Shown here: positions 1 to 64,000 of the stretch, piece by piece | Position numbering within the stretch: the stretch's first letter is position 1 | Layout of the letters: every line of letters starts with the position of its first letter | Assembly (NCBI RefSeq): GCF_027497195.1 | Contig: NZ_CP114905.1 | Location: 4,289,001-4,353,000 of the forward strand | Source: Streptomyces sp. WMMC500 | Lineage (GTDB): Bacteria > Actinomycetota > Actinomycetes > Streptomycetales > Streptomycetaceae | Direction: 5' to 3' | Length of the DNA: 64,000 nt | Program-made: the position numbers and the translations under genes | The notes under the pieces: model-generated | What the model was told of the DNA's origin: nothing | Database searches by the model: none | Seen by the model: the letters and a program-made list of their open reading frames with translations, nothing else

Positions 1-33
1 GTCCTCGCCCTGCTCTTCCCGGACCGGTTCTGA
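1..33 (+). CDS. kdpF: KdpF C-terminus (partial)
   Basis: The first ten codons read [10 protein letters not shown] and then stop. This is the typical hydrophobic tail of KdpF, the roughly 29-residue single-helix peptide that stabilises the KdpABC potassium pump. The TGA stop overlaps the kdpA ATG by one base (TGATG), as in other actinobacterial kdp operons. The start lies outside the window. Short as it is, the tail motif and the position make the call fairly safe. Confidence 0.75.
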
Positions 34-1690
34 TGAGCGACGCCGCCGCCGGTCTGACGACGATCGGCGTGCTGGTGGTCGCGCTGGCGGTGGCCCACGT
101 GCCGATGGGCGAGTACATGGCGCGGGTGTACACCGGCCGGCGGCACCTGGCCGTCGAGCGGCTGGTGTACCGGGTGGTGCGGGTCGCTCCGGACAGCGAG
201 CAGCGGTGGACCGCGTACGCGCTGTCGCTGCTGGGGTTCTCCGCGGTGTCGGTGCTCTTCCTGTACGCCTTCCTGCGGGTGCAGGGCGTGCTCCCGCTCT
301 CGCTGGGATTCGGGGCCGTCCCGGCCGCCGGGGCGTTCAACACCGCCGTGTCGTTCGTGACGAACACGAACTGGCAGTGGTACGCCGGAGAATCCACGCT
401 GGGCCACCTGGTGCAGATGGCCGGTCTCGCGGTGCAGAACTTCCTGTCGGCGGCGGTCGGCATGGCGGTGGCCGTCGCCCTGGTGCGCGGGCTGGCCCGG
501 TCCCGGACCGACCAGATCGGCAACTTCTGGGTCGACCTCGTGCGCGGCACGGTGCGCATCCTGCTGCCGCTGGCGTTCGTGGCCGCGGTCGTGCTGGTCG
601 CCGGGGGCGTGGTGCAGAACTTCGCCGGCCCCGAGGAGGTGCGTACGGCGGGCGGCGGGGTGCAGGCGCTCGTCGGCGGGCCGGTCGCCTCGCAGGAGGC
701 GATCAAGGAGCTGGGGACGAACGGGGGCGGGTTCTTCAACGCCAACTCCGCGCATCCCTTCGAGAACCCGAACCCGTTCACGAACCTCTTCGAGATCTTC
801 CTCCTGCTGCTCATCCCGAGCGCGCTGCCCCGGACCTTCGGGCGGATGGCCGGCAGCACCCGTCAGGGATGGGCGGTCCTGGCCGCGATGGCGGTCCTGT
901 GGGCGGGCGGGCTGGCGGCGGTGACCGCCGCCGAGGTCGCGCATCCGGGCAGCGTGCCGCAGGCCGTGGGCGCGTCCCTGGAGGGCAAGGAGCAGCGCTT
1001 CGGCGTGTGGAACTCGGCGCTGTTCGCCCACGCGACGACCATGACCTCCAGCGGGGCGGTGGACTCGGCCCACGACAGCTACACCGCGCTCGGCGGCGGG
1101 GTGCTGCTGCTGAACATGCTGCTGGGGGAGGTGTCGCCGGGGGGAGCGGGATCGGGCCTGTACGGAATGCTCGTCATGGCCGTGCTGGCGGTGTTCCTGG
1201 CGGGGCTCATGGTGGGCCGCACGCCCGAGTACCTGGGCAAGAAGATCCGCGGCCGCGAGATCACGTACGTCGCGCTGTACGTGCTGGCGATGCCGCTCGC
1301 GGTGCTGCTGGGCACCGGACTGGCCCTCGGTTTCCCCGGGCCGCGCGAGTCCCTCCTCAACCCCGGGCCGCACGGCCTGTCCGAGGTGCTGTACGCCTTC
1401 GCCTCGGCCGGCAACAACAACGGCAGCGCCTTCGCCGGGCTGAGCGCGGACACCGACTTCTACAACGCCGCGCTGGGTCTTGCCATGCTCGTCGGCCGGT
1501 TCCTGCCGATCGTCTTCGCCCTCGCCCTCGCGGGCTCCCTGGCCCGCGGGCGGCCGGTCCCGGTCGACGAGGGCACGCTGCCGACCCACCGGCCGCTCTT
1601 CGTCCTCCTGCTGGTCGGCGTCGTGGTCATCGTGGCCGGGCTGGCCTTCTTCCCCGCGCTCGCGCTCGGCCCGCTCGCGGAGGGGCTGTC

Positions 1691-1694
<4 letters not shown>
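33..1694 (+). CDS. kdpA: Potassium-transporting ATPase subunit KdpA
   Basis: This is the channel-like potassium-binding subunit of the high-affinity KdpFABC pump in the cytoplasmic membrane. The 553-residue protein has the usual family length and about ten hydrophobic segments. It carries the characteristic stretches [29 protein letters not shown] and [12 protein letters not shown], which belong to the pore loops of the KdpA/Trk/Ktr superfamily. The start is fixed by the one-base overlap with kdpF, and the end overlaps kdpB (ATGA), so translation is probably coupled. Nothing looks damaged. Confidence 0.97.
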
Positions 1695-3760
<2,066 letters not shown>

Positions 3761-3809
3761 GTCCCGTGACGCCCGCCGTGTCCACCTCAGACCACCAGGG
3801 GGTCCACGC

Positions 3810-4406
3810 GTGATCACCGGTTTCCTCCGGCAGGCGGCGGCGGGTCTGCGCGTCCTGCTCGCCCTCACCGTCGTCGTCGGCGCGGTCTATCCGCTGGCCG
3901 TCTGGGCCGTCGCCCGCCTCGCCTTCCCGGGGCAGGCCGACGGCTCGAAGGCCACCGCTCACGGCCGTACGGTCGGCTCCTCGCTGCTCGGGCAGGACTT
4001 CACCGGCCCGCGGTGGTTCCACCCCCGGCCCTCGGCGGCCGGCCCCGGCGGCGGCTACGCCGCGCTGGCCTCCGGGGCCTCCAACCTCGGGCCGCGCAAC
4101 GAGGAGCTGCTGACCCAGGTCCGGCAGCGCCGGGCGGCGGCGGCCGCGCGGGACGGCACGGACCCCGCGCGCGTACCGGCCGACGCCCTCACCGCCTCCG
4201 GCAGCGGCCTCGACCCGCACATCTCCCCGCCGTACGCCCGCCAGCAGGCACCCCGGGTGGCCACGGCCCGGGGGCTGGCCGAGCGGCGCGTCCGCGCGCT
4301 GGTGGACGACCACGTGGCGGGAAGAGTCCTCGGCTTCCTGGGCGAGCCGCGGGTCAACGTCCTCGAACTCAACCTCGCGTTGGCGCGACTCGCCCGGAAG
4401 GGATGA
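3810..4406 (+). CDS. kdpC: Potassium-transporting ATPase subunit KdpC
   Basis: KdpC is the single-span periplasmic-facing subunit of the Kdp pump. The 198-residue protein has one N-terminal membrane helix (about residues 10-35) followed by the family signatures GSSLLGQDFTGPRWFHPRPS and SGSGLDPHISPPYA. Translation starts at GTG behind a G-rich ribosome site (ACCAGGGGG). It lies 49 bp after kdpB and its stop overlaps the next ATG by 4 nt. It is complete. Confidence 0.96.
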   Translation: MITGFLRQAAAGLRVLLALTVVVGAVYPLAVWAVARLAFPGQADGSKATAHGRTVGSSLLGQDFTGPRWFHPRPSAAGPGGGYAALASGASNLGPRNEELLTQVRQRRAAAAARDGTDPARVPADALTASGSGLDPHISPPYARQQAPRVATARGLAERRVRALVDDHVAGRVLGFLGEPRVNVLELNLALARLARKG

Positions 4407-5569
4407 AGGCGACCGTGCCGCAGGGAACGCTGCGCGTCTACCTCGGGGCCGCCCCCGGGGTGGGCAAGACGTACGACATGCTGGCCGAGGGCCACCGCCG
4501 GGCCGACCGGGGCACGGACGTGGTCGTCGGGTTCGTCGAGGACTACGGGCGGACCCTCACGCGGAGGATGGCGGAGGGACTGGAGACCGTACCCCGCAGG
4601 ACCCTCACCTACCGCGGCAGCGCCTTCACGGAGATGGACCCCGACGCCGTGCTGGCCCGCCGCCCCCGGCTCGCCCTCGTGGACGAACTCGCCCACAGCA
4701 ACGTCCCCGGCTCCCGCCACGAGAAGCGCTGGCAGGACGTCGAGGACTTCCTCGCCGCGGGCATCGACGTCATCTCGACCGTCAACATCCAGCACCTCGA
4801 ATCGCTCAACGACGTCGTCGAGCAGATCACCGGCATCCGGCAGCACGAGACCATCCCCGACGAGATCGTCCGCCGCGCCGACCAGATCGAGTTCGTCGAC
4901 ATGTCCGCCGAGGCGCTCCGGCGCCGCATGGCCCACGGCAACGTCTACCCGCCCGAGAAGATCGACGCCGCCCTCGCCCACTACTTCCGCGCCGGCAACC
5001 TCACCGCGCTGAGGGAGATCGCCCTGCTGTGGGCGGCCGACCGCGTCGAAGAGGCCCTGCTGCGCTACCGCCGGGACCACGCCATCCACGAGCCCTGGCA
5101 CACCCGCGAACGCCTCCTGGTCGCCCTCTCCGGCGGCCCGGAGGGCGACACCCTCATCCGCCGGGCCAAACGCATCGCCGCCCGCGGCGCCGGCGGCGAG
5201 TTCCTCGCCGTCCACGTCCGCCCCGGCGACGGCCTCGCCGGCTCCTCCCCGCACCTGCTGGCCGACCAGCGCAGGCTGGTGGAGGAACTCGGCGGCACCT
5301 TCCACACCGTCACCGGCGACGAACCCGCCCGGGCCATCCTCGCCCTGGCCCGGGAGGTCGACGCCACCCAGATCGTCGTCGGCGCCACGCGGCGCAGCCG
5401 CCTCAAACAGCTCGTCCGCCGCGGCATGGACGAGATCCTCATCGAGGGTTCCGGCGACGACATCGACGTCTACGTCGTCACCCACGCCGAAGCCGCCCAC
5501 GGCCGCTGGCTGCGCCGCCACACCCGTACACGGGAAAGCGCACCGGACGACGGCTCCGACGGATCGTGA
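4403..5569 (+). CDS. Kinase-less KdpD (N-terminal KdpD plus UspA domains)
   Basis: The 388 residues contain only the N-terminal half of KdpD. The Walker-A-like loop GAAPGVGKTYDML is near residues 15-27. The KdpD block LVDELAHSNVPGSRHEKRW follows, then a universal-stress-protein domain from about residue 235 to the end (GATRRSRLKQLVRRGMDEIL). The four-helix membrane region, the phospho-accepting His domain and the ATPase domain of full KdpD (roughly 850 residues) are absent, and no kdpE response regulator follows. The gene ends cleanly at TGA, and the next 170 bp contain no recognisable kinase remnant. Short KdpD proteins exist in other phyla, so a stand-alone regulator is plausible; a deletion is the alternative. 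Confidence 0.9.
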   Translation: MKATVPQGTLRVYLGAAPGVGKTYDMLAEGHRRADRGTDVVVGFVEDYGRTLTRRMAEGLETVPRRTLTYRGSAFTEMDPDAVLARRPRLALVDELAHSNVPGSRHEKRWQDVEDFLAAGIDVISTVNIQHLESLNDVVEQITGIRQHETIPDEIVRRADQIEFVDMSAEALRRRMAHGNVYPPEKIDAALAHYFRAGNLTALREIALLWAADRVEEALLRYRRDHAIHEPWHTRERLLVALSGGPEGDTLIRRAKRIAARGAGGEFLAVHVRPGDGLAGSSPHLLADQRRLVEELGGTFHTVTGDEPARAILALAREVDATQIVVGATRRSRLKQLVRRGMDEILIEGSGDDIDVYVVTHAEAAHGRWLRRHTRTRESAPDDGSDGS

Positions 5570-5739
5570 CCACGCCGACCGCGGCGCCTGCCGGCCACCG
5601 CGGGGTCAGGGACGTGTCAAAGGTGCCCGGGGGTGCGTCAGGGACCCGCTAAGGGCCCTCGCGGGCGCAGCTCCTCAGGGGTTGTCTGTCGGTATCCGCT
5701 CTGTTCGTCGGCCGCCCGGTGCCGCGGAGGTGCCTCGCC

Positions 5740-5934
5740 ATGGATGACCCCGCCTTTCGTGTGACGGGTCGTGGTCGGCGGCGCAAGGCCGCCCGCCGTG
5801 TCCTGCCCGGCCTGTGGATCGCCACGGCGGCCCTGCTCGTCACCGGTTTCGCCCTGGAGAGCGTCTGGATCTTCTCGCTCGGGGCCTGGGCGTTCATGGC
5901 CGCCCTGGTCACCCGGTGGTTCCTGGACCCCTGA
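5740..5934 (+). CDS. Small two-helix membrane protein
   Basis: The 64-residue product has a basic N-terminus (RGRRRKAARR) and two adjacent hydrophobic segments (about residues 22-40 and 43-60). The ATG at 5740 is chosen over an upstream GTG at 5719 because a GGAGG ribosome site sits nine bases before it. It lies between the Kdp and Ktr genes and ends 7 bp from the convergent ktrA stop, so a role in potassium uptake is possible from position only. No family was recognised. Confidence 0.6.
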   Translation: MDDPAFRVTGRGRRRKAARRVLPGLWIATAALLVTGFALESVWIFSLGAWAFMAALVTRWFLDP

Positions 5935-5941
5935 GGGCGGC

Positions 5942-6661
5942 TCAGCTCATCGCCGCGAACCTCTCCACGTTCTGGGTGCGTCCGGTGATGATGATGACGT
6001 CGCCCTTCTCCACCACCGTCTCGGCCGTGGCGTACGTGAAGTCCTGCCCGGGCCGCTTGATGCCGACGACCGTGACGCCGTACTCGCTGCGCACCCGGGT
6101 CTCGCCCAGCGGGAGTCCGGTGGACGCCTGCGGCGCCACCGTCTTGGCCAGCGCGTAGTCGTCGTCGAACTGGATGAAGTCCAGCAGGCGGCCGGTCACC
6201 AGGTGGGCGACGCGCTCCCCCATCTCGTGCTCCGGCAGCACCACGTGGTGAGCGCCGATGCGTTCGAGGATCTGGGCGTGCTGCCGGCTGATGGCCTTGG
6301 CCCAGATGTTGGGGACCTCGAACTCCAGGAGGTTGGAGGTGACCAGGATGGACGCCTCGATCCCGGTCCCGATGCCGACGACCACGTGCGTGAACTCGTG
6401 AATGCCGAGCTGCCGCACGGCCTGCGGGTCGGTGCAGTCGGCGACCACCGCATGCGTGAGCTGGTCGCTGAAGCGCTGGATGCGCCGCGAGTCGGTGTCG
6501 ACGCCCAGGACGTCCCAGTCGCGGCGCATCAGCTCGGTGGCCAGGGAGCCGCCGAAGCGGCCCAGGCCGATCACCGCGATGCGGGCGTCGGAGGGGAGTG
6601 CGTACTGTGCGGCGAGACGCCTGCTGCGGCGCCGGCGCAGATGGTGCAGATAGGTACTCAT
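5942..6661 (-). CDS. ktrA: Potassium uptake regulator KtrA (RCK protein)
   Basis: This is the cytosolic nucleotide-binding gating subunit of the Ktr/Trk potassium channel. The 239-residue protein has a short basic extension, then an RCK-N Rossmann domain with the dinucleotide loop VIGLGRFGGSLA and an acidic residue at the end of strand two (LGVDTDS). A C-terminal RCK-C region follows (VVGIKRPGQDF to ITGRTQNVERF), the kind of domain that binds c-di-AMP in other bacteria. It starts 9 bp after the ktrB stop, so the two genes form one unit reading away from 8.1 kb. Confidence 0.93.
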   Translation of the reverse strand: MSTYLHHLRRRRSRRLAAQYALPSDARIAVIGLGRFGGSLATELMRRDWDVLGVDTDSRRIQRFSDQLTHAVVADCTDPQAVRQLGIHEFTHVVVGIGTGIEASILVTSNLLEFEVPNIWAKAISRQHAQILERIGAHHVVLPEHEMGERVAHLVTGRLLDFIQFDDDYALAKTVAPQASTGLPLGETRVRSEYGVTVVGIKRPGQDFTYATAETVVEKGDVIIITGRTQNVERFAAMS

Positions 6662-6670
6662 GGCCGTCCG

Positions 6671-8086
6671 TCATCCGATAATCGGGCGTTCTTCGGGAAG
6701 TTGGTAGCGGCGGGTGCGCTCGCGCAGGGCCAGCGCCGAGACGAGGGTGATCGGTCCGATCCGGCCGATGAACATGAGCAGGATGAGGACCACCTGCCCA
6801 CCCCCGGGAACCTCCGCGGTGATCCCGGTGGACAGCCCGACCGTGCCGAAGGCCGAGACCACCTCGAACAGCACCCGCTCGAAGGCGGCGTCCATCATCG
6901 TCAGCAGGGTGAGGGTCGCCGCTATGACCAGACCGATGCCCAGCAGGGCCACGGTCAGCGCCTGCCGCAGCACGCTGGGCGCGAGCCGGCGCCCCATCGC
7001 CTCCGCGGCCGGCTCACCGCGTACCTCGGCGAGGATGGCCACGCCGAGCACGGCGAAGGTGGTCACCTTGATGCCGCCCGCGGTGCCCGCGCTGCCACCG
7101 CCGATGAACATCAGCACGCAGGTCACCAGCAGGGTGGAGGAGTGCAGCGCGCCGATGTCGAGGGCGTTGAAGCCGGCGGTGCGCGACATGGCGGAGTGGA
7201 AGAAGCCCTGCAGCAGCTTCTCCCCCGCGTCGTACGGACCGAGGGTCCCCCGGTTGGACCATTCGAGGCCGAACGTCAGCACGGTGCCGGCGGCCAGGAG
7301 CACCGCCGAGGTGAGCAGGGTGAGCTTCGTGTGCAGCGACCAGTTGCGCCGCCCGGTGCGCCGGCGGCGCTCGCGGTGGCGCAGCACTTCCAGCAGGACC
7401 GGAAAGCCCAGGCCGCCGAGGATCACGGCGGCGGCTACGGGGAGGAGGATCCAGGGGTCGTCGGAGTAACCGCTGAGGCTGTCGGCGTGCAGACCGAAGC
7501 CGGCGTTGTTGAAGGCGGAGACGGCGTGGAAGAAGCCCGAGTAGACGGACTCGCCGATACCGCGGTCGTAGCCGAACCGCAGCCGCAGCGCCAGCAGCGC
7601 ACCGACGGACAGCTCCACGATGAGCGTGGTGCCGGCGACGCCGAGCAGCACCCGGCGTACGTCCCCCATGCCCAGCGACTTCGTCTCCGCCTGCGCGGTG
7701 AGCTGCAGCCGCAGCCGGAGCCGCCCGGAGACCAGCAGCGCCAGCAGCGAGGCCAGCGTCATGATCCCGAAGCCGCCGACCTGGATCAGCGCCAGGATCA
7801 CCCCCTCGCCGAAGCCGCTCCAGTGCGTGCTGGTGTCGACCACCGCCAGCCCCGTGACGCACACCGCGGAAGTGGCGGTGAACAGCGACGTGAGCAGGCC
7901 GCTGCCGGTACGGTCCTCGGCGGCCACGGGCAGCGAGAGCACCACCGCGCCGAGCAGGATCACGACTGCGAACGCCACCGCGACCATGCGGGCCGGATGC
8001 GCGGCCAGCACCGTGCGCCAGAACGCACCCGGGCGCTTCAGCACGTCGCCGCCACTTTCTCTCCCGCCACGAACGGATCCCGGCAT
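6671..8086 (-). CDS. ktrB: TrkH/KtrB-family potassium channel subunit
   Basis: This is the membrane pore of the Ktr system. The protein has four repeats of the membrane-loop-membrane unit, with the filter glycines visible as CVTGLAV, NNAGFGL, RTAGFNA and GTVGLST. The ATG at 8086 gives 471 residues; a GTG at 8044 (VLKRPGAFW) is an alternative start, and the longer opening upstream is arginine-rich and unlikely. It is followed by ktrA after 9 bp. With Kdp next door, the cell has both an ATP-driven and an ion-gradient-driven potassium route at one locus. Confidence 0.93.
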   Translation of the reverse strand: MPGSVRGGRESGGDVLKRPGAFWRTVLAAHPARMVAVAFAVVILLGAVVLSLPVAAEDRTGSGLLTSLFTATSAVCVTGLAVVDTSTHWSGFGEGVILALIQVGGFGIMTLASLLALLVSGRLRLRLQLTAQAETKSLGMGDVRRVLLGVAGTTLIVELSVGALLALRLRFGYDRGIGESVYSGFFHAVSAFNNAGFGLHADSLSGYSDDPWILLPVAAAVILGGLGFPVLLEVLRHRERRRRTGRRNWSLHTKLTLLTSAVLLAAGTVLTFGLEWSNRGTLGPYDAGEKLLQGFFHSAMSRTAGFNALDIGALHSSTLLVTCVLMFIGGGSAGTAGGIKVTTFAVLGVAILAEVRGEPAAEAMGRRLAPSVLRQALTVALLGIGLVIAATLTLLTMMDAAFERVLFEVVSAFGTVGLSTGITAEVPGGGQVVLILLMFIGRIGPITLVSALALRERTRRYQLPEERPIIG

Positions 8087-8262
8087 GCACCGCCACCCCG
8101 CCGGCGCCACCGGCAGGACTCCCGCGCACCCTAACCCGCGTACTCGACGGGCACCCCGATGGCGGCGACGCGGGCCGCGCGGAACTCGCGAGGTTCTGGG
8201 CGAAATGGAAGTACGTCTCCACACGCATCGACAAGCTCAGGGAGGCCGGGAGATGAAGAATC

Positions 8263-8382
8263 GGGGAGACCCTCACAGGCAGCGATCTCACCAGGGAATG
8301 GAAGGCGTTCGAGGCCCGCGCCGAGGCGCTGCCGGACGACTACCGGGCGGCGTGGGATGAGATCAAGGCCGGGAACCGACCT
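8263..8382 (+). pseudogene. Relic of a DUF1048-like gene
   Basis: Between ktrB and the next gene, the plus strand reads TREWKAFEARAEALPDDYRAAWDEIK in two parts: TREWKAFEARAEALP, then DDYRAAWDEIKAG. This matches my memory of the core of DUF1048 proteins (E-W-R/K, ALP.DYR, EEIK). There is no start codon, the frame runs out into the neighbouring gene, and a separate fragment (FWAKWKYVSTRIDKLREAG, 8190-8250) lies in another frame just upstream. It looks like the eroded end of a lost gene. The identification rests on about 30 residues. Confidence 0.4.
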
Positions 8383-8390
8383 CGCGCCGG

Positions 8391-9311
8391 TCAGGTGCCC
8401 TTGCGGAGGACGCGGGTGACGGCCTGGCCCGTGGGGTGGGTGAGCGGGCCGGGGGTGGGCAGGCCGACGGCGGTGGCGAGTCTGCGGCCGTAGAGGTCGA
8501 CGCTGGACTCGACCAGTTCGGCCAGTGCGTCCGTAGCCGCACGGCCACGTCGCCATCCGGCCAGGAACGTCCCGGCGGCGATCAGCGCCGCCGGCCACCA
8601 CCACGCGGCGAGCACGCCGTAGGGGACGCTCCACGCCAGCAGGCGCAGCGCCGCGTCGTACGCCTCGCGCGCCGTCCGCAGTTCGGTGCGTGCCGCTTCG
8701 GGGAGGATCAGCCACAGGCGTGACCAGCCGGAGTCCAGGTCGAGGCCGTACGTGGCGAGCACCCGTTCGTCGACGGCGTGGACGCGGTCGCCCGCCCAGG
8801 TGGGGCGGGTGGGCTCCACCAGGGCGATCCGGTTGCGCGCGGCGTTGAGCCGGTCGATGCGGGCGCGGTCGGCGGGGGCGAGGTGTCCCCGGGACGCCGT
8901 CGGTGCCGTGGCCGCCTCCTCCACGGCTCGCTGGAAGGCGGCCTCGGCCGCCGTCCACCTGTCGTGACGCCGGGCGGTGCGGCGGCGGGTGAGGGGGGCG
9001 GCGGGGCGCGGCCAGGAGCCGGTCCACCAGTCCTCCACGACGGTCGCGAACGCCTGCACCGCCAGGGCCGTTCCCGCGGAGGCGAGCAGCACCGCCGTCG
9101 CCGCGAGGGCCACGCCGCCCGCCGAGCGCGCGGCGGAGCTGCCGGCCAGGGCGTCCACCCGCTCGGCGGCGGCGGTGACGTCGTACCAGTCGGCGTGGCC
9201 CAGCAGCGTCCCCAGGGCGACCGTGCCGAGGAAGAGCAGCCCCGCGGGCACGAGATGGCTCGCCCAGCGGGACGCGAGATTTCTCCCGAGCTCGGTGAGG
9301 AAGGCGTTCAT
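8391..9311 (-). CDS. Four-helix membrane protein of the CHAT module
   Basis: The 306-residue protein has two N-terminal membrane helices (about residues 16-38 and 65-92), a charged helical middle of about 140 residues rich in Arg, Ala and Trp, and a C-terminal hydrophobic hairpin (about 230-262). No enzyme motif is visible. Its ATG overlaps the stop of the upstream small-protein gene by 4 nt, so the two are co-translated, and both diverge from the Sel1 and TPR-CHAT genes. By analogy with other CHAT systems it could be the membrane-targeting partner, but this is inference. The start at MNAFLTEL is favoured by the overlap. Confidence 0.75.
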   Translation of the reverse strand: MNAFLTELGRNLASRWASHLVPAGLLFLGTVALGTLLGHADWYDVTAAAERVDALAGSSAARSAGGVALAATAVLLASAGTALAVQAFATVVEDWWTGSWPRPAAPLTRRRTARRHDRWTAAEAAFQRAVEEAATAPTASRGHLAPADRARIDRLNAARNRIALVEPTRPTWAGDRVHAVDERVLATYGLDLDSGWSRLWLILPEAARTELRTAREAYDAALRLLAWSVPYGVLAAWWWPAALIAAGTFLAGWRRGRAATDALAELVESSVDLYGRRLATAVGLPTPGPLTHPTGQAVTRVLRKGT

Positions 9312-9712
9312 GACAGCGTGCGCCCGCGCAGGGGTTCGTCGTAGAGCCGGCAGGTACGCGCCTCCGGCGCCCGGCTGCGGGCGGAGACGGCACGGGCGCA
9401 GAGGTCGCGCGGGCACACCAGGACGTCCAGCACCGGGTGGCCGTCGAGCGGCGGGAGGCCGCCGACGCCGGCGCCCCGCGTGGCGGCGGTGAGCCCGCCC
9501 GCCACGCCGCTGCGGCGCAGCAGCTCGTTCAGCGCGCCGAGCGCCGCGCGGGTGCGCTGCCGCGTCCCGTCGTCGCCCTGCCGCAGCTCGGCGACGATCC
9601 TGTCGAACTCCGCCTCTTCGTCGGAGGCGACCGCCGCGCGCAGGTTGTCCAGTTCGCCGCACACGCGGGCCAGGGTCTGCATGACGGCGTCGTCGGCTCG
9701 GGCGCCCGCCAT
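9308..9712 (-). CDS. Small Cys-containing CHAT-associated protein
   Basis: The 134-residue protein has an N-terminal helical half (residues 5-70, LARVCGELDNLRAAV, LGALNELLRR) and a C-terminal tail with CPRDLC (Cys 100 and 105) and Cys 121, which could bind a metal. The ATG at 9712 follows GGAGG with 8-base spacing. This resembles the small proteins that I recall accompanying actinobacterial CHAT conflict systems (Pfam names CATRA/CATASP), but I cannot verify that assignment. It is co-translated with the following membrane protein and divergent from the CHAT gene. Confidence 0.72.
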   Translation of the reverse strand: MAGARADDAVMQTLARVCGELDNLRAAVASDEEAEFDRIVAELRQGDDGTRQRTRAALGALNELLRRSGVAGGLTAATRGAGVGGLPPLDGHPVLDVLVCPRDLCARAVSARSRAPEARTCRLYDEPLRGRTLS

Positions 9713-9901
9713 GCCAGGTACCTCCCCCTCGCCGGTCCGGCGCTCGCACCCCCCGTGGCCACGCGCAGTCAGCATGACACGGCCACGGCGTCCGGATGAG
9801 GTGTTCGGGTCTCGTTTTGTTCTCACCCCCGCAGGGCGGGGCGTGCCAGACTTGTCGGAACTGTGCACGTGCTCAACTCGACTACCTGAGGAGCCGGTTG
9901 C

Positions 9902-10324
9902 ATGTTTCGGCGAAGGCGCAGGCAGAAGCGGGCCGAGGCCGGTAACGCGCCGGCGGGCAACGCGCCCGCGGGTGACGCGACGGGCGGAGGCGTGCGGTTC
10001 TCGACCCTGCCCTCCGAGACGGCGGCGCGCCAGGAAGCCGCCACCGGCGACCCCGTGGCGATGAACCGGCTGGGCATCATCCTGAAGACGAACGGCCGGG
10101 CGGACGAGGCGGCCGACTGGTTCCGCAGGGCGGGCGAGGCGGGCAACAACGACGCCATGGCCAATCTCGCCATGTACTTGATGAGCCAGGGGCGCAACGA
10201 GGAAGCGGCGCAGTGGTTCGAGCGGGCGGGCGGCCCGCTGGGCGAAGGGCTCGCGAGCAGGCTGCGCGCGGAGTCCGACGGCGACGGAGGGCCACCGGGC
10301 GCCCCGGGACACCGGGCCGGGTGA
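9902..10324 (+). CDS. Sel1/TPR-repeat small protein
   Basis: The 140-residue protein begins with a very basic segment (FRRRRRQKR) and an alanine/glycine linker. Two or three Sel1/TPR-like repeats follow: AATGDPVAMNRLGIILK, DEAADWFRRAGEAGNNDAMANLAMYL and NEEAAQWFERAGG. Such repeats bind other proteins. It directly precedes the TPR-CHAT gene on the same strand and in the same reading frame, separated only by its TGA stop and two further codons, so the two were perhaps one protein or are co-translated. The start follows TGAGGAG with good spacing. Confidence 0.8.
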   Translation: MFRRRRRQKRAEAGNAPAGNAPAGDATGGGVRFSTLPSETAARQEAATGDPVAMNRLGIILKTNGRADEAADWFRRAGEAGNNDAMANLAMYLMSQGRNEEAAQWFERAGGPLGEGLASRLRAESDGDGGPPGAPGHRAG

Positions 10325-10330
10325 GCGGAC

Positions 10331-13215
10331 TTGCTCGACGGCTGGGGCACTCCCGGCTATCAGATGCTGGCCGCGGCCTGCCAGCAGGGCAGCGACCACC
10401 ACACGGAGTACGAGCGCACCGGGGACGTGCGCGCGCTGGACCGTGCCGTCGGCCTCTTCGAGTCCGTCCTCGGCACCGCGCAGAACATCGACATCAGAGC
10501 CACCGCGTCCAACGGCCTGGGCACAGCGCTGTGGTCACGGTACGAACGCTCGGGACTGCCCGCCGATCTGGACGCGGCCATCGGCCTGTTCCGCACCGCC
10601 ATCGGGCTGTTCCCGCACGAGCGCGCGGCGATGCTCCCCGCCTTCCACGCCAACCTCTGCGGCGTCCTGCAACTGCGGTGGCTCCGTACCCGGTCCGAGG
10701 AGGATCTCACCGGCGCGCTCACGGCGGCCCGCGCCTCGCTCGCCGCCACGTCCGACGGCGATCCGCGGCGGGCGAGCCGGCTCAACAACCTGGGCTTCGT
10801 GCTGCTGAGCGTCCACGGCCAGCGCCACGACGCCGCGGCGCTGCCGAGGCGGTGGAGGTGCTGCGCCGCGCGGTCGGCTGCGCGGCTCCCGGCACGGACG
10901 TCCACACCTGGGTCCGCTCCAACCTGGCCGAGACGCTGTGCCACCGGTGCGCCGAGGAGGGCTACCGGGACGCCGGGCTGCTGCACGAGGCCGACCGACT
11001 GGCGCGCGAGGTCCTGCGCGTCACGCCGCACGGCCACCCGCTGACCCCCCGCTTCCAGTCGAACCTCGCCCTCGTCCTGCTGCACCGCTTCCGGGCCGAG
11101 GGCCACGGGCAGGGGCTCGCGGAGGCGGCCACGCTGTCCCGGCGCGCCCTGGCGGCCACCCCGAAGGGGCACCCCAACGCAGCGGAGCGGCGCACCGCGC
11201 TGGCGGAGATCGAGCGCGCGCTCATCCTGCACCGACTCGGCGTGGACGCGACGGCGCTCTCCCACCCCGGGGCCCTCGACGCGCTCGACGACGGTGACAC
11301 CGCCGGGACCGCCCGTACCGTACGCGCGGGACGTGGCGCCCGGCGCCGGCGGCCCGGGCTCAGGCTGCGGCGAGCGCTTCGCCGGCTGGTACGTGTCCAC
11401 GAACGAGCCGTGCTCTCCGTCCCGGAAGGGCATCGCCTGCACCCCGCCGTCCTCCAGCAGCTCGGCGGCGCGCACGCGCTCAGGTCCGCGGTTCTGGGGA
11501 ACCGGGCGGCCGGTGCCGCCGCCGTCGCGTGCTTCCGCCGCGTGGCCCTCGACCCGACGGCTCCCGTACGCGACCGGCTCCACGCGGCCCGCCGCTGGGC
11601 GATGACCGCCGTGGACACCGCGGGCGACGCGGCCGGCGTGGAGCCGTTCGCCCTCGCGGTCACCCTGCTGCCCCGGGCCGCGTCACAGCAGATCGACCGC
11701 TCCCAGCGCGAGCGCCACCTGGCCGAGGTCCCGGGGCTCGCCTGCGACGCGGCCGCCTCCGCCGTACGTCTTGGCCGGCCGGAACGGGCCCTGCGGCTTC
11801 TGGAGCAGGGCCGCGGCGTCCTGCTCGGCCAGGCCCTGGACGCACAGACCGAACTGTCCGGGCTCCGCGCCATGCACCCCGCGCCGGCCGACCGCTACGT
11901 GGAGCTGAGCACCGCGCTGGACCGACCGCCGGGCCCCGGCTTCAGCTCCGCCCACAGGCTGTTGACGGACAGGGCGGCCACCGCCACCGATCCTCTCCAG
12001 AGCGAGGACCGCTACGCCCTCGCCGAGGACCTGGACGCGCTGCTCGCCGAGATCAGGGGCCGCCCCGGCTTCGCCGACTTCCTGAGGCCCCCGCAGGTGG
12101 AGGACCTGCTCTCGGCCGGATCAGCCGAGCGCCCCGTCGTCGTGGTGAACGCCTCGCGGCTCGGCTGCCACGCGCTGCTCCTGAACGGCGAGGCCCCCCG
12201 GCCCCTCCCCCTGCCCCTGGAGTACGCGGACCTGCTTCGCCGGGTCCGCGACTTCCACGCCGCCGTCCGTACCGCGGGCGACGGCGCGGCGTCGCTGACC
12301 GAACAACAGGACGCGCAGGGCACGGCCCGCGCCACCCTGGAATGGCTGTGGGAGGCGCTCGCCCGGCCGGTGCTCGACGCCCTCGACCTGGCGGCGCCCT
12401 CCGCGCGGCAGGACCCCGGCCCTTTGCCCCGGCTCTGGTGGGTCCCCACCGGCCCGTTGACCGCACTGCCGCTGCACGCGGCGGGCCCCGGCGGCGCGAC
12501 GGCCCGCGACGGCGTCCTCGACCGTGTCGTGTCCTCCTACGCACCGACCGTCCGCTCCCTCATCCACGCACGGCGGCACGCGGGTTCCCGGGACCCGGGC
12601 CAGCCCGGCGCGCGGCCCCGCCCCCTCGTCGTCGCCATGCCCGAGACCCCGGGCGCGGCCGACCTGCCCGGGGTGGCCGAGGAGACCGCCGTGCTGACCG
12701 CCCGCTTCCCCGGAAGCCGGGTGCTGACGGGACCGCGAGCGATCCGCCCCGCGGTGCTGGCGGCACTTCCCCGACACGGCTGGGCGCACTTCGCCTGCCA
12801 CGCCGTCGGAGCGGCCGACGCCGTCTCCGCCGGCCACCTCCTGCTCCACGACCACGGGACAGCCGCCCTCACGGTCACGGACGTGGCCCGGCTGCGGCTG
12901 CGTGACGCCCGGCTCGCCTACCTGTCCGCGTGCGAAACGCACCTGGGGCCACGGGCGCTCGCCGACGAGGCCCTGCACGTCGTCGGCGCCTTCCACATGG
13001 CGGGGTTCACCCACGTCATCGGCACCTTGTGGCGCGTCGACGACCACATCTCCGCGACCGTGGCGGGGCACTTCTACGACACCGTCGACGGCGCGTCCCC
13101 GGTCCCGCGGGACGACGAGCCGGCACGGGCGCTCCACGCCGCGGTCCGCACCCAGCGCGGCCGCTACCCGCTGACGCCGACCCTCTGGGCCGCCTACCTC
13201 CACGTGGGGGCGTAG
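10331..13215 (+). CDS. TPR-CHAT caspase-like protease, frame-shifted
   Basis: The product would be about 960 residues: many TPR-like repeats and then a C-terminal CHAT (caspase-related) domain. The CHAT catalytic His is in HFACHA (codon 12799) and the Cys in YLSACET (codon 12931); the final GTLWRVDD and ALHAAVR blocks are also typical. The N-terminal part (10331 to about 10843) and the rest are in different frames. The protein sense changes at HDAAAL|AEAVEVLRRAV, where one base appears to be missing (CTGCCGAGG instead of CTGGCCGAGG). No ATG/GTG opens the first frame; TTG at 10331 or ATG at 10364 are the choices. Either the gene is broken or the base is an assembly error. CHAT proteases usually cleave partner proteins in conflict systems. 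Confidence 0.85.
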
Positions 13216-13236
13216 GCGGAGTCCAAGGCCCGGGGT

Positions 13237-16269
<3,033 letters not shown>

Positions 16270-16325
16270 TCAGGGGTGACGGACGAATGGCGGCGCCGGG
16301 CGCCGCGGGCAGCGGGGACCGGGCC

Positions 16326-17333
16326 TCAGGTGGACGAGCGCACCACGAGGTCCGGGCGCACCCACGCGCCCTCGCCCGTGGTCCGCTCCTCGCCCGCCAG
16401 CAGCCGGGCGACCTGCTCGACGGCGAGCCTGCCGACCTGCCGCTTGTCGATCCGCAGCGTGGTGAGGGGCGGTTCGACCAGCTCGCCCAGGGCCAGGCCG
16501 TCGAAGCCCAGCACGGCGACGTCCCCGGGGATGCGCAGGCCGCGGGCGCGGGCCGCGCGCATGGCGCCGATCGCGATCAGGTCGTTGAAGCCGACCACGG
16601 CGGTGAGGTCTGGGTGCAGGTCCAGCATCCGGACCATGGCCTCCCCGCCGGCCGCCACCGTGTGCTGGTCGCAGCAGACGATCCACTCCTCGTCCACCGG
16701 CAGCCCCTGGCCGCGGGCCTGCGCGAGGAACTGCCGGGCGCGCGGGCTCAGCCTGCCCGGCGGGGCGCCCTCCAGCATGCCGATCCGCCGGTGGCCGCGG
16801 GAGACGAGGTGCGCGACGCCCTGCTGCAGGCCGGACGTCACGTCGATGCCGACGGACCCGAACCGGGTCTGGTCCGGGCCCCGTTCCAGCAGGACGACCG
16901 GCAGACCCCCGGTGTGCCTGGCGAGTTCGTCGTCGTCGCCGTCGCAGTAGCCGACGATCGCGTCGGCCTGGTGGGAGAGGAGGTCGAGCGCTTCGCGTTC
17001 GGCACCGGCGCCGCTGCTCTCGCTGACGATGACGTGCCAGTCCAGCGGCTTGGCCACCTCCAGCACGCCGGAGGCGACTTCGGGGAAGTACGGGTTGGTC
17101 AGGTCCGAGACGATGAGCCCCAGGGTCACCGACCCCTGCCGGCGCAGCGCCCGCGCGTGCCGGCTCGGCCGGTAGTCGAGCCGGCGGGCCGCGGCGAGGA
17201 CCCGTTCCTTGGTGGCGGGGTCGATGTCTTCCTTGTCGTTGATCGCGCGGGAGACGGTCTGCCGGGACACTCCGGCCATCTGGGCCACGTCGAGGATCGT
17301 CGCGCGGCTCGTTCTCGCCTGCTTGCCCGGCAC
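16326..17333 (-). CDS. LacI-family regulator of the glycan operon
   Basis: The 335-residue repressor has an N-terminal LacI helix-turn-helix (ATILDVAQMAGVSRQTVSRAI, hinge helix RPSRHARALRRQ) and a periplasmic-binding-protein-like effector domain (LGLIVSDLTNPYFPEVASG, VVGFNDLIAIGAM, VLGFDGLALGELVEPPLT). It starts at GTG behind an AAGGCGG ribosome site. It sits between the fucosidase and beta-galactosidase genes and is the natural candidate to bind the palindromes at 27002-27069 in front of the operon and release them when a glycan product is present. Confidence 0.93.
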   Translation of the reverse strand: MPGKQARTSRATILDVAQMAGVSRQTVSRAINDKEDIDPATKERVLAAARRLDYRPSRHARALRRQGSVTLGLIVSDLTNPYFPEVASGVLEVAKPLDWHVIVSESSGAGAEREALDLLSHQADAIVGYCDGDDDELARHTGGLPVVLLERGPDQTRFGSVGIDVTSGLQQGVAHLVSRGHRRIGMLEGAPPGRLSPRARQFLAQARGQGLPVDEEWIVCCDQHTVAAGGEAMVRMLDLHPDLTAVVGFNDLIAIGAMRAARARGLRIPGDVAVLGFDGLALGELVEPPLTTLRIDKRQVGRLAVEQVARLLAGEERTTGEGAWVRPDLVVRSST

Positions 17334-17422
17334 TGCTACCGCCTTCTCGTCTTCATGCCGCCCCGCGCGCCGTGGCCGCAAACTGTAGCGACCAGGGGGC
17401 GCGGTGCGGCGCTCGGGTGTGC

Positions 17423-19483
17423 TCAGGTGTACGGGTCTTCGGCCCGGCCCAGGGCGATCGCGAAGAGATGCGCTCCGGGCACTTCCGGATGGGTCCCGTC
17501 CCCGTAGCGGGGCAGGGTGAGGGACTCGAGGGTTCTGCCGGGGTCCAGCGGGACCTGGCAGAAGCCGACCCGGGCGGGCGCGGCCGAGCGTCCGCCCGGC
17601 CGGTTGTGGTACGGCATGGCGACCGCCACCTCCGCGCCGGGCGGGTAGACGCCCTCGCCGAGGACGTCCAGCGCGAGCAGCGGCACGTCCTGTTCCGTGC
17701 CGTCGGCGTAGCGGGCCAGGGCGGGGCCGTAGCTGCGGTCGGCGGTGCCGGCCAGCAGGAAGCCGATCCGGCCCGCCCTGCCGTGCAGCGCGATGGTCTG
17801 GCCCGCGGCCCGGACGTTGTCGGGCGCGCCCGGCGGCACGTCCGGCCAGGTGAACTCCAGGCCCGCGTGCTCGATCCGGGCCCCCGGGGTGAACCCGGCC
17901 GCGGCGAGGGCCTGCGCGGACAGGCTGGTCCCGGTGGGGTCGAGCGCGGCGCCGGCCGGGTCGTCGTCGTCGCTGATCCCGGTGTTGTCGCGCGCCGCGG
18001 CCAGCGACTCGTACCGGCGGGGCGCGGGGACGGACGGGTCGAGGAAGAGCGAGAGGCCGATCCGCGCCTTCGCCCGGGCGGCGAGCACCCGCACCCGGAC
18101 GGCGTCGGCGGTGACCGGCTCGGGGAGGGTGACCAGCCGCTTGTGGCCGACGGTGGTGCCGGTGGCGGTCTGAGTCCAGGTTCCGCCGCGCCGGGTGTCG
18201 ACGGCGAAGGACTCCACCTGCTGGCCGGCCGTGATGTCCTCCTGCAACCCGACGACGTTGAAGGTGCGCGGCTCGGGCAGCGCGACCTCGTGCGGCCCGG
18301 GGCGGGCGGCGCCCGCGGCCAGGTCGTTGCCGTACGCCTCCCGCAGCACCCGCCCGAAGCCCTCCAGTGCCGTCACGTCGGGCTCGGCGAACAGCCCCCG
18401 CGGGTCCGGCGGCACGTTGAGCAGCAGCACGGCGTTGCGGCCCACCGAGTTGCGGTACAGCTCCAGCAGCCTGTCGGCCGTCTTCACCGCGGTGTCCTGC
18501 GAGGCGTGGTGGAACCAGCCCGGCCGGATGGAGACGTCCACCTCCGCCGGGTACCACGCCAGGTGCCCGGCGCGCCGCGCCACCTCCGGACCGGCCAGGT
18601 CGTGCGCCTCCTCGCCGGCGACCGGGGTCTGCGCGTACGGGCCGGGCTCGCCGGCGAGCGGGACGACGCTCCACTCGGTGTAGCGGGCGTAGCCGCTCTC
18701 GTTGCCGACCCAGCGCACGTCGGGGCCGCCGACCGCGCAGGCGGCGTCCCGCGCGAGGGCCCGCACCAGGCCGAACCAGGCGTCGTGTGCGTACGACTGC
18801 TCGGTGCCGGTCGGGTCGGCGCCGTCCAGCCATACCTCGTCGACCGGGCCGTACTCGGTGAGCAGTTCGTACAGTTGGTTGAGGTAGTAGCGGTTGTAGT
18901 CGTCCACCGTGTACGTGAAGGAGGGCAGCTCGCCGTCACGGACCCGCCCGGCCCGGTCGTCGCCGGCGGCGAGGGTGGGGATCGCGGACTCGACGGCCGG
19001 GCTGCCGTTGCCGTAGAAGCCGCCGGGGATGCGGGCGTGGTGCAGGTCGGCGGGCGAGAGGTAGAAGCCGACGCCGAGCCCGTGCGCGCGGGCGGCGTCC
19101 ACCACGTCGCGTACGACGTCGCCCTTGCCGTCGCGCCAGGGTGTGGCCGCCACGGAGTGCCCGGTGTAGCGGCTGGGCCACAGCGCGAAGCCGTCGTGGT
19201 GCTTGGCGGTGAGGATCACGGACCTGAAGCCCGCGCCGGCCAGCGTGCGCGCCCACTGGCGGGCGTCGAGCTCCGCCGGGTCGAAGAGGGAGAGGTCGTC
19301 GGTGCCGGTGCCGTGCTCGCGGCCGGTGAAGGTGTTGATCCCGAAGTGGACGAAGGCGACGAGCTCCTGCCGCTGCCAGGCGACCTGGCGGCCGGACGGG
19401 CGGACCAGGGACGCCTTCCGGCGCAGTTCCTCGTCGCCGTCGCCCGGCGAGACGGCGATCCGCAGGGTCGGGGAGGTGGTCAT
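17423..19483 (-). CDS. GH29 alpha-L-fucosidase
   Basis: The 686-residue protein matches GH29 retaining fucosidases: FVHFGINTFTGREHGTG near the N-terminus, ILTAKHHDGFALWPS (the fucose-binding HH) and the nucleophile Asp in VDEVWLDGADP. The C-terminal 250 residues form beta-rich domains that may bind carbohydrate. No signal peptide is present, so it should work on imported fucosylated oligosaccharide. It starts 9 bp after the GxGYxYP gene and precedes lacI by 89 bp. Confidence 0.93.
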   Translation of the reverse strand: MTTSPTLRIAVSPGDGDEELRRKASLVRPSGRQVAWQRQELVAFVHFGINTFTGREHGTGTDDLSLFDPAELDARQWARTLAGAGFRSVILTAKHHDGFALWPSRYTGHSVAATPWRDGKGDVVRDVVDAARAHGLGVGFYLSPADLHHARIPGGFYGNGSPAVESAIPTLAAGDDRAGRVRDGELPSFTYTVDDYNRYYLNQLYELLTEYGPVDEVWLDGADPTGTEQSYAHDAWFGLVRALARDAACAVGGPDVRWVGNESGYARYTEWSVVPLAGEPGPYAQTPVAGEEAHDLAGPEVARRAGHLAWYPAEVDVSIRPGWFHHASQDTAVKTADRLLELYRNSVGRNAVLLLNVPPDPRGLFAEPDVTALEGFGRVLREAYGNDLAAGAARPGPHEVALPEPRTFNVVGLQEDITAGQQVESFAVDTRRGGTWTQTATGTTVGHKRLVTLPEPVTADAVRVRVLAARAKARIGLSLFLDPSVPAPRRYESLAAARDNTGISDDDDPAGAALDPTGTSLSAQALAAAGFTPGARIEHAGLEFTWPDVPPGAPDNVRAAGQTIALHGRAGRIGFLLAGTADRSYGPALARYADGTEQDVPLLALDVLGEGVYPPGAEVAVAMPYHNRPGGRSAAPARVGFCQVPLDPGRTLESLTLPRYGDGTHPEVPGAHLFAIALGRAEDPYT

Positions 19484-19492
19484 GGGCGTCCT

Positions 19493-21055
19493 TCAGCTCG
19501 CGTGGTTCTGGTTGACCAGGTGGACGAACTCCGCCGGGGTGACCACCTCGACCTCCTGGCGCAGCCCGTCGACGACCGTCCTGACGTCGGCCATCGACTT
19601 GCTCCAGCAGTGCACCAGGACGAGGGTGTAGCCGTCGGCGGACGCGGGTGCCGCGGGGCGGGCGTTGATCTCCCGGATCAGCTCGTCCTGTTCGGTCAGC
19701 CCCTCCCACAGCAGGCTCCGCTGGGCGATCACCGGCTTGCCCGCCACCCAGTTGATGCCGCCGGCCGCTCCGGGGCCGAAGTAGAACAGGGCGTCGACGG
19801 CCGGGTGGCGGAGGTAGGTCTGCCACAGCGCGTCGTCGGCGAAGCAGTCCTGGTCGTCGAGGATCTCGCAGATGCCCATGTCCGCGGTGGCCATCAGGGT
19901 GTTCAGCCGCTCGGTGTAGCGGTTCAGCTCGGCGCGCGGCATCCGGCTGGGGAAGGTGTAGCCGTTGCCGCTGGGTCCGGCGATGAAGTGGTCCTTCGCG
20001 CTGCCGGCGCGGGCGTTGTCGTAGTACCAGCGCAGCGCCGCCGGGGCGAGGTCGACCAGGGAGGGGCTGAGGCCGTAGCCGAGGCTGAAGTCGCCGCGGT
20101 CGGGGCTGGTGAAGTACTCGTGCTGGCTCCACAGGTTGGCGGCCACGTTGTCGCCGTCGCTGATGACGAACGTGACGTAGTGCTTGTTCCGCGTCGCCGG
20201 GGCGGGCTGCGGCTTCTGCCTGAGGCCCGCGGTGCTGTGGATGCTGCTGAGCGCGGAGAGGTTGGGGGCCAGGTCCGACGGGATGGAGGTGATGCCGATG
20301 CCGGACGCCTGGGAGATCATGTCGATCTCGCTGTCGCCGTAGCCCATCAGCGTCGCGCCGGGCGCCATGCCGGCGAGCACGTCCGCCCGCCAGTCGCTCA
20401 CCCCGTCGTAGAAGGTGAAGGCGTCGGTCAGCGAGAGGTAGTCGCGCAGGTGGTAGGCGACGTTCGGGTTCAGCTCGGCGGCCGTCGTGCGGGAGAAGCT
20501 GCCGCCGTACGTCTCGTACGCCCAGCGCTCGTCCCTGCCCGAGACGTCGAGCAGCATCCGGGTCAGGCCGAGGGCCTGCACCTCGGCCTCCTGGCTGCGA
20601 TCGACGGGGAGCGCGGACAGCGGGCCGCTCAGGGCGGAGGCGACGTTGACGGAGTCGACGTTCGCGGCGCGGTCGTAGCGGACGTAGCCGCGCAGCCGGT
20701 CGCGGAAGTGGGTGAGCAGTCCCTGCCAGGTGGTGAGGGAGTCGTCGAGTCCGATGCCGTAGTACGTGTGCAGGCTGTTCTTCCAGACCGCGCCGGGGCC
20801 GCCCTCGTCGATGAAGATCTGCTCCGGGGAGGTGCGGGCGACCAGGCCCTGCAGCGAGCTGACGAGGATCCGGTCGGCGTCGGTGGTCAGGTTGCCGGAC
20901 GGGATGACCTTCAGGGCCTGCAGCGGGGTGCCCTTGGGGAGGGAGGCGCGTACGCGGTGGCGGCGCGCGGGCGCCGCGCCGGCCGAGCCGGGCGCGAGGG
21001 CGAGCGCGGTGCCGGTCGCCAGGGCGGCCTTGCCGAGCGTTCTCCTGCGTATCAA
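19493..21055 (-). CDS. Secreted GxGYxYP-family protein (putative glycan enzyme)
   Basis: The 520-residue protein starts with a positively charged signal (MIRRRTLGKAALATGTALALAPGSAGA). It carries GPSGNGYTFPS, a variant of the motif that names the GxGYxYP family of putative glycoside hydrolases, and other family-like blocks such as VTFVISDGDNVAANLW and LVLVHCWSKS. Its reaction is not established to my knowledge. The secretion signal and the place between the ATPase and fucosidase genes suggest it trims or binds glycans outside the cell before import. RR in the signal could also allow Tat export. Confidence 0.85.
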   Translation of the reverse strand: MIRRRTLGKAALATGTALALAPGSAGAAPARRHRVRASLPKGTPLQALKVIPSGNLTTDADRILVSSLQGLVARTSPEQIFIDEGGPGAVWKNSLHTYYGIGLDDSLTTWQGLLTHFRDRLRGYVRYDRAANVDSVNVASALSGPLSALPVDRSQEAEVQALGLTRMLLDVSGRDERWAYETYGGSFSRTTAAELNPNVAYHLRDYLSLTDAFTFYDGVSDWRADVLAGMAPGATLMGYGDSEIDMISQASGIGITSIPSDLAPNLSALSSIHSTAGLRQKPQPAPATRNKHYVTFVISDGDNVAANLWSQHEYFTSPDRGDFSLGYGLSPSLVDLAPAALRWYYDNARAGSAKDHFIAGPSGNGYTFPSRMPRAELNRYTERLNTLMATADMGICEILDDQDCFADDALWQTYLRHPAVDALFYFGPGAAGGINWVAGKPVIAQRSLLWEGLTEQDELIREINARPAAPASADGYTLVLVHCWSKSMADVRTVVDGLRQEVEVVTPAEFVHLVNQNHAS

Positions 21056-21061
21056 GGTGAC

Positions 21062-22117
21062 TCACTCCTGTTCGTCTGCGGGGTGGAGCCAGCAGTGCAC
21101 CCACTGGCCGGTGGCGTGCGAGGTCCGTGCGGGGAACTCCGCCCGGCAGCTCTCCCGGGCGAACGGGCAGCGCGGGTGGAAGCGGCAGCCGGACGGCGGA
21201 TCGGCGAGGTCGGGCGGCTCGCCGGCGTCCGCCACGTCCGTGAAGGCGGAGGCGCCGGTGCGGGTGAGCGTCCGCGCCGGGTCGGGCGAGGCGCCCAGCA
21301 GCAGCCGGGTGTAGGGGTGCTGCGGGTTCTGGATGACCTCCTCGGTGGGGCCGCCCTCGACCATCTGGCCCGCGTACATCACGTAGATCTCCTCGGCGAG
21401 GTACCGGGCGCTGGCGATGTCGTGCGTGATGTAGAGCAGGGCCAGGTCCTCCTCGTCGCGCAGTTGCGCGAGGAGGTTGAGGATGTCGAGCCGCATCGAC
21501 ACGTCCAGCATCGAGATGGGCTCGTCGCCGAGGACCACCTTGGGTCCCACGGCCAGTGCGCGGGCGATGGCGACGCGCTGGCGCTGCCCGCCGGACAGCT
21601 CGTGCGGCAGTTTGTCGACGAAGTCCCGCGTCGGGGTGAGGCTGACCCGCTGCAGCAGGTCGAGGATGTGCGCTTCGAGGGCGTCCTTGCCGCGGCCGTG
21701 GCCGTGCAGGCGCAACGCCCGGCCCAGGGTGTGCCGCACCGTGTGCATGGTGTTGAGCGAGGCGAACGGGTCCTGGAAGACCATCTGGACGTCGGAGTAG
21801 TACGCGCGGGCGGCCTTGCCGCGCAGCGGGCCCACCGGCTCGCCGCGCAGCCGGATCTCCCCGGACGTCGGCCGGTACATCAGCGAGAACAGCCGCGCCA
21901 GGGTCGTCTTGCCGCTGCCGCTCTCGCCGACCAGGGCGACGATCTTCCCCCGGTGGAGCCGCAGCGAGGTGTGCTCCAGGGCGCGCACGGTCGACGTACG
22001 GCCGATGCGGCTGCGGACCGTGAAGTGCATGGACACGTCGACGGCCTCCAGGACCGGAGCCGCGCCGGCCCCGGGGCCGGGGCCGGTGGCCGGTGTCGCG
22101 TCAGTGGCTGACCGCAT
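21062..22117 (-). CDS. Opp/Dpp-type ABC transporter ATPase (OppF-like)
   Basis: The 351-residue nucleotide-binding subunit shows Walker A GESGSGKTTLAR, signature LSGGQRQRVAIARAL, Walker B VVLGDEPISMLDVS, and the oligopeptide/dipeptide C-terminal extension with four cysteines (CRFHPRCPFARESC...). Its start overlaps the preceding ATPase gene by 17 bp. In this operon the peptide-type transporter is surrounded by glycosidases, so it probably imports an oligosaccharide. Confidence 0.94.
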   Translation of the reverse strand: MRSATDATPATGPGPGAGAAPVLEAVDVSMHFTVRSRIGRTSTVRALEHTSLRLHRGKIVALVGESGSGKTTLARLFSLMYRPTSGEIRLRGEPVGPLRGKAARAYYSDVQMVFQDPFASLNTMHTVRHTLGRALRLHGHGRGKDALEAHILDLLQRVSLTPTRDFVDKLPHELSGGQRQRVAIARALAVGPKVVLGDEPISMLDVSMRLDILNLLAQLRDEEDLALLYITHDIASARYLAEEIYVMYAGQMVEGGPTEEVIQNPQHPYTRLLLGASPDPARTLTRTGASAFTDVADAGEPPDLADPPSGCRFHPRCPFARESCRAEFPARTSHATGQWVHCWLHPADEQE

Positions 22118-23240
22118 CGTCGCTCTCCTCTCGGTGCCGCGCCGGCTGCCACCGCGGGTCGTGCAGCAGGCAGGCCGCCTGCTGCTCCCCGATCCGCAGC
22201 AGCGCCGGGGTCTCGGTGTCGCACGGCTCGAAGCGGTGCGGGCAGCGGGGGTGGAAGGCGCAGCCGGCGGGCGGGTTGCGCAGGTCCGGCGGGGTGCCGG
22301 GGATGCCGCTGAGGCGGCGCACGGGTTCCCGCAGCGGCGGGAAGGAGGCGCGCAGGCCCTCGGTGTAGGGGTGCTGGGGGTGGTGGTAGATGTCGTACGC
22401 CGTGCCGATCTCCACGATCCGGCCGGCGTACATGATCGCGATCCGGTCGGCGAGTTCGACGAGCAGCGACAGGTCGTGGGTGACGAACACGACGGCGAAG
22501 CCGAGCTGTTCGCGCAGCCGCAGCACGTTGGCGAGGATCTGGCGCTGCATGACGACGTCGACGGCGGTGGTGGGTTCGTCCATGACGACGAGGTCGGCGC
22601 CGCAGGCCAGCGCCAGCGCGATGGTGGCGCGCTGGCGGGTCCCGCCGGACAGCTCGTGCGGGTAGGCGCCGGCCTGCCCCGCGGTGAGGCCGACGAGCGC
22701 CAGCAGTTCGTCCGTGCGAGCGCGCGCCGCCTGCCGGGTGAGGGTCCTGTCGTGCTGGCGCAGGACGTCGGTGAACTGCGCGCCGAGCCGCACCACCGGG
22801 TTGAGCGCGTTCATGGCGCTCTGCAGCACGATCGACAGGTCCCGCCAGCGCAGGGCCCGCAGTTGCTTCTCGGACATGGCCGCCAGATCGACGGGCTCGT
22901 CGGCGTGGCCGGGCAGGAAGCGGATCTCGCCCGCGGTGGTCACGGCCGGCGGGCGCTCCAGCCGGGTCAGCGCGGTGATCAGGGTCGACTTGCCGGAGCC
23001 GGATTCGCCGGCGACACCGAGGATCTCGCCGCGCCGGACGGTGAAGGAGACGTCGGCGCAGGCGCGCACGGAGCCGCTCTCCGCGAGGTACTCGACGGTC
23101 AGGCCGCGGACGTCGAGCAGGGGGCGGCCGGCGGGGGTGCCGGGGGCGGCGGTGTCGGTGGGAGCCGTTTCGGGGGGAGCGGTGGAAGCGGGGGGAGCGG
23201 TGGAAGCGGGGGGAGCGGTGGGAGCGGTGTCAGCGGGCAT
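22101..23240 (-). CDS. Opp/Dpp-type ABC transporter ATPase (OppD-like)
   Basis: The 379-residue partner ATPase has Walker A GESGSGKSTLITAL, signature LSGGTRQRATIALAL, Walker B LVVMDEPTTAVDVV and the same Cys-rich C-terminal extension (CAFHPRCPHRFEPC). The first 40 residues form a Pro/Ala/Thr-rich tail with TAPPAS repeats, encoded by a tandem DNA repeat and unlike the family norm. The real domain begins at LLDVRGLTVEYL. The gene overlaps the upstream permease by 11 bp. Confidence 0.94.
   Translation of the reverse strand: MPADTAPTAPPASTAPPASTAPPETAPTDTAAPGTPAGRPLLDVRGLTVEYLAESGSVRACADVSFTVRRGEILGVAGESGSGKSTLITALTRLERPPAVTTAGEIRFLPGHADEPVDLAAMSEKQLRALRWRDLSIVLQSAMNALNPVVRLGAQFTDVLRQHDRTLTRQAARARTDELLALVGLTAGQAGAYPHELSGGTRQRATIALALACGADLVVMDEPTTAVDVVMQRQILANVLRLREQLGFAVVFVTHDLSLLVELADRIAIMYAGRIVEIGTAYDIYHHPQHPYTEGLRASFPPLREPVRRLSGIPGTPPDLRNPPAGCAFHPRCPHRFEPCDTETPALLRIGEQQAACLLHDPRWQPARHREESDDAVSH
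23172..23225. repeat. Three tandem 18-bp repeats inside an ABC ATPase gene
   Basis: The unit GGGGGGAGCGGTGGAAGC is repeated head to tail three times, the last copy with one A-to-G change. Each copy encodes six residues (TAPPAS on the minus strand) in the disordered N-terminal tail of the ATPase. Since 18 is a multiple of three, copy number can change without breaking the frame. Confidence 0.9.
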
Positions 23241-24147
23241 CTGCCACGTCCTTCTCGTGCGTGGCCGCGCCGGTGTTCCGCGCCGCCTTCACCAGGGCGC
23301 GCTGGGCGTTGCGCAGCCGCGGGTTGGAGACCTCGTCGATGCCGAAGTTGACGAGGGTGACGGAGGCGCCGAGCAGCGCGATGCACAGACCGGGCGGGGC
23401 GAACCACCACCACATGCCGGTGATCAGGGCGTTCCCCTGCTGGGCCTCGCTGATCATGATTCCCCAGCTCGTGGTCGAGGCGTCCGCGATGCCGAGGAAC
23501 GCCAGGCCCGACTCGGCCAGGACGCCGCCGACGAAGCCGCCGAGGAACATGGCGGAGATCCAGCCGACCAGATGCGGCAGCACCTCGACCATCGCGAGCC
23601 GCCAGCGGCTCTCGCCCAGCATGCGCGCCGCGGTCACGAAGTCCCGGTTCCGCAGGCTGAGGGTCTGCGCCCGGATGGCCCGGGTGCCGCCGGCCCAGCC
23701 GAAGGCGCCGATGATGACGCCGATGACGATCGGCCCACCGCCCTGGACGTACCCGCTGATGACGAAGATCAGCGCGAAGCCCGGCATGGTGAGGAAGACG
23801 TTCGTCAGGCCGGTCAGCACCGTGTCCACGGCCCCGCCCGCCAGGCCCGCCGTCACGCCGACCACGACGGCGATGAACGTGCCGAGCACGGAGGCGACCA
23901 GGCCCGCGAGCATCGACTGGCGGGCGCCCACGACGACCTGGGCCAGCACGTCCTGCCCGCTGGCGGTGGTGCCGAGGAGGTGGTCACCGCTGGGCCCCGT
24001 GGCCACGGCGTCCAGGTCGATCGCCGTGGGGCTGGTGTGCAGCAGATGGTCGGTCACCCAGGGCCCGGCCACGGCGGCCAGGACGAACAGGCCGAACACG
24101 GTCAGGCCGAGGCGTACCTTCCAGCCGCGCGTCAACCGCTTGAGCAC
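23230..24147 (-). CDS. Opp/Dpp-type ABC permease (OppC-like)
   Basis: The 305-residue inner-membrane subunit has an N-terminal helix, a soluble loop with DHLLGTTASGQDVLAQVVVGARQS (typical OppC start), five further helices and the ATPase-contact loop AARMLGESRWRLAMVEVLPH. It begins 6 bp after the OppB-like gene. Length and motifs are normal. Confidence 0.94.
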   Translation of the reverse strand: MLKRLTRGWKVRLGLTVFGLFVLAAVAGPWVTDHLLHTSPTAIDLDAVATGPSGDHLLGTTASGQDVLAQVVVGARQSMLAGLVASVLGTFIAVVVGVTAGLAGGAVDTVLTGLTNVFLTMPGFALIFVISGYVQGGGPIVIGVIIGAFGWAGGTRAIRAQTLSLRNRDFVTAARMLGESRWRLAMVEVLPHLVGWISAMFLGGFVGGVLAESGLAFLGIADASTTSWGIMISEAQQGNALITGMWWWFAPPGLCIALLGASVTLVNFGIDEVSNPRLRNAQRALVKAARNTGAATHEKDVADAR

Positions 24148-24153
24148 GTCGGT

Positions 24154-25245
24154 TCACCTCGTCTCTCGGGTACGGGGGTCCAGCAGGACGTACAGGGAGT
24201 CGGCGAGGAAGTTGGCGAACAGGACCGCGAGGGTGATGAGGAGGAACACGGCCTGCATCGTCGGGTAGTCGCGCTTGGAGACCGCGTCGAAGAGCAGGAA
24301 GCCCATGCCCGGATACGAGAAGACGATCTCGGTGAGCATGGCCCCGCCGACCAGGGCGCCGATGGCGAGCGCGAAGTTGGTGACGCTCGGCAGCATCGCG
24401 TTGCGGGCGGCGTAGCCCAGCATGACCTTCCAGCCCGGCAGGCCCTTGGCCCGGCCCAGCAGCACGTAGTCCTCGCTGAGCGTGGTGACCATCATGTTGC
24501 GCTGGCCGAACACCCAGCCGCCGAAGGACGAGAACACGATGGTCGCCACCGGGAGCAGCCCGTAGTGCAGGGTGCTGGTGACGAACGCCGCGTTGAAGCC
24601 GGGCATGACGTCCGGGCCGTAGCCGCCGGCGACCGGCGCCCAGCCGAGCTGGACCGAGAAGATCCACACGGCCAGCAGCGCCACCCAGAAGTAGGGGACG
24701 ACGCCGACGACGGTGGACAGCGGCGTGACGACGCTGTCCAGCCGGCGGCCGGGCCGCCAGCCGACGTAGATGCCGATGCCGATGCCGATGACGAACGCGA
24801 TGACGGTGGCGCTGCCCACGAGGGCCAGCGTCCACGGCAGCGCCGTCGTCACCAGTTCGGTGACGGGCACCGGGTACTGGCTGATGGACAGGCCCAGATC
24901 GCCGCGGAGCAACTGGCCGAGGTAGCCGAAGTACTGCGAGAGGAGGGACTCCTCGGTGCCGCCGAAGAGCAGTTGCACGGACTCCACGGTGGCGGGTGGC
25001 GGCGGCTGGCCGGTGCGCTGGGTGAACTGCTGGAGGATCGACGTCGCGGGGTCGCCCGGCATCAGCCGCGGGATGAAGAAGTTCAGGGTGACGGCGACCC
25101 AGGTGACCAGGAGGTAGAAGCCGAACCGGCCCAGGAGGAAGGTGAGCCGGGCCCGGCGCCGGCTGTGGTCCGGCCGCTTGGCCGGGCCGGTGCCGGACTG
25201 CGCGGCGGCGGTGGCCGGCCGGGTCGCGGTGAGGGAGTCGGTCAC
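24154..25245 (-). CDS. Opp/Dpp-type ABC permease (OppB-like)
   Basis: The 363-residue membrane subunit has a basic N-terminal tail, a first helix at about 30-50 (FGFYLLVTWVAVTLNFFIPRLMPGDP, the OppB hallmark) and the EAA-like loop YVLLGRAKGLPGWKVMLGYAARNA. It lies 13 bp after the binding-protein gene, consistent with one transcript. It pairs with the OppC-like protein to form the channel. Confidence 0.94.
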   Translation of the reverse strand: MTDSLTATRPATAAAQSGTGPAKRPDHSRRRARLTFLLGRFGFYLLVTWVAVTLNFFIPRLMPGDPATSILQQFTQRTGQPPPPATVESVQLLFGGTEESLLSQYFGYLGQLLRGDLGLSISQYPVPVTELVTTALPWTLALVGSATVIAFVIGIGIGIYVGWRPGRRLDSVVTPLSTVVGVVPYFWVALLAVWIFSVQLGWAPVAGGYGPDVMPGFNAAFVTSTLHYGLLPVATIVFSSFGGWVFGQRNMMVTTLSEDYVLLGRAKGLPGWKVMLGYAARNAMLPSVTNFALAIGALVGGAMLTEIVFSYPGMGFLLFDAVSKRDYPTMQAVFLLITLAVLFANFLADSLYVLLDPRTRETR

Positions 25246-25258
25246 GGGAGTCGTCCTC

Positions 25259-26890
25259 TCAGCCCTCGGCGGGCTTGAGGTGCTTGAGCGTGGTGATGAA
25301 CTCCGTGCCCGAGCCGGTGTTGGCGAGGTAGTCCGGGTTCTCGGCCTCGGGCCAGCCGGTCCAGCGCGCGCTGTTGGCGACGCCCGCGGCCCCGGAGACG
25401 AACAGCGGGACGGTCGGGACCTGGTCCACGAAGACGTCCTGCGCCTGTGCGCCCAGCTTCTTCAGCTCGGCCTCGTCGGCCGTGCCGGCCATCTTCGCCA
25501 GCAGGCGGTCGAAGTCGTCGTTGCGGAACCGCACCGGGTTGTTGATGGCCTCGGTGCCCAGCGGTTCGGCCTTGGTGCCGTCGAACTGGCGCAGCGCGGC
25601 GTAGATTCCAGAGCCGCTGGACATCCAGTTCGCGGCGAGGTCGAAGTCGCCCTTGGCGATGGTGGGGCCGGTGTTCGCGCCCGGCCCGCTGACCAGCTTC
25701 ACCTCGATGCCGAGCGACTCGCGGATCTGCTCGACGACGAGCTGGGCGATCGTCTTGAGGAACGGGGTGTCGCTCGGTACGACGTACTCGACCGGGATCT
25801 TCTTGCCGTCCTTGACGAGGGAACCGTCCTGGACGCTGTAGCCGGCGTCCGCCAGCGTCGCCTCGGCGGCGGCGGGGTCGTGGGCGCGCGGCTTCGCGTA
25901 CGCGGGGTCGATCCAGTCCTCGTACACCTTGCTCGACAGACCGGTGGGGCTCGCCTGCGGCTGCTGGATCGGCAGCTTGCTGGAGCTCAGCTCGGCGATC
26001 TGCGCGGTGTCCACGGCCTGCGCGAACGCCCGCCGGACCGCGACGTCGCTGAACGGGGCGCGGGCGTTGTTGAGCTGGAGCGAGACGACGGCGCCGTCCC
26101 AGGCCATGATGAAGTGGTGGTTCTCCGGGTCCGCCTTGAGGTAGCTCTTGGCGTCGACGTCGCAGGTGCAGAAGTCGACGGTGTTGCTCTGGAGCTGCGT
26201 CTGGATGTTGGCGCTGGTGGCGGCCGTGTACTTGAGGTGGGGCATCGCCATCTTCCCGCCCCAGTAGCCGGCGCGGGAGGCCATCGTCACCGCCTGCGGT
26301 GAGAACGTTTCGAGGGCGAACGGGCCGGTGCCGACCGGCTTCTTGTCGACGTGCGTCAGCGGGTCGCGCCCGGACCACAGGCCGGCGCGGACGATCCGGA
26401 CGATCTCCAGGTCCGGCAACTGCTGGTACGCCGGGTCCTGCCAGGTGACGGCGACGGAGTCGTCGCCGACGACCTCGACCTTCTCGTAGGAGGCGCCGCC
26501 GACCTTGGGGTTCTTCAGCAGCAGGTCGAGGCTGAAGTGCACGTCCTTCGCGGTGAGCGGGGAGCCGTCGGAGAACGTGACGCCGGGGCGTAGCCGGAAG
26601 GTGGCGGTCCTGCCGCCGTCCGACCAGCTCCACTTCTCCGCCAGCCAGGGGACGACCTCGCCGCCCTTGGCGCGGTTGGTCGCGACGAGCGGCTCGTACA
26701 TGACGTTCAGCCCGGGGGCGGTGCCCGTGAACGGGTTGAAGTTGTTCGTGAACGTCGGCGCGCTGTTGGGCGCGGAGACGGTGAGCATGTCGGCCGCCGC
26801 GCCCTGCTGCGCGGTGCCTCCGCCGGTACACGCCCCGAGCGAGAGGGCGGTGGCGAGGACGATGGCGCACGGCCATAGCTGCTTCTTCAT
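25259..26890 (-). CDS. Opp-type substrate-binding lipoprotein
   Basis: The 543-residue extracytoplasmic solute-binding protein (family 5) starts with a lipoprotein signal ending in the lipobox LGAC (Cys about residue 20). The fold blocks EPLVATNRAKGGEVVPWLAEKW and FRLRPGVTFSDGSPLTAKDV are visible. Family-5 proteins bind peptides, nickel or oligosaccharides; the four glycoside-hydrolase-type neighbours point to sugar. It is the first gene of the run, about 196 nt downstream of the predicted transcription start. Confidence 0.94.
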   Translation of the reverse strand: MKKQLWPCAIVLATALSLGACTGGGTAQQGAAADMLTVSAPNSAPTFTNNFNPFTGTAPGLNVMYEPLVATNRAKGGEVVPWLAEKWSWSDGGRTATFRLRPGVTFSDGSPLTAKDVHFSLDLLLKNPKVGGASYEKVEVVGDDSVAVTWQDPAYQQLPDLEIVRIVRAGLWSGRDPLTHVDKKPVGTGPFALETFSPQAVTMASRAGYWGGKMAMPHLKYTAATSANIQTQLQSNTVDFCTCDVDAKSYLKADPENHHFIMAWDGAVVSLQLNNARAPFSDVAVRRAFAQAVDTAQIAELSSSKLPIQQPQASPTGLSSKVYEDWIDPAYAKPRAHDPAAAEATLADAGYSVQDGSLVKDGKKIPVEYVVPSDTPFLKTIAQLVVEQIRESLGIEVKLVSGPGANTGPTIAKGDFDLAANWMSSGSGIYAALRQFDGTKAEPLGTEAINNPVRFRNDDFDRLLAKMAGTADEAELKKLGAQAQDVFVDQVPTVPLFVSGAAGVANSARWTGWPEAENPDYLANTGSGTEFITTLKHLKPAEG

Positions 26891-27001
26891 GTCCGTTCCT
26901 TCCTGAGAGGCGACGGGGGCTCCGTGCGGCGGCTCGGGGAGCGCGGGGTGGCGCTCGGCGGTGCGTGAGGAAGCGGCCAGGATTCATCGGAGCTATGGCG
27001 G

Positions 27002-27013
27002 CGAAACGGTTCG
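27002..27013. promoter_or_regulatory. Possible accessory LacI operator
   Basis: CGAAACGGTTCG is a 12-bp near-palindrome with one mismatch and the central CG usual for LacI-family sites. It sits about 70 bp downstream of the predicted minus-strand start site, near the two stronger palindromes. It may be a second repressor contact, or chance. Confidence 0.35.
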
Positions 27014-27036
27014 ACGTACGGCCACCAGCTACTGCC

Positions 27037-27069
27037 TCGGGATCGATCCCGAGATCGATCCCGGGATCG
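27037..27069. promoter_or_regulatory. Twin palindromic operators of the glycan operon
   Basis: Two perfect palindromes lie side by side: TCGGGATCGATCCCGA (27037-27052) and CGATCCCGGGATCG (27056-27069). They share GATC/CCCG half-elements and fall about 17-50 nt downstream of the predicted minus-strand transcription start, the position where a repressor blocks elongation. They also lie about 155-185 bp upstream of the divergent mannosidase start codon. The operon's own LacI protein is the likely binder. Confidence 0.65.
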
Positions 27070-27092
27070 TTCACGAGGCGATGGGTGACTGA

Positions 27093-27121
27093 ACTATGGA
27101 GCCAGGTACAAGGCTTGTCAA
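27093..27121 (-). promoter_or_regulatory. Sigma-70-type promoter of the glycan operon
   Basis: On the minus strand TTGACA (27116-27121) is followed after exactly 17 nt by CATAGT (27093-27098), a near-consensus housekeeping promoter. Transcription would start near 27086 and run into the palindromes and then the binding-protein gene, leaving a leader of about 195 nt. Confidence 0.7.
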
Positions 27122-27221
27122 CAGATCGCGCAGCGCCGCCGCTTCGCCCCGTGCGTGCCTTGACAGCCCCTGGGGCTGGTGCCAGCCTGCAGAGCTCCGA
27201 GGAAACCGAGGAGTAACCACG

Positions 27222-30200
27222 ATGCATGACGACCGGAGCCTGATCGAGAGCCGCATCGGGCAGGCGCTCGAACACCGCGTACGGCCGGCCGTCCACCCGC
27301 GGTCGGTGCCGCTGGCGGTCGAGGTCTGGAACGCCCCGGGCGAACCCGTGCCGGTGGCGGAGGGACTTGCCGCCGCGTACACGCCGACCCGCACCGGGGA
27401 ACCCTGGGGCCGGCCGTGGGGGACCTCGTGGTTCCGCGTCCGGGGCACCGTCCCCGAGGACTGGGCGGGGCAGGCCGTCGAGGCGGTGCTGGACATCGGC
27501 TTCACCGGTGCCGGTCCCGGCTTCCAGGCGGAGGCGCTGGTGTACCGCCCGGACGCCACCGCGATCAAGTCCCTCAACCCGCGCACCCGGTGGGTGCGGA
27601 TCGCCGACGAGGCCAAGGGCGGCGAGGAGATCCTGCTGTATCTGGAGGGGTCCTCGAACCCCGAGTTCTCCTGGGTCCCCACGGGCCTCGGCGACTGGGA
27701 CACCGCCGACCCCGCCCCCCTCTACCGGTTGCGCACGATGGACCTCGCCGTCGTCGACCGCACCGTGTGGGAGCTGGTCCAGGACTTCGACGTGCTGACG
27801 GGGCTGATGCGGGAGCTGTCCACCGACGACCCCCGCCGCTGGGAGATCCTGCGGGTCCTGGAGCGCGCCCTCGACCTGCTCGACCACCGCCGTGACGTGG
27901 GCGCCGCGGCCCCCGCGGCCCGGGAGACGCTCGCCGGGGCGCTGGCGAAACCCGCGCACGCCTCGGCGCACCGGATCAGCGCGGTCGGGCACGCCCACAT
28001 CGACTCGGCGTGGCTGTGGCCGCTGCGTGAGTCGGTGCGCAAGGTGGCCAGGACCGCGTCCAACGTCACCGATCTGATGGACGACCACCCCGAGTTCGTC
28101 TTCGCCATGTCCCAGGCCCAGCAGCTCGCCTGGATCAAGGAGCACCGGCCCGAGGTGTACGCGCGGGTGAAGGAGAAGGTGGCCGCCGGTCAGTTCGTCC
28201 CGGTCGGCGGCATGTGGGTGGAGTCGGACACGAACATGCCGGGCGGTGAGGCGCTGGCCCGCCAGTTCGTGCACGGCAAGCGGTTCTTCCTGGAGGAGTT
28301 CGGCGTCGAGACCGACGAGGTCTGGCTGCCCGACTCGTTCGGCTACTCGGCGGCCCTGCCGCAGTTGGTACGGCAGTCACGCTCCACGTACTTCCTTACC
28401 CAGAAGATCTCCTGGAGCCAGTTCAACAAGTTCCCCCACCACACGTTCTGGTGGGAAGGGCTCGACGGCACCCGGGTCTTCACCCACTTCCCGCCGGTCG
28501 ACACCTACAACTCGGACCTGGGCGGCCGGGATCTGGCACACGCCGTACGCAACTTCCAGGACAAGGGGTCCGCCACCCGCTCACTGGTGCCGTTCGGCTG
28601 GGGCGACGGCGGCGGCGGCCCCACCCGCGAGATGCTCGCCGCGGCCCGGCGCCTCGCCGACCTGGAGGGCGCGCCCCGCGTGACGATCGAGAAGCCGTCG
28701 GAGTTCTTCGCCAAGGCGGAGGCGGACTATCCGAACGCGCCGGTGTGGCTCGGCGAGCTGTATCTGGAGCTGCACCGCGGCACGTACACCTCCCACGCGA
28801 AGATCAAGCAGGGGAACCGGCGCAGCGAGCATCTGCTGCGCGAAGCGGAGCTGTGGTGCGCGACGGCCGCCGTGCGCGGCGGCGCCCCCTACCCGTACGA
28901 GCAACTGGACCGGATCTGGAAGACCGTGCTGCTGCACCAGTTCCACGACATCCTGCCGGGCTCGTCGATCGCCTGGGTCAACCGCGAGGCGCGCGCCACC
29001 TACCGGCAGGTCTTCGCGGAACTGGAGGAGATCATCGACCGGGCCCAGGGGGTGCTGGCCGGGGACGCGACGGCCGACACCACCGTCGTCTTCAACGCGA
29101 CCCCGCACGGCCGCGCCGGGGTGCCGGCGCTGGGGGCCCGGCCCGCCGAGCCGCCGGGGTCCGTGAGCGCGGAGGAGGCGGACGACGGGTCGTACGTCCT
29201 CGACAACGGCCTCCTGCGGGTCGTGATCGACGGCAACGGCCTGATCACCTCCGCCCGCGACGCGGCGACCGGCCGCGAGGCCATCGCCCCCGGCGGCTAC
29301 GGCAACCTGCTGCAGGTCCACCCCGACCTGCCGGGCAACGGGGGCGACGCCTGGGACGTCGACCAGTACTACCGCAACACGGTGACCGATCTGACGGCGG
29401 CGGACGCGGTGACGCTGCTGCCCGACGGCCCGCACCGCGCGCAGGTCAGGGTCGTGCGGAGCTTCGGCACGTCAAGGGCCGAGCAGACGCTGACGCTGGC
29501 GCCGGGCGCGCGCCGCCTCGACATCGACACCCGCGTGGACTGGCACGAGACCCAGACGATCCTGAAGGCGGCGTTCGCGCTGGACGTCCACGCGGACACG
29601 TCCCTGTCGGAGACGCAGTTCGGGCACGTACGGCGTCCCGCGCACACCAACACGTCCTGGGACGCGGCGAAGTTCGAGATCTGCGCGCACCGCTGGATCC
29701 ACGTCGCGGAGCCCGGCTACGGCGTGGCCGTCGCCAACGACTCGACGTACGGCCACGACGTCACCCGCTCCCGGCGCGACGCGGACGGCGGGATCACGAC
29801 GACCGTGCGCCTGTCGCTGCTGCGGGCCACCACCTTCCCCGACCCCCACCCCGACGAGGGCACGCACCGGCTGCGCTACGCCCTGGTGCCGGGAGCGTCC
29901 GTCGCGGACGCGATCCGGGAGGGCTACGCCCTCAACCTCCCGCCGCGCGCCCTGCCGGGCGACGCCGAGGTCGAACCGCTGGTCGCGGTGGACGGCGAGG
30001 GTGTCGTGGTGGAGTCGGTGAAGCTGGCGGACGACGGCTCGGGGGACGTGGTGGTCCGCCTGTACGAGTCGCTGGGCGGCCGGGCGGAGGCGGTGCTGGT
30101 GCCGGGGTTCGCGGCGGCGGAGGCGGCGGAGACGGATCTGCTGGAGCGCAGGTGGCCGGAGGCTCCGCGTCCGGCCGCGGTGTCGGCGGCGGGTGACGGG

Positions 30201-30260
30201 CGGATCGGGCTGAGCCTGCGGCCGTTCCAGATCGTGACGCTGCGGCTGGGGCGGCGCTAG
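27222..30260 (+). CDS. GH38 alpha-mannosidase
   Basis: The 1012-residue enzyme removes alpha-mannose residues. The zinc-binding pair is in AHIDSAWLWPLRE and the nucleophile Asp in WLPDSFGYSAALPQL; the C-terminal beta-sandwich of GH38 follows. No signal peptide is seen, so it acts inside the cell. The ATG at 27222 is preferred over an upstream in-frame ATG at 27096 because a GAGGAG ribosome site precedes it and the extra 42 residues are not family-like. It is divergent from the glycan operon across 331 bp holding the promoter and operators. The only promoter hint on its own strand is a TTGACA at 27160 without a clear -10. Confidence 0.95.
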   Translation: MHDDRSLIESRIGQALEHRVRPAVHPRSVPLAVEVWNAPGEPVPVAEGLAAAYTPTRTGEPWGRPWGTSWFRVRGTVPEDWAGQAVEAVLDIGFTGAGPGFQAEALVYRPDATAIKSLNPRTRWVRIADEAKGGEEILLYLEGSSNPEFSWVPTGLGDWDTADPAPLYRLRTMDLAVVDRTVWELVQDFDVLTGLMRELSTDDPRRWEILRVLERALDLLDHRRDVGAAAPAARETLAGALAKPAHASAHRISAVGHAHIDSAWLWPLRESVRKVARTASNVTDLMDDHPEFVFAMSQAQQLAWIKEHRPEVYARVKEKVAAGQFVPVGGMWVESDTNMPGGEALARQFVHGKRFFLEEFGVETDEVWLPDSFGYSAALPQLVRQSRSTYFLTQKISWSQFNKFPHHTFWWEGLDGTRVFTHFPPVDTYNSDLGGRDLAHAVRNFQDKGSATRSLVPFGWGDGGGGPTREMLAAARRLADLEGAPRVTIEKPSEFFAKAEADYPNAPVWLGELYLELHRGTYTSHAKIKQGNRRSEHLLREAELWCATAAVRGGAPYPYEQLDRIWKTVLLHQFHDILPGSSIAWVNREARATYRQVFAELEEIIDRAQGVLAGDATADTTVVFNATPHGRAGVPALGARPAEPPGSVSAEEADDGSYVLDNGLLRVVIDGNGLITSARDAATGREAIAPGGYGNLLQVHPDLPGNGGDAWDVDQYYRNTVTDLTAADAVTLLPDGPHRAQVRVVRSFGTSRAEQTLTLAPGARRLDIDTRVDWHETQTILKAAFALDVHADTSLSETQFGHVRRPAHTNTSWDAAKFEICAHRWIHVAEPGYGVAVANDSTYGHDVTRSRRDADGGITTTVRLSLLRATTFPDPHPDEGTHRLRYALVPGASVADAIREGYALNLPPRALPGDAEVEPLVAVDGEGVVVESVKLADDGSGDVVVRLYESLGGRAEAVLVPGFAAAEAAETDLLERRWPEAPRPAAVSAAGDGRIGLSLRPFQIVTLRLGRR

Positions 30261-31042
30261 GTCCCGCCCCGCGCCTGCCGGACGCGCCGCGGGGACTCCC
30301 CGAGTTCCCGCCGGCACGTCTTGTTGAACGCCTGCAGGTCCGGGATACCCACCGCCGCCGCCACCGAGGGAATCGGCAGGGTCGAGGCCGTCAGCAGGTG
30401 CCGGGCCCGCTCCATGCGCCGGCGGCGGATGTGGGCCACGACCGTGCCGCCCGTTCCGGCGCGGAACAGCCGGGTGAGGTGATTGTGCGAGACGCCCGCG
30501 GCTCGGGCGACCTCCGGCACGGTCAGCGGGCCCGCCAGCCGCTCCTCGACGTACGCGAAGGCCGCCACCAGCGCCGGGTGGGGCCGCCCGGCCTCCTCCC
30601 GCGCCCCGCCCAGCGCCACGGTGTGCCACAGCGCCGCCCACACCTGCGCCGCCGCCCGGCTCGGAGACACCGGCATCGCGGCCACCGCGTGCCGCAGCAG
30701 ACCGGTCAGCAGCGGGGCCTCGGCGCCCGCGTCCTGCATCGCGGGGACGGTCCGCCGCTCCCCCTGCCCGGGCAGGCGGAAGTGCGCGTAGAGGTGCTCG
30801 CAGCGGCGCCCGTGGTAGAGGAAGTGCACCTCCGTGTCGGGCGGCACCAGGCTCACGTGACCGGGGCGGATCGGGAAGCTGCCGCCGTCGAAGGCCAGTT
30901 CGCCGGAGTAGCCGTACAGGTGCAACTGCCACAGGCCGGGGAGCCGGAAGACGTCGTGAGGGCCGACGGTGCCGTGCACGCCCACCCCCGCGCTCGCCAC
31001 CCGGGGCGGCTCGTCCAGACAGAGCACCAGCTCGTCGGGCAT
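30257..31042 (-). CDS. AraC-family regulator
   Basis: The 261-residue protein has an N-terminal cupin-like ligand domain (FPIRPGHVSLVPPDTEVHF) and a C-terminal double helix-turn-helix (VPEVARAAGVSHNHLTRLFR, then IPSVAAAVGIPDLQAFNKTCRRELG). Such proteins usually activate sugar genes. Its stop overlaps the mannosidase stop region by 4 bp (convergent), and it is divergent from the dioxygenase-like gene by 70 bp, so that gene or its own promoter is the likely target. Confidence 0.92.
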   Translation of the reverse strand: MPDELVLCLDEPPRVASAGVGVHGTVGPHDVFRLPGLWQLHLYGYSGELAFDGGSFPIRPGHVSLVPPDTEVHFLYHGRRCEHLYAHFRLPGQGERRTVPAMQDAGAEAPLLTGLLRHAVAAMPVSPSRAAAQVWAALWHTVALGGAREEAGRPHPALVAAFAYVEERLAGPLTVPEVARAAGVSHNHLTRLFRAGTGGTVVAHIRRRRMERARHLLTASTLPIPSVAAAVGIPDLQAFNKTCRRELGESPRRVRQARGGT

Positions 31043-31112
31043 GGTGAAAAACTACCAGCACTGGAGGAATGCATCCCACGACGACCAGGAGGGCTTCGCC
31101 TAACTTGGCCGC

Positions 31113-31931
31113 GTGCCTACCAGAAAACAGCTTCTCACCTCGGTCCAGACGGCCCGCTTCCTCGCCCACGGCTTCCACCGGCTCGACGCCGTCGTGCCGC
31201 GGGAGATGAACGAGCAGGCCATCGACGTCCTCGACGCGGGAATACCGCACGCGCCGTACGGCAGCCCCGTCCCCGCGGCCTTCCCCGCGGGTACGTTCGC
31301 CCGGAGGCTGATCGAACTCCCCGCCGTCGCCGGCGCCCTGGAGAGCCTGGTCGGGCCCGACCCGACCGTCGACCACCACGCCGTGCACATCCGCGAACCG
31401 CACGAGGGCGCCGCCCAGCACCTGCACGGCGACGCGATCATCGACGTCCGTCCCGACGCCTTCGACGTCCAGCTCATGTACTACCCGCACGACGTCACCG
31501 GCGACATGGGCGGCACGCTCAGCGTGCCCGGCAGCCATCTGCGGCGCACCAACGAATCCGACACCGGCCGCTACCAGAACCTGCGCGGCCAGACCCGCCT
31601 CACCTGCCCGGCCGGCACCGTCATGCTGCTGCACCACGGCCTCTGGCACGGCGGCCGGCGCAACGACAGCGACGTGCGCCGCTACATGTTCAAGATCCGG
31701 TTCAACCCGACCGTGCCGCAGGTCCGGCTCTGGGACACCGCCGACCTCGACGAGCCGGCGGTCGCGGAGGAGCTCAGCCGGACCTTTCCCTGGTACGAAC
31801 CGGCCACGGGCCGGCTGGAGATCCACAACAGGGTGCGGCTGTGGCGGGCGCTGACCGGCGACGACGCCTTCGACATCGACCACTGGGTGACCCGGGTCAC
31901 CAACCGTCCCGCCCACGGGAGCCGCGCGTGA
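31113..31931 (+). CDS. Phytanoyl-CoA dioxygenase-family protein
   Basis: The 272-residue protein fits the PhyH group of iron/2-oxoglutarate oxygenases: the HxD pair in QHLHGDAIIDVRP, the distal His in LLHHGLWHGGRRND, and an arginine for 2-oxoglutarate soon after. The substrate is unknown. The GTG start lies six bases after TAACTT, a possible -10 box, so the mRNA may be leaderless. Its stop overlaps the following small gene (GTGA). The AraC-type gene is divergent 70 bp away. Confidence 0.88.
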   Translation: MPTRKQLLTSVQTARFLAHGFHRLDAVVPREMNEQAIDVLDAGIPHAPYGSPVPAAFPAGTFARRLIELPAVAGALESLVGPDPTVDHHAVHIREPHEGAAQHLHGDAIIDVRPDAFDVQLMYYPHDVTGDMGGTLSVPGSHLRRTNESDTGRYQNLRGQTRLTCPAGTVMLLHHGLWHGGRRNDSDVRRYMFKIRFNPTVPQVRLWDTADLDEPAVAEELSRTFPWYEPATGRLEIHNRVRLWRALTGDDAFDIDHWVTRVTNRPAHGSRA

Positions 31932-32200
31932 AGCAGCACGTCCTCGTCCTCTATCTGGCCACCTCCGCGCTCGATTCGCAGGTGGTGGGCTGGTCCCGCT
32001 ACGACGGCACCGGCGCCACCAGGCCGACCACCGGTGACGGCGACGTACCGCCGTACGAGACGGGTCTGGACGCGCTGCGGGCCGGCTGGCGGCTCTTCCA
32101 GGCTTCACAACTGATCCCGCCGTACCCGGCGCACGAGTACGACACGTCATTCCTGAAGCACGAGTTCTTCTTCGAGAAACTGGAGTCCGAGGGGGAGTAG
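31928..32200 (+). CDS. Small conserved-looking protein coupled to PhyH gene
   Basis: The 90-residue product (start GTG overlapping the dioxygenase stop by 4 nt) has no signal or membrane segment. It is rich in aromatic and acidic residues (VVGWSRYDG, KHEFFFEKLESEGE). The family is not recognised. The overlap strongly suggests co-translation and a shared task with the dioxygenase, perhaps as a partner or reporter of the same substrate. Confidence 0.7.
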   Translation: MKQHVLVLYLATSALDSQVVGWSRYDGTGATRPTTGDGDVPPYETGLDALRAGWRLFQASQLIPPYPAHEYDTSFLKHEFFFEKLESEGE

Positions 32201-32309
32201 CCCGGCGGGCGACGGAGCTCGCCTTTGAGTACCCGTACTCATGCCGTGCCGGCCGGTGCCACCGCATACTCGGCGCAACACCACCGAATCCGGCTCACGG
32301 AGGCCCGTC

Positions 32310-32663
32310 GTGGAGCCCACTCCGTCCTGGCACGCCCCCGATCCGACCCCGCCCGAGCGTCTGTCCGTGACGTGGCGCGAGCCGTCCACCGCGGAGACCG
32401 TGCTCTTGGTGGCCACCGTCCTGTTCCTGGACGCGGTCGTCATCGCCTGGATGGTGTTCTCCATCAGTTTCTCCGGCGGCTGGCTGCCCGGGTCCACCGA
32501 CATGTCGGAGTCGGCGCGGGCCGAAGCCGCGTGGGTCGGCGCCGCCGCCATCGGGTTCTGGGCGCTGGTTCTCGGCGTCGGCCGGCAGTGGCGCATGCTC
32601 GCCTTCCAGGTGGTGGCGCTGGGGACGGCGACGCTGGTGCTGTGGCGGAGTGACTTCCCCTGA
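32310..32663 (+). CDS. Small membrane protein
   Basis: The 117-residue protein has three hydrophobic stretches (TVLLVATVLFLDAVVIAWMVF, AAIGFWALVLGV, AFQVVALGTATLVL). GTG at 32310 is chosen because GGAGG sits six bases before it; a longer opening to 32241 lacks this. It ends one base before the convergent response-regulator gene. No family was recognised. Confidence 0.72.
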   Translation: MEPTPSWHAPDPTPPERLSVTWREPSTAETVLLVATVLFLDAVVIAWMVFSISFSGGWLPGSTDMSESARAEAAWVGAAAIGFWALVLGVGRQWRMLAFQVVALGTATLVLWRSDFP

Positions 32664-32664
32664 C

Positions 32665-33315
32665 CTACGGTCCGCCGTGGCGGCGCAGGTACGCGAGGAC
32701 GGCGCGGACGCGGCGGTGGCCGCTGTCGCCGGGGGGCAGGCCGAGTTTGAGGAAGACGTTGCCGACGTGCTTGTGCACGGCGTTGCCGGTGATGACGAGC
32801 CGGCGGGCGATGGTCACGTTGTCGTGTCCCTCGGCCATCAGCGCGAGCACCTCGCGCTCACGCGCGGTCAGGGCGTCGACCGGATCGCCGCGCCCGGCGA
32901 GGAGCTGGGCGACGGCCTCGGGGTCCAGGACGGTGCTGCCGGCGGCCACCCGGCGCAGCGCGTCGGTGAACTCCGCGACGCGGCTGACCCGGTCCTTGAG
33001 CAGGTAGCCGATGCCGCCGCCGGTGCCGGCGAGGAGGCGGCCCGCGTACTCCTGCTCCACGTACTGGGACAGCACCAGGACCGGCAGTCCCGGGTGGTCG
33101 CGGCGGGCCTGGGCGGCGGCGCGGATGCCCTCGTCGCGGAAGGCCGGGGGCAGGCGTACGTCGACGATGGTGACGTCCGGGCGGTGGGCGCCGACGGCGG
33201 CGAGGAAGCCGGGGGCGTCGGCCGTGGTCGCGACGACCTCGAACCCCTGGGAGTTGAGGAGGAGTTCCAGTCCGGACGAGAGCAGGACGTTGTCCTCGGC
33301 GATCACTACGCGCAC
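32665..33315 (-). CDS. NarL/LuxR-type response regulator
   Basis: The 216-residue regulator has a receiver domain (phospho-acceptor Asp in VTIVDVRLPP, acidic pair AEDN, Lys in YLLKDRV) and a LuxR helix-turn-helix (LTAREREVLALMAEGHDNVTIARRLVITGNAVHKHVGNVFLKLGL, given here only as a position, about 150-205). It starts at GTG and overlaps the kinase gene end by 10 bp, forming a two-component pair. A perfect palindrome in front of the operon is a candidate target. Confidence 0.94.
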   Translation of the reverse strand: MRVVIAEDNVLLSSGLELLLNSQGFEVVATTADAPGFLAAVGAHRPDVTIVDVRLPPAFRDEGIRAAAQARRDHPGLPVLVLSQYVEQEYAGRLLAGTGGGIGYLLKDRVSRVAEFTDALRRVAAGSTVLDPEAVAQLLAGRGDPVDALTAREREVLALMAEGHDNVTIARRLVITGNAVHKHVGNVFLKLGLPPGDSGHRRVRAVLAYLRRHGGP

Positions 33316-34532
33316 GGCAGCTCCACGGTGACGACCGTCGGCCCGCCCGGCGGACTGCTGATCCCCAGGGAGCCGTCCAGGGCGGCGGCGCGGCGGCGCA
33401 TCCCGTCCAGTCCTGTCCCCCTGGCGGCGTCCGCGCCGCCTGCCCCGTCGTCGGCGATCTCCGCACGGAGCAGCGCGCCGTCGCGGGTGACGCGCACCGA
33501 CGCGCGGGTCGCCCGGCTGTGCCGGGCGACGTTCGCCAGCGCCTCGGTGACGGCGAAGTACGCGACGGCCTCGACCGCCGCGGGGACCTCGCCGAGCGGG
33601 CCGACCTCCATGCGGGTCGGCACCCCGGCCCGGGTGGTCAGGGTGCCGAGTGCGCCGGGGAGGCCCTGGTCGGCCAGCACCGGCGGGTAGATGGTGCGGA
33701 TGACGGAGCGGAGTTCGCTCATGGCGTCCTCGGTCTCGGCGTGGGCCTGCCGGACGAGGACGGCGGCCCGCGCGGGGTCGTCGGCGAAGCTCTCGCCGGC
33801 CACGGCGAGCCGCATCGCGATGGCCACGAGCCGGGCCTGGGTGCCGTCGTGCAAGTCCCGTTCGATCCGGCGGAGTTCCGCGCTGTGCGCCTGGAGTACG
33901 TCCGTACGTGTCCGGGTGAGCTCGGTGACGCGCTCGACCAGGTGCTCCGCGGGCGAGGGCGCCAGGACCGCGAGGCAGCAGCGGGCGTGCGCGCGGGCGA
34001 GCGGCGGGAGGACGAGGGCGGCCAGGGCCGCCAGGACCGCGAGGTTCACCAGGCCGTGCGCCAGCGCGGTGCCCCAGCCGGTGAGGCGCACGCTCATCAC
34101 GGGCAGCCACGGCGCCGCGGGGAAGGCCCACCACAGCGCCGTGATGACGGGGGTGAGCAGCAGGCAGCCCAGGAGGAGCAGGGCGAGGCCGCCCGCCGGA
34201 AGACCCGTGCCCACCTGCGTCACCAGCCACCCGAGGTTGCGGCGGGCGGCGCGCGGGTGCGGCTCGACGGGCTGTCCCAGCAGCGCCCCGGCGCGCCGGC
34301 GGTGCCGCTCCGCCCAGCGCTGCGCCAGCGGCGGCACGCACAGCGCGGGCGCCGCGAGAAGAGTCAACGCCGCGTCCACCAGGGTGCCCAGCAGGTAGCG
34401 CCCGCCGCGGCGCGCTCCGGCCCACCGGGCACGGACCGCGCCGCGCAGGCCGGGCAGGCCGGGCGTACGGGCCGCGCGGGGCGCTGTCCCTGTGTCGTAC
34501 GGGAAGACCGCGGGAGGCTCCACGCACGTCAC
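33306..34532 (-). CDS. Sensor histidine kinase (NarX/DesK type)
   Basis: The kinase has an N-terminal membrane region with four or more helices, the dimerisation box RIERDLHDGTQARLVAIAM with the phospho-His, and an ATPase domain (ALANVARHSRA as N box, GTGLDGMRRRAAALDG as G box). The start is uncertain: GTG 34532 gives 408 residues, GTG 34559 lies inside the palindrome, and the reading frame stays open to 34655, which would overlap the divergent hydrolase gene. Its partner regulator follows with overlap. Confidence 0.9.
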   Translation of the reverse strand: MTCVEPPAVFPYDTGTAPRAARTPGLPGLRGAVRARWAGARRGGRYLLGTLVDAALTLLAAPALCVPPLAQRWAERHRRRAGALLGQPVEPHPRAARRNLGWLVTQVGTGLPAGGLALLLLGCLLLTPVITALWWAFPAAPWLPVMSVRLTGWGTALAHGLVNLAVLAALAALVLPPLARAHARCCLAVLAPSPAEHLVERVTELTRTRTDVLQAHSAELRRIERDLHDGTQARLVAIAMRLAVAGESFADDPARAAVLVRQAHAETEDAMSELRSVIRTIYPPVLADQGLPGALGTLTTRAGVPTRMEVGPLGEVPAAVEAVAYFAVTEALANVARHSRATRASVRVTRDGALLRAEIADDGAGGADAARGTGLDGMRRRAAALDGSLGISSPPGGPTVVTVELPCA

Positions 34533-34558
34533 CGTACGTACCGGGCACTCCGCGGGCA

Positions 34559-34574
34559 CTACAGCTAGCTGTAG
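34559..34574. promoter_or_regulatory. Perfect 16-bp palindrome between kinase and hydrolase genes
   Basis: CTACAGCTAGCTGTAG is a perfect inverted repeat in the about 100-bp divergent gap between the histidine-kinase gene and the serine-hydrolase gene. It is AT-rich compared with its surroundings. Its position suits binding by the adjacent NarL-type regulator to control both directions. Confidence 0.6.
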
Positions 34575-34633
34575 CTTTCCTCCGGGAGTCCGGGGTACCG
34601 ACCCGCCCCCCGCCGCCCGCCTAGCGTGCGGCC

Positions 34634-35881
34634 ATGGAAACCACCCACCCCGCAACCGCCCCGCCGCGCCGCCGCGTTCGCCGGCGGTGGACCGCCGTCG
34701 CCGCGGCCGTCCTCGTCACCGCCGGCGCCGCCCTCGCCGTCCACCTCCCGGCCGGTGCCCACGACGCCGCCGCCCCCGGCTACGGCCGCGACGACCTGCG
34801 CCGGGACGCCGACGCCATCCGGGCGCTGGGGGTCACCGGCGTCCAGGCCCGGGTGACCGCGGGACCGGGCCGGGATCTGGTCGCCACCAGCGGCGTCGCC
34901 GAGGCCGGTACGGACCGTCCGGTGCCCCGCAACGGCTACTTCCGGATGGCCAGCACCGGCAAGGCGCTGGTCGCCACCGTGGTCCTGCAACTGGTCGACG
35001 AGGGCAGGCTGTCGCTCGACGACACCGTGGCCCGCCGGCTGCCCGGACTCGTCGCCGGCAACGGCAACGACGGCCGCCGGATCACCGTCCGCCACCTCCT
35101 CCAGCACACCGCCGGCCTCCACGACGACCTCCCCGGCTACGCCACGCCGCGCGAGTACTACGCGCACCGGTACGACACCTACACGCCCCGGCAGATCGTC
35201 GCGCGGGCCATGCGGCACCGCCCGGACTTCGCGCCGGGCACCGGGTGGGGCTACTCCAACACCGGCTACGTCCTGCTCGACTTGATCATCGAGAAGGTCA
35301 CGGGCCGCCCGTGGCACGAGGAGGTCGAGGCGCGGGTCCTGGCACCGCTCGGCATGGACCGCACCTATCTGCCGGGCGGCACGCCCACCCTCCGCACGCC
35401 GCACGCACGCGCCTACCAGGTCTTCCCCTCCGGCGCCCGCGTCGACGTCACGAAGGTGCTCGTCCCCGACCCCGGCGGCTACGTCTCCACCACCGCGGAC
35501 GTCAACCGCTTCTTCCGGGGCCTGCTCGGCGGCGAGTTGCTGTCCCCGGCGCGGCTGGCCGACATGCGGGACACCGTCCCGGTGGACGAGGAGACGCGGA
35601 AGTTCTGGCCGCACGGACGCTACGGCCTCGGCCTGGTCCACCGTCCCCTGTCCTGCGGCGGCGGCTACTGGAGCCACGAGGGCGGCGAGGCCGGCTACAT
35701 CACCCTGAACGGCGCCACCGACGACGGCGGCCGCGCCGTCACCGTCTCCATGTCCACGGCGCTGGGCGACTCACCCGGCAGCGTACTCAGGCAGGAGCGG
35801 GCGGCCAGCGCACTGGTCGACCGTGCGCTGTGCGGCATCCCCGGCACGGAGCGGGACACGTCGCGGCCGGTTGCGGGCTGA
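34634..35881 (+). CDS. Secreted serine hydrolase (beta-lactamase/DD-peptidase family)
   Basis: The 415-residue protein has a basic N-terminus and membrane/signal segment (WTAVAAAVLVTAGAALAV), then a class-C-type serine hydrolase domain. The motifs are SxxK in MASTGKALVA, YxN in GWGYSNTGYVL and HxG in WSHEGGEAGY. Such enzymes act as DD-carboxypeptidases, esterases or beta-lactamase relatives at the cell surface. It is divergent from the two-component genes, which may sense a cell-wall signal and control it. Confidence 0.92.
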   Translation: METTHPATAPPRRRVRRRWTAVAAAVLVTAGAALAVHLPAGAHDAAAPGYGRDDLRRDADAIRALGVTGVQARVTAGPGRDLVATSGVAEAGTDRPVPRNGYFRMASTGKALVATVVLQLVDEGRLSLDDTVARRLPGLVAGNGNDGRRITVRHLLQHTAGLHDDLPGYATPREYYAHRYDTYTPRQIVARAMRHRPDFAPGTGWGYSNTGYVLLDLIIEKVTGRPWHEEVEARVLAPLGMDRTYLPGGTPTLRTPHARAYQVFPSGARVDVTKVLVPDPGGYVSTTADVNRFFRGLLGGELLSPARLADMRDTVPVDEETRKFWPHGRYGLGLVHRPLSCGGGYWSHEGGEAGYITLNGATDDGGRAVTVSMSTALGDSPGSVLRQERAASALVDRALCGIPGTERDTSRPVAG

Positions 35882-35955
35882 CCGGCCGCGGGTCGGACTG
35901 ACCGGCGGCTGACCGGCGGCCGGGCCGGCGGTGGGGCGCAGGCCCGGGACGGCCG

Positions 35956-36540
35956 TCACCTGCCGGCGGCGAAGCGCATGAGCGCGCGCTCGTCACCCTG
36001 CTTGATCTTCCCCGTCTCGTTGATCACCTGCAGCGTCCAGGCCGCGCCGGCCCGGGTCGCCTTGGCCACGGCACAGCCGTTGTCCGCGGAGAGGAGGCTC
36101 GGCCAGATGTCGGCGACCTGCTGCGCGCTGCCGCCGGACGCGTCGTACACCTTGAAGCTGATGTTCCGCGCCTTCTGGAAGCTGCTGCCCTTCTTGTACG
36201 CGGCGGCGACGAACACGATGGCGGTGATCTGGTCCGGCACCCGGGAGAACTCGACGGTCACCACCTCGTCGTCCCCGTCGCCCTTGCCGGTCTGGTTGTC
36301 CCCGCTGTGCACCAGCGCGCCGTTGCCCAGCGGGTCCAGCGAGTCCAGGCCGGCCAGCCGGACCGGGTCGGCGCCCGCCATGGCGATGGCGATCAGGTCG
36401 AGGTCGGTGCCCTTGGTCTGCCGCAGTTTGCCGATGAGGCCGCCGCTGCTGCCGACCGTGGGGTCCCAGGAGACCCCTATCGACAGGTGGGTAACCCCGG
36501 CCAGGTCCGCCGGTTCGTCATCCTTGCTGAGCGTGATCAT
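35956..36540 (-). CDS. TerD-family protein
   Basis: The 194-residue protein matches TerD/TerZ/CABP28 proteins: THLSIGVSWDPTVG, DLDLIAIAMAG, LVHSGDNQTGKGDGDDEVVTVEFSRVP (given as blocks at residues 12-90), and acidic calcium-binding positions. It starts at MITLSKDDEP; an upstream in-frame extension is rejected because it is Arg/His-rich. Streptomyces carry many copies, tied to stress and tellurite resistance. Here it stands alone. Confidence 0.92.
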   Translation of the reverse strand: MITLSKDDEPADLAGVTHLSIGVSWDPTVGSSGGLIGKLRQTKGTDLDLIAIAMAGADPVRLAGLDSLDPLGNGALVHSGDNQTGKGDGDDEVVTVEFSRVPDQITAIVFVAAAYKKGSSFQKARNISFKVYDASGGSAQQVADIWPSLLSADNGCAVAKATRAGAAWTLQVINETGKIKQGDERALMRFAAGR

Positions 36541-36690
36541 TCCCGGTCCCTTGGTGGTAAGAACGGATCCTCTGAAGCTGCTCCGGTGCCGGTGACGCGG
36601 ACGTCGGGCGCCGGTCCCTCCGTAGGGGAACATACCTCGCCACGCGGGACGCAGGGCCGGGCTCGCCGTCGGATCCCGCGTCCGCGCAGC

Positions 36691-38115
36691 TCACGAGGCC
36701 GGCCGGGCGAGACAGCCCGCGCTGTCCCGGGCCGCGCAGGTGCCCAGGGAACACCAGCGGCGGCGGCCCGGGGCGTCGAGGAACAGCCAGCCGCAGTCGG
36801 GCGACGGGCACGCGGTCACGGTGAAGCGCTGCGGGTCGGCGAGCAGGTCGGCGGCGCTGCGGGCCACCGCGAGCACCGGCAGCCGCAGGCCGGTCGAGGC
36901 GGGCAGCCGCCAGCGGCCCAGGCCGTCCTCGTCGCGTACGAACTCGGCCGCCCGGGCGGCGGCTTCGGCGGCACGCGCGACCTGCCTGAACGCGCGCCGG
37001 TCGGCCGGGGCGACGAAGCAGGCGTGCATCGCGCTCCGCAGTTCGCGGGCCTCCGCGAGCGCCTCCCGGGCGGCGGCGGGCCGCTGTTGCGCCTGCTTGA
37101 GGAGCTGGGTGACCAGCCAGTCCTCCAGCAGGCCGAGGTGGCCGGCCCACACCGCCAGCGCCCGGTAGCCGGTCAGCCACTCCGCGCCGCTCTCGCGGGC
37201 GCCGTCCCAGCCCGCGAAGGTGTTGCAGAACTCCAGGGCCGGCTGGCCGCTGGTGTGCAGCGGCAGCCGTACGTCCCGGACCTGCACGGCGTACGCGGGC
37301 AGCGGCGGATCGTCGAGCGCGGGGTCGGCGGCGAGCACCCTGTCGTGGACGTCGCGCAGGGCCGGGCCGGGGGCGACGCCCAACTCGGCGGCCAGGGCGA
37401 GGCGGGTGGTGCGGTAGACGTCGAGGGCCTCGGCCTGCCGGCCGGCGCGGTACAGCGCGGTCATCAGCGCCGCCACGAGCCGCTCGCGCAGGGGGTGGCG
37501 GGCGACGAGGGGGCGGAGTTCGGCGGCGAGCGTGCCGCCGTCGGCGGGTACGTGACCGGGGGCGCGGGGGTGGAGGTGGAGGTCGCGGGGGTGGCCGTCG
37601 CGGCCGGTGCGCAGCCGGTCCTCGGCGCGCTGCTCCAGGGCGCAGAGCCGCAGTTCGGCCAGCTCCCCGCCGAGCCGGGCGCGCAGTTCGCCGTCCGCGA
37701 GCCCGTCGAGGAGTTCCCCACGCCACAGGGCCAGCGCCTCCTCCGTACGGTGCAGCCGCTCCACGGGGTCGCGCAACGCGGCGGCGGCCCGGGCCCGTTC
37801 GGCGAACTCGGCGGCGTCCGTCCGCCACCCGCCCAGCTCGGCGGTGTACCCGTCGCCGCGGGTGATAATCCCTACCCCGTACGGCCGGAGCGCCATCCGC
37901 AGCCGGCTGATGTAAGTGTGCAGGGTGCCGCGGCCCCCGCCGCCGTCCCCGCCGCCGTCCCACAGCAGCTCCGCCAGCCGGCCGGCGGCCACCGTACGCC
38001 CCGGGCTCAGCAGCAGCACCGCGAGCAGCAGCCGCTCCTGGCGCCGCCGGCTCAGCGAGACGGGGGCGCCGTCGCGTACCGCCTCGAAGGGACCGAGCAG
38101 GCGGAACTCCAACAC
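36691..38115 (-). CDS. SARP regulator fused to a CGNR zinc-finger region
   Basis: Residues 1-95 form an OmpR-type winged helix (LEFRLLGPFEAVRDG, TLHTYISRLRMALRPYG), and 100-255 a BTAD domain, together a SARP-type activator. From about 300 onward the protein continues with LPLHTSGQPALEFCNTFAGW and a C-terminal cysteine cluster CPSPDCGWLFLD...RRWCSLGTC, the arrangement of ABATE/CGNR proteins, although the CGNR tetrad reads CAAR here. The 474-residue start is GTG 38115. The two halves are normally separate proteins. It is divergent from the secreted-protein gene, a possible target. Confidence 0.85.
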   Translation of the reverse strand: MLEFRLLGPFEAVRDGAPVSLSRRRQERLLLAVLLLSPGRTVAAGRLAELLWDGGGDGGGGRGTLHTYISRLRMALRPYGVGIITRGDGYTAELGGWRTDAAEFAERARAAAALRDPVERLHRTEEALALWRGELLDGLADGELRARLGGELAELRLCALEQRAEDRLRTGRDGHPRDLHLHPRAPGHVPADGGTLAAELRPLVARHPLRERLVAALMTALYRAGRQAEALDVYRTTRLALAAELGVAPGPALRDVHDRVLAADPALDDPPLPAYAVQVRDVRLPLHTSGQPALEFCNTFAGWDGARESGAEWLTGYRALAVWAGHLGLLEDWLVTQLLKQAQQRPAAAREALAEARELRSAMHACFVAPADRRAFRQVARAAEAAARAAEFVRDEDGLGRWRLPASTGLRLPVLAVARSAADLLADPQRFTVTACPSPDCGWLFLDAPGRRRWCSLGTCAARDSAGCLARPAS

Positions 38116-38222
38116 AGGGGCAGCGTACGCCCGTCGCGACGAGCGGGTGGTGAGCCGGTGGTCAGCCGGGCAGACCAGGCTCGGGGACGAGCACGCGACC
38201 CGATCCGAAGGAGCACACAGCC

Positions 38223-38753
38223 ATGCGCCGTTATGCAGCAGCCACCGCCGCGGCACTCTGCCTGGCCGCCACCGTCGCCGCCCCGGCGGCGGCGTCGGCC
38301 CGGGGCGGCGACGGGGCCGACGGGGGCTGGCGCCCCGTCACGTACCCCCCGGTGAACTACCCCGCCGGCGAACGCTGCGCCTTCCCCTTCCGCACGGAAC
38401 CCCTCCTCGACGAGGTCATGGTCAAGACGGTCGACACCTACCCCGACGGCTCCCCGAAGACGGAGCTGTACAAGGGGGCCCTCATCGTCCGCGTCACCAA
38501 CCTCGACACGGGCGCCGCGTACGACGCGGACGCGGGCGGCAGCTCGCTCGTCCGGTACGCCCCGGACGGCGGGCACGTCTACTACGCCACCGGCCCGTTC
38601 CTCATCGGCTTCGCGGAGGGACAGGGGAACCTGCCGCGCGGCGAGTACGTGGTCGACGGCGTGTACACGGTAGAGATCACCGCGGCCGACCGGCGGACGG
38701 TGCAGTGGGCGGGAGAGAAGAAGCTGACCGACGTCTGCGACCAGATCGACTGA
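38223..38753 (+). CDS. Secreted protein of unknown function
   Basis: The 176-residue product has a clear signal peptide (RRYAAATAAALCLAATVAAPAAASA) and a small beta-rich mature part with two cysteines (GERCAFPF and DVCDQID at the extreme C-terminus). It starts at ATG after GAAGGAG. It is divergent from the SARP-CGNR gene. A second copy of its last 15-18 codons sits 840 bp downstream, beyond the toxin-antitoxin pair. Confidence 0.82.
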   Translation: MRRYAAATAAALCLAATVAAPAAASARGGDGADGGWRPVTYPPVNYPAGERCAFPFRTEPLLDEVMVKTVDTYPDGSPKTELYKGALIVRVTNLDTGAAYDADAGGSSLVRYAPDGGHVYYATGPFLIGFAEGQGNLPRGEYVVDGVYTVEITAADRRTVQWAGEKKLTDVCDQID

Positions 38754-38754
38754 C
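38729..38754. repeat. 26-bp direct repeat, copy 1
   Basis: The 26 bases from 38729 include the last codons and stop of the secreted-protein gene. They recur without change at 39565-39590. The two copies face the same way and bracket the toxin-antitoxin pair. Confidence 0.9.
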
Positions 38755-38824
38755 AGTGACCAAGGCGCAGTCCACAGGCCCGGACGGCCCGGAGGACACC
38801 CCGACCGCCGGTGCGGGCGGTGGC

Positions 38825-39112
38825 CTAAAGGGCGCGGTACACGTCGCGACGATCACCGACGGCGACGACCCAGACGACGAGTGCGCCGTTGTCGACCGTG
38901 TACACGACCCGGCAATGGCCGACGCGCAGTCGGGACATGCCGTCTTGGCCGGTCAGAGGCTTGATGTCGAAGGCCGAGGTGTCGCCCTTGTCCATCGCGC
39001 GCTGAAACTCCCCGAGACGGATGAGGATCCTGCGCGCCTCGGGAAGGGGGACGGCCCGCATCTGGCGCTGGGCGGCGGGGGTGAACCTCGTGACGTAGAC
39101 GCCGTCGGTCAT
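38825..39112 (-). CDS. RelE/ParE-family toxin
   Basis: The 95-residue protein has the RelE fold sequence: VTRFTPAAQRQMRAVP, IKPLTGQDGMSRLRVGHCRVVYTVDNG and VVAVGDRRDVYRAL, with the basic residues typical of ribosome-dependent mRNA interferases. It follows the antitoxin gene with a 4-nt overlap. The ending RDVY.AL is standard for the family. Confidence 0.9.
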   Translation of the reverse strand: MTDGVYVTRFTPAAQRQMRAVPLPEARRILIRLGEFQRAMDKGDTSAFDIKPLTGQDGMSRLRVGHCRVVYTVDNGALVVWVVAVGDRRDVYRAL

Positions 39113-39396
39113 GCCTGGGCGGTCTCCCCCACAATCTCAGCGGCGAGATCTTCCAGCGTGACGGCGGGCTCACGCCCCTCGGCCAGGGAGTCTGCGGCCA
39201 ACCGGGAGAGCCAGGCATCCTCGATGCGCTCCTCAAGCTTCGTGAGGCGCTCGTACTCGTCCAGGTCGAGAAGCACGGCCTCGGCCTTGCCACGCCGGGT
39301 GATGATGGTGGGGGTGGCTTCGCGGCGGGCACGATCGATGCTGTCGGCCAGGTGGGCCCGCACCTCGGCCATGGCTTCGACGATGGGCTCATTCAT
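39109..39396 (-). CDS. Phd/YefM-family antitoxin
   Basis: The 95-residue protein starts MNEPIVEAMAEVRAHLADSIDRA, then PTIITRRGKAEAVLLDLDEYERL, the DNA-binding N-domain of Phd/YefM antitoxins; the acidic C-terminus should wrap the toxin. The ATG at 39396 is chosen; a longer opening from 39420 would translate the operator. It precedes the toxin with overlapping codons. Confidence 0.9.
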   Translation of the reverse strand: MNEPIVEAMAEVRAHLADSIDRARREATPTIITRRGKAEAVLLDLDEYERLTKLEERIEDAWLSRLAADSLAEGREPAVTLEDLAAEIVGETAQA

Positions 39397-39404
39397 GCAA
39401 CCAG

Positions 39405-39423
39405 TGTACCAGATGTACATCTG
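39405..39423. promoter_or_regulatory. YefM-type operator with TGTACA core
   Basis: CAGATGTACATCTG (39410-39423) is a perfect 14-bp palindrome containing TGTACA, the core known from the E. coli yefM-yoeB operator, with a second near-copy TGTACC at 39405. It lies 9-27 nt before the antitoxin start, where the antitoxin/toxin complex would repress its own promoter. Confidence 0.7.
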
Positions 39424-39533
39424 ACCCCCGCGCGATCACGCGGTTGCCGTGGGGCAACAGAGACCCCGCTCGGCTCCGGCCTCCACCACAGCGCAAGCCC
39501 GGACCGGGGTGGCCACCCCAGGCGGCGGCCGAG

Positions 39534-39590
39534 GTCAGCGGGCGGGCGGGGAAAAGAAGCCGAGCGACGTCTGCGACCAGATCGACTGAC
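39534..39590 (+). pseudogene. Second copy of the secreted protein's 3' end
   Basis: The plus strand reads QRAGGEKKPSDVCDQID and then stop, against QWAGEKKLTDVCDQID at the end of the gene at 38223-38753. The last 26 bp are identical (39565-39590). Upstream the likeness fades. Either an insertion of the toxin-antitoxin segment duplicated the gene end, or a paralogue was lost and only its tail remains. Confidence 0.7.
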
Positions 39591-39679
39591 GAGTCGGACG
39601 ACTACTTTCTGCATTCCATCAGATACAGTGCGTGGCGAAGATCACCGACTCGCTCTCCCCTGACCACGGAGGATCCCCC

Positions 39680-40339
39680 ATGCACGCCCGTCTGCGACGC
39701 ACACTCGCCGCCACCACCGCCGCCCTCGCGCTCGCCGCACTGCCGGCCCTGGCTCACACCCCCGCGACCGCCGCCCCCGGCCTCGCCCCCGCCGCCGCGG
39801 CGGCCCAGCCGGGGCTGCCGCCGATCGGGGCCGAGATCCCGCAGTCGATGCTCGCGGCCGACACTCCGATGCTCATCGGCGAGGAACTGGTCAGCGTGGA
39901 CTTCCGGGGCGGTATCAGGCAGCGCGCCGACGTCAATCCGGCCGATCCGATCAACAGTGTCCGGATGCGGACCGTCGGGTTCAGGGTCACCGCGGACCTG
40001 CCGTCCGCGGACGGCGCGGAGTCCCCGGGGACGATCACCCTCGAACAGAGCGACGTCGACGTCGAGGCGGAGAGCACCCTGACCCGGACCCAGCAGTTCC
40101 CGCCGCGCTACGAGCAGCGGGACGTGATCCCGTTCACGGCCGCCATCGAGAGGGAGGGCTCCGACCCGGTCGTGCTGGAGGCAAGGAAGCCGATGGTGCT
40201 CCTCGGCCGGCTCACGCAGTTCCCGCCCAGGGGTGACCTGTACCAACTGGCGGAGCCCGTGGAACTGGTCGACCCGGAGAACCCCGAGACGGTCGTCGCC
40301 GTGCTGGAGAAGTTCCCCGCCAAGCGGGGCGGCCTGTAA
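39680..40339 (+). CDS. Secreted protein of unknown function
   Basis: The 219-residue protein has a signal peptide (RLRRTLAATTAALALAALPALAHTPATA) and a long Ala/Pro linker. The acidic mature domain contains VDFRGGIRQRADVNPADPINSVRM and a C-terminal LTQFPPRGDLYQLAEPV. ATG at 39680 follows GGAGGATCCCCC. The family was not recognised. It is convergent with the BTAD regulator, 81 bp away. Confidence 0.8.
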   Translation: MHARLRRTLAATTAALALAALPALAHTPATAAPGLAPAAAAAQPGLPPIGAEIPQSMLAADTPMLIGEELVSVDFRGGIRQRADVNPADPINSVRMRTVGFRVTADLPSADGAESPGTITLEQSDVDVEAESTLTRTQQFPPRYEQRDVIPFTAAIEREGSDPVVLEARKPMVLLGRLTQFPPRGDLYQLAEPVELVDPENPETVVAVLEKFPAKRGGL

Positions 40340-40420
40340 CGGACACGGGGGCCGGGCAGGCAGTTCCCAGAGGGCTGCCTGCCCCGGCCGGCGGCGGACT
40401 GCCCCGGCCGGCGGCGGAGG

Positions 40421-41686
40421 TCAGCGGGGGCGGCGGTCTGGGTCCTCCGCCCGGAGGCGGTGCTGGGCGACGGTCAGCAGTTCGCGCAGGTGCTCCCGGA
40501 GGGGGTTCGCCGCGGTGAGCGCTGTCAGCTCCGCCGCGGCCTCCGCGTAACGGCCCGTTTCGAGGTCCAGTGCGACGCGCCGCTCCAGCAGCGTCTGCCG
40601 CCACTCCGACAGCCGCGTACGGTGCCGCTCGGCGTACAGTCCGGGCACACCGGCGAGCGGCTCGCCGCTGAACTCCGCCAGGGCGGCGGCGTACAGCGCC
40701 CGGCCTCCTTCCGCGTCCCCCTCGGCGACGGCGGTCTCGGCGGCCGACGCCGCCGCTTCCGCCCTGGCGAGGTCCACGTCGGTGTCCCGGATCCGGAGCG
40801 TGTACCGGCCGTGCTTGTTGACGAACACTTCGTCGCCGAGGCACTTGCGCAGCCGGTGGGCGTACGTACGCACGGCGGCCTCCGCCCGTGCAGGCGGGTC
40901 CTCGTCCCAGATGGCGGCGGTCAGCTCCTGCGCGGTGGCGGCGTGGTCACCGCGTAGCAGCAGCATGGCGAGCAGTGCGCGCTGCCGGGGCGAGCCGGTC
41001 GGCAGCACCCCTTCCCCGCGCCGGGCGCCGACCGGCCCGAGCACCGAGAAGCGGAGGGCGTCGGCATCCTCCGGCGCGGGTGCCTCGGCCGATTCATGGG
41101 CCGCCCGCAGGTTCCGGGAGCGTGCCGCCACCGACTCCACCAGGGCGCGCGCGTCGGCGCGCCGCCGCTCCGGGCCGAGCAGCGCGGCCGCCTCGTACTC
41201 CGCACCGGCGAAGGCGCGCAGGGTGGCGAGGGCCTGGGGGTGGGTCGCGCCGAGGGTGGCCGAGGTCTTCTGCGCCGCCAGGGCGAGCACGTCGACCGCC
41301 CGTTCCATCCGGTCGCGGTCGCGGGCGGCCGTCGCCGCCGCGAACTCGGCCGACGCGAGCGCCACCAGCGCGGAGCCCGACGTCGGGTGGTCCTCGCCGA
41401 GGAGATCCACCACGCGCCGCGCGAGAGTTTCGAGTTCGCCGAGCAGCCGGTCCGCCACCCGGTCCCGGTGGCCCCGGCGGGCCACCTCGGCGAGGACCGA
41501 CACCGCCGACAACTCCAGGTCCAGGCGGTCGTCCTCGGGTCCCCGTCCCGATCGGAGAAGCGATCGGGCCACGGTCGCCTGCCTGGCGGCTTCCCCGGCA
41601 TCGCCCGACCGCAGTTCACGGACCGCGCGGCCCACGGCTGTCCGGGCGAGGACGAGGGGGTGCTGTCCCTGCCTGGCGTCGTTCAA
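40421..41686 (-). CDS. Regulator with TPR-like front and C-terminal winged helix plus BTAD
   Basis: Residues 1-200 are helical TPR-like repeats (AARQATVARSLL, HPTSGSALVALASAEFAAA, HPQALATLRAFAGAEYEAAALL). From about 210 an OmpR-type winged helix follows (RFSVLGPVGARRGEGVLP, AAVRTYAHRLRKCLGDE), then a shortened BTAD domain (ALYAAALAEFSGEPLAGVPG, LREHLRELL). SARPs normally have the DNA-binding part first, so the order is inverted. The ATG overlaps the protease stop by 4 nt, so it is part of the protease operon. Confidence 0.87.
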   Translation of the reverse strand: MNDARQGQHPLVLARTAVGRAVRELRSGDAGEAARQATVARSLLRSGRGPEDDRLDLELSAVSVLAEVARRGHRDRVADRLLGELETLARRVVDLLGEDHPTSGSALVALASAEFAAATAARDRDRMERAVDVLALAAQKTSATLGATHPQALATLRAFAGAEYEAAALLGPERRRADARALVESVAARSRNLRAAHESAEAPAPEDADALRFSVLGPVGARRGEGVLPTGSPRQRALLAMLLLRGDHAATAQELTAAIWDEDPPARAEAAVRTYAHRLRKCLGDEVFVNKHGRYTLRIRDTDVDLARAEAAASAAETAVAEGDAEGGRALYAAALAEFSGEPLAGVPGLYAERHRTRLSEWRQTLLERRVALDLETGRYAEAAAELTALTAANPLREHLRELLTVAQHRLRAEDPDRRPR

Positions 41687-42480
41687 CCGTCGTCACCTCC
41701 CGCGAAGTCGCGGCTGATGGCCTGCTGGGCGACCATGAACCTGAGTTCCGCGATCTGCGTGGCGTCCATGTACCCCTGATCCGACCACTGCTGCAAGCGG
41801 TCGAACCACGCCTGGGCCTTCTCGTCCGGCCGCTTCACCTCCCGGGCGCCTTCGCGCGGGCGCAGCACGTCGATGAGGTGCGAGACCTGGAGGTGGTCGA
41901 AGCGGGTGATGGCCTCGGCGATGGTGGCCGCGTACAGCACGTTCCCCGCCCGCTTCTCGTCGGCACGGTCCGGTGCCTGCTCCAGAAGGATGCCCACGAC
42001 CGCCGGGTCGTGCCCCTCCGCGGGAGACCCTTCCACCGGGCCGCCCGAGTACCCGGAGTAGTCACCCAGGATCTGGTCCACGGACAGTTGCAGCGCCTCG
42101 ATCGAGCCGCCACCCGCACACGGGTACCCGTCCGCCGCATGGTGCACCGTCCCGCTGAGCCTCGCTTCTGCAGGTGACGGGCGGTACGGGCCGCGCCAGT
42201 GCCAGCCGGGGAGGGCGTGACCGGCGTTGGGGATGCGCGGGGAGAGCCGGTGGTGGGCGGCGATCTCGATGAGGGCCAGGTCGGCGTCCCGGTCCTGTCT
42301 GCACAACCGGCCGTCCAGGCGCTCGCCGTCTGCCAGGACGATCTCCACCGCGCCGTCGTCCGGCGCGAGTTCGCGCAGGCAGTGCAGGGCGGTCAGCACG
42401 TAGCGCCGGGTGAGGAGGAACCCCCCGCCCAGCCGCCTGTGCGCCTGGTACAGATCCACCCAGTACCCGGCGTCCGTCAC
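41683..42480 (-). CDS. Intracellular trypsin-like serine protease
   Basis: The 265-residue protein has a chymotrypsin-fold catalytic triad: His in RYVLTALHC, Asp in DADLALIEI and Ser in GYSGGPV. It lacks a signal peptide, so it acts in the cytosol, unlike most trypsin-like enzymes. The last 70 residues (from about 195) are helical and resemble the effector-associated adaptor regions of conflict proteases. GTG at 42480 overlaps the upstream small-protein stop. The neighbours on both sides overlap by 4 nt. Confidence 0.9.
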   Translation of the reverse strand: MTDAGYWVDLYQAHRRLGGGFLLTRRYVLTALHCLRELAPDDGAVEIVLADGERLDGRLCRQDRDADLALIEIAAHHRLSPRIPNAGHALPGWHWRGPYRPSPAEARLSGTVHHAADGYPCAGGGSIEALQLSVDQILGDYSGYSGGPVEGSPAEGHDPAVVGILLEQAPDRADEKRAGNVLYAATIAEAITRFDHLQVSHLIDVLRPREGAREVKRPDEKAQAWFDRLQQWSDQGYMDATQIAELRFMVAQQAISRDFAGGDDG

Positions 42481-42806
42481 GGCGTCTCCGGGACCCGCTC
42501 GATGGTCAGGGTCACCGCAAAGGAGGCTTCTGCCGACGCCTTGGAGAGCACCACACCCGCCTCCGCGGCGAGCGTCAGCCCGAAGCTGACCTCCATGGTC
42601 GACACCCGCCACCCGTCCCGGGCGGGCGCCTCGGCCAGCGACCGCTGGGCGATCGCGGACGCCTGGACGATCGCCGCCTCGATCTCTGGGCCGCGGTCCT
42701 CCAGGGCCGCGGTCGTGCGGCTCCGTGTGCCGATCTGACGGCCGCCGCCCGCACCGGCGTCGAGGTCCACCGTCTCCACTCTGACCCGGGAGGTCGAGCC
42801 CGCCAC
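42477..42806 (-). CDS. Trypsin-co-occurring (CU044_2847/Trypco1-like) protein
   Basis: The 109-residue protein carries RTTAALEDRGPEIEAAIVQ and the closing blocks VSTMEVSFGLTLAAEAGVVLSKA and SAEASFAVTLTI. I recognise these as the Trypco1 (CU044_2847) family, found beside trypsin-like proteases. GTG 42806 follows GAGGGG; an ATG further upstream would translate a palindromic operator. Its role is unknown; regulation or substrate delivery for the protease is the common proposal. Confidence 0.85.
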   Translation of the reverse strand: MAGSTSRVRVETVDLDAGAGGGRQIGTRSRTTAALEDRGPEIEAAIVQASAIAQRSLAEAPARDGWRVSTMEVSFGLTLAAEAGVVLSKASAEASFAVTLTIERVPETP

Positions 42807-42831
42807 CGTTTCCCCTCTCTGCGCGCGCCGT

Positions 42832-42847
42832 TGGGAACCGGTTCCCA
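42832..42847. promoter_or_regulatory. Perfect 16-bp palindrome before the protease operon
   Basis: TGGGAACCGGTTCCCA is a perfect inverted repeat whose near edge is 26 bp upstream of the GTG of the Trypco1-like gene. The position suits a repressor or activator of the three-gene operon. No convincing -35/-10 pair was seen around it. Confidence 0.6.
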
Positions 42848-42928
42848 GCATGTCACCCCTGGCACAGCCGCGCCCCCTCCAGCGCGCTCCCGCCGCGGCG
42901 AAGAGGCCCGGTGCCGGGGTGGAGGGCG

Positions 42929-43143
42929 GTATCGGGGTGGCCCCGGGCGGCGAGTGGCCCGGCGACGGGGTCGCCCGGTGTCGGGGTGGGCGGTCGTGCG
43001 TGCGGGGCCGCGGCGACGGGGGGTTGGAGCATTGGCCCCCCGGGGGGCAGGCGGCCCGGTTCCCCGGAGACGCCGGCCTCCGGGCCTGGCCGGCGATATG
43101 ACGGAGCGGGCCGCGATGCGCCCCCGTATCCCGCCCGCACCGA
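42929..43143. repeat. Long inverted repeat, left arm
   Basis: About 215 bp that match, in reverse complement, the arm at 43583-43796. Long identical runs include GCGGCGACGGGGGGTTGGAG, CAGGCGGCCCGGTTCCCC and CTGGCCGGCGATATGACGG. No gene with good coding character covers it. Together with the other arm it fills the otherwise gene-free kilobase upstream of the protease operon. Confidence 0.85.
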
Positions 43144-43206
43144 GGGCGTTCAGGCAGCGCACACAGCCCCGGCGCAGCAAGGAGCCCGCCACGTGCGCGT
43201 CTTCGG

Positions 43207-43273
43207 GCGAAAGTCGGCCTCCGGGGGTGATTTGCCCCGATCTGGAGGCGGGTTGGAGCAAGTTTCTACCGGC
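43207..43273. repeat. Imperfect direct repeat inside the inverted pair, copy 1
   Basis: This roughly 67-bp stretch (starting GCGAAAGTCGGCCTC) is repeated in the same direction at 43449-43513 (GCGAAACTCGGCCTC), with about 70 percent likeness by eye. Both contain GATTTG followed by CC and a GGTT element. No reading frame is shared well enough to suggest a protein. Confidence 0.65.
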
Positions 43274-43448
43274 TGCGTTCACCCGGGGCGGCCCGCAGCG
43301 CAGACGACGCACGCGGGGGCGGGCGCGCGCATGCCGGCGGGCGGAACCGGATACCCGCCGGTGTCCCCGGATTCGTCACGGCGAGACGCACACGGAACGC
43401 CCCAAGGGGCGGATGCGGCCCGGCAGGCGCCCGCGTGGACGCCGCGAG

Positions 43449-43513
43449 GCGAAACTCGGCCTCGGTGGGCGATTTGACCTGGTTCGGGAGTGGGGTTAAC
43501 GCGAGTTACGGCC
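43449..43513. repeat. Imperfect direct repeat inside the inverted pair, copy 2
   Basis: The second copy of the internal repeat (GCGAAACTCGGCCTC onward) lies 70 bp before the right inverted arm. The pair sits inside the loop of a potential large cruciform. Confidence 0.65.
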
Positions 43514-43582
43514 GTTTCTCTCCCCGGGGAGCGGCGAGCCGCAGGCGGGCGGGCGCCGCGGGACGCAAGTACCCCGGGGCCA

Positions 43583-43796
43583 TCGGTGCGGGCGGGATAC
43601 GAGGGCGCATCGCCGCCCGCGCCGTCATATCGCCGGCCAGGCCCGGAGTCCGGCACCCTGGGGAACCGGGCCGCCTGCCCCGGGGGGCCCAATGCTCCAA
43701 CCCCCCGTCGCCGCAGTCCCCACGCACGACCACACACCCCGACACCGCCCCCACCCCGGCACCGGGCCAGCCGACGACAGGGGCCACCCCGACGCA
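43583..43796. repeat. Long inverted repeat, right arm
   Basis: This is the reverse-complement partner of 42929-43143, with a 439-bp spacer between the arms. Small insertions and about 15 percent mismatches show that it is old or under some freedom to drift. The outer end lies 25 bp before the stop of the convergent GNAT gene. Confidence 0.85.
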
Positions 43797-43820
43797 GACC
43801 CCCCGTCCACACGCCCTGCC

Positions 43821-44363
43821 TCAGTGCAGTCGGAGGACCATGACGTCGTAGCGCGGTGAGTCCGGGAACGGCTGCGCCTCTCCGACCTTCCGGTAGCCCC
43901 AGCGCTCGTAGAGCGACCGCACCTTCGGGTGGGCGGTCTCCACGGTCAGCGACGCGCGGTCTTCCGGGCGTTGCTGCATCAGCTCGTCGTGAATGCCGCG
44001 GGCGACCTTGGTGCCACGCCAGGGGGCGCGCACCATGATCTCGCAGAGGCCGAAGACGGCGCGGCGGCCGTAGTCGCGGACCTCGGGGCTGACCGGATCG
44101 AGCACGGCCTCCCACTCCTCGGGGCTGTCCGGCCGGCCGTACGCGTAGCCGACGGCCTCGCCGTCGACCTCCCCGACGACGCACGCCCAGCCCGGCGTGG
44201 AGGTGTGGCCGTCGAGGCGGCGTTCGAACCTGTCGACGGAGAAGAAGGGGTCCGCGGCGGCCTCGGCGGCGTAGACCTCCGCGTACACCTCGATCAGCGT
44301 GTCGCGAATCTCGGCCAGTCGGCCACGGTGGTAGGTGCTGAGGGTGAGCACCTCGCGGGTCAT
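43821..44363 (-). CDS. GNAT-family N-acetyltransferase
   Basis: The 180-residue acetyl-CoA-dependent acyltransferase has the GNAT core: ACVVGEVDGEAVGYAYG (strands 2-4), the acetyl-CoA loop in MVRAPWRGTKVARGIHDELMQQ, and the end block HPKVRSLYERWGYRKVGEAQPF. The ATG 44363 has GGAAGG seven bases before it. The substrate cannot be told. It stands alone between the repeat block and the ABC operon. Confidence 0.9.
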   Translation of the reverse strand: MTREVLTLSTYHRGRLAEIRDTLIEVYAEVYAAEAAADPFFSVDRFERRLDGHTSTPGWACVVGEVDGEAVGYAYGRPDSPEEWEAVLDPVSPEVRDYGRRAVFGLCEIMVRAPWRGTKVARGIHDELMQQRPEDRASLTVETAHPKVRSLYERWGYRKVGEAQPFPDSPRYDVMVLRLH

Positions 44364-44444
44364 GCTGTGACCTTCCGGTTGCGTTCCATGGACGCGCGCC
44401 ATTATGGCGGAGGACAAGAGCCCCGCCGGGCGCCCGGTCGGCCG

Positions 44445-45470
44445 TCAGACCGCCGCCGCCGCGTCCCGGCCCGCGTAGTGGCACGCCGCCGGGTGGTCGC
44501 CGCCGTCCCGTACGCGCAGCTCCGGGGTCTCCGCCGCGCAGCGGTCCGTCGCCAGGGGGCAGCGGGTGCGGAAGCGGCAGCCTGTCGGTGGGGAGGCGGG
44601 GGAGGGGACCTCGCCGGTGAGGGGGAGGGGGTTCGCGGTGCCGGGGCGGTCGTGGACCGAGGGGGCCGCGGCCAGGAGGGCCTGGGTGTAGGGGTGCTGG
44701 GGGGACTCGAAGACCTGGGCCGCGGTGCCGTGTTCCACGATCGTGCCCAGGTACATCACCGCCACCTCGTCCGCGATGTGGCGGACCACGTCGAGGTCGT
44801 GGGAGATGAAGAGGTACGCGATCCCCAGGTCGCCCTGGAGCTCCGCGAGCAGGTTGAGGATCTGGGCGCGTACGGACACGTCCAGGGCCGAGACCGCCTC
44901 GTCGCAGACGATGAGCTTCGGCCGCAGCGCCAGCGCCCGCGCGATGCTCACCCGCTGGCACTGCCCGCCCGACAGCTCGTGCAGCCGGCGGCCCGCGTAC
45001 GAGGCGTCCAGACCCACCTGGTGCAGGAGGCGTGCCACCTCCGCCGCGTGGTCCGCGAGCGCGACCAGGTCGCGATGGATGTGCCAGCCCTCCGCCACGA
45101 TCTCCGCCACCCGCATCCGCGGGTTCAGGGACGTGTACGGGTCCTGGAAGACCATCTGCAGGTCGTACGCCACCCGCCGCCGCTGGCGGCGGCCCGCCGT
45201 CGCCAGGTCCAGGCCCGCGAAGGAGACCGAGCCGGCGAAGGGTGCGAGGAGGCCCACCACCGAGCGGGCCAGCGTCGACTTGCCGCAGCCGGACTCGCCC
45301 ACGATGCAGACGGTCCGCCCGGCCCGTACCGCCAGGTCGACGCCCGCGACCGCGTCGACGCGGCGGCGGCCGAGGCCGGAGCGGCCGGGGACCGTGTAGC
45401 CGGCGTGCAGGCCGCTGATGCGGAGCAGGGGCTCTTCGGCCGCCGCCGGGCCGGTCTGCGTGGTGCTCAT
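44445..45470 (-). CDS. Opp/Dpp-type ABC ATPase (OppF-like), second operon
   Basis: The 341-residue ATPase shows Walker A GESGCGKSTLARSV, signature LSGGQCQRVSIARAL, Walker B LIVCDEAVSALDVS and the C-terminal cysteine extension (CRFRTRCPLATDRC). It is the last gene of the second transporter operon. Its ATG overlaps the upstream ATPase stop. Confidence 0.94.
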   Translation of the reverse strand: MSTTQTGPAAAEEPLLRISGLHAGYTVPGRSGLGRRRVDAVAGVDLAVRAGRTVCIVGESGCGKSTLARSVVGLLAPFAGSVSFAGLDLATAGRRQRRRVAYDLQMVFQDPYTSLNPRMRVAEIVAEGWHIHRDLVALADHAAEVARLLHQVGLDASYAGRRLHELSGGQCQRVSIARALALRPKLIVCDEAVSALDVSVRAQILNLLAELQGDLGIAYLFISHDLDVVRHIADEVAVMYLGTIVEHGTAAQVFESPQHPYTQALLAAAPSVHDRPGTANPLPLTGEVPSPASPPTGCRFRTRCPLATDRCAAETPELRVRDGGDHPAACHYAGRDAAAAV

Positions 45471-46507
45471 GACGCTGCCTCCGTGCCGGTTGCCCGGGCT
45501 TGCACCTTGTCGCTGTGGTGGCAGGCCGCCGCGTGGCCGGTCCCGACCGCCCGCAGCGCGGGGTCTTCCGTGCCGCACACCTTCGTCGCGTACGGGCACC
45601 GCGGCGCGAACGCGCAGCCCGCCGGGAGGGTCCCCGGCGCCGGCGGCTGGCCCTCGATCGGGACCAGCCGCCCCGGCCGGGCCGGGTCCGGTACCGCGTC
45701 GAGCAGGCCGCGCGTGTACGGGTGCGCCGGTGCCGTGTAGACGTCGTCCAGCGCGCCGGTCTCCACGATCCGGCCCGCGTACATCACCGCCACGTCCTGC
45801 GCGACGCGGGCCACCACGCCCAGGTCGTGCGAGACGAGCAGCATCGCCATCCCCGCGTCCGTCTGCCGGGCGGCGAGCAGCCGCAGGATCTGCGCCTGCA
45901 CGGTGACGTCGAGCGCCGTCGTGGGCTCGTCGGCCAGCAGCACCGCCGGGTCCAGGGTGAGCGCCATCGCGATGACGGCCCGCTGCCGCATGCCGCCCGA
46001 GAACTCGTGCGGGTACGCGCCGTACTTGGCCTCCGCGTCGGGGATGCCGACCGTCCGCATCAGCTCCACCGCCCGCTCCCGGGCCGCGCGGCGGCCGGTG
46101 CCGCGGCGGCGCAGCGTCTCGGCGATCTGCCAGCCCACCGTGAACGACGGGTTCAGCGCCGCCATCGGGTCCTGGAAGACCATCGCGACCCGCGCGCCCC
46201 GCAGGTGCCGCCACTGCGCGTCGGTGAACCCGGCGGTGTCGCGGCCCTCGATCTCGACCGTCCCCGCGCTCACCCGCGCGCCCGCGGGCAGCAGGCCCAT
46301 CAGGGCCAGCGACGTCAGCGACTTGCCGCTGCCCGACTCCCCCACCAGGGCGGTGACCCGGCCGGGTACGAGGTCGAGGTCGACCCCGCGGACCACGGGC
46401 CGGGCGCCGCCCCGGCCGTCGCCGAAGCCGATGTGGACGTCCCGCAGGCGGGCGGCGGGTGCCGGAGCGGCGACCGTGGCAGCCATCGTGCTCTCCTGTC
46501 TGCTCAT
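45467..46507 (-). CDS. Opp/Dpp-type ABC ATPase (OppD-like), second operon
   Basis: The 346-residue ATPase has Walker A GESGSGKSLTSLAL, signature FSGGMRQRAVIAMAL, Walker B LLADEPTTALDVT and the tail CAFAPRCPYATKVC. It overlaps both neighbours by 4 nt. Motifs are complete. Confidence 0.94.
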   Translation of the reverse strand: MSRQESTMAATVAAPAPAARLRDVHIGFGDGRGGARPVVRGVDLDLVPGRVTALVGESGSGKSLTSLALMGLLPAGARVSAGTVEIEGRDTAGFTDAQWRHLRGARVAMVFQDPMAALNPSFTVGWQIAETLRRRGTGRRAARERAVELMRTVGIPDAEAKYGAYPHEFSGGMRQRAVIAMALTLDPAVLLADEPTTALDVTVQAQILRLLAARQTDAGMAMLLVSHDLGVVARVAQDVAVMYAGRIVETGALDDVYTAPAHPYTRGLLDAVPDPARPGRLVPIEGQPPAPGTLPAGCAFAPRCPYATKVCGTEDPALRAVGTGHAAACHHSDKVQARATGTEAAS

Positions 46508-47412
46508 ATCTGCGACCGCGGATCCGACACGTCACGGAAGCCGTCGCCGATCACGCCGACCGCGGTGACGACCAGCGCCAGCGCCGCCGCCGGCATCGTG
46601 GAGATCCACCACGCCGAGCCCAGGTAGTCGCGCCCCACGGAGACCGTGGCGCCCCACGAGGCCGTGTCGACCGGCACGCCGAGGCCGAGGAAGCTCAGCG
46701 ACGCCTCCGCCACCATCACCAGGCCGACCTGCACCGTCGCCGCGACCAGCAGCGGCTGCCACAGCGACGGCAGCACGTGGCGGACCATGATGCGCACGTG
46801 TCCCGCGCCCAGCACCCGCGCCGAGTCGACGAAGCCGAGCCGGCGCGTGGCCATGGCCGAGGCACGCGCGACGCGGGCGAAGATGACCCACCGCGTGATC
46901 GCCAGCGTGATGACGATGTTGGTGACGCTCGGGCCGAGCACGCCGGCCAGCAGGATCGCCAGGAGGATGGAGGGGAAGGCGAGCTGGATGTCGCCGATGC
47001 GGGAGGCGATCGTGTCCGGCCAGCCGCCGAAGTAGCCGGAGACCAGCCCGACGACGAGGCCGACGGCCCCGCCGACCAGGATGGTCGCGCCGGCGACCAG
47101 CAGCGAGATCCGCGACCCGGCCAGCAGGTTGGCGAGCAGGTCGCGCCCCATCTGGTCGGTGCCCAGCCAGGCGATGCCGCCGGCGTCGGTGCGCTCCCCC
47201 GGTGCCAGCAGCCGGTTCGGCAGGTCGGTGGCGACCGGGTCGTACGGGCGCAGCAGCGGCCCGACGAGGGCGGCGAGGACGAAGAGCGCCAGCACGCCGG
47301 CGCCGATCCACACGCGCACCGGCACCCGCCGCGCGGCGTCGCCGCGGGACGTGGCGGTACGGGCCGGGGCGGCCGGGGTCTCGGCGGGGGCGGCCGCGGT
47401 CGTGCTGCTCAT
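46504..47412 (-). CDS. Opp/Dpp-type ABC permease (OppC-like), second operon
   Basis: The 302-residue permease begins with an Ala/Pro-rich tail, a first helix (VWIGAGVLALFVLAALVGPLL), then WLGTDQMGRDLLANLLAGSRIS and the ATPase-contact loop SARVLGAGHVRIMVRHVLPS. The start MSSTTAAAP overlaps the upstream permease by 4 nt. Confidence 0.94.
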   Translation of the reverse strand: MSSTTAAAPAETPAAPARTATSRGDAARRVPVRVWIGAGVLALFVLAALVGPLLRPYDPVATDLPNRLLAPGERTDAGGIAWLGTDQMGRDLLANLLAGSRISLLVAGATILVGGAVGLVVGLVSGYFGGWPDTIASRIGDIQLAFPSILLAILLAGVLGPSVTNIVITLAITRWVIFARVARASAMATRRLGFVDSARVLGAGHVRIMVRHVLPSLWQPLLVAATVQVGLVMVAEASLSFLGLGVPVDTASWGATVSVGRDYLGSAWWISTMPAAALALVVTAVGVIGDGFRDVSDPRSQI

Positions 47413-48338
47413 GCGTCCTCCGGGGTGAGGCGGGGGTCGATGACGAAGTAGACGACGTCCACGAGCAGGTTCAGGACGATGTACGCCAGCGTGATGGTGA
47501 GGATCGCGGCCTCGACGACCGCGTAGTCGCGGTTGGTGATCGCGTCGACCATCAGCGAGCCGATGCCGGGCCAGGAGAAGACGACCTCGATGATGACCGC
47601 GTTGGCGATGAAGTTGCCCATCAGCAGGCCGAGTACGGTCACGACCGGGATAGCGATGTTGCGGCCCACGTGCACGTACTGGATCGTCCCCTCGCCCACG
47701 CCCTTCGCGCGGGCCGTACGGGCGTAGTCCTTGCCGCCCTCCTCCAGCGCGCTGCTGCGCACCAGCCGCGCCAGCCAGCCGACGAACGGCAGGGAGAGCG
47801 TGACGGCCGGCAGCAGCACGGCGGCGGTCGAGCCGTCGGCGGTCGCGGGCAGCCAGTCCAGTCGGCGGGCGAAGAGGAGGATCAGGACGATGCCGAGCCA
47901 GAACGAGGGGATGGCCTGACCGGCGAGCGAGCCGGTGGAGACGATCAGGTCGAGCAGCTTCCCGGGGCGGCGGGCGCAGAGCATGCCCAGCGGGATCCCG
48001 ACGGCGACGGTCAGCAGGAGCGCCGCGAGCGACAGCGTCAGGGTGGCCGGGAAGCGGTCGAGGGTGTTGCCGAGGGCGGAGCCGCCGAGGCGCCAGGAGT
48101 CGCCGAGATCGCCGCGTACGACGCCGGCGAGGTGGTCGGCGTACTGCCGCCACAGCGGGTCGTCGAGGCCGAAGTCGGCCCGTACGCTCTCCAGTTGGGC
48201 GGCGGAGGCGTCGGGGCCCACGATCAGCTTGGCGGGGTCGCCCGGCACGACGCGCACGATGAGGAACACCAGCGTCAGCGCGCCGAAGGCGACGACGACG
48301 GCCTGCGCGAGGCGTTTGGCGAGGAACGCGCCCATCAA
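47409..48338 (-). CDS. Opp/Dpp-type ABC permease (OppB-like), second operon
   Basis: The 309-residue permease has the OppB opening (VVAFGALTLVFLIVRVVPGDPAKL) and the loop DYARTARAKGVGEGTIQYVHVGRN. It follows lacI with a 4-nt overlap, an unusual place for a regulator, inside the transporter operon. Confidence 0.94.
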   Translation of the reverse strand: MMGAFLAKRLAQAVVVAFGALTLVFLIVRVVPGDPAKLIVGPDASAAQLESVRADFGLDDPLWRQYADHLAGVVRGDLGDSWRLGGSALGNTLDRFPATLTLSLAALLLTVAVGIPLGMLCARRPGKLLDLIVSTGSLAGQAIPSFWLGIVLILLFARRLDWLPATADGSTAAVLLPAVTLSLPFVGWLARLVRSSALEEGGKDYARTARAKGVGEGTIQYVHVGRNIAIPVVTVLGLLMGNFIANAVIIEVVFSWPGIGSLMVDAITNRDYAVVEAAILTITLAYIVLNLLVDVVYFVIDPRLTPEDA

Positions 48339-49450
48339 TGCTCACCTCTTCTTCGCAGTGGTCCGGCCGAGGCGCGTACGACGAGTTCGGGGGCCAGGAG
48401 CGTACGGATCGGATCGGCGCTCCCCGCGACGGAATCCGGGCCGTCCCCCGGCTCCGTGCCGGCGCGGACCCGCTCCAGCAGCCGGTCGACGCCCGCGCGG
48501 CCCACCTCGGGCGCGGGCAGCCGGACCGTGGTCAGCGCCGGGTCGAGGTACGCGGAGAACGGGTGGTCGCCGTGCCCGACGACGCCGATGTCCGTGCCGA
48601 CCCGCAGCCCCCGCTCGCCGAACGCCCGGTACAGGCCCAGCGCGTGGTAGTCGTTGCCCGCCAGGACCACGGCGCCGGGCCCCGCCCTGCGGGCCAGGCC
48701 GGCGCCGACCGCGTACGCCACGCCGGGGTCGAAGGGACCCGAGACCGGCGCCCCCTCCGGGGCCCCCTCCGTCGCCGCCGGGTCCACGCGGACCACCGCG
48801 TCGTCCGGGGCCGCGATCCCGCGGGCCGCGAGCGTCTCGCGGAAGCCGCGGATACGTTCCGCGACCGGCGAGATGTCCAGGTCCTCCTCGACGAGGTACA
48901 GCTCGGTCGCCCCGCCGTCCAGCACGTGTTCCGTCGCCAGCCGGGCACCGGCGTAGTAGTCGACGCCGACGACGTCCGCGTCCAGCTCCGGCAGGTGCCG
49001 GTTGAGCAGCACCACGGGCGTACCGGACTTGCGCAGCCGGTGCCAGTGCTCCGCGCCGTGCTGGACGGGGATGGCCAGCACCCCGTCGACGCCCCAGCGC
49101 ATCAGCTCCTCCGCCGCGCGGCGCTCGTTGTCGGCGGAGTCCTCGGTGACCATGAGCATCAGCGAGTAGCCGCGTTCGCGCCCGCGTTCCTCGATCGCGG
49201 AGATGAGGCGGGCGTAGAAGGGGTTGGCCGGGTTGGTGATGACGAGCCCGAGGGTCATGGCGTTCCGCAGCACGAGGGAGCGGGCCATGGTGTTGGGCAC
49301 GTAACCGAGGCGTTCCGCCTCCTCCTTGACGCGCTCGCGGGTCTCGCGGCTGACCGCGTCCTTGTCGGCGAGCGCGCGGGAGACGGTGTTGACCGACAGG
49401 TCGAGCGACAGGGCGATGTCGCGCAGCGTGGGTCGGCGGCGTGGGCTCAT
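48335..49450 (-). CDS. LacI-family regulator of the second ABC operon
   Basis: The 371-residue protein has the LacI helix-turn-helix (PTLRDIALSLDLSVNTVSRAL), the hinge (GYVPNTMARSLVLRNA) and the sugar-binding-type effector domain (LGLVITNPANPFYARLISAI, VVGHGDHPFSAYLDPALTTV). It lies between the binding-protein gene (19 bp) and the permease gene (overlap). The TTAACGT-type palindrome at 54909-54922 is a fitting target. Confidence 0.93.
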   Translation of the reverse strand: MSPRRRPTLRDIALSLDLSVNTVSRALADKDAVSRETRERVKEEAERLGYVPNTMARSLVLRNAMTLGLVITNPANPFYARLISAIEERGRERGYSLMLMVTEDSADNERRAAEELMRWGVDGVLAIPVQHGAEHWHRLRKSGTPVVLLNRHLPELDADVVGVDYYAGARLATEHVLDGGATELYLVEEDLDISPVAERIRGFRETLAARGIAAPDDAVVRVDPAATEGAPEGAPVSGPFDPGVAYAVGAGLARRAGPGAVVLAGNDYHALGLYRAFGERGLRVGTDIGVVGHGDHPFSAYLDPALTTVRLPAPEVGRAGVDRLLERVRAGTEPGDGPDSVAGSADPIRTLLAPELVVRASAGPLRRRGEH

Positions 49451-49469
49451 GGGATCCTCCGGCGCGGTG

Positions 49470-51008
49470 TCATCGGCGCCCCACCACGGCGAGGTCGGGC
49501 TGGTTGTTCGCGGCAGGCGTGAAGCCCGTCAGCTCCTTCGCGCGCCCGTACCCGGTGACGAGGGTGACGGGGAAGAGACCGACGGCGTCCGACCATATGG
49601 TCCCGCAGGCGTCGCCGTAGAGTGCGTCCCGCCCCGGGCCTTCGGGCGCACCGGCGGCCCGGGTGAGGAGGGCGTCGAGTTCCTTGTTCGCGTAGCCGAG
49701 GCGTTTCGCCTCCGAGGTGTAGAGGCGGCCGATGGTGAACGCGGCGTCGCCGGTGGTCACGGTGTTCGTCTGGAGGTTCATGTCCCAGTCGAGGGTGTTC
49801 AGCCGCTCCAGCCACATCGCCTTCTCGATGCTCTGCGGCGCCACCGTGACGCCGACGTCGGCCCACGCCGAGATCAGCGCCTGCGCCAGCTCCCGCGCCA
49901 GCGGCCCGGTCGCGTCGAACCACATCATCGACGTGCTGAACCCCCGCCCGAGCCCGGCCCGCGCCAGCAGCCGGCGCGCGGCGTCCGGGTCGTACCGCCA
50001 GGGCTCCTGCGGCGCGAACCCGGCCACGGTCTCGGGTATCGGCGCGCGCATCTGCCTGCCGCCGCGCCCGAAGAGGGACTCCACGATCTGCGGCACGTTC
50101 ACGGCCTGGCACAGCGCGCGGCGGACGTCGGGGTCGTCGAACGGCCTGCGGGAGCAGTTGAACCAGTTGAAGTAGTACGTCCAGGAGGGCACGGACTCGA
50201 CCGTCACCCCGGACGCGCCGGTGACCTCGGGCAGTTGGTCCGGCGGGACCGGCCAGAGCAGGTCGACGTCGCCGCCCAGGAGGGCGGTGATCGCCGTCGA
50301 GGTCTCCGCGATGTACGGCATGGAGACCGCCGGCAGCTCCGCCGGGCCGCCCCAGTAGTCGTCGAACCGCGCCAGCTCGACGGAGGTCGACGGGGTGAAG
50401 CCGGTGACCCGGAACGGTCCCGAGCCCACGGGGCTCCGCTTCTGCTCCGGGTCGGCGACCAGCCGGGCCGGGGTGACGAACAGGAGGGTGAGGTTGACCG
50501 GGAGCGAGCCGAGGGGCCCGTCGGTGGTGAAGACCACCGTGTGGTCGTCGGGCGCCTCGACGCCGGTGACCGTCGCCCACAGCGGGGTCTGGGCGGAGGG
50601 GACCTGCTGCGTGTGCTTCAGACACGCGACGACGTCGCGGGCGGTGACCTCGCTGCCGTCGTGGTAGGCGACGCCGCGGCGCAGCGTGAAGACCCACCGG
50701 GTGTCGCCCTCGCGCCGCCAGCCGGTCGCGAGCCCGGGCACCAGCTCCTCGCCCTCGCGCCGTACGAGGGTGTCGAAGACGAGCCGCTTGACGATCAGCG
50801 ACGCCTCGTCCACGGCGGTCGCGGCGTTGTACGGGTCCAGGTCGGTGACCGGCTGCCCGAACGCCGCGCGCAGGGCGCCGCGGGGCGCGGCGCTGCCGAC
50901 GCCGCACCCGGACAGCAGCACCGCCGTGGCGCCCAGGCCGGCCATCGCGAGGAAGTCCCGCCGCCCCGGGCGGCCGTGGCCGCCCTCCGTTCTTCGCACC
51001 CCGGTCAT
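49470..51008 (-). CDS. Opp-type substrate-binding lipoprotein, second operon
   Basis: The 512-residue family-5 binding protein has a Tat-type lipoprotein signal (GRRDFLAMAGLGATAVLLSGC). The blocks LVFDTLVRREGEELVPGLATGW and FTLRRGVAYHDGSEVTARDV are typical. The ligand is unknown; LacI control suggests a sugar or sugar-like compound. It follows the 134-residue protein gene by 15 bp. Confidence 0.93.
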   Translation of the reverse strand: MTGVRRTEGGHGRPGRRDFLAMAGLGATAVLLSGCGVGSAAPRGALRAAFGQPVTDLDPYNAATAVDEASLIVKRLVFDTLVRREGEELVPGLATGWRREGDTRWVFTLRRGVAYHDGSEVTARDVVACLKHTQQVPSAQTPLWATVTGVEAPDDHTVVFTTDGPLGSLPVNLTLLFVTPARLVADPEQKRSPVGSGPFRVTGFTPSTSVELARFDDYWGGPAELPAVSMPYIAETSTAITALLGGDVDLLWPVPPDQLPEVTGASGVTVESVPSWTYYFNWFNCSRRPFDDPDVRRALCQAVNVPQIVESLFGRGGRQMRAPIPETVAGFAPQEPWRYDPDAARRLLARAGLGRGFSTSMMWFDATGPLARELAQALISAWADVGVTVAPQSIEKAMWLERLNTLDWDMNLQTNTVTTGDAAFTIGRLYTSEAKRLGYANKELDALLTRAAGAPEGPGRDALYGDACGTIWSDAVGLFPVTLVTGYGRAKELTGFTPAANNQPDLAVVGRR

Positions 51009-51023
51009 GTCAGCACCTCCGGA

Positions 51024-51428
51024 TCACGACTTGAGTGCCAGGTAGATCAGGACCTTGACGGACGCGGGCGCGTCGCCGGGGTCCGCGGTGTCTCCGGCGT
51101 CGGTTGCCGCCTCGGCTGCCGGGCCGCCGACCACGGTGCCGCGCAGCCGCAGCCAGCCGCCGAAGCCTTCCGCGGGCCAACTGTGCAGCGCCCCCTCGCG
51201 GGGGTCGACGGACTGCTCCGTACCGCCGTCGAGGTCGCACCAGTGCAGGCCGTCCGGCGATATCTGGGTGCGGACGCGCATCCGCGAGGCGTGCCCCGCG
51301 GCGTCGAGGACGCGGACGAACCAGCGGGCTTCGCGGGCCCAGGCGGCCTCGTACGGCTCGGTGGTGAACTCTCCCGTCAGCGTCGCGTTGCGCTCGATGA
51401 CGGCGGTGAAGGACTGTCGCATGGTCAT
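51024..51428 (-). CDS. Beta-rich protein of unknown function
   Basis: The 134-residue product (MTMRQSFTAVIERNATLTGEF) has no signal. It contains aromatic-rich strands (EAAWAREARWFVRVLDAAG, ISPDGLHWCDLDGG, GGWLRLRGTVVG) like a small beta-sandwich. Two ATGs (51428 and 51422) are possible. Upstream sequence belongs to the IS element. Before the insertion its start lay 7 bp after the preceding gene's stop, so it belongs to that operon. No family was recognised. Confidence 0.7.
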   Translation of the reverse strand: MTMRQSFTAVIERNATLTGEFTTEPYEAAWAREARWFVRVLDAAGHASRMRVRTQISPDGLHWCDLDGGTEQSVDPREGALHSWPAEGFGGWLRLRGTVVGGPAAEAATDAGDTADPGDAPASVKVLIYLALKS

Positions 51429-51607
51429 GCCGCCATCACCGGTTACTTCCGAGGAAGTCCCGGCCTTCAGGCGAGGAGGGAATCGGGCTTCTGCGGAGCA
51501 GGGCAGGACTAGCCGATTTACCCTCTGGGTGAACTCGGTGCACCATGTGCTCGACTTCATGCCAAAACACGACACGAACTCCTTTCTGTCTTGCGATCAT
51601 TGGGGGT

Positions 51608-52792
51608 ATGACGGTGATCGAGCACGCCCGGTACACGTACCGGCTGCGTGTGTCGTCTCGTGCTCGCGCCGGGCTGCTGGACGAGTGGGCGCGGTGCCGG
51701 TGGATCTGGAACGAGTGCTGTGCCCGGTCGAAGAGGGCCCACGCCGAACGCGAGAAGTGCGGCCCGGCGCGCTTGGACAAGATGCTGACCGGGGCCCGTG
51801 CCGCGAACGCGTGGCTGCGCGCGGGCGGTTCGGTACCGCAGCAGCAGACCATCCGCGACTTCGCCACGTCCCGCGCCAAGGCGCTCAAGGACATCAAGGC
51901 ACGGCTGCCGATGCGGCAGCGCGCCGGGATGCCCCGCTACAAAAGGAAACGTGAGGCGCGGCCGTCTCTGAACTACACCAGGCACGGCTTCCGTCTCACA
52001 AATGGGCGTCTGCACCTGGCGGGCGGGATCACCGTGCGGCCGGTGTGGTCCCGCGAACTGCCCCCTGCCCCGTCCAGCGTGCGTGTATACCGGGACAGCC
52101 TGGGGCACTGGTACGCGAGCTTCGTCGTCGCCACGACGACCGAGGCCCTGCCGGAAACCGGGCGTGTGATCGGCATTGACTGGGGTGTGCAGCAGACCGC
52201 GACCACCACCAGCGACAGCCACGATCTCCCGCACGCCGGGCACGGCAAGCGTGCGGCGCAGCGCCTGGCCCGCTACCAGCGGCAGATGGCCCGGCGTCGC
52301 CAGCCCAGGGGCAGAGCCCAGACCAGGGGGTACCGCAAGGCGCAGGCGCAGGCGGCGAAGGTGCACAAGAAGATCGCCCGGCAGCGTCAGGACACCGCCC
52401 GCAAATGGGCCAAGGGTGTTGTGACCGACCACGATCATATTGCCGTGGAAGATTTCCGGCCGAAGTTCCTCGCGAAAACCACCATGGCCCGCAAAGCCGC
52501 GGACGCGGCGATCGCCGCTACGAAGACAGCGCTGCTGGATATGGCGCGCAAGCACGGCCGGACCGTGCACTTGGTCAACCCCGCGCACACCACCATGGAC
52601 TGCGCGCAATGCGGAGCGAGAACCAAGCACGCATTACCCCTTTCCGAACGAACGTATGCCTGCACCGTGTGCGGAGCCGTATCTCCCAGGGACAAGAACT
52701 CCGCGCGCGTCATGCTGGTCCGGGCTGGTCTCAACCCGGCTGGTGCCGAGGGCGTAAGACCTGCGGGGGCGCTGCTCCCGCAGGCAGCCTGA
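51608..52792 (+). CDS. tnpB: TnpB, RNA-guided RuvC nuclease of IS605-type elements
   Basis: The 394-residue protein keeps the RuvC triad: Asp191 in GIDWG, Glu281 in VEDFRP and Asp362 in PRDKNSARV. It also has the zinc ribbon (CAQCG and CTVCG). The N-terminal part has the wedge-like region RLRVSSRARAGLLDEWARCRWIWNEC (in blocks). ATG 51608 (MTVIEHARYTY) is chosen because an earlier ATG lacks family likeness. TnpB cuts DNA using an RNA from the element's right end. Codon use is more AT-rich than its neighbours, fitting transfer. Confidence 0.92.
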   Translation: MTVIEHARYTYRLRVSSRARAGLLDEWARCRWIWNECCARSKRAHAEREKCGPARLDKMLTGARAANAWLRAGGSVPQQQTIRDFATSRAKALKDIKARLPMRQRAGMPRYKRKREARPSLNYTRHGFRLTNGRLHLAGGITVRPVWSRELPPAPSSVRVYRDSLGHWYASFVVATTTEALPETGRVIGIDWGVQQTATTTSDSHDLPHAGHGKRAAQRLARYQRQMARRRQPRGRAQTRGYRKAQAQAAKVHKKIARQRQDTARKWAKGVVTDHDHIAVEDFRPKFLAKTTMARKAADAAIAATKTALLDMARKHGRTVHLVNPAHTTMDCAQCGARTKHALPLSERTYACTVCGAVSPRDKNSARVMLVRAGLNPAGAEGVRPAGALLPQAA

Positions 52793-52836
52793 GCCAGAAA
52801 TCCCTGCCCTGGAGTGAGGGCGGGGAGGATGTCAAC
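52660..52836 (+). ncRNA. Probable omega RNA (reRNA) scaffold of TnpB
   Basis: In characterised TnpB systems the guide RNA scaffold overlaps the end of tnpB and the right element end. This interval holds the 3' part of tnpB and the strong hairpin at 52801-52826. The guide would be read from the flank beginning at 52837. The 5' limit is a guess. Confidence 0.4.
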
Positions 52837-53767
52837 AGTCCACCGAGATCAGCACGGAGTCGAGGTACAGGAAGTTCCGCACGTCGGTGTGGGTGCGGAC
52901 GGAGACGTAGAAGTTGAGCAGGTTCTGCAGCGACCCGTACTCCTCGTCGTACGGCGGGACGGGCACGTCCCGCATGTCGTGGACGACGTCGTTGACCTGG
53001 AGTTCGACGTTGCTGCGGGTGGCGGTGTCGATGACCCAGCGCAGGTAGTGCCAGTTGACCTTGGTGGGGACCTCGTTGAAGCAGAGGTCCTGCCGCTCGC
53101 CGAACTGCCGCCAGTCGGCGGGGTCGGGTGCGGTGAAGTCCGCGGTGCGCGGGAGCCTGACCTTGCCCTCGAAGTGTTCGCGGGGGGTCGGCTCGGGGAC
53201 CGTGGGATACATCCAGCGGTGCCGCACGGTGTGGTCCAGATCGGTGTTCTGGTACCGGATGACGTTGTGGTAGCGCACGCCGTCGCAGATGTCGGTCGCG
53301 ACGGTGAGCGCGCCGAACTGCTGCTCCGACGGGTGGTTGTTGGCGTCCCACGTGCCGCCGCCGGCGGCGGTGGCGGCGCCGTTCTCCGCCGACGCGGCCT
53401 CCGCCTTGTACGCGAAGTACGTCTCGAACTGCACCCGGCCGCGGCCGGACATCGTCAGCCGCCGGATGGCCACGCCGGTGTGCCCGGTGACCGGCCGGGT
53501 GGCGACCTTCAGGGCGTACGTGCCGGACATGGCCCCGTGCGTGCCGACGTCGAAGAAGGTGCACGAGCTGAGCTGCGGCGGCCGGAAGTCGGACATGTGC
53601 ACGTCGACGGTGTCGAGGTCACCGTGCTGGTCGTGGTTGCCGATCAGCTCGATCCACCCGTGCGTCCCGGTGTTGAAGTCGTCGTGGACGAGGATGCGGC
53701 GCAGCGGGTCGAACTTCGCCAGCTTCGGGTCGAGCAGGCGCGGATCGGGGTGTGGTGCGGTCGTCAC
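52832..53767 (-). CDS. Conserved-looking beta-rich protein, end altered by IS
   Basis: The 311-residue product starts at GTG 53767 behind AAAGGAAA and overlaps the nuclease-family gene. It has no signal peptide. Aromatic, histidine-rich strands (DDFNTGTHGWIELIGNHDQHGD, FETYFAYKAEA, VKVNWHYLRWVIDTATRSN in blocks) suggest a jelly-roll, perhaps sugar-binding, fold. Family names such as DUF6772 come to mind without certainty. Its stop codon TGA is supplied by the IS right end; before insertion the protein probably ended CNR rather than C. Confidence 0.75.
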   Translation of the reverse strand: MTTAPHPDPRLLDPKLAKFDPLRRILVHDDFNTGTHGWIELIGNHDQHGDLDTVDVHMSDFRPPQLSSCTFFDVGTHGAMSGTYALKVATRPVTGHTGVAIRRLTMSGRGRVQFETYFAYKAEAASAENGAATAAGGGTWDANNHPSEQQFGALTVATDICDGVRYHNVIRYQNTDLDHTVRHRWMYPTVPEPTPREHFEGKVRLPRTADFTAPDPADWRQFGERQDLCFNEVPTKVNWHYLRWVIDTATRSNVELQVNDVVHDMRDVPVPPYDEEYGSLQNLLNFYVSVRTHTDVRNFLYLDSVLISVDC

Positions 53768-54888
53768 CGGTTTCCTTTCATGAGGCGGACGGTGGCGTAG
53801 GAGAGGTTGTGGTCGGAGCGCAGCAGCTCGGCCTGCGGCCCTTCGGTCGCGGTCGTCTGCGGGATCTGCACCCACTCGCGGACCTGCGTCCCCTTGCGTA
53901 CGAAGAGGTGGTCGATCTTCTCGCCGAGGGGCAGCGGGATCTTGCCGCCGTTGTACGAGGCGTACGCGTCGCCGGTGACGCGGTCGGCGACCGCGTGGGC
54001 GTCGGCGAAGCCGAGGTCGGCGAAGGCGTCGACGGCGCTGGCGCCCTCGGCCGAGCCGCTGGAGTTCATGTCGCCGGCGAAGACGACCGGCAGCTTGCGG
54101 GTGTGCTTGTTGCGGAGGGTCAGCTCCTCGGCGGTGCGCCGGGCGTCGGCGTAGCGGACCTCGTCCCAGTTCTTGGTCCAGCCGTTGGGGTCGGTGGCGC
54201 CGTTCTTGCGGTACTCCAGGTGCATGTCGACGACGACGAAGCGGGCGCCCGACCGCCGTTCGCGCAGGACGTTCCAGGTCATGGTCTTGCCGTAGATCTC
54301 GGTCGAGTCCGGCAGCCAGAGCAGGTCGTGGGGGAGCTCGCGCCCGCGCCGGTCGAGGTGGGAGTAGCGGGAGGCGTCGTAGTACGTGTAGCGGCCGGCG
54401 CCGGACTTGAGCGGGTAGCCCTTCTCGGGGTGGCGGGCGCCGGCGTAGTCGGCGGGCGCCTCGGCGTACCCGTGTTCCTTGAGCGCGGCGGTCAGGGGCG
54501 CGCGGAAGGACTCGACGTCGACGGCGGGCTGGGTGGGCGTCGCGTTGTTGCCGATCTCCTGGGTGGCGACGACCCCGAGCCCGGCGGCGTCGATGTCCGC
54601 GGCGACGTCCGCGGCCCGCCCTTCTGCCCACGGGCGCAGCTTGGTGGCGCAGTCGCGCCCGATGACCCGCTCGCACTCGGCCTTGGTCGGCAGGCACCCG
54701 TGTCCGCAGACGTTGTACGTCCCCACCCGGACCTCCACGGCCCGTGCGGAGGCTGCGTGTTGGCCGCCATGGGCCCGACCGCCGTGCCCCTGGCCGGCGG
54801 CCACGGCACCGGACCCGCCGAGCAGCGCGAGGGCCAGCGCGACACCCGGGACCACCGCGGGGGATATTGCACGCAATCTTGGACGCAT
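53764..54888 (-). CDS. Secreted endonuclease/exonuclease/phosphatase-family protein
   Basis: The 374-residue protein has a signal segment (AISPAVVPGVALALALLGGSGAVAAG) and the EEP motifs in order: RVGTYNVCGHG, VVATQEIGN (metal Glu), VVDMHLEYR, FAGDMNSSG, KIDHLFV and the final SDHNLSYA (catalytic His). Members cleave phosphodiesters in DNA, sphingomyelin or inositol phosphates; the substrate cannot be fixed. It is the first gene of the second LacI-controlled operon. Confidence 0.9.
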   Translation of the reverse strand: MRPRLRAISPAVVPGVALALALLGGSGAVAAGQGHGGRAHGGQHAASARAVEVRVGTYNVCGHGCLPTKAECERVIGRDCATKLRPWAEGRAADVAADIDAAGLGVVATQEIGNNATPTQPAVDVESFRAPLTAALKEHGYAEAPADYAGARHPEKGYPLKSGAGRYTYYDASRYSHLDRRGRELPHDLLWLPDSTEIYGKTMTWNVLRERRSGARFVVVDMHLEYRKNGATDPNGWTKNWDEVRYADARRTAEELTLRNKHTRKLPVVFAGDMNSSGSAEGASAVDAFADLGFADAHAVADRVTGDAYASYNGGKIPLPLGEKIDHLFVRKGTQVREWVQIPQTTATEGPQAELLRSDHNLSYATVRLMKGNR

Positions 54889-54908
54889 CTCGGCTCCAGC
54901 CTCGACAT

Positions 54909-54922
54909 GAACGTTAACGTGA
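54909..54922. promoter_or_regulatory. LacI-type operator before the second ABC operon
   Basis: ACGTTAACGT (54911-54920) is a perfect palindrome with GA on both sides (GA-core-GA), 21 bp upstream of the first start codon of the operon. AACGTTAACGT-like sequences are typical LacI-family sites. The LacI gene inside the operon is the likely partner. Confidence 0.6.
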
Positions 54923-55032
54923 GCGTTGCGACAGGCACGTTACGCATGCCGTGGCCGGAAGTAAACGGTCCGGACGCGACGACTTCGCGGAGTGATCGGG
55001 GCACGAGGGCGCCCCCGGCCCCGGGTTGCGGG

Positions 55033-55070
55033 GCGCGGGGGCGCGGGGGCGCGGGGGCGCGGGGGCGGGG
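55033..55070. repeat. GC-only tandem repeat, 8-bp unit
   Basis: GCGCGGGG is repeated four times and followed by a partial copy GCGGGG, in the gap after the PLP-enzyme gene stop. The stretch is G/C only and could form G-quadruplex or slipped structures. No function is evident. Confidence 0.9.
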
Positions 55071-55090
55071 CGGTCCGCCCGCGTCGCCGA

Positions 55091-56029
55091 CTACCGGAGT
55101 TCGGCGAGGAGTTCGGGGGAGAAGTTGCTGCCGGTCACCACGGTGGCCAGGGTGCCGGGCGGGAAGCGGTGGTGGAGTGCGGCGGCGACGCCGAGGGCGG
55201 CGGAGGGTTCCAGGATCAGGCCCACGGTGTCCCGGAGCGCCCGCAGCGCCTCGCGGATCTGGTCGTCGTCCACGAGCACGACGTCGTCTACCAGGCCGCG
55301 CATCCTGTCTACCGCCGCCGACACGGGCACCCGGACCGCGACGCCGTCGGCGATGGTGCGGGCCTCCGGGGTGGTGAACGGCGCGTTCCGGCGCCAGCTT
55401 TCGGCCATCGACGGGGCGCCCGCCGCGCAGACCCCCACGACCCGGGTGCGCGGAGCCCGGGCCTTGGTCCAGCAGGCCGTGCCGCCGATCAGGGCGCCGT
55501 TGCCGAGAGGGACGAGGAGGGTGGCGGGCTTCAGCGGAGCGAGTTCCACGGCGATGGTGCCGGCGCCCTCGGAGATGCGCGCCTCGCGGCCGTCCTCCAC
55601 GAAGAGGCGGCCGGGACCGCCGTCCGCGTACGCCCGGGCGGCGTCCTTCGCGGCGTCGAAGTCGTCGCCGGCCAGGACCACTTCGGCGTCGAGTCCGCGC
55701 ATCCGGGCGACCTTGACGGGGTTCGCGCTCCGGGCGCAGAACACCGTGACCGCGATGCCGCGCGCGCGGCCGGCGTAGGCGATGGCCTGGCCGAAGTTGC
55801 CGGCCGAGGCGCAGACGACCCGCTGCCCCGCGGCCACCTCGCGCATGAAGTAGTCGGCGCCGCGGCCCTTGAAGGAGCGGATCGGGTTGAACGTCTCCAG
55901 TTTCAGCCCCAGGTCCCGGCCCACCCGGCGGGCCAGGGCGGTGTCCTCGACGTACGGCGTGTTCCGGAAGACGGGATCGATGAGGCCGGCGGCTTCCTCG
56001 ATGTTCTGCACCTGCAAGGGCTGGATCAT
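55091..56029 (-). CDS. PLP-dependent threonine/serine dehydratase-like enzyme
   Basis: The 312-residue fold-type-II enzyme has the PLP lysine in PIRSFKGRGADYF, the substrate/PLP loop CASAGNFGQAIAYAG and the glycine-rich phosphate loop PLGNGALIGG. It should eliminate water or another group from serine/threonine-like substrates. ATG 56029 (MIQPLQVQ) is 24 bp from the divergent gene, with the GntR-type palindrome in between. Confidence 0.92.
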   Translation of the reverse strand: MIQPLQVQNIEEAAGLIDPVFRNTPYVEDTALARRVGRDLGLKLETFNPIRSFKGRGADYFMREVAAGQRVVCASAGNFGQAIAYAGRARGIAVTVFCARSANPVKVARMRGLDAEVVLAGDDFDAAKDAARAYADGGPGRLFVEDGREARISEGAGTIAVELAPLKPATLLVPLGNGALIGGTACWTKARAPRTRVVGVCAAGAPSMAESWRRNAPFTTPEARTIADGVAVRVPVSAAVDRMRGLVDDVVLVDDDQIREALRALRDTVGLILEPSAALGVAAALHHRFPPGTLATVVTGSNFSPELLAELR

Positions 56030-56034
56030 CTGCG

Positions 56035-56048
56035 TATCGTATACGATA
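56035..56048. promoter_or_regulatory. GntR-type operator
   Basis: TATCGTATACGATA is a perfect 14-bp palindrome fitting the T.GT..AC.A consensus of FadR-subfamily GntR regulators. It fills the 24-bp gap between two divergent genes, and the GntR gene lies two genes away, so both directions are probably controlled. Confidence 0.75.
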
Positions 56049-56053
56049 GGCGA

Positions 56054-56581
56054 ATGGCCGTACGATCGACGCTCCAACTCGGCGACCCCGCACTGCGCGT
56101 GCCCGCCGCCGACGTCCCGGACCCCGGCTCCCCGCAGACCGCCGGGACCGCCGCCGACCTCGCGGACACGCTCGCCGACTGGGTGGCGCGCACCGGGTAC
56201 GGCCGCGGCATCGCCGCGCCGCAGATCGGCGTCCCCCGCCGCGTCGTCCACCTGCACCTGGACCGGCCGTGGACGCTCGTCAACCCGAGGATCGTCGCCC
56301 GGTCGGAGGAGACCTGGGAGCCGTGGGACGCCTGCCTGAGCTTCTCCGTGCAGTTCTTCTGCCGGGTCACCAGGTCGGCCTGGGTGGACGTGGTCTACCG
56401 GTCCCCGGACGGCGAGCGGCACGAGCTGCGCGCGGACGGCGAGCTCGGCGAACTGCTCCAGCACGAGATCGACCACCTGGACGGCATCATGGCCGTCGAC
56501 CGGATGACCTCGGCGGCCACCCTGTGCATGCGCGCCGAGTTCGAGCGCCGCCACCGCGACGAAAGCCCCTACCGCCGATGA
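56054..56581 (+). CDS. Peptide deformylase-like metalloenzyme
   Basis: The 175-residue protein has the three deformylase motifs: GRGIAAPQIGV, WDACLSF (usually EGCLS) and LQHEIDHLDG, with the Cys and two His metal ligands and the catalytic Glu kept. The change of EG to DA in motif two is unusual and could alter substrate choice. It overlaps the GntR gene by 4 nt and is not near fmt, so it is probably a specialised paralogue, not the housekeeping enzyme. Confidence 0.9.
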   Translation: MAVRSTLQLGDPALRVPAADVPDPGSPQTAGTAADLADTLADWVARTGYGRGIAAPQIGVPRRVVHLHLDRPWTLVNPRIVARSEETWEPWDACLSFSVQFFCRVTRSAWVDVVYRSPDGERHELRADGELGELLQHEIDHLDGIMAVDRMTSAATLCMRAEFERRHRDESPYRR

Positions 56582-57249
56582 CCCCGCACGCCGCCGGAGC
56601 CCAGGAGCCCCTCGCCCGGGCAGAACCGCTCCGCGAAGCCGTCTACCTCCGCGTCGTCGACCTCATCTGCTCGGGTGCGTACGCCCCCGGCGCCCCCCTC
56701 ACCGAGGCGGGGCTCAGCCGCGCGCTCCAGGTCTCCCGCACCCCCGTGCGCGAAGCGCTCCTGCGCCTCCAGGCCGAGGGCGTCCTGCAGTCCGCCCTCG
56801 CCCGCGGCTTCACCGTCCGCCCCCTCGTCCGCCGCGACGCCGCCGAGCTGTACCCCGTCCTGGCGGCCCTCGAAGGACTCGCCGCCCGCTCGATCACGTC
56901 GCTCGACGCCGCCACGACGAAGCGGCTCCACACGACACTCGCCGCACTCGCCGCGTGCACCGATCCGGTACGCCGCTGGCGGCTCGACACCGAGTGGCAC
57001 ACGACGATCGCCGCCGCCGCGGGCAACGGCCACCTCCTCGGGCTGATCACCCAAATGCGGACCAACCTGTCCCGCTACGAACTCGCCTACATGCGCGAGG
57101 TGAAGCACCGCGCCGAGGTCGACCGGGAGCACCGGGACATCCTGGCGGCCCTCGGCCGGGGCGACGCCGCCCGCGCGGGCGACCTGCTGGAGAGCCACTG
57201 GCACGCGGGCATGCGCACCATCCTCGACTGGCTGGGCGAGCCGGAATAA
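56578..57249 (+). CDS. GntR-family regulator (FCD domain)
   Basis: The 223-residue protein has the GntR winged helix (YLRVVDLICSGAYAPGAPLTEAGLSRALQVSRTPVREALLRL, residues 22-65) and an all-helical FCD effector domain with metal-type histidines (DTEWHTTIAAAAGN, EHRDILAAL, LESHWH). It probably binds the palindrome at 56035-56048. ATG overlaps the deformylase-like stop. Confidence 0.93.
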   Translation: MTPHAAGAQEPLARAEPLREAVYLRVVDLICSGAYAPGAPLTEAGLSRALQVSRTPVREALLRLQAEGVLQSALARGFTVRPLVRRDAAELYPVLAALEGLAARSITSLDAATTKRLHTTLAALAACTDPVRRWRLDTEWHTTIAAAAGNGHLLGLITQMRTNLSRYELAYMREVKHRAEVDREHRDILAALGRGDAARAGDLLESHWHAGMRTILDWLGEPE

Positions 57250-57349
57250 ATCACCGGGTCATTGACGCCGCCCGGCGCGCGTTCGCATGGTGCGGGAGAG
57301 CACACCTCCTGCTCCTGTCACCTGCCCCGCGTGGAAAGGAACGGACGCC

Positions 57350-58831
57350 GTGACCTGCCCGACCGCGCCCAACATCGTGTTCGTGATGGCCGACCAGTTC
57401 CGCGCCGACTTCACCGCGGGTGAGGGGTTCGCGCTGGACACCATGCCCTTCCTCGACTCCCTCGCCGCCGGCGGCATGCGCTTCCGCCGCGCGTACACCA
57501 CCGCGCCCGCCTGCGTCCCCGCGCGCACCAGCATCCTCACCGGGCGCTGGCCCAGCGCCCACCGCGTACGGCAGAACTCCACGCCGCAGGCGGTGGTGCG
57601 GGGCGGGGACCTGCTCGACGTGCTCGGCGGGGCCGGATACCAGCTCTTCTACGCCGGGAAGACGCACATGTACCGGGGCCGGCCGGAGTTCTTCGACGCG
57701 TTCTCCGGCCCGTACGGGCACGAGAGCGGACCCGACGAGACGGCGGAGCAGCAGGACTTCGCGCGCTGGATGCGGTCCATCGACCACGGGCCGACGACGG
57801 AGCCGACGCCGTTTCCGCTGGAGTTGCAGTTCGCCCACCGGATCGTCTCCGACACCATCGGGCAGATCAGCGCCCGCGACCCCGCCCGGCCGTTCTTCTC
57901 CTGGGTGTCGATGCCCGAGCCGCACAACCCGTACCAGGCGCCGGAGCCGTACTTCTCGCTGTTCGGCGAGGACGAGGTGCCGGCACGGACCTGCGGGCCC
58001 GAGGCCGCGGAGCGCAAGGGCGGCACGTACAAGTGGCTGCGGGAGCTGGTGGAGGAGAAGCGGCCCGGGTACGACCGGCTCTGGCGCCGCTACCGCGCCA
58101 CGTACTGCGGGATGCTCCGCCTCATCGACGACCAGCTCCGCCGCCTCGTCGACCACCTGAAGGCCGAGGACGTCTGGCGCGACACCCTGCTGGTGTTCCT
58201 CGCCGACCACGGCGACTACGTCGGCGACTACGGCCTGCAGCGCAAGGGCGCCGGGATGCCGGAGGTGCTGGCGCGGATCCCCCTGGTCGTGCACGGCTGC
58301 GGGGTCAAGGCCCGCGACAACCGGCGGGACTTCGTCTCCCTCGCCGACCTCCTCCCCACCGTCTGCGAGGCGGTCGGGCGGCCCATCCCCCTCGGCGTGC
58401 AGGGCCGCAGCATGTGGCAGATGCTCACCGGCGCCGACTACCCGGCCGGCGAGTTCGCCGACATCGTCACCGAGCGCGGCTACGGCGGGCTGCCGTACCC
58501 CGACGACGCGCGGCCGGAGCTGCACTTCCCGTACGAGGGGACCAGGTACGACGAGCTGAACACCGTGACGCAGAGCGGGTCGTCGCGGATGCTGCGGCAC
58601 GACCGCTACAAGATCTACCAGCACGTGGACGGAACGGCCGAGCTGTACGACGTCGTCGCCGACCCCATGGAACTGGACGACCGCTGGAACGACCCCCCGC
58701 TGCGCCACGTACGGGCGGACCTGACGCAGCGCCTGCACCGCTGGTCGCTCCGGCTCACCGACGACCTGCCCGACGGCACCTACGACCCCCTGCTCCCCCC
58801 GCACAACTGGCACCGCCCGGACGGCGGTTAG
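57350..58831 (+). CDS. Type I sulfatase
   Basis: The 493-residue enzyme carries CVPAR (Cys55), the site converted to formylglycine, and the metal residues in NIVFVMADQFRAD and FLADHGDYVGDYGL. GTG 57350 follows GGAAAGGA; an ATG at 57287 is possible. No signal peptide is seen, so it would act inside. It needs a formylglycine-generating enzyme encoded elsewhere. It follows GntR by 100 bp and may belong to the same unit. Confidence 0.92.
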   Translation: MTCPTAPNIVFVMADQFRADFTAGEGFALDTMPFLDSLAAGGMRFRRAYTTAPACVPARTSILTGRWPSAHRVRQNSTPQAVVRGGDLLDVLGGAGYQLFYAGKTHMYRGRPEFFDAFSGPYGHESGPDETAEQQDFARWMRSIDHGPTTEPTPFPLELQFAHRIVSDTIGQISARDPARPFFSWVSMPEPHNPYQAPEPYFSLFGEDEVPARTCGPEAAERKGGTYKWLRELVEEKRPGYDRLWRRYRATYCGMLRLIDDQLRRLVDHLKAEDVWRDTLLVFLADHGDYVGDYGLQRKGAGMPEVLARIPLVVHGCGVKARDNRRDFVSLADLLPTVCEAVGRPIPLGVQGRSMWQMLTGADYPAGEFADIVTERGYGGLPYPDDARPELHFPYEGTRYDELNTVTQSGSSRMLRHDRYKIYQHVDGTAELYDVVADPMELDDRWNDPPLRHVRADLTQRLHRWSLRLTDDLPDGTYDPLLPPHNWHRPDGG

Positions 58832-58856
58832 CCGCGGGGGCGGTGCGGTTGCTGCG

Positions 58857-59345
58857 TCAGCCGAAGTCGCCGGGGACGATGCGGAGTTTCTCCGCGATGC
58901 GGACGAGGGCCTTCTGGTCGGTCGTGTTGAGCGCATCGAGGACGACGCGGCGTACGGAGCGCAGGTGCGTGGGCGCCGCCCGGTGCACGACGTCGAAGCC
59001 GGCGTCGGTGAGCCGGGCGAGCGTGTAGCGGCCGTCGGCCGGGTCGGGGGTGCGTTCGACCCAGCCGCGCTGTTCGCAGCGCTTGACGACGTTGGACAGG
59101 CGGGAGAGCGAGCCGCTGGCGAGGAAGGCGAGCTCTCCCATCCGCAGCCTGCGCTCCGGGGCCTCGGAGAGGTGGCTGAGCACGAGGTACTCGAACAGGG
59201 TGAGGCCGTGCTCCTGCCGCAGCGGTGACTCCAGCTTGCCGGGCAGCAGCAGGACCAGGGAGATCAGCCCCGTCCACGCCGCCTTCTCCTGCTCGTCGAG
59301 CCAGCGCGGCTCCTCGTCGTCCCCGTGTCCGCCCGTGTCGCTCAT
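58857..59345 (-). CDS. MarR-family regulator
   Basis: The 162-residue protein has the MarR winged helix: LTLFEYLVLSHLSEAPERRLRMGELAFLASGSLSRLSNVVKRCEQRGWVER spans residues 47-97. ATG 59345 follows GGAGGG. It is divergent from ridA, and repeats in the gap are likely binding sites. Confidence 0.92.
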   Translation of the reverse strand: MSDTGGHGDDEEPRWLDEQEKAAWTGLISLVLLLPGKLESPLRQEHGLTLFEYLVLSHLSEAPERRLRMGELAFLASGSLSRLSNVVKRCEQRGWVERTPDPADGRYTLARLTDAGFDVVHRAAPTHLRSVRRVVLDALNTTDQKALVRIAEKLRIVPGDFG

Positions 59346-59364
59346 CAGCCCTCCGGCCATCACT

Positions 59365-59393
59365 TTGCGCTTGAAGTCATCGCTTGCTAGAAT
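59365..59393 (+). promoter_or_regulatory. ridA promoter with flanking direct repeats
   Basis: TTGCGC (59365-59370) and TAGAAT (59388-59393) are 17 bp apart, a good housekeeping promoter 55 bp upstream of ridA. Two ATCACTTT repeats (59359-59366, 59392-59399), 33 bp apart, overlap both boxes and are candidate MarR sites. Confidence 0.65.
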
Positions 59394-59455
59394 CACTTTA
59401 TGCGTGAACTCATCCCAGAGGAAGCGCACCCCCTGAACAGGAGCGAGGAAGCACC

Positions 59456-59881
59456 ATGAGCACCGTCACCTTCGGCAACACCCCGGGCTACGGCGAGAAG
59501 CTGAACGAGGCCCTCGGCTACAGCCAGGCCGTCCGCGTCGGCGACCGGGTCGAGATCTCCGGCCAGGGCGGGGTGGACGACGACCTGGTCATCCCCGACT
59601 CGCTGGAGGACGAGATCATCCTCGCCTTCGACAACGTGGAGCGCACGCTCGCCACGGTCGGCGCGACCTGGAAGGACGTCATCCACGTCAACTCGTACCA
59701 CAAGGTCGCGCCGGGAGAGGACGTCATCGGCGAGGACCACAACGCGGTCATGGCCGAGCAGTTCCGCCGCCGCCTCGACGGCCGCGAGCCGATCTGGACC
59801 GAGACCGGCGTCACGGTCCTCGGCCTCGCCGACATGCGCGTGGAGATCCGCGTGACCGCCATCGTCGGCTCCGGCAACTGA
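59456..59881 (+). CDS. RidA-family enamine/imine deaminase
   Basis: The 141-residue protein has the RidA fold: RVEISGQGGVDDD, FDNVERTLATVGATWKDVIHVNSY and a C-terminal MRVEIRVTAIVG with the usual arginine. RidA proteins hydrolyse reactive enamines made by PLP dehydratases, and such an enzyme is encoded 3.4 kb away. ATG follows GAGGAA. Controlled by the divergent MarR gene, it seems a dedicated paralogue. Confidence 0.9.
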   Translation: MSTVTFGNTPGYGEKLNEALGYSQAVRVGDRVEISGQGGVDDDLVIPDSLEDEIILAFDNVERTLATVGATWKDVIHVNSYHKVAPGEDVIGEDHNAVMAEQFRRRLDGREPIWTETGVTVLGLADMRVEIRVTAIVGSGN

Positions 59882-59899
59882 CCCCCGGGGTCCCGGCCC

Positions 59900-59938
59900 G
59901 GCACGAGCGGCGGGGGCCGGGCCCGTATGCCTCGTGCG
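59900..59938. terminator. Hairpin after ridA
   Basis: GCACGAG (59901-59907) pairs with CTCGTGC (59931-59937), and a nested GGGCC/GGCCC stem lies in the loop. It starts 19 bp after the ridA stop. No T-run follows, as usual in this GC range. Confidence 0.55.
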
Positions 59939-59947
59939 CTGGGCGTT

Positions 59948-59976
59948 TTGGCCGTCCGATGCTCCGCATGTAACGT
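59948..59976 (+). promoter_or_regulatory. Promoter of the lipoprotein gene
   Basis: TTGGCC (59948-59953), then 17 bp, then TAACGT (59971-59976), about 75 bp before the lipoprotein ATG and right after the ridA hairpin. Confidence 0.5.
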
Positions 59977-60051
59977 GTGCGCCTCCTCCGGCCCGGGTGT
60001 CAGACCAACTCGCCGGAGAGGCCCAGCAGTCGAGAGCGATCGAAGGTCGAG

Positions 60052-60798
60052 ATGAAGCACGTCATACGGGGGCGCCGGGCCGCCGTCGCGGCGGCCGGGG
60101 CGGCGGCGCTGCTCGCGCTGACCGCCTGCGGCGGCGACGACGAGGGCGACGGCGGCGAGGCGAGCGGGGGGCCCGCGCAGGCGGACGCCGTGAAGGCGAT
60201 GCGTACGGTCACGTCCGTACACGCCGCCGGCGAGATGATCCTCGTCGCGGACCCCGTCACGATCGACGTGCAGGTGGACGACAAGGGCAACTGCGTCGGC
60301 AGCGCCAGCGGCGACGAGGGTGCCGTCGAGTTCGTCATGCAGGGCGACACCGCGTGGGTGAAGCCGGACGCCGCCTACCTGGAGTCCGAGTACATGTACG
60401 ACGACGCGGTGATCGCCGAGGTCGAGGGCTCGTACCTGGAGGAGGCCAAGGCCGACGCCCAGTCCGCCCTCGTGGACCTCTGCAAGCTGGACACGTACGT
60501 CGAACAGACGAACAGCGTCGTGTCGTTCAGCCCCGGCATGACGCAGAAGGAGCAGACGAAGCACGAGGGCGTGGCGGTCGTGCCCTACGTGAACGAGGAC
60601 CCCTCGACCAGCGACGGCGCCAGCATGAAGATCGCCGCCGACGGCAAGCCGTACCCCGTGACGATCACGGACCCGGAGGGCGCCGAGGTCGACCTGGCGT
60701 TCTCGGCGTTCGGGAAGCCGGTCAAGGCGGAGGCGCCGGCCGCGGACTCGGTGCTCACCGAGGAGCAGCTTTCGGACATCCGGCTGGAGGCCATGTAG
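60052..60798 (+). CDS. LppX/LprG-like lipoprotein
   Basis: The 248-residue protein has a lipoprotein signal ending LTAC (about residue 24) and an acidic linker. A single beta-rich domain like mycobacterial LppX/LprAFG (KAMRTVTSVHAAGEM, FVMQGDTAWVKPDAAYLES, DGKPYPVTITDPEGAEVDLAFSAFG in blocks) follows. Such proteins bind lipids at the outer face of the membrane. ATG 60052 is 6 bp after AAGG. The next 212 bp hold no gene. Confidence 0.85.
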   Translation: MKHVIRGRRAAVAAAGAAALLALTACGGDDEGDGGEASGGPAQADAVKAMRTVTSVHAAGEMILVADPVTIDVQVDDKGNCVGSASGDEGAVEFVMQGDTAWVKPDAAYLESEYMYDDAVIAEVEGSYLEEAKADAQSALVDLCKLDTYVEQTNSVVSFSPGMTQKEQTKHEGVAVVPYVNEDPSTSDGASMKIAADGKPYPVTITDPEGAEVDLAFSAFGKPVKAEAPAADSVLTEEQLSDIRLEAM

Positions 60799-61010
60799 CG
60801 GGTGGTGACGCCCGTTTTCGGGACGGCGGCGGTACGGGTCGGGGGGCTCGTACGGCCGCCGTCGGCCGTTTGCGGCGGAGGGCGGGGGCCTGCGGGCGCG
60901 GTACGGACCGGGGCACGCCGGCTCGTACGGAGGTCTCCGCCCGCCACCGGGGGTCGGAATGCGGCCCACCGCCCGGCGGACGGGCGGGGATCACTGCCTA
61001 CGATGGAGGC

Positions 61011-62429
61011 ATGGCTGGGGCGAGCGGCCTGCTGATCGCGGGCCGGTACCGGTTGGGCAAGCCGGTGGGGCAGGGCGGCATGGGCCGGGTCTGGAGCGCG
61101 CGCGACGAGCTGCTGGAGAGACAGGTCGCGGTCAAGGAGATCCTCTTCGACGCCGACGTCGAGGACAGGCAGCGCGAGAAGCAGCTACGGCGCATGATCG
61201 TCGAGGCCCGCGCGGCGGCCCGCCTCAACCACCCGGGCATCACGACGGTGCACGACGTCGTCGTCCACGACGGCGCCCCGGTGATCGTGATGGAGTTCGT
61301 CGCCGGCCGCTCCCTGGCCGCCGTACTGCGGGAGCAGACGCGGCTGCCGGTGCCGCGGGTGGCGGCGCTCGGGGTCCAGGTCCTCGACGCGCTGGCCGAG
61401 GCGCACGCCGCGGGCGTCGTGCACCGCGACCTGAAGCCGGACAACATCCTGATCACCGACCGGCGCCCGGTCATCACCGACTTCGGCATCGCCGCCATCG
61501 CCGACGCCGCCGCCGGCCCCGAGGGGTCGGCGGGCCTGACGACCACCGGCGGCATGCTGGGCACGCCCGCGTACGCCTCCCCCGAGCAGTTGAGCGGCGA
61601 GCGTGCGACGGCCGCGACCGACATCTGGTCCTTCGGCGCCACCCTGTACGCGGCCGTCGAGGGCCGCCTGCCCTTCCACGGCGCGAACCTGTGGACCCTG
61701 CGTGAGGCCATCTGCGAATCCGCCCCCGCGCCCTTCCACCACGCCGGCGCCCTGGCCCCGATCCTCACCGCGCTCCTGGCCAAGATCCCCGCCGACCGCC
61801 CGACCCTCGCCGCGGCAGCGGCCGAACTGAGCCGCCACACGGGCCGTACGCCCCCGGACACCCCCGGCGCCCCGGCCCCGCCCGCCCGCCGGCCCCGCCG
61901 CCTCGGCTGGAAACTCCTCCCCGGCCGCCGCACCCCCTCAGCCCCGGCCTACGCCCCGCCCTCCCTCCCGGCCCCGCACGCCCCGCCGCCGCTGCCGACC
62001 CGGGTGATGCGGACGGACCCCGTGGAGGAGCTGGAACGCGGCGCGCGGGAACGGCTGCACAGCCAGGTCCAGATGCACCTCGGCCTCCTGGACGTCATCG
62101 CCGCGGCCCCGCCCTCGGACGCGGACCTGCTGACGGGCCTGAAGAACCTCAAGGACACGCACACCCACAGGGTGGGCCGCATCCTGGAGGACGAGGCACA
62201 GAAGCTGCTCCTGTTACGCGACGGGCTGGACGAGGAGTCGTGGCGGGCGGTGGAGCCTTACGCCGCCCACCACGGCGAATGGCTCGACGGCCACCGCCGC
62301 GCGCTCGCGGCACTCGACGAGACCCTGGGGCTGTCGACGGCGCTTCTCACGGGCGACAGCCCGCGGCAGGCGCTGCTGGCCGCGGTGGACGCGTTCCGCA
62401 GCCACATGCTGGAACTGCGGTCGGACTGA
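61011..62429 (+). CDS. Ser/Thr protein kinase (Hanks type), cytosolic
   Basis: The 472-residue kinase keeps all key residues: G loop GQGGMGRVW, Lys in VAVKEIL, catalytic HRDLKPDN, DFG and the APE variant SPEQ. After about residue 280 comes a Pro-rich linker and a helical domain (EELERGARERLHSQVQMHL to the end) with no membrane helix, unlike PknB-type receptors. The ATG is preceded by a TACGAT box at 60999-61004, so the mRNA may be leaderless. Targets are unknown. Confidence 0.93.
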   Translation: MAGASGLLIAGRYRLGKPVGQGGMGRVWSARDELLERQVAVKEILFDADVEDRQREKQLRRMIVEARAAARLNHPGITTVHDVVVHDGAPVIVMEFVAGRSLAAVLREQTRLPVPRVAALGVQVLDALAEAHAAGVVHRDLKPDNILITDRRPVITDFGIAAIADAAAGPEGSAGLTTTGGMLGTPAYASPEQLSGERATAATDIWSFGATLYAAVEGRLPFHGANLWTLREAICESAPAPFHHAGALAPILTALLAKIPADRPTLAAAAAELSRHTGRTPPDTPGAPAPPARRPRRLGWKLLPGRRTPSAPAYAPPSLPAPHAPPPLPTRVMRTDPVEELERGARERLHSQVQMHLGLLDVIAAAPPSDADLLTGLKNLKDTHTHRVGRILEDEAQKLLLLRDGLDEESWRAVEPYAAHHGEWLDGHRRALAALDETLGLSTALLTGDSPRQALLAAVDAFRSHMLELRSD

Positions 62430-62484
62430 GCGCGCGTGGGCGTTCCGCGCCTTCAGGAGTTCGGCGACGCCGCGGCGCCGCGAG

Positions 62485-62702
62485 TTCGCCCCACTGCCGT
62501 GGAGAGGAACTCCCGAACTCCGCGCAGTCGCCATCGCCGGTGATCAGCGACGTTCGCACGATGAGAGCGGCGGGAGCCACGAGGCGCACCGCGGACTCGC
62601 CCGCGGCTTTCGCGGCGCCGTACGGCGTGGCCGGATCCGGTGTCGCCGTTTCGTCGTAGGTGGTCCGTACGCCGGAGAAGACCGCGTCGCCTGTCAGATC
62701 GT
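62485..62702 (-). pseudogene. Remnant of an RmlD-like sugar-nucleotide reductase
   Basis: On the minus strand about 65 codons read DAVFSGVRTTYDETATPDP, then TPYGAAKAAGESAVRLV and ALIVRTSLITGDG, the middle of RmlD/SDR proteins with the YxxxK pair. No start, NAD loop or C-terminus is present, and it overlaps the TetR gene end by 9 bp. It is a decayed fragment. Confidence 0.7.
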
Positions 62703-63287
62703 GGTCGGCAGTGCGTTTTCCAGGAGGATCTCCGCCGCTGTCCGCGCGTGCCGGCCGTAGTTCGACTCGCCCAGCACCATGGCGCGGCTGGCGGCGCCGT
62801 CCGCGAGGGTCACGAGTTGCTCGGCGAGGACGGCGGGCTCGCGGCAGCCCAGTTCCGCTACCAGGTCGGTCACCAGCCGCACCATCAGCAGTTTCTGTTC
62901 GCGGGCGTAGGAGTGGACCGCGTTCTGCGGGTCGGGGAACTCCACGGCGGCGTCGATGAACGGGCATCCGCGCACGGGATCCGTCCCGGCCGGGGGCGGG
63001 TCGAACAGTGCGAGGATTCGCTCCTTGGCGGGGATGTCCTCGCGGGTCAGCGCGCCCTCCAGGGTGCGCCCCGTCGAGGAGAGGTCCTTGAGGTGGGCGA
63101 GGACCAGCTCGTCTTTGGTCCTGAAGTGCGCGTAGAGGGTGCGCTTGGACACCGGCGCCCGCTGCGCGATCTGCTCCATGCCGGTCGCGTTGATCCCCTG
63201 GGCCGCGAACAGTCCGGCCGCGGCGGCCAGGATGCGCTCCCGCCCTCCGCGCCCCTGCCGTCGGGACGCCGTCGTCGTCGTGGTCAT
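62694..63287 (-). CDS. TetR-family regulator
   Basis: The 197-residue repressor has the TetR helix-turn-helix (ERILAAAAGLFAAQGINATGMEQIAQRAPVSKRTLYAHFRTKDEL, residues 17-62) and an all-alpha effector domain with GCPFIDAAVEFPDP. It is divergent from the nitroreductase gene, and two matching palindromes lie between them. Confidence 0.94.
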   Translation of the reverse strand: MTTTTTASRRQGRGGRERILAAAAGLFAAQGINATGMEQIAQRAPVSKRTLYAHFRTKDELVLAHLKDLSSTGRTLEGALTREDIPAKERILALFDPPPAGTDPVRGCPFIDAAVEFPDPQNAVHSYAREQKLLMVRLVTDLVAELGCREPAVLAEQLVTLADGAASRAMVLGESNYGRHARTAAEILLENALPTTI

Positions 63288-63292
63288 GACGT

Positions 63293-63314
63293 AAGTATAC
63301 GTTCTCGTTTACTT
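63293..63314. promoter_or_regulatory. TetR operator 1
   Basis: A 22-bp palindrome with arms AAGTATACG and CGTTTACTT around a 4-bp centre. It overlaps the -35 box of the nitroreductase promoter and begins 6 bp from the TetR start codon, so it should control both genes. Confidence 0.75.
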
Positions 63315-63337
63315 CGGCGGGGGTGGCTGGCTATAGT
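63309..63337 (+). promoter_or_regulatory. Nitroreductase promoter
   Basis: TTACTT (63309-63314) and TATAGT (63332-63337) are 17 bp apart. The first box is shared with operator 1, and the start site would fall just before operator 2. Confidence 0.65.
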
Positions 63338-63345
63338 GCGACTTC

Positions 63346-63367
63346 AGGTAAACGCTTCTGTTTACTT
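63346..63367. promoter_or_regulatory. TetR operator 2
   Basis: A second 22-bp palindrome with arms AGGTAAACG and TGTTTACTT, agreeing with operator 1 in most positions. It is placed just downstream of the predicted start of transcription. Confidence 0.75.
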
Positions 63368-63389
63368 CAGGGATCCTGAGGAGAGTTCC

Positions 63390-64000
63390 ATGAGCGGACC
63401 GGTCTTCACCCGGACACGCACGAGCGAGGCGCCCACCGGCGCGACACAGACGGGCGGGACACGAACGTCGGAGTACACCGAGCATCTGATCCGCGGGCGC
63501 CGCGCGATCCGCGCATTCCGTCCCGACCCGGTACCCGAGGACACTCTGCGCGGGGTCTTCTCCCTGGCCGGCGCCGCGCCGTCCAATTCCAACGCGCAGC
63601 CGTGGCGGATCGAGGTGGTCGGTGGCGCACGGCGAGACCGTCTGGCCGACGCCCTGCGAACGGCCCACGCCGAGCAACGCGTCACGGCCGACTACCCGTA
63701 CTCCGAGGACATGTACGCCCCCGTCCACCAGGAACGGCGGGCCGCCTTCGGCGCCGGTGTGTACGGAGCGCTGGGCATCGACCCCGACGACCACCCGGCA
63801 CGCGCGGCCTACGACGTGGAGAGCCTGGGCTTCTACGGGGCGCCCCATGCCGCGTTCCTGTTCGTCACCGGCGACGGCGGGCCGCGACTGGCCGCCGACG
63901 CCGGCGCCTACCTGCAGACGCTGTTGCTGGCCATGACCGGCTACGGCGTGGCCAGTTGCCCGCAGGGCCTGCTCAGCTTCTACGCCGACACCGTCCGCGA
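63390..64000 (+). CDS. Nitroreductase-family flavoprotein (partial)
   Basis: The gene runs off the window after 203 codons. The FMN-binding blocks IRGRRAIRAFRPDPVPE and AAPSNSNAQPW and the later GAYLQTLLLAMTGYGVASC mark an NAD(P)H-dependent nitroreductase. ATG 63390 follows GAGGAG. Control by TetR suggests induction by an aromatic or electrophilic compound. Confidence 0.92.
   Translation, partial: MSGPVFTRTRTSEAPTGATQTGGTRTSEYTEHLIRGRRAIRAFRPDPVPEDTLRGVFSLAGAAPSNSNAQPWRIEVVGGARRDRLADALRTAHAEQRVTADYPYSEDMYAPVHQERRAAFGAGVYGALGIDPDDHPARAAYDVESLGFYGAPHAAFLFVTGDGGPRLAADAGAYLQTLLLAMTGYGVASCPQGLLSFYADTVR

Follow-up and report, generated by a model that had tools for sequence, protein, structure and literature searches.

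A candidate modular system of Streptomyces and relatives: Trypco1, a trypsin-fold protease and a TPR carrier with exchangeable, host-like modules

The three-gene operon at positions 40421-42806 of the window (the whole 64,000-nucleotide stretch of Streptomyces DNA analyzed here) is one copy of a gene set that is patchily distributed in Streptomyces and its relatives. Comparison of 42 loci, found with a profile of the protease, shows a three-gene modular system: Trypco1, a protease, and a constant TPR carrier with an exchangeable C-terminal module. The modules are copied from the host's own repertoire (AfsR, ribosomal protein S1, NsdA-family, LacI, response regulator-ANTAR and HAD) or from signaling enzymes (CHAT, kinase), and the window bears a shortened, fast-evolving version of AfsR. 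We tentatively read the operon as a conflict (immune-like) system, giving this a little less than an even chance; the module would be a bait that imitates an attacked host protein and is wired to the protease and Trypco1.

In the window, all three ORFs lie on the minus strand. Trypco1 (42477-42806; 109 aa, GTG start) matched PF19493 with 51.5 bits against a cut-off of 24.6, and the trypsin-fold serine protease (41683-42480; 265 aa, GTG start), which carries a C-terminal extension, matched Trypsin_2 with 30.8 bits against 27.6. The third gene (40421-41686; 421 aa, TTG start) encodes a TPR-wHTH-BTAD protein, a TPR carrier with a shortened AfsR module (Trans_reg_C 31.4 bits, BTAD 64 bits). An earlier note on this DNA had described a three-gene operon with 4-nt overlaps and a Trypco1-like protein, and both points held: Trypco1 and the protease overlap at 42477-42480, and the protease and third gene at 41683-41686, by the ORF coordinates on the minus strand. 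Such overlaps suggest tight co-expression; a promoter and terminator scan found none.

Neighborhood conservation, which the earlier note had put forward as a check, was far above chance, so the lack of linkage that would have overturned the note's view is not what the loci show. Trypco1 lay directly upstream of the protease at 39 of the 42 loci (it was missing at L065, L070 and L094). A third gene with the same ~320-residue N-terminal TPR domain lay directly downstream at 41/42 by profile, a count that takes in a fragment (L088) and a locus with two partial pieces (L092); at the remaining locus, L091, the TPR domain was in another open frame, making 42/42. The protease and third gene overlapped by 4 nt at 30/42 loci, a count that leans upward because start codons were picked for being closest to such an overlap. 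Clustering of 664 ORFs from flanks of up to 10 kb, with ORFs picked greedily by length and some loci ending near the operon, gave no further cluster touching more than 6/42 loci among the cluster members listed, once the operon genes, and ORFs lying antisense to them, were set aside; the next cluster reached 6/42 loci, in scattered places.

Of 392 genomes from the window's genus, at least 15 encode the protease, the window's own among them; this is a lower bound since at most six candidates per genome were scored. The carrier directly followed the protease in nine loci of eight other genomes of the genus. A scan of the phylum with the TPR profile, in which three to six candidates per genome were scored, likewise gave a lower bound: at least 1 of 396 genomes, the window's own. 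Loci also occurred in Actinomadura, Catellatospora, Saccharothrix, Actinoplanes and others, while 32 pattern matches in viral contigs included no relatives and plasmids gave no match.

The triad of the protease (H33, D67 and S145) was invariant in 40/40 rows, in line with the earlier description of a trypsin-like protease with an intact triad. Its serine motif is GYSGGP, not GDSGGP, and G139, six residues before S145, is invariant in the alignment. By chymotrypsin numbering, the window protease has neither Asp194 nor Asp189; the Asp189-type Lys/Arg specificity feature is absent, with G139 in its place, so "trypsin-like" means fold and not Lys/Arg specificity. Control by a partner thus seems likelier than classical zymogen cutting. 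By eye, the N-terminus has no evident signal peptide. PADLOC returned only weak protease matches (Avs1b, 8e-8; LmuA, 5e-6; RT-Protease_XI, 0.008).

The AF2 model of Trypco1 (mean pLDDT 75.6) has a helix at residues 35-58 and long beta strands at 66-80 and 91-104. A fold search against the PDB gave no match at E ≤0.001; the idea of a pore former was unsupported, the best match having E 0.7 and beta-pore toxins appearing only from ~0.85. Between the window and S. aculeolatus, dN/dS was 0.15 for Trypco1, 0.27 for the protease and 0.62 for the third gene, the fastest of the three; five other third-gene pairs ranged from 0.25 to 0.68.

What follows the TPR domain differs widely among loci, and the stretch directly after it is not conserved in the carrier alignment. 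AfsR with NB-ARC is found at 13/42 loci (assigned by Pfam for eight and by similarity for five; L077 runs off its contig), and NB-ARC was seen solely where the carrier bears an AfsR module. Other SARP modules are SARP only (3/42; L053, L055 and L065), SARP cut by a contig end (1/42; L072) and SARP with sigma-70 region 4 (1/42; L078). Elsewhere the carrier bears CHAT (4/42), HAD (3/42), NsdA-family (2/42), ribosomal protein S1 (2/42), response regulator-ANTAR (1/42), LacI (1/42) or kinase with TPR (1/42). The rest are TPR only (4/42), a ~90-residue piece (2/42; L067 and L064, the latter weakly like SCO2524), modules with no family assigned (2/42; L076 and L091) and cut or fragmentary genes (2/42; L084 and L088).

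Against a cut-off of 1430, the L057 module reached 1553.7 bits in the AfsR equivalog model; its score with AfsR itself was 1280 bits. A 30S ribosomal protein S1 model with a cut-off of 691 gave the two S1 modules 688 and 622 bits, both below that line, and L080 passed another S1 model (423.5 versus 368). L066 matched the NsdA family with 430 bits against a cut-off of 75, and L062 is 88% identical to it; a CHAT-like label for these two was dropped, as their module has no similarity to CHAT proteins. R87, T88, R92 and R94 of AfsR are present in 13/13 NB-ARC-bearing modules. The P-loop GK[ST] aligned in 12/13 captured AfsRs versus 35/35 resident ones (Fisher p 0.27), and the thirteenth, L077, shows GVGGVGKT by pattern, its alignment gap looking artefactual; P-loop loss in five AfsR modules, suggested by a first pattern count, was thereby discarded. 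By eye, the CHAT His motif is lost in 3/4 modules, the HAD nucleophile in 1/3 and a motif-IV Asp in another HAD; the kinase and receiver motifs look intact. Short SARP modules are partial, lacking the activation helices.

All six module types searched in their own genomes had a second copy elsewhere, 62-88% identical. For HAD (70%) and response regulator-ANTAR (88%, versus 67-85% in four other genomes) the own-genome copy was the nearest of those examined. It was not the nearest for S1 (77%, versus 75-78% elsewhere) or LacI (69%, versus 70% in two other genomes), and for NsdA-family an equal 73% was found in one other genome. A second AfsR was present in 12/13 genomes, 62-85% identical over the SARP part; the genome of L093 gave no second match at E 1e-60. 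Resident AfsRs, assigned for rows L032-L052 by score and frame length rather than synteny, ranked first or second of 38 AfsRs for 7/12 captured copies and 4th, 16th, 24th, 27th and 31st for the other five. A constraint placing the 13 AfsR modules in one clade was rejected (p-AU 1.7e-4 with 28 other rows and 4.2e-5 with 38), in quick trees with long branches present. Since the modules do not form one clade relative to resident AfsR, repeated capture or conversion is indicated.

Module exchange is also visible between close relatives. Two assemblies named S. lasiicapitis carry different modules, CHAT in P0176 and NsdA-family in L062 (CGMCC 4.7349); residues 1-340 of the two proteins match at 87% identity, and nothing beyond them does at E 1e-5. 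In the protease tree, one six-row clade (support 100/98, inner fork 97/93) holds four AfsR types together with LacI and an unassigned module. This tree of 35 rows, which leaves out L092, L094, L080, L086, L084, L088, L072 and L070 (long branches, contig cuts and fragments), required 9 module changes, against a minimum of 8 and a shuffled mean of 17.2; a tree of 40 labeled rows required 17 (12 merged). Both counts were made with L062 and L066 labeled CHAT-like and therefore understate swaps. On the 35-row tree the modules are clustered overall rather than freely shuffled.

The AF2 model of the window's third-gene product (mean pLDDT 90.8, pTM 0.53) shows a TPR-like carrier domain of eight helices at residues 10-199 (41090-41659, minus strand), then the wHTH and BTAD helices up to residue 414, with a short low-confidence linker at residues 199-206 (41069-41092, minus strand; pLDDT <50). 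The AfsR-type winged helix, delimited by Pfam, AfsR alignment and the model, spans residues 211-297 (40796-41056, minus strand), and the truncated BTAD (40454-40777, minus strand) covers profile positions 1-109 of 146. Pfam places the wHTH at residues 232-286 and the BTAD after it at 304-411, as is usual for SARPs, and the module is collinear with AfsR (PDB 8hvr, 192 bits) and 57% identical to PDB 8k60 over 201 columns in a structure comparison. The earlier note had seen an inverted SARP with its DNA-binding domain at the back; order and collinearity show otherwise, and a new domain order is rejected. The DNA-binding domain is nevertheless not N-terminal, unlike in the SARP family, since the TPR-like domain comes before it. 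That note had also named normal SARP order with misannotation as what would overturn its view: normal wHTH-BTAD order was found, but misannotation does not explain the odd architecture, since TPR-SARP fusions recur in other species.

What sets the window protein apart is its N-terminal TPR domain and the absence of AfsR sequence beyond residue ~226, so that NB-ARC and sensor TPRs are gone; its score of 244.6 bits in the AfsR equivalog model is below the cut-off of 1430. Five orthologues of 506-529 aa, 63-68% identical to it, are laid out alike but extend further at the N-terminus. For four of them the contig has the length of one with a protease hit, which suggests that they share the protease linkage. 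Relative to these, ~85-110 residues near the N-terminus are missing from the window protein, which matches TPR profile positions 118-319 only and so lacks about the first third of the family profile. The SARP-only form with a truncated BTAD is common to five other sequences (P0005-P0009). In the protease tree the nearest relative of the window is S. aculeolatus (81%), followed by L083, an AfsR type with NB-ARC (support 97/99), which makes it probable that the short form arose from a full AfsR-bearing one.

With AfsR contact residues taken from PMC10936776, 8/12 DNA contacts are identical in the window (S46, W74, P79, R87, T88, R92, R94 and K95), among them the base-specific T88 and R92, and Q48, S80, Q81 and S91 are changed. 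The other short or cut SARP modules retain R92 in 11/11 cases, T88 in 7/11 and R87 in 2/11. The window module lacks the helices bearing R240, L243, D245, E246, L247, V249, D250, R252 and L263; residues of this R240-L263 stretch are described as touching sigma region 4 and alpha-CTD in AfsR (PMC10936776). Single changes at E246, L247 or V249 are reported there to have no obvious effect, but removing all of these helices goes further than that. DNA binding by the window module is possible, whereas activation in the manner of AfsR is unlikely.

How might such a system work? In the reading we favor, the module would imitate a host protein that an invader attacks. Once the bait was bound or altered, the TPR domain would pass the change to the protease, which Trypco1 might hold inactive or help to assemble; the freed protease would then act on Trypco1 and/or cellular proteins and stop the infected compartment. 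The window copy would be a shortened AfsR bait, with 8/12 DNA contacts and without most RNA polymerase-engaging BTAD surfaces, NB-ARC and sensor TPRs. A protease kept in 40/40 rows, beside a module that is variable, host-like and sometimes dead, favors bait over executor as the role of the module. The constant core with a variable module in 42 loci, the second copies in the same genomes, the polyphyletic AfsR modules, the S. lasiicapitis swap, the fast third gene and the patchy presence speak for a bait. Against it stand the S1, LacI, NsdA-family and 5/12 AfsR modules, whose resident counterpart is not their closest relative, and the lack of relatives among the viral contigs and plasmids searched. 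We know of no phage protein that targets AfsR. A phage T4 protein is described as binding ribosomal protein S1 (PMC9409239). A narrower version, which we consider possible but hold more doubtfully, is a bacterial integrated decoy: the carrier would repeatedly capture near-complete host regulators or translation proteins as bait, wired to an executioner protease under Trypco1 control.

Bait is only slightly ahead of a rival in which an active module is released. AfsR contacts and P-loop are kept and kinase and receiver motifs look intact, so a good number of modules may still function, and this would fit effector release too. A triggered protease would cut between the TPR domain and the module and free a host-regulator copy (AfsR, NsdA-family, LacI, sigma or S1), which is conceivable though rather doubtful; the freed copy might, with the same doubt, reprogram expression or act as a dominant negative, for example by switching antibiotic production. 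The low-confidence linker, lying between two well-folded parts of the predicted structure, is a possible hinge or cleavage region, although the post-TPR stretch is not conserved in the alignment. DNA contacts kept in all 13 NB-ARC-bearing AfsR modules, and mostly in the window, fit release, as does the large share of gene-expression regulators or S1 among the modules (24/42 by our own count). Elsewhere, trypsin-like proteases activate a partner nuclease by cleavage (PMC12799240), peptidase activity is needed in LypABC (PMC13236601), and in VMAP and EACC1 systems release has been proposed by inference (Kaur et al.; PMC7159879). However, an extra copy of a protein already present does not alone explain repeated re-acquisition, and some modules are dead or truncated. 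The sensing-cleavage-transcription circuit of the earlier note survives in part: there is a conserved protease unit with a DNA-binding third component, but a dedicated circuit in which the protease cuts a regulator fits poorly with a carrier that elsewhere bears S1, HAD, CHAT, kinase, LacI or NsdA-family. Because the same TPR carrier bears unrelated modules, SARP is one of several interchangeable cargos.

Two further explanations seem improbable. The window copy could be a decaying remnant, in which the protease and Trypco1 are kept and the third gene no longer works: the in-frame loss near its N-terminus, the truncated BTAD, the missing N-terminal TPRs, NB-ARC and C-terminal TPRs, and the dN/dS of 0.62 all fit decay. 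Yet the SARP-only, truncated-BTAD form recurs in P0005-P0009, dN/dS is below 1, the frame is open and the predicted structure is confident. Marginally less probable still is an ordinary endogenous operon, with a stress- or development-sensing protease controlling a SARP of secondary metabolism and no conflict role. AfsR does activate antibiotic biosynthesis (PMC10936776) and the overlaps suggest tight co-expression, but patchy presence (at least 15/392 genomes), interchangeable unrelated modules including S1, HAD, CHAT and kinase, a module swap between assemblies of one species and a fast third gene argue against it.

If the modules are baits, the captured proteins would reveal what Streptomyces phages and other invaders attack in the host, and the system would be a bacterial counterpart to plant integrated decoys; on the integrated-decoy reading, bait choice would list Streptomyces phage targets, AfsR first. 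If they are effectors, a protease would deploy copied host regulators, AfsR for one, that can be exchanged for each other. In both cases Trypco1, which received its name in 2020, gains a minimal three-gene setting that is testable in laboratory Streptomyces.

A literature search covering titles, abstract starts and passages returned no description of the three-gene system. In plants, NLR integrated decoys are copies of host proteins fused to an immune-type scaffold and repeatedly acquired. The fusion plan here is similar; the proteins are different, and the bait role here is a proposal. AfsR itself (SARP-NB-ARC-TPR; PDB 8hvr, 8jke and 8k60; PMC10936776) is the source of the window module and 13 others, which are AfsR copies with DNA contacts largely kept; they differ in following a TPR carrier within an operon that also encodes a protease and, in the window, in lacking the part after residue ~226. 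Nuclease-protease pairs in Hachiman/AVAST (PMC12799240) and CARD-NLR LypABC (PMC13236601) share a trypsin-like protease and a compact operon, but here there is no constant nuclease and no constant CARD or NLR ATPase, respectively.

Kaur et al. 2020 (PMC7159879) named Trypco1 and Trypco2 in their account of VMAP (MoxR-vWA) ternary conflict systems, in which variable modules are acquired from cellular subsystems and decoys are among the suggested roles; the words BTAD and SARP are absent from the main text of that paper. As in VMAP systems, Trypco1 adjoins a trypsin-like peptidase (39/42 loci and the window) and one component has variable C-terminal modules, including S1-like, HTH, HAD, kinase, caspase and TPR. 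The recurrence of no further gene in more than 6/42 loci (by ORF clustering) speaks against MoxR, vWA or VMAP partners, and the carrier here is a TPR protein whose modules include near full-length host proteins, AfsR above all. The two-gene EACC1 system of Kaur et al. 2020 shares a small constant 5' gene, a peptidase and alternative C-terminal domains, of which EACC1 has up to 50. In EACC1, a transmembrane helix is present and a caspase is fused to the variable module (PMC7159879), whereas here the small gene is Trypco1 and the protease is separate and of trypsin fold. By analogy, the putative conflict system appears most closely akin to the VMAP/EACC1 systems, with EACC1 nearest in plan.

At the Streptomyces sp. 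AP-93 locus (L093), where the operon's third gene carries a captured AfsR module, this module is the sole AfsR match in the genome at E 1e-60. A resident AfsR, encoded outside the operon, was not found in this genome at that threshold, which may reflect an assembly gap or real replacement. The genome of S. aculeolatus, whose operon (L053) has a SARP-only third gene, contains three AfsR-like genes (L121, L134 and L136) within ~10 kb of a single contig. Read by eye, a Streptomyces sp. N2-109 protein (P0011) carries two tandem SARP modules followed by NB-ARC.

The Streptomyces sp. WMMC500 operon is flanked on its 5' side, between it and a GNAT gene, by an imperfect inverted repeat (window 42905-43147 and 43579-43803). 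Its best arms are 76 nt long, 93% complementary and spaced 431 nt apart, and additional arms lie outside this pair. Roughly 1 kb past the operon end, the minus strand encodes a ParE-type toxin and Phd/YefM antitoxin pair (38825-39420), and a second BTAD protein is encoded on the same strand (36691-38256), with a wHTH ahead of BTAD, then ABATE and a CGNR zinc finger.

The WMMC500 genome contains three more Trypco1 matches (L001, L002 and L003), the latter two each with a GxSGGP-pattern ORF close by. In the operon's Trypco1, residues 66-104 (window 42495-42611) comprise two long alternating strands rich in Ala/Gly. Resembling beta-pore hairpins only at a non-significant level, this strand pair is strongly conserved across the family.
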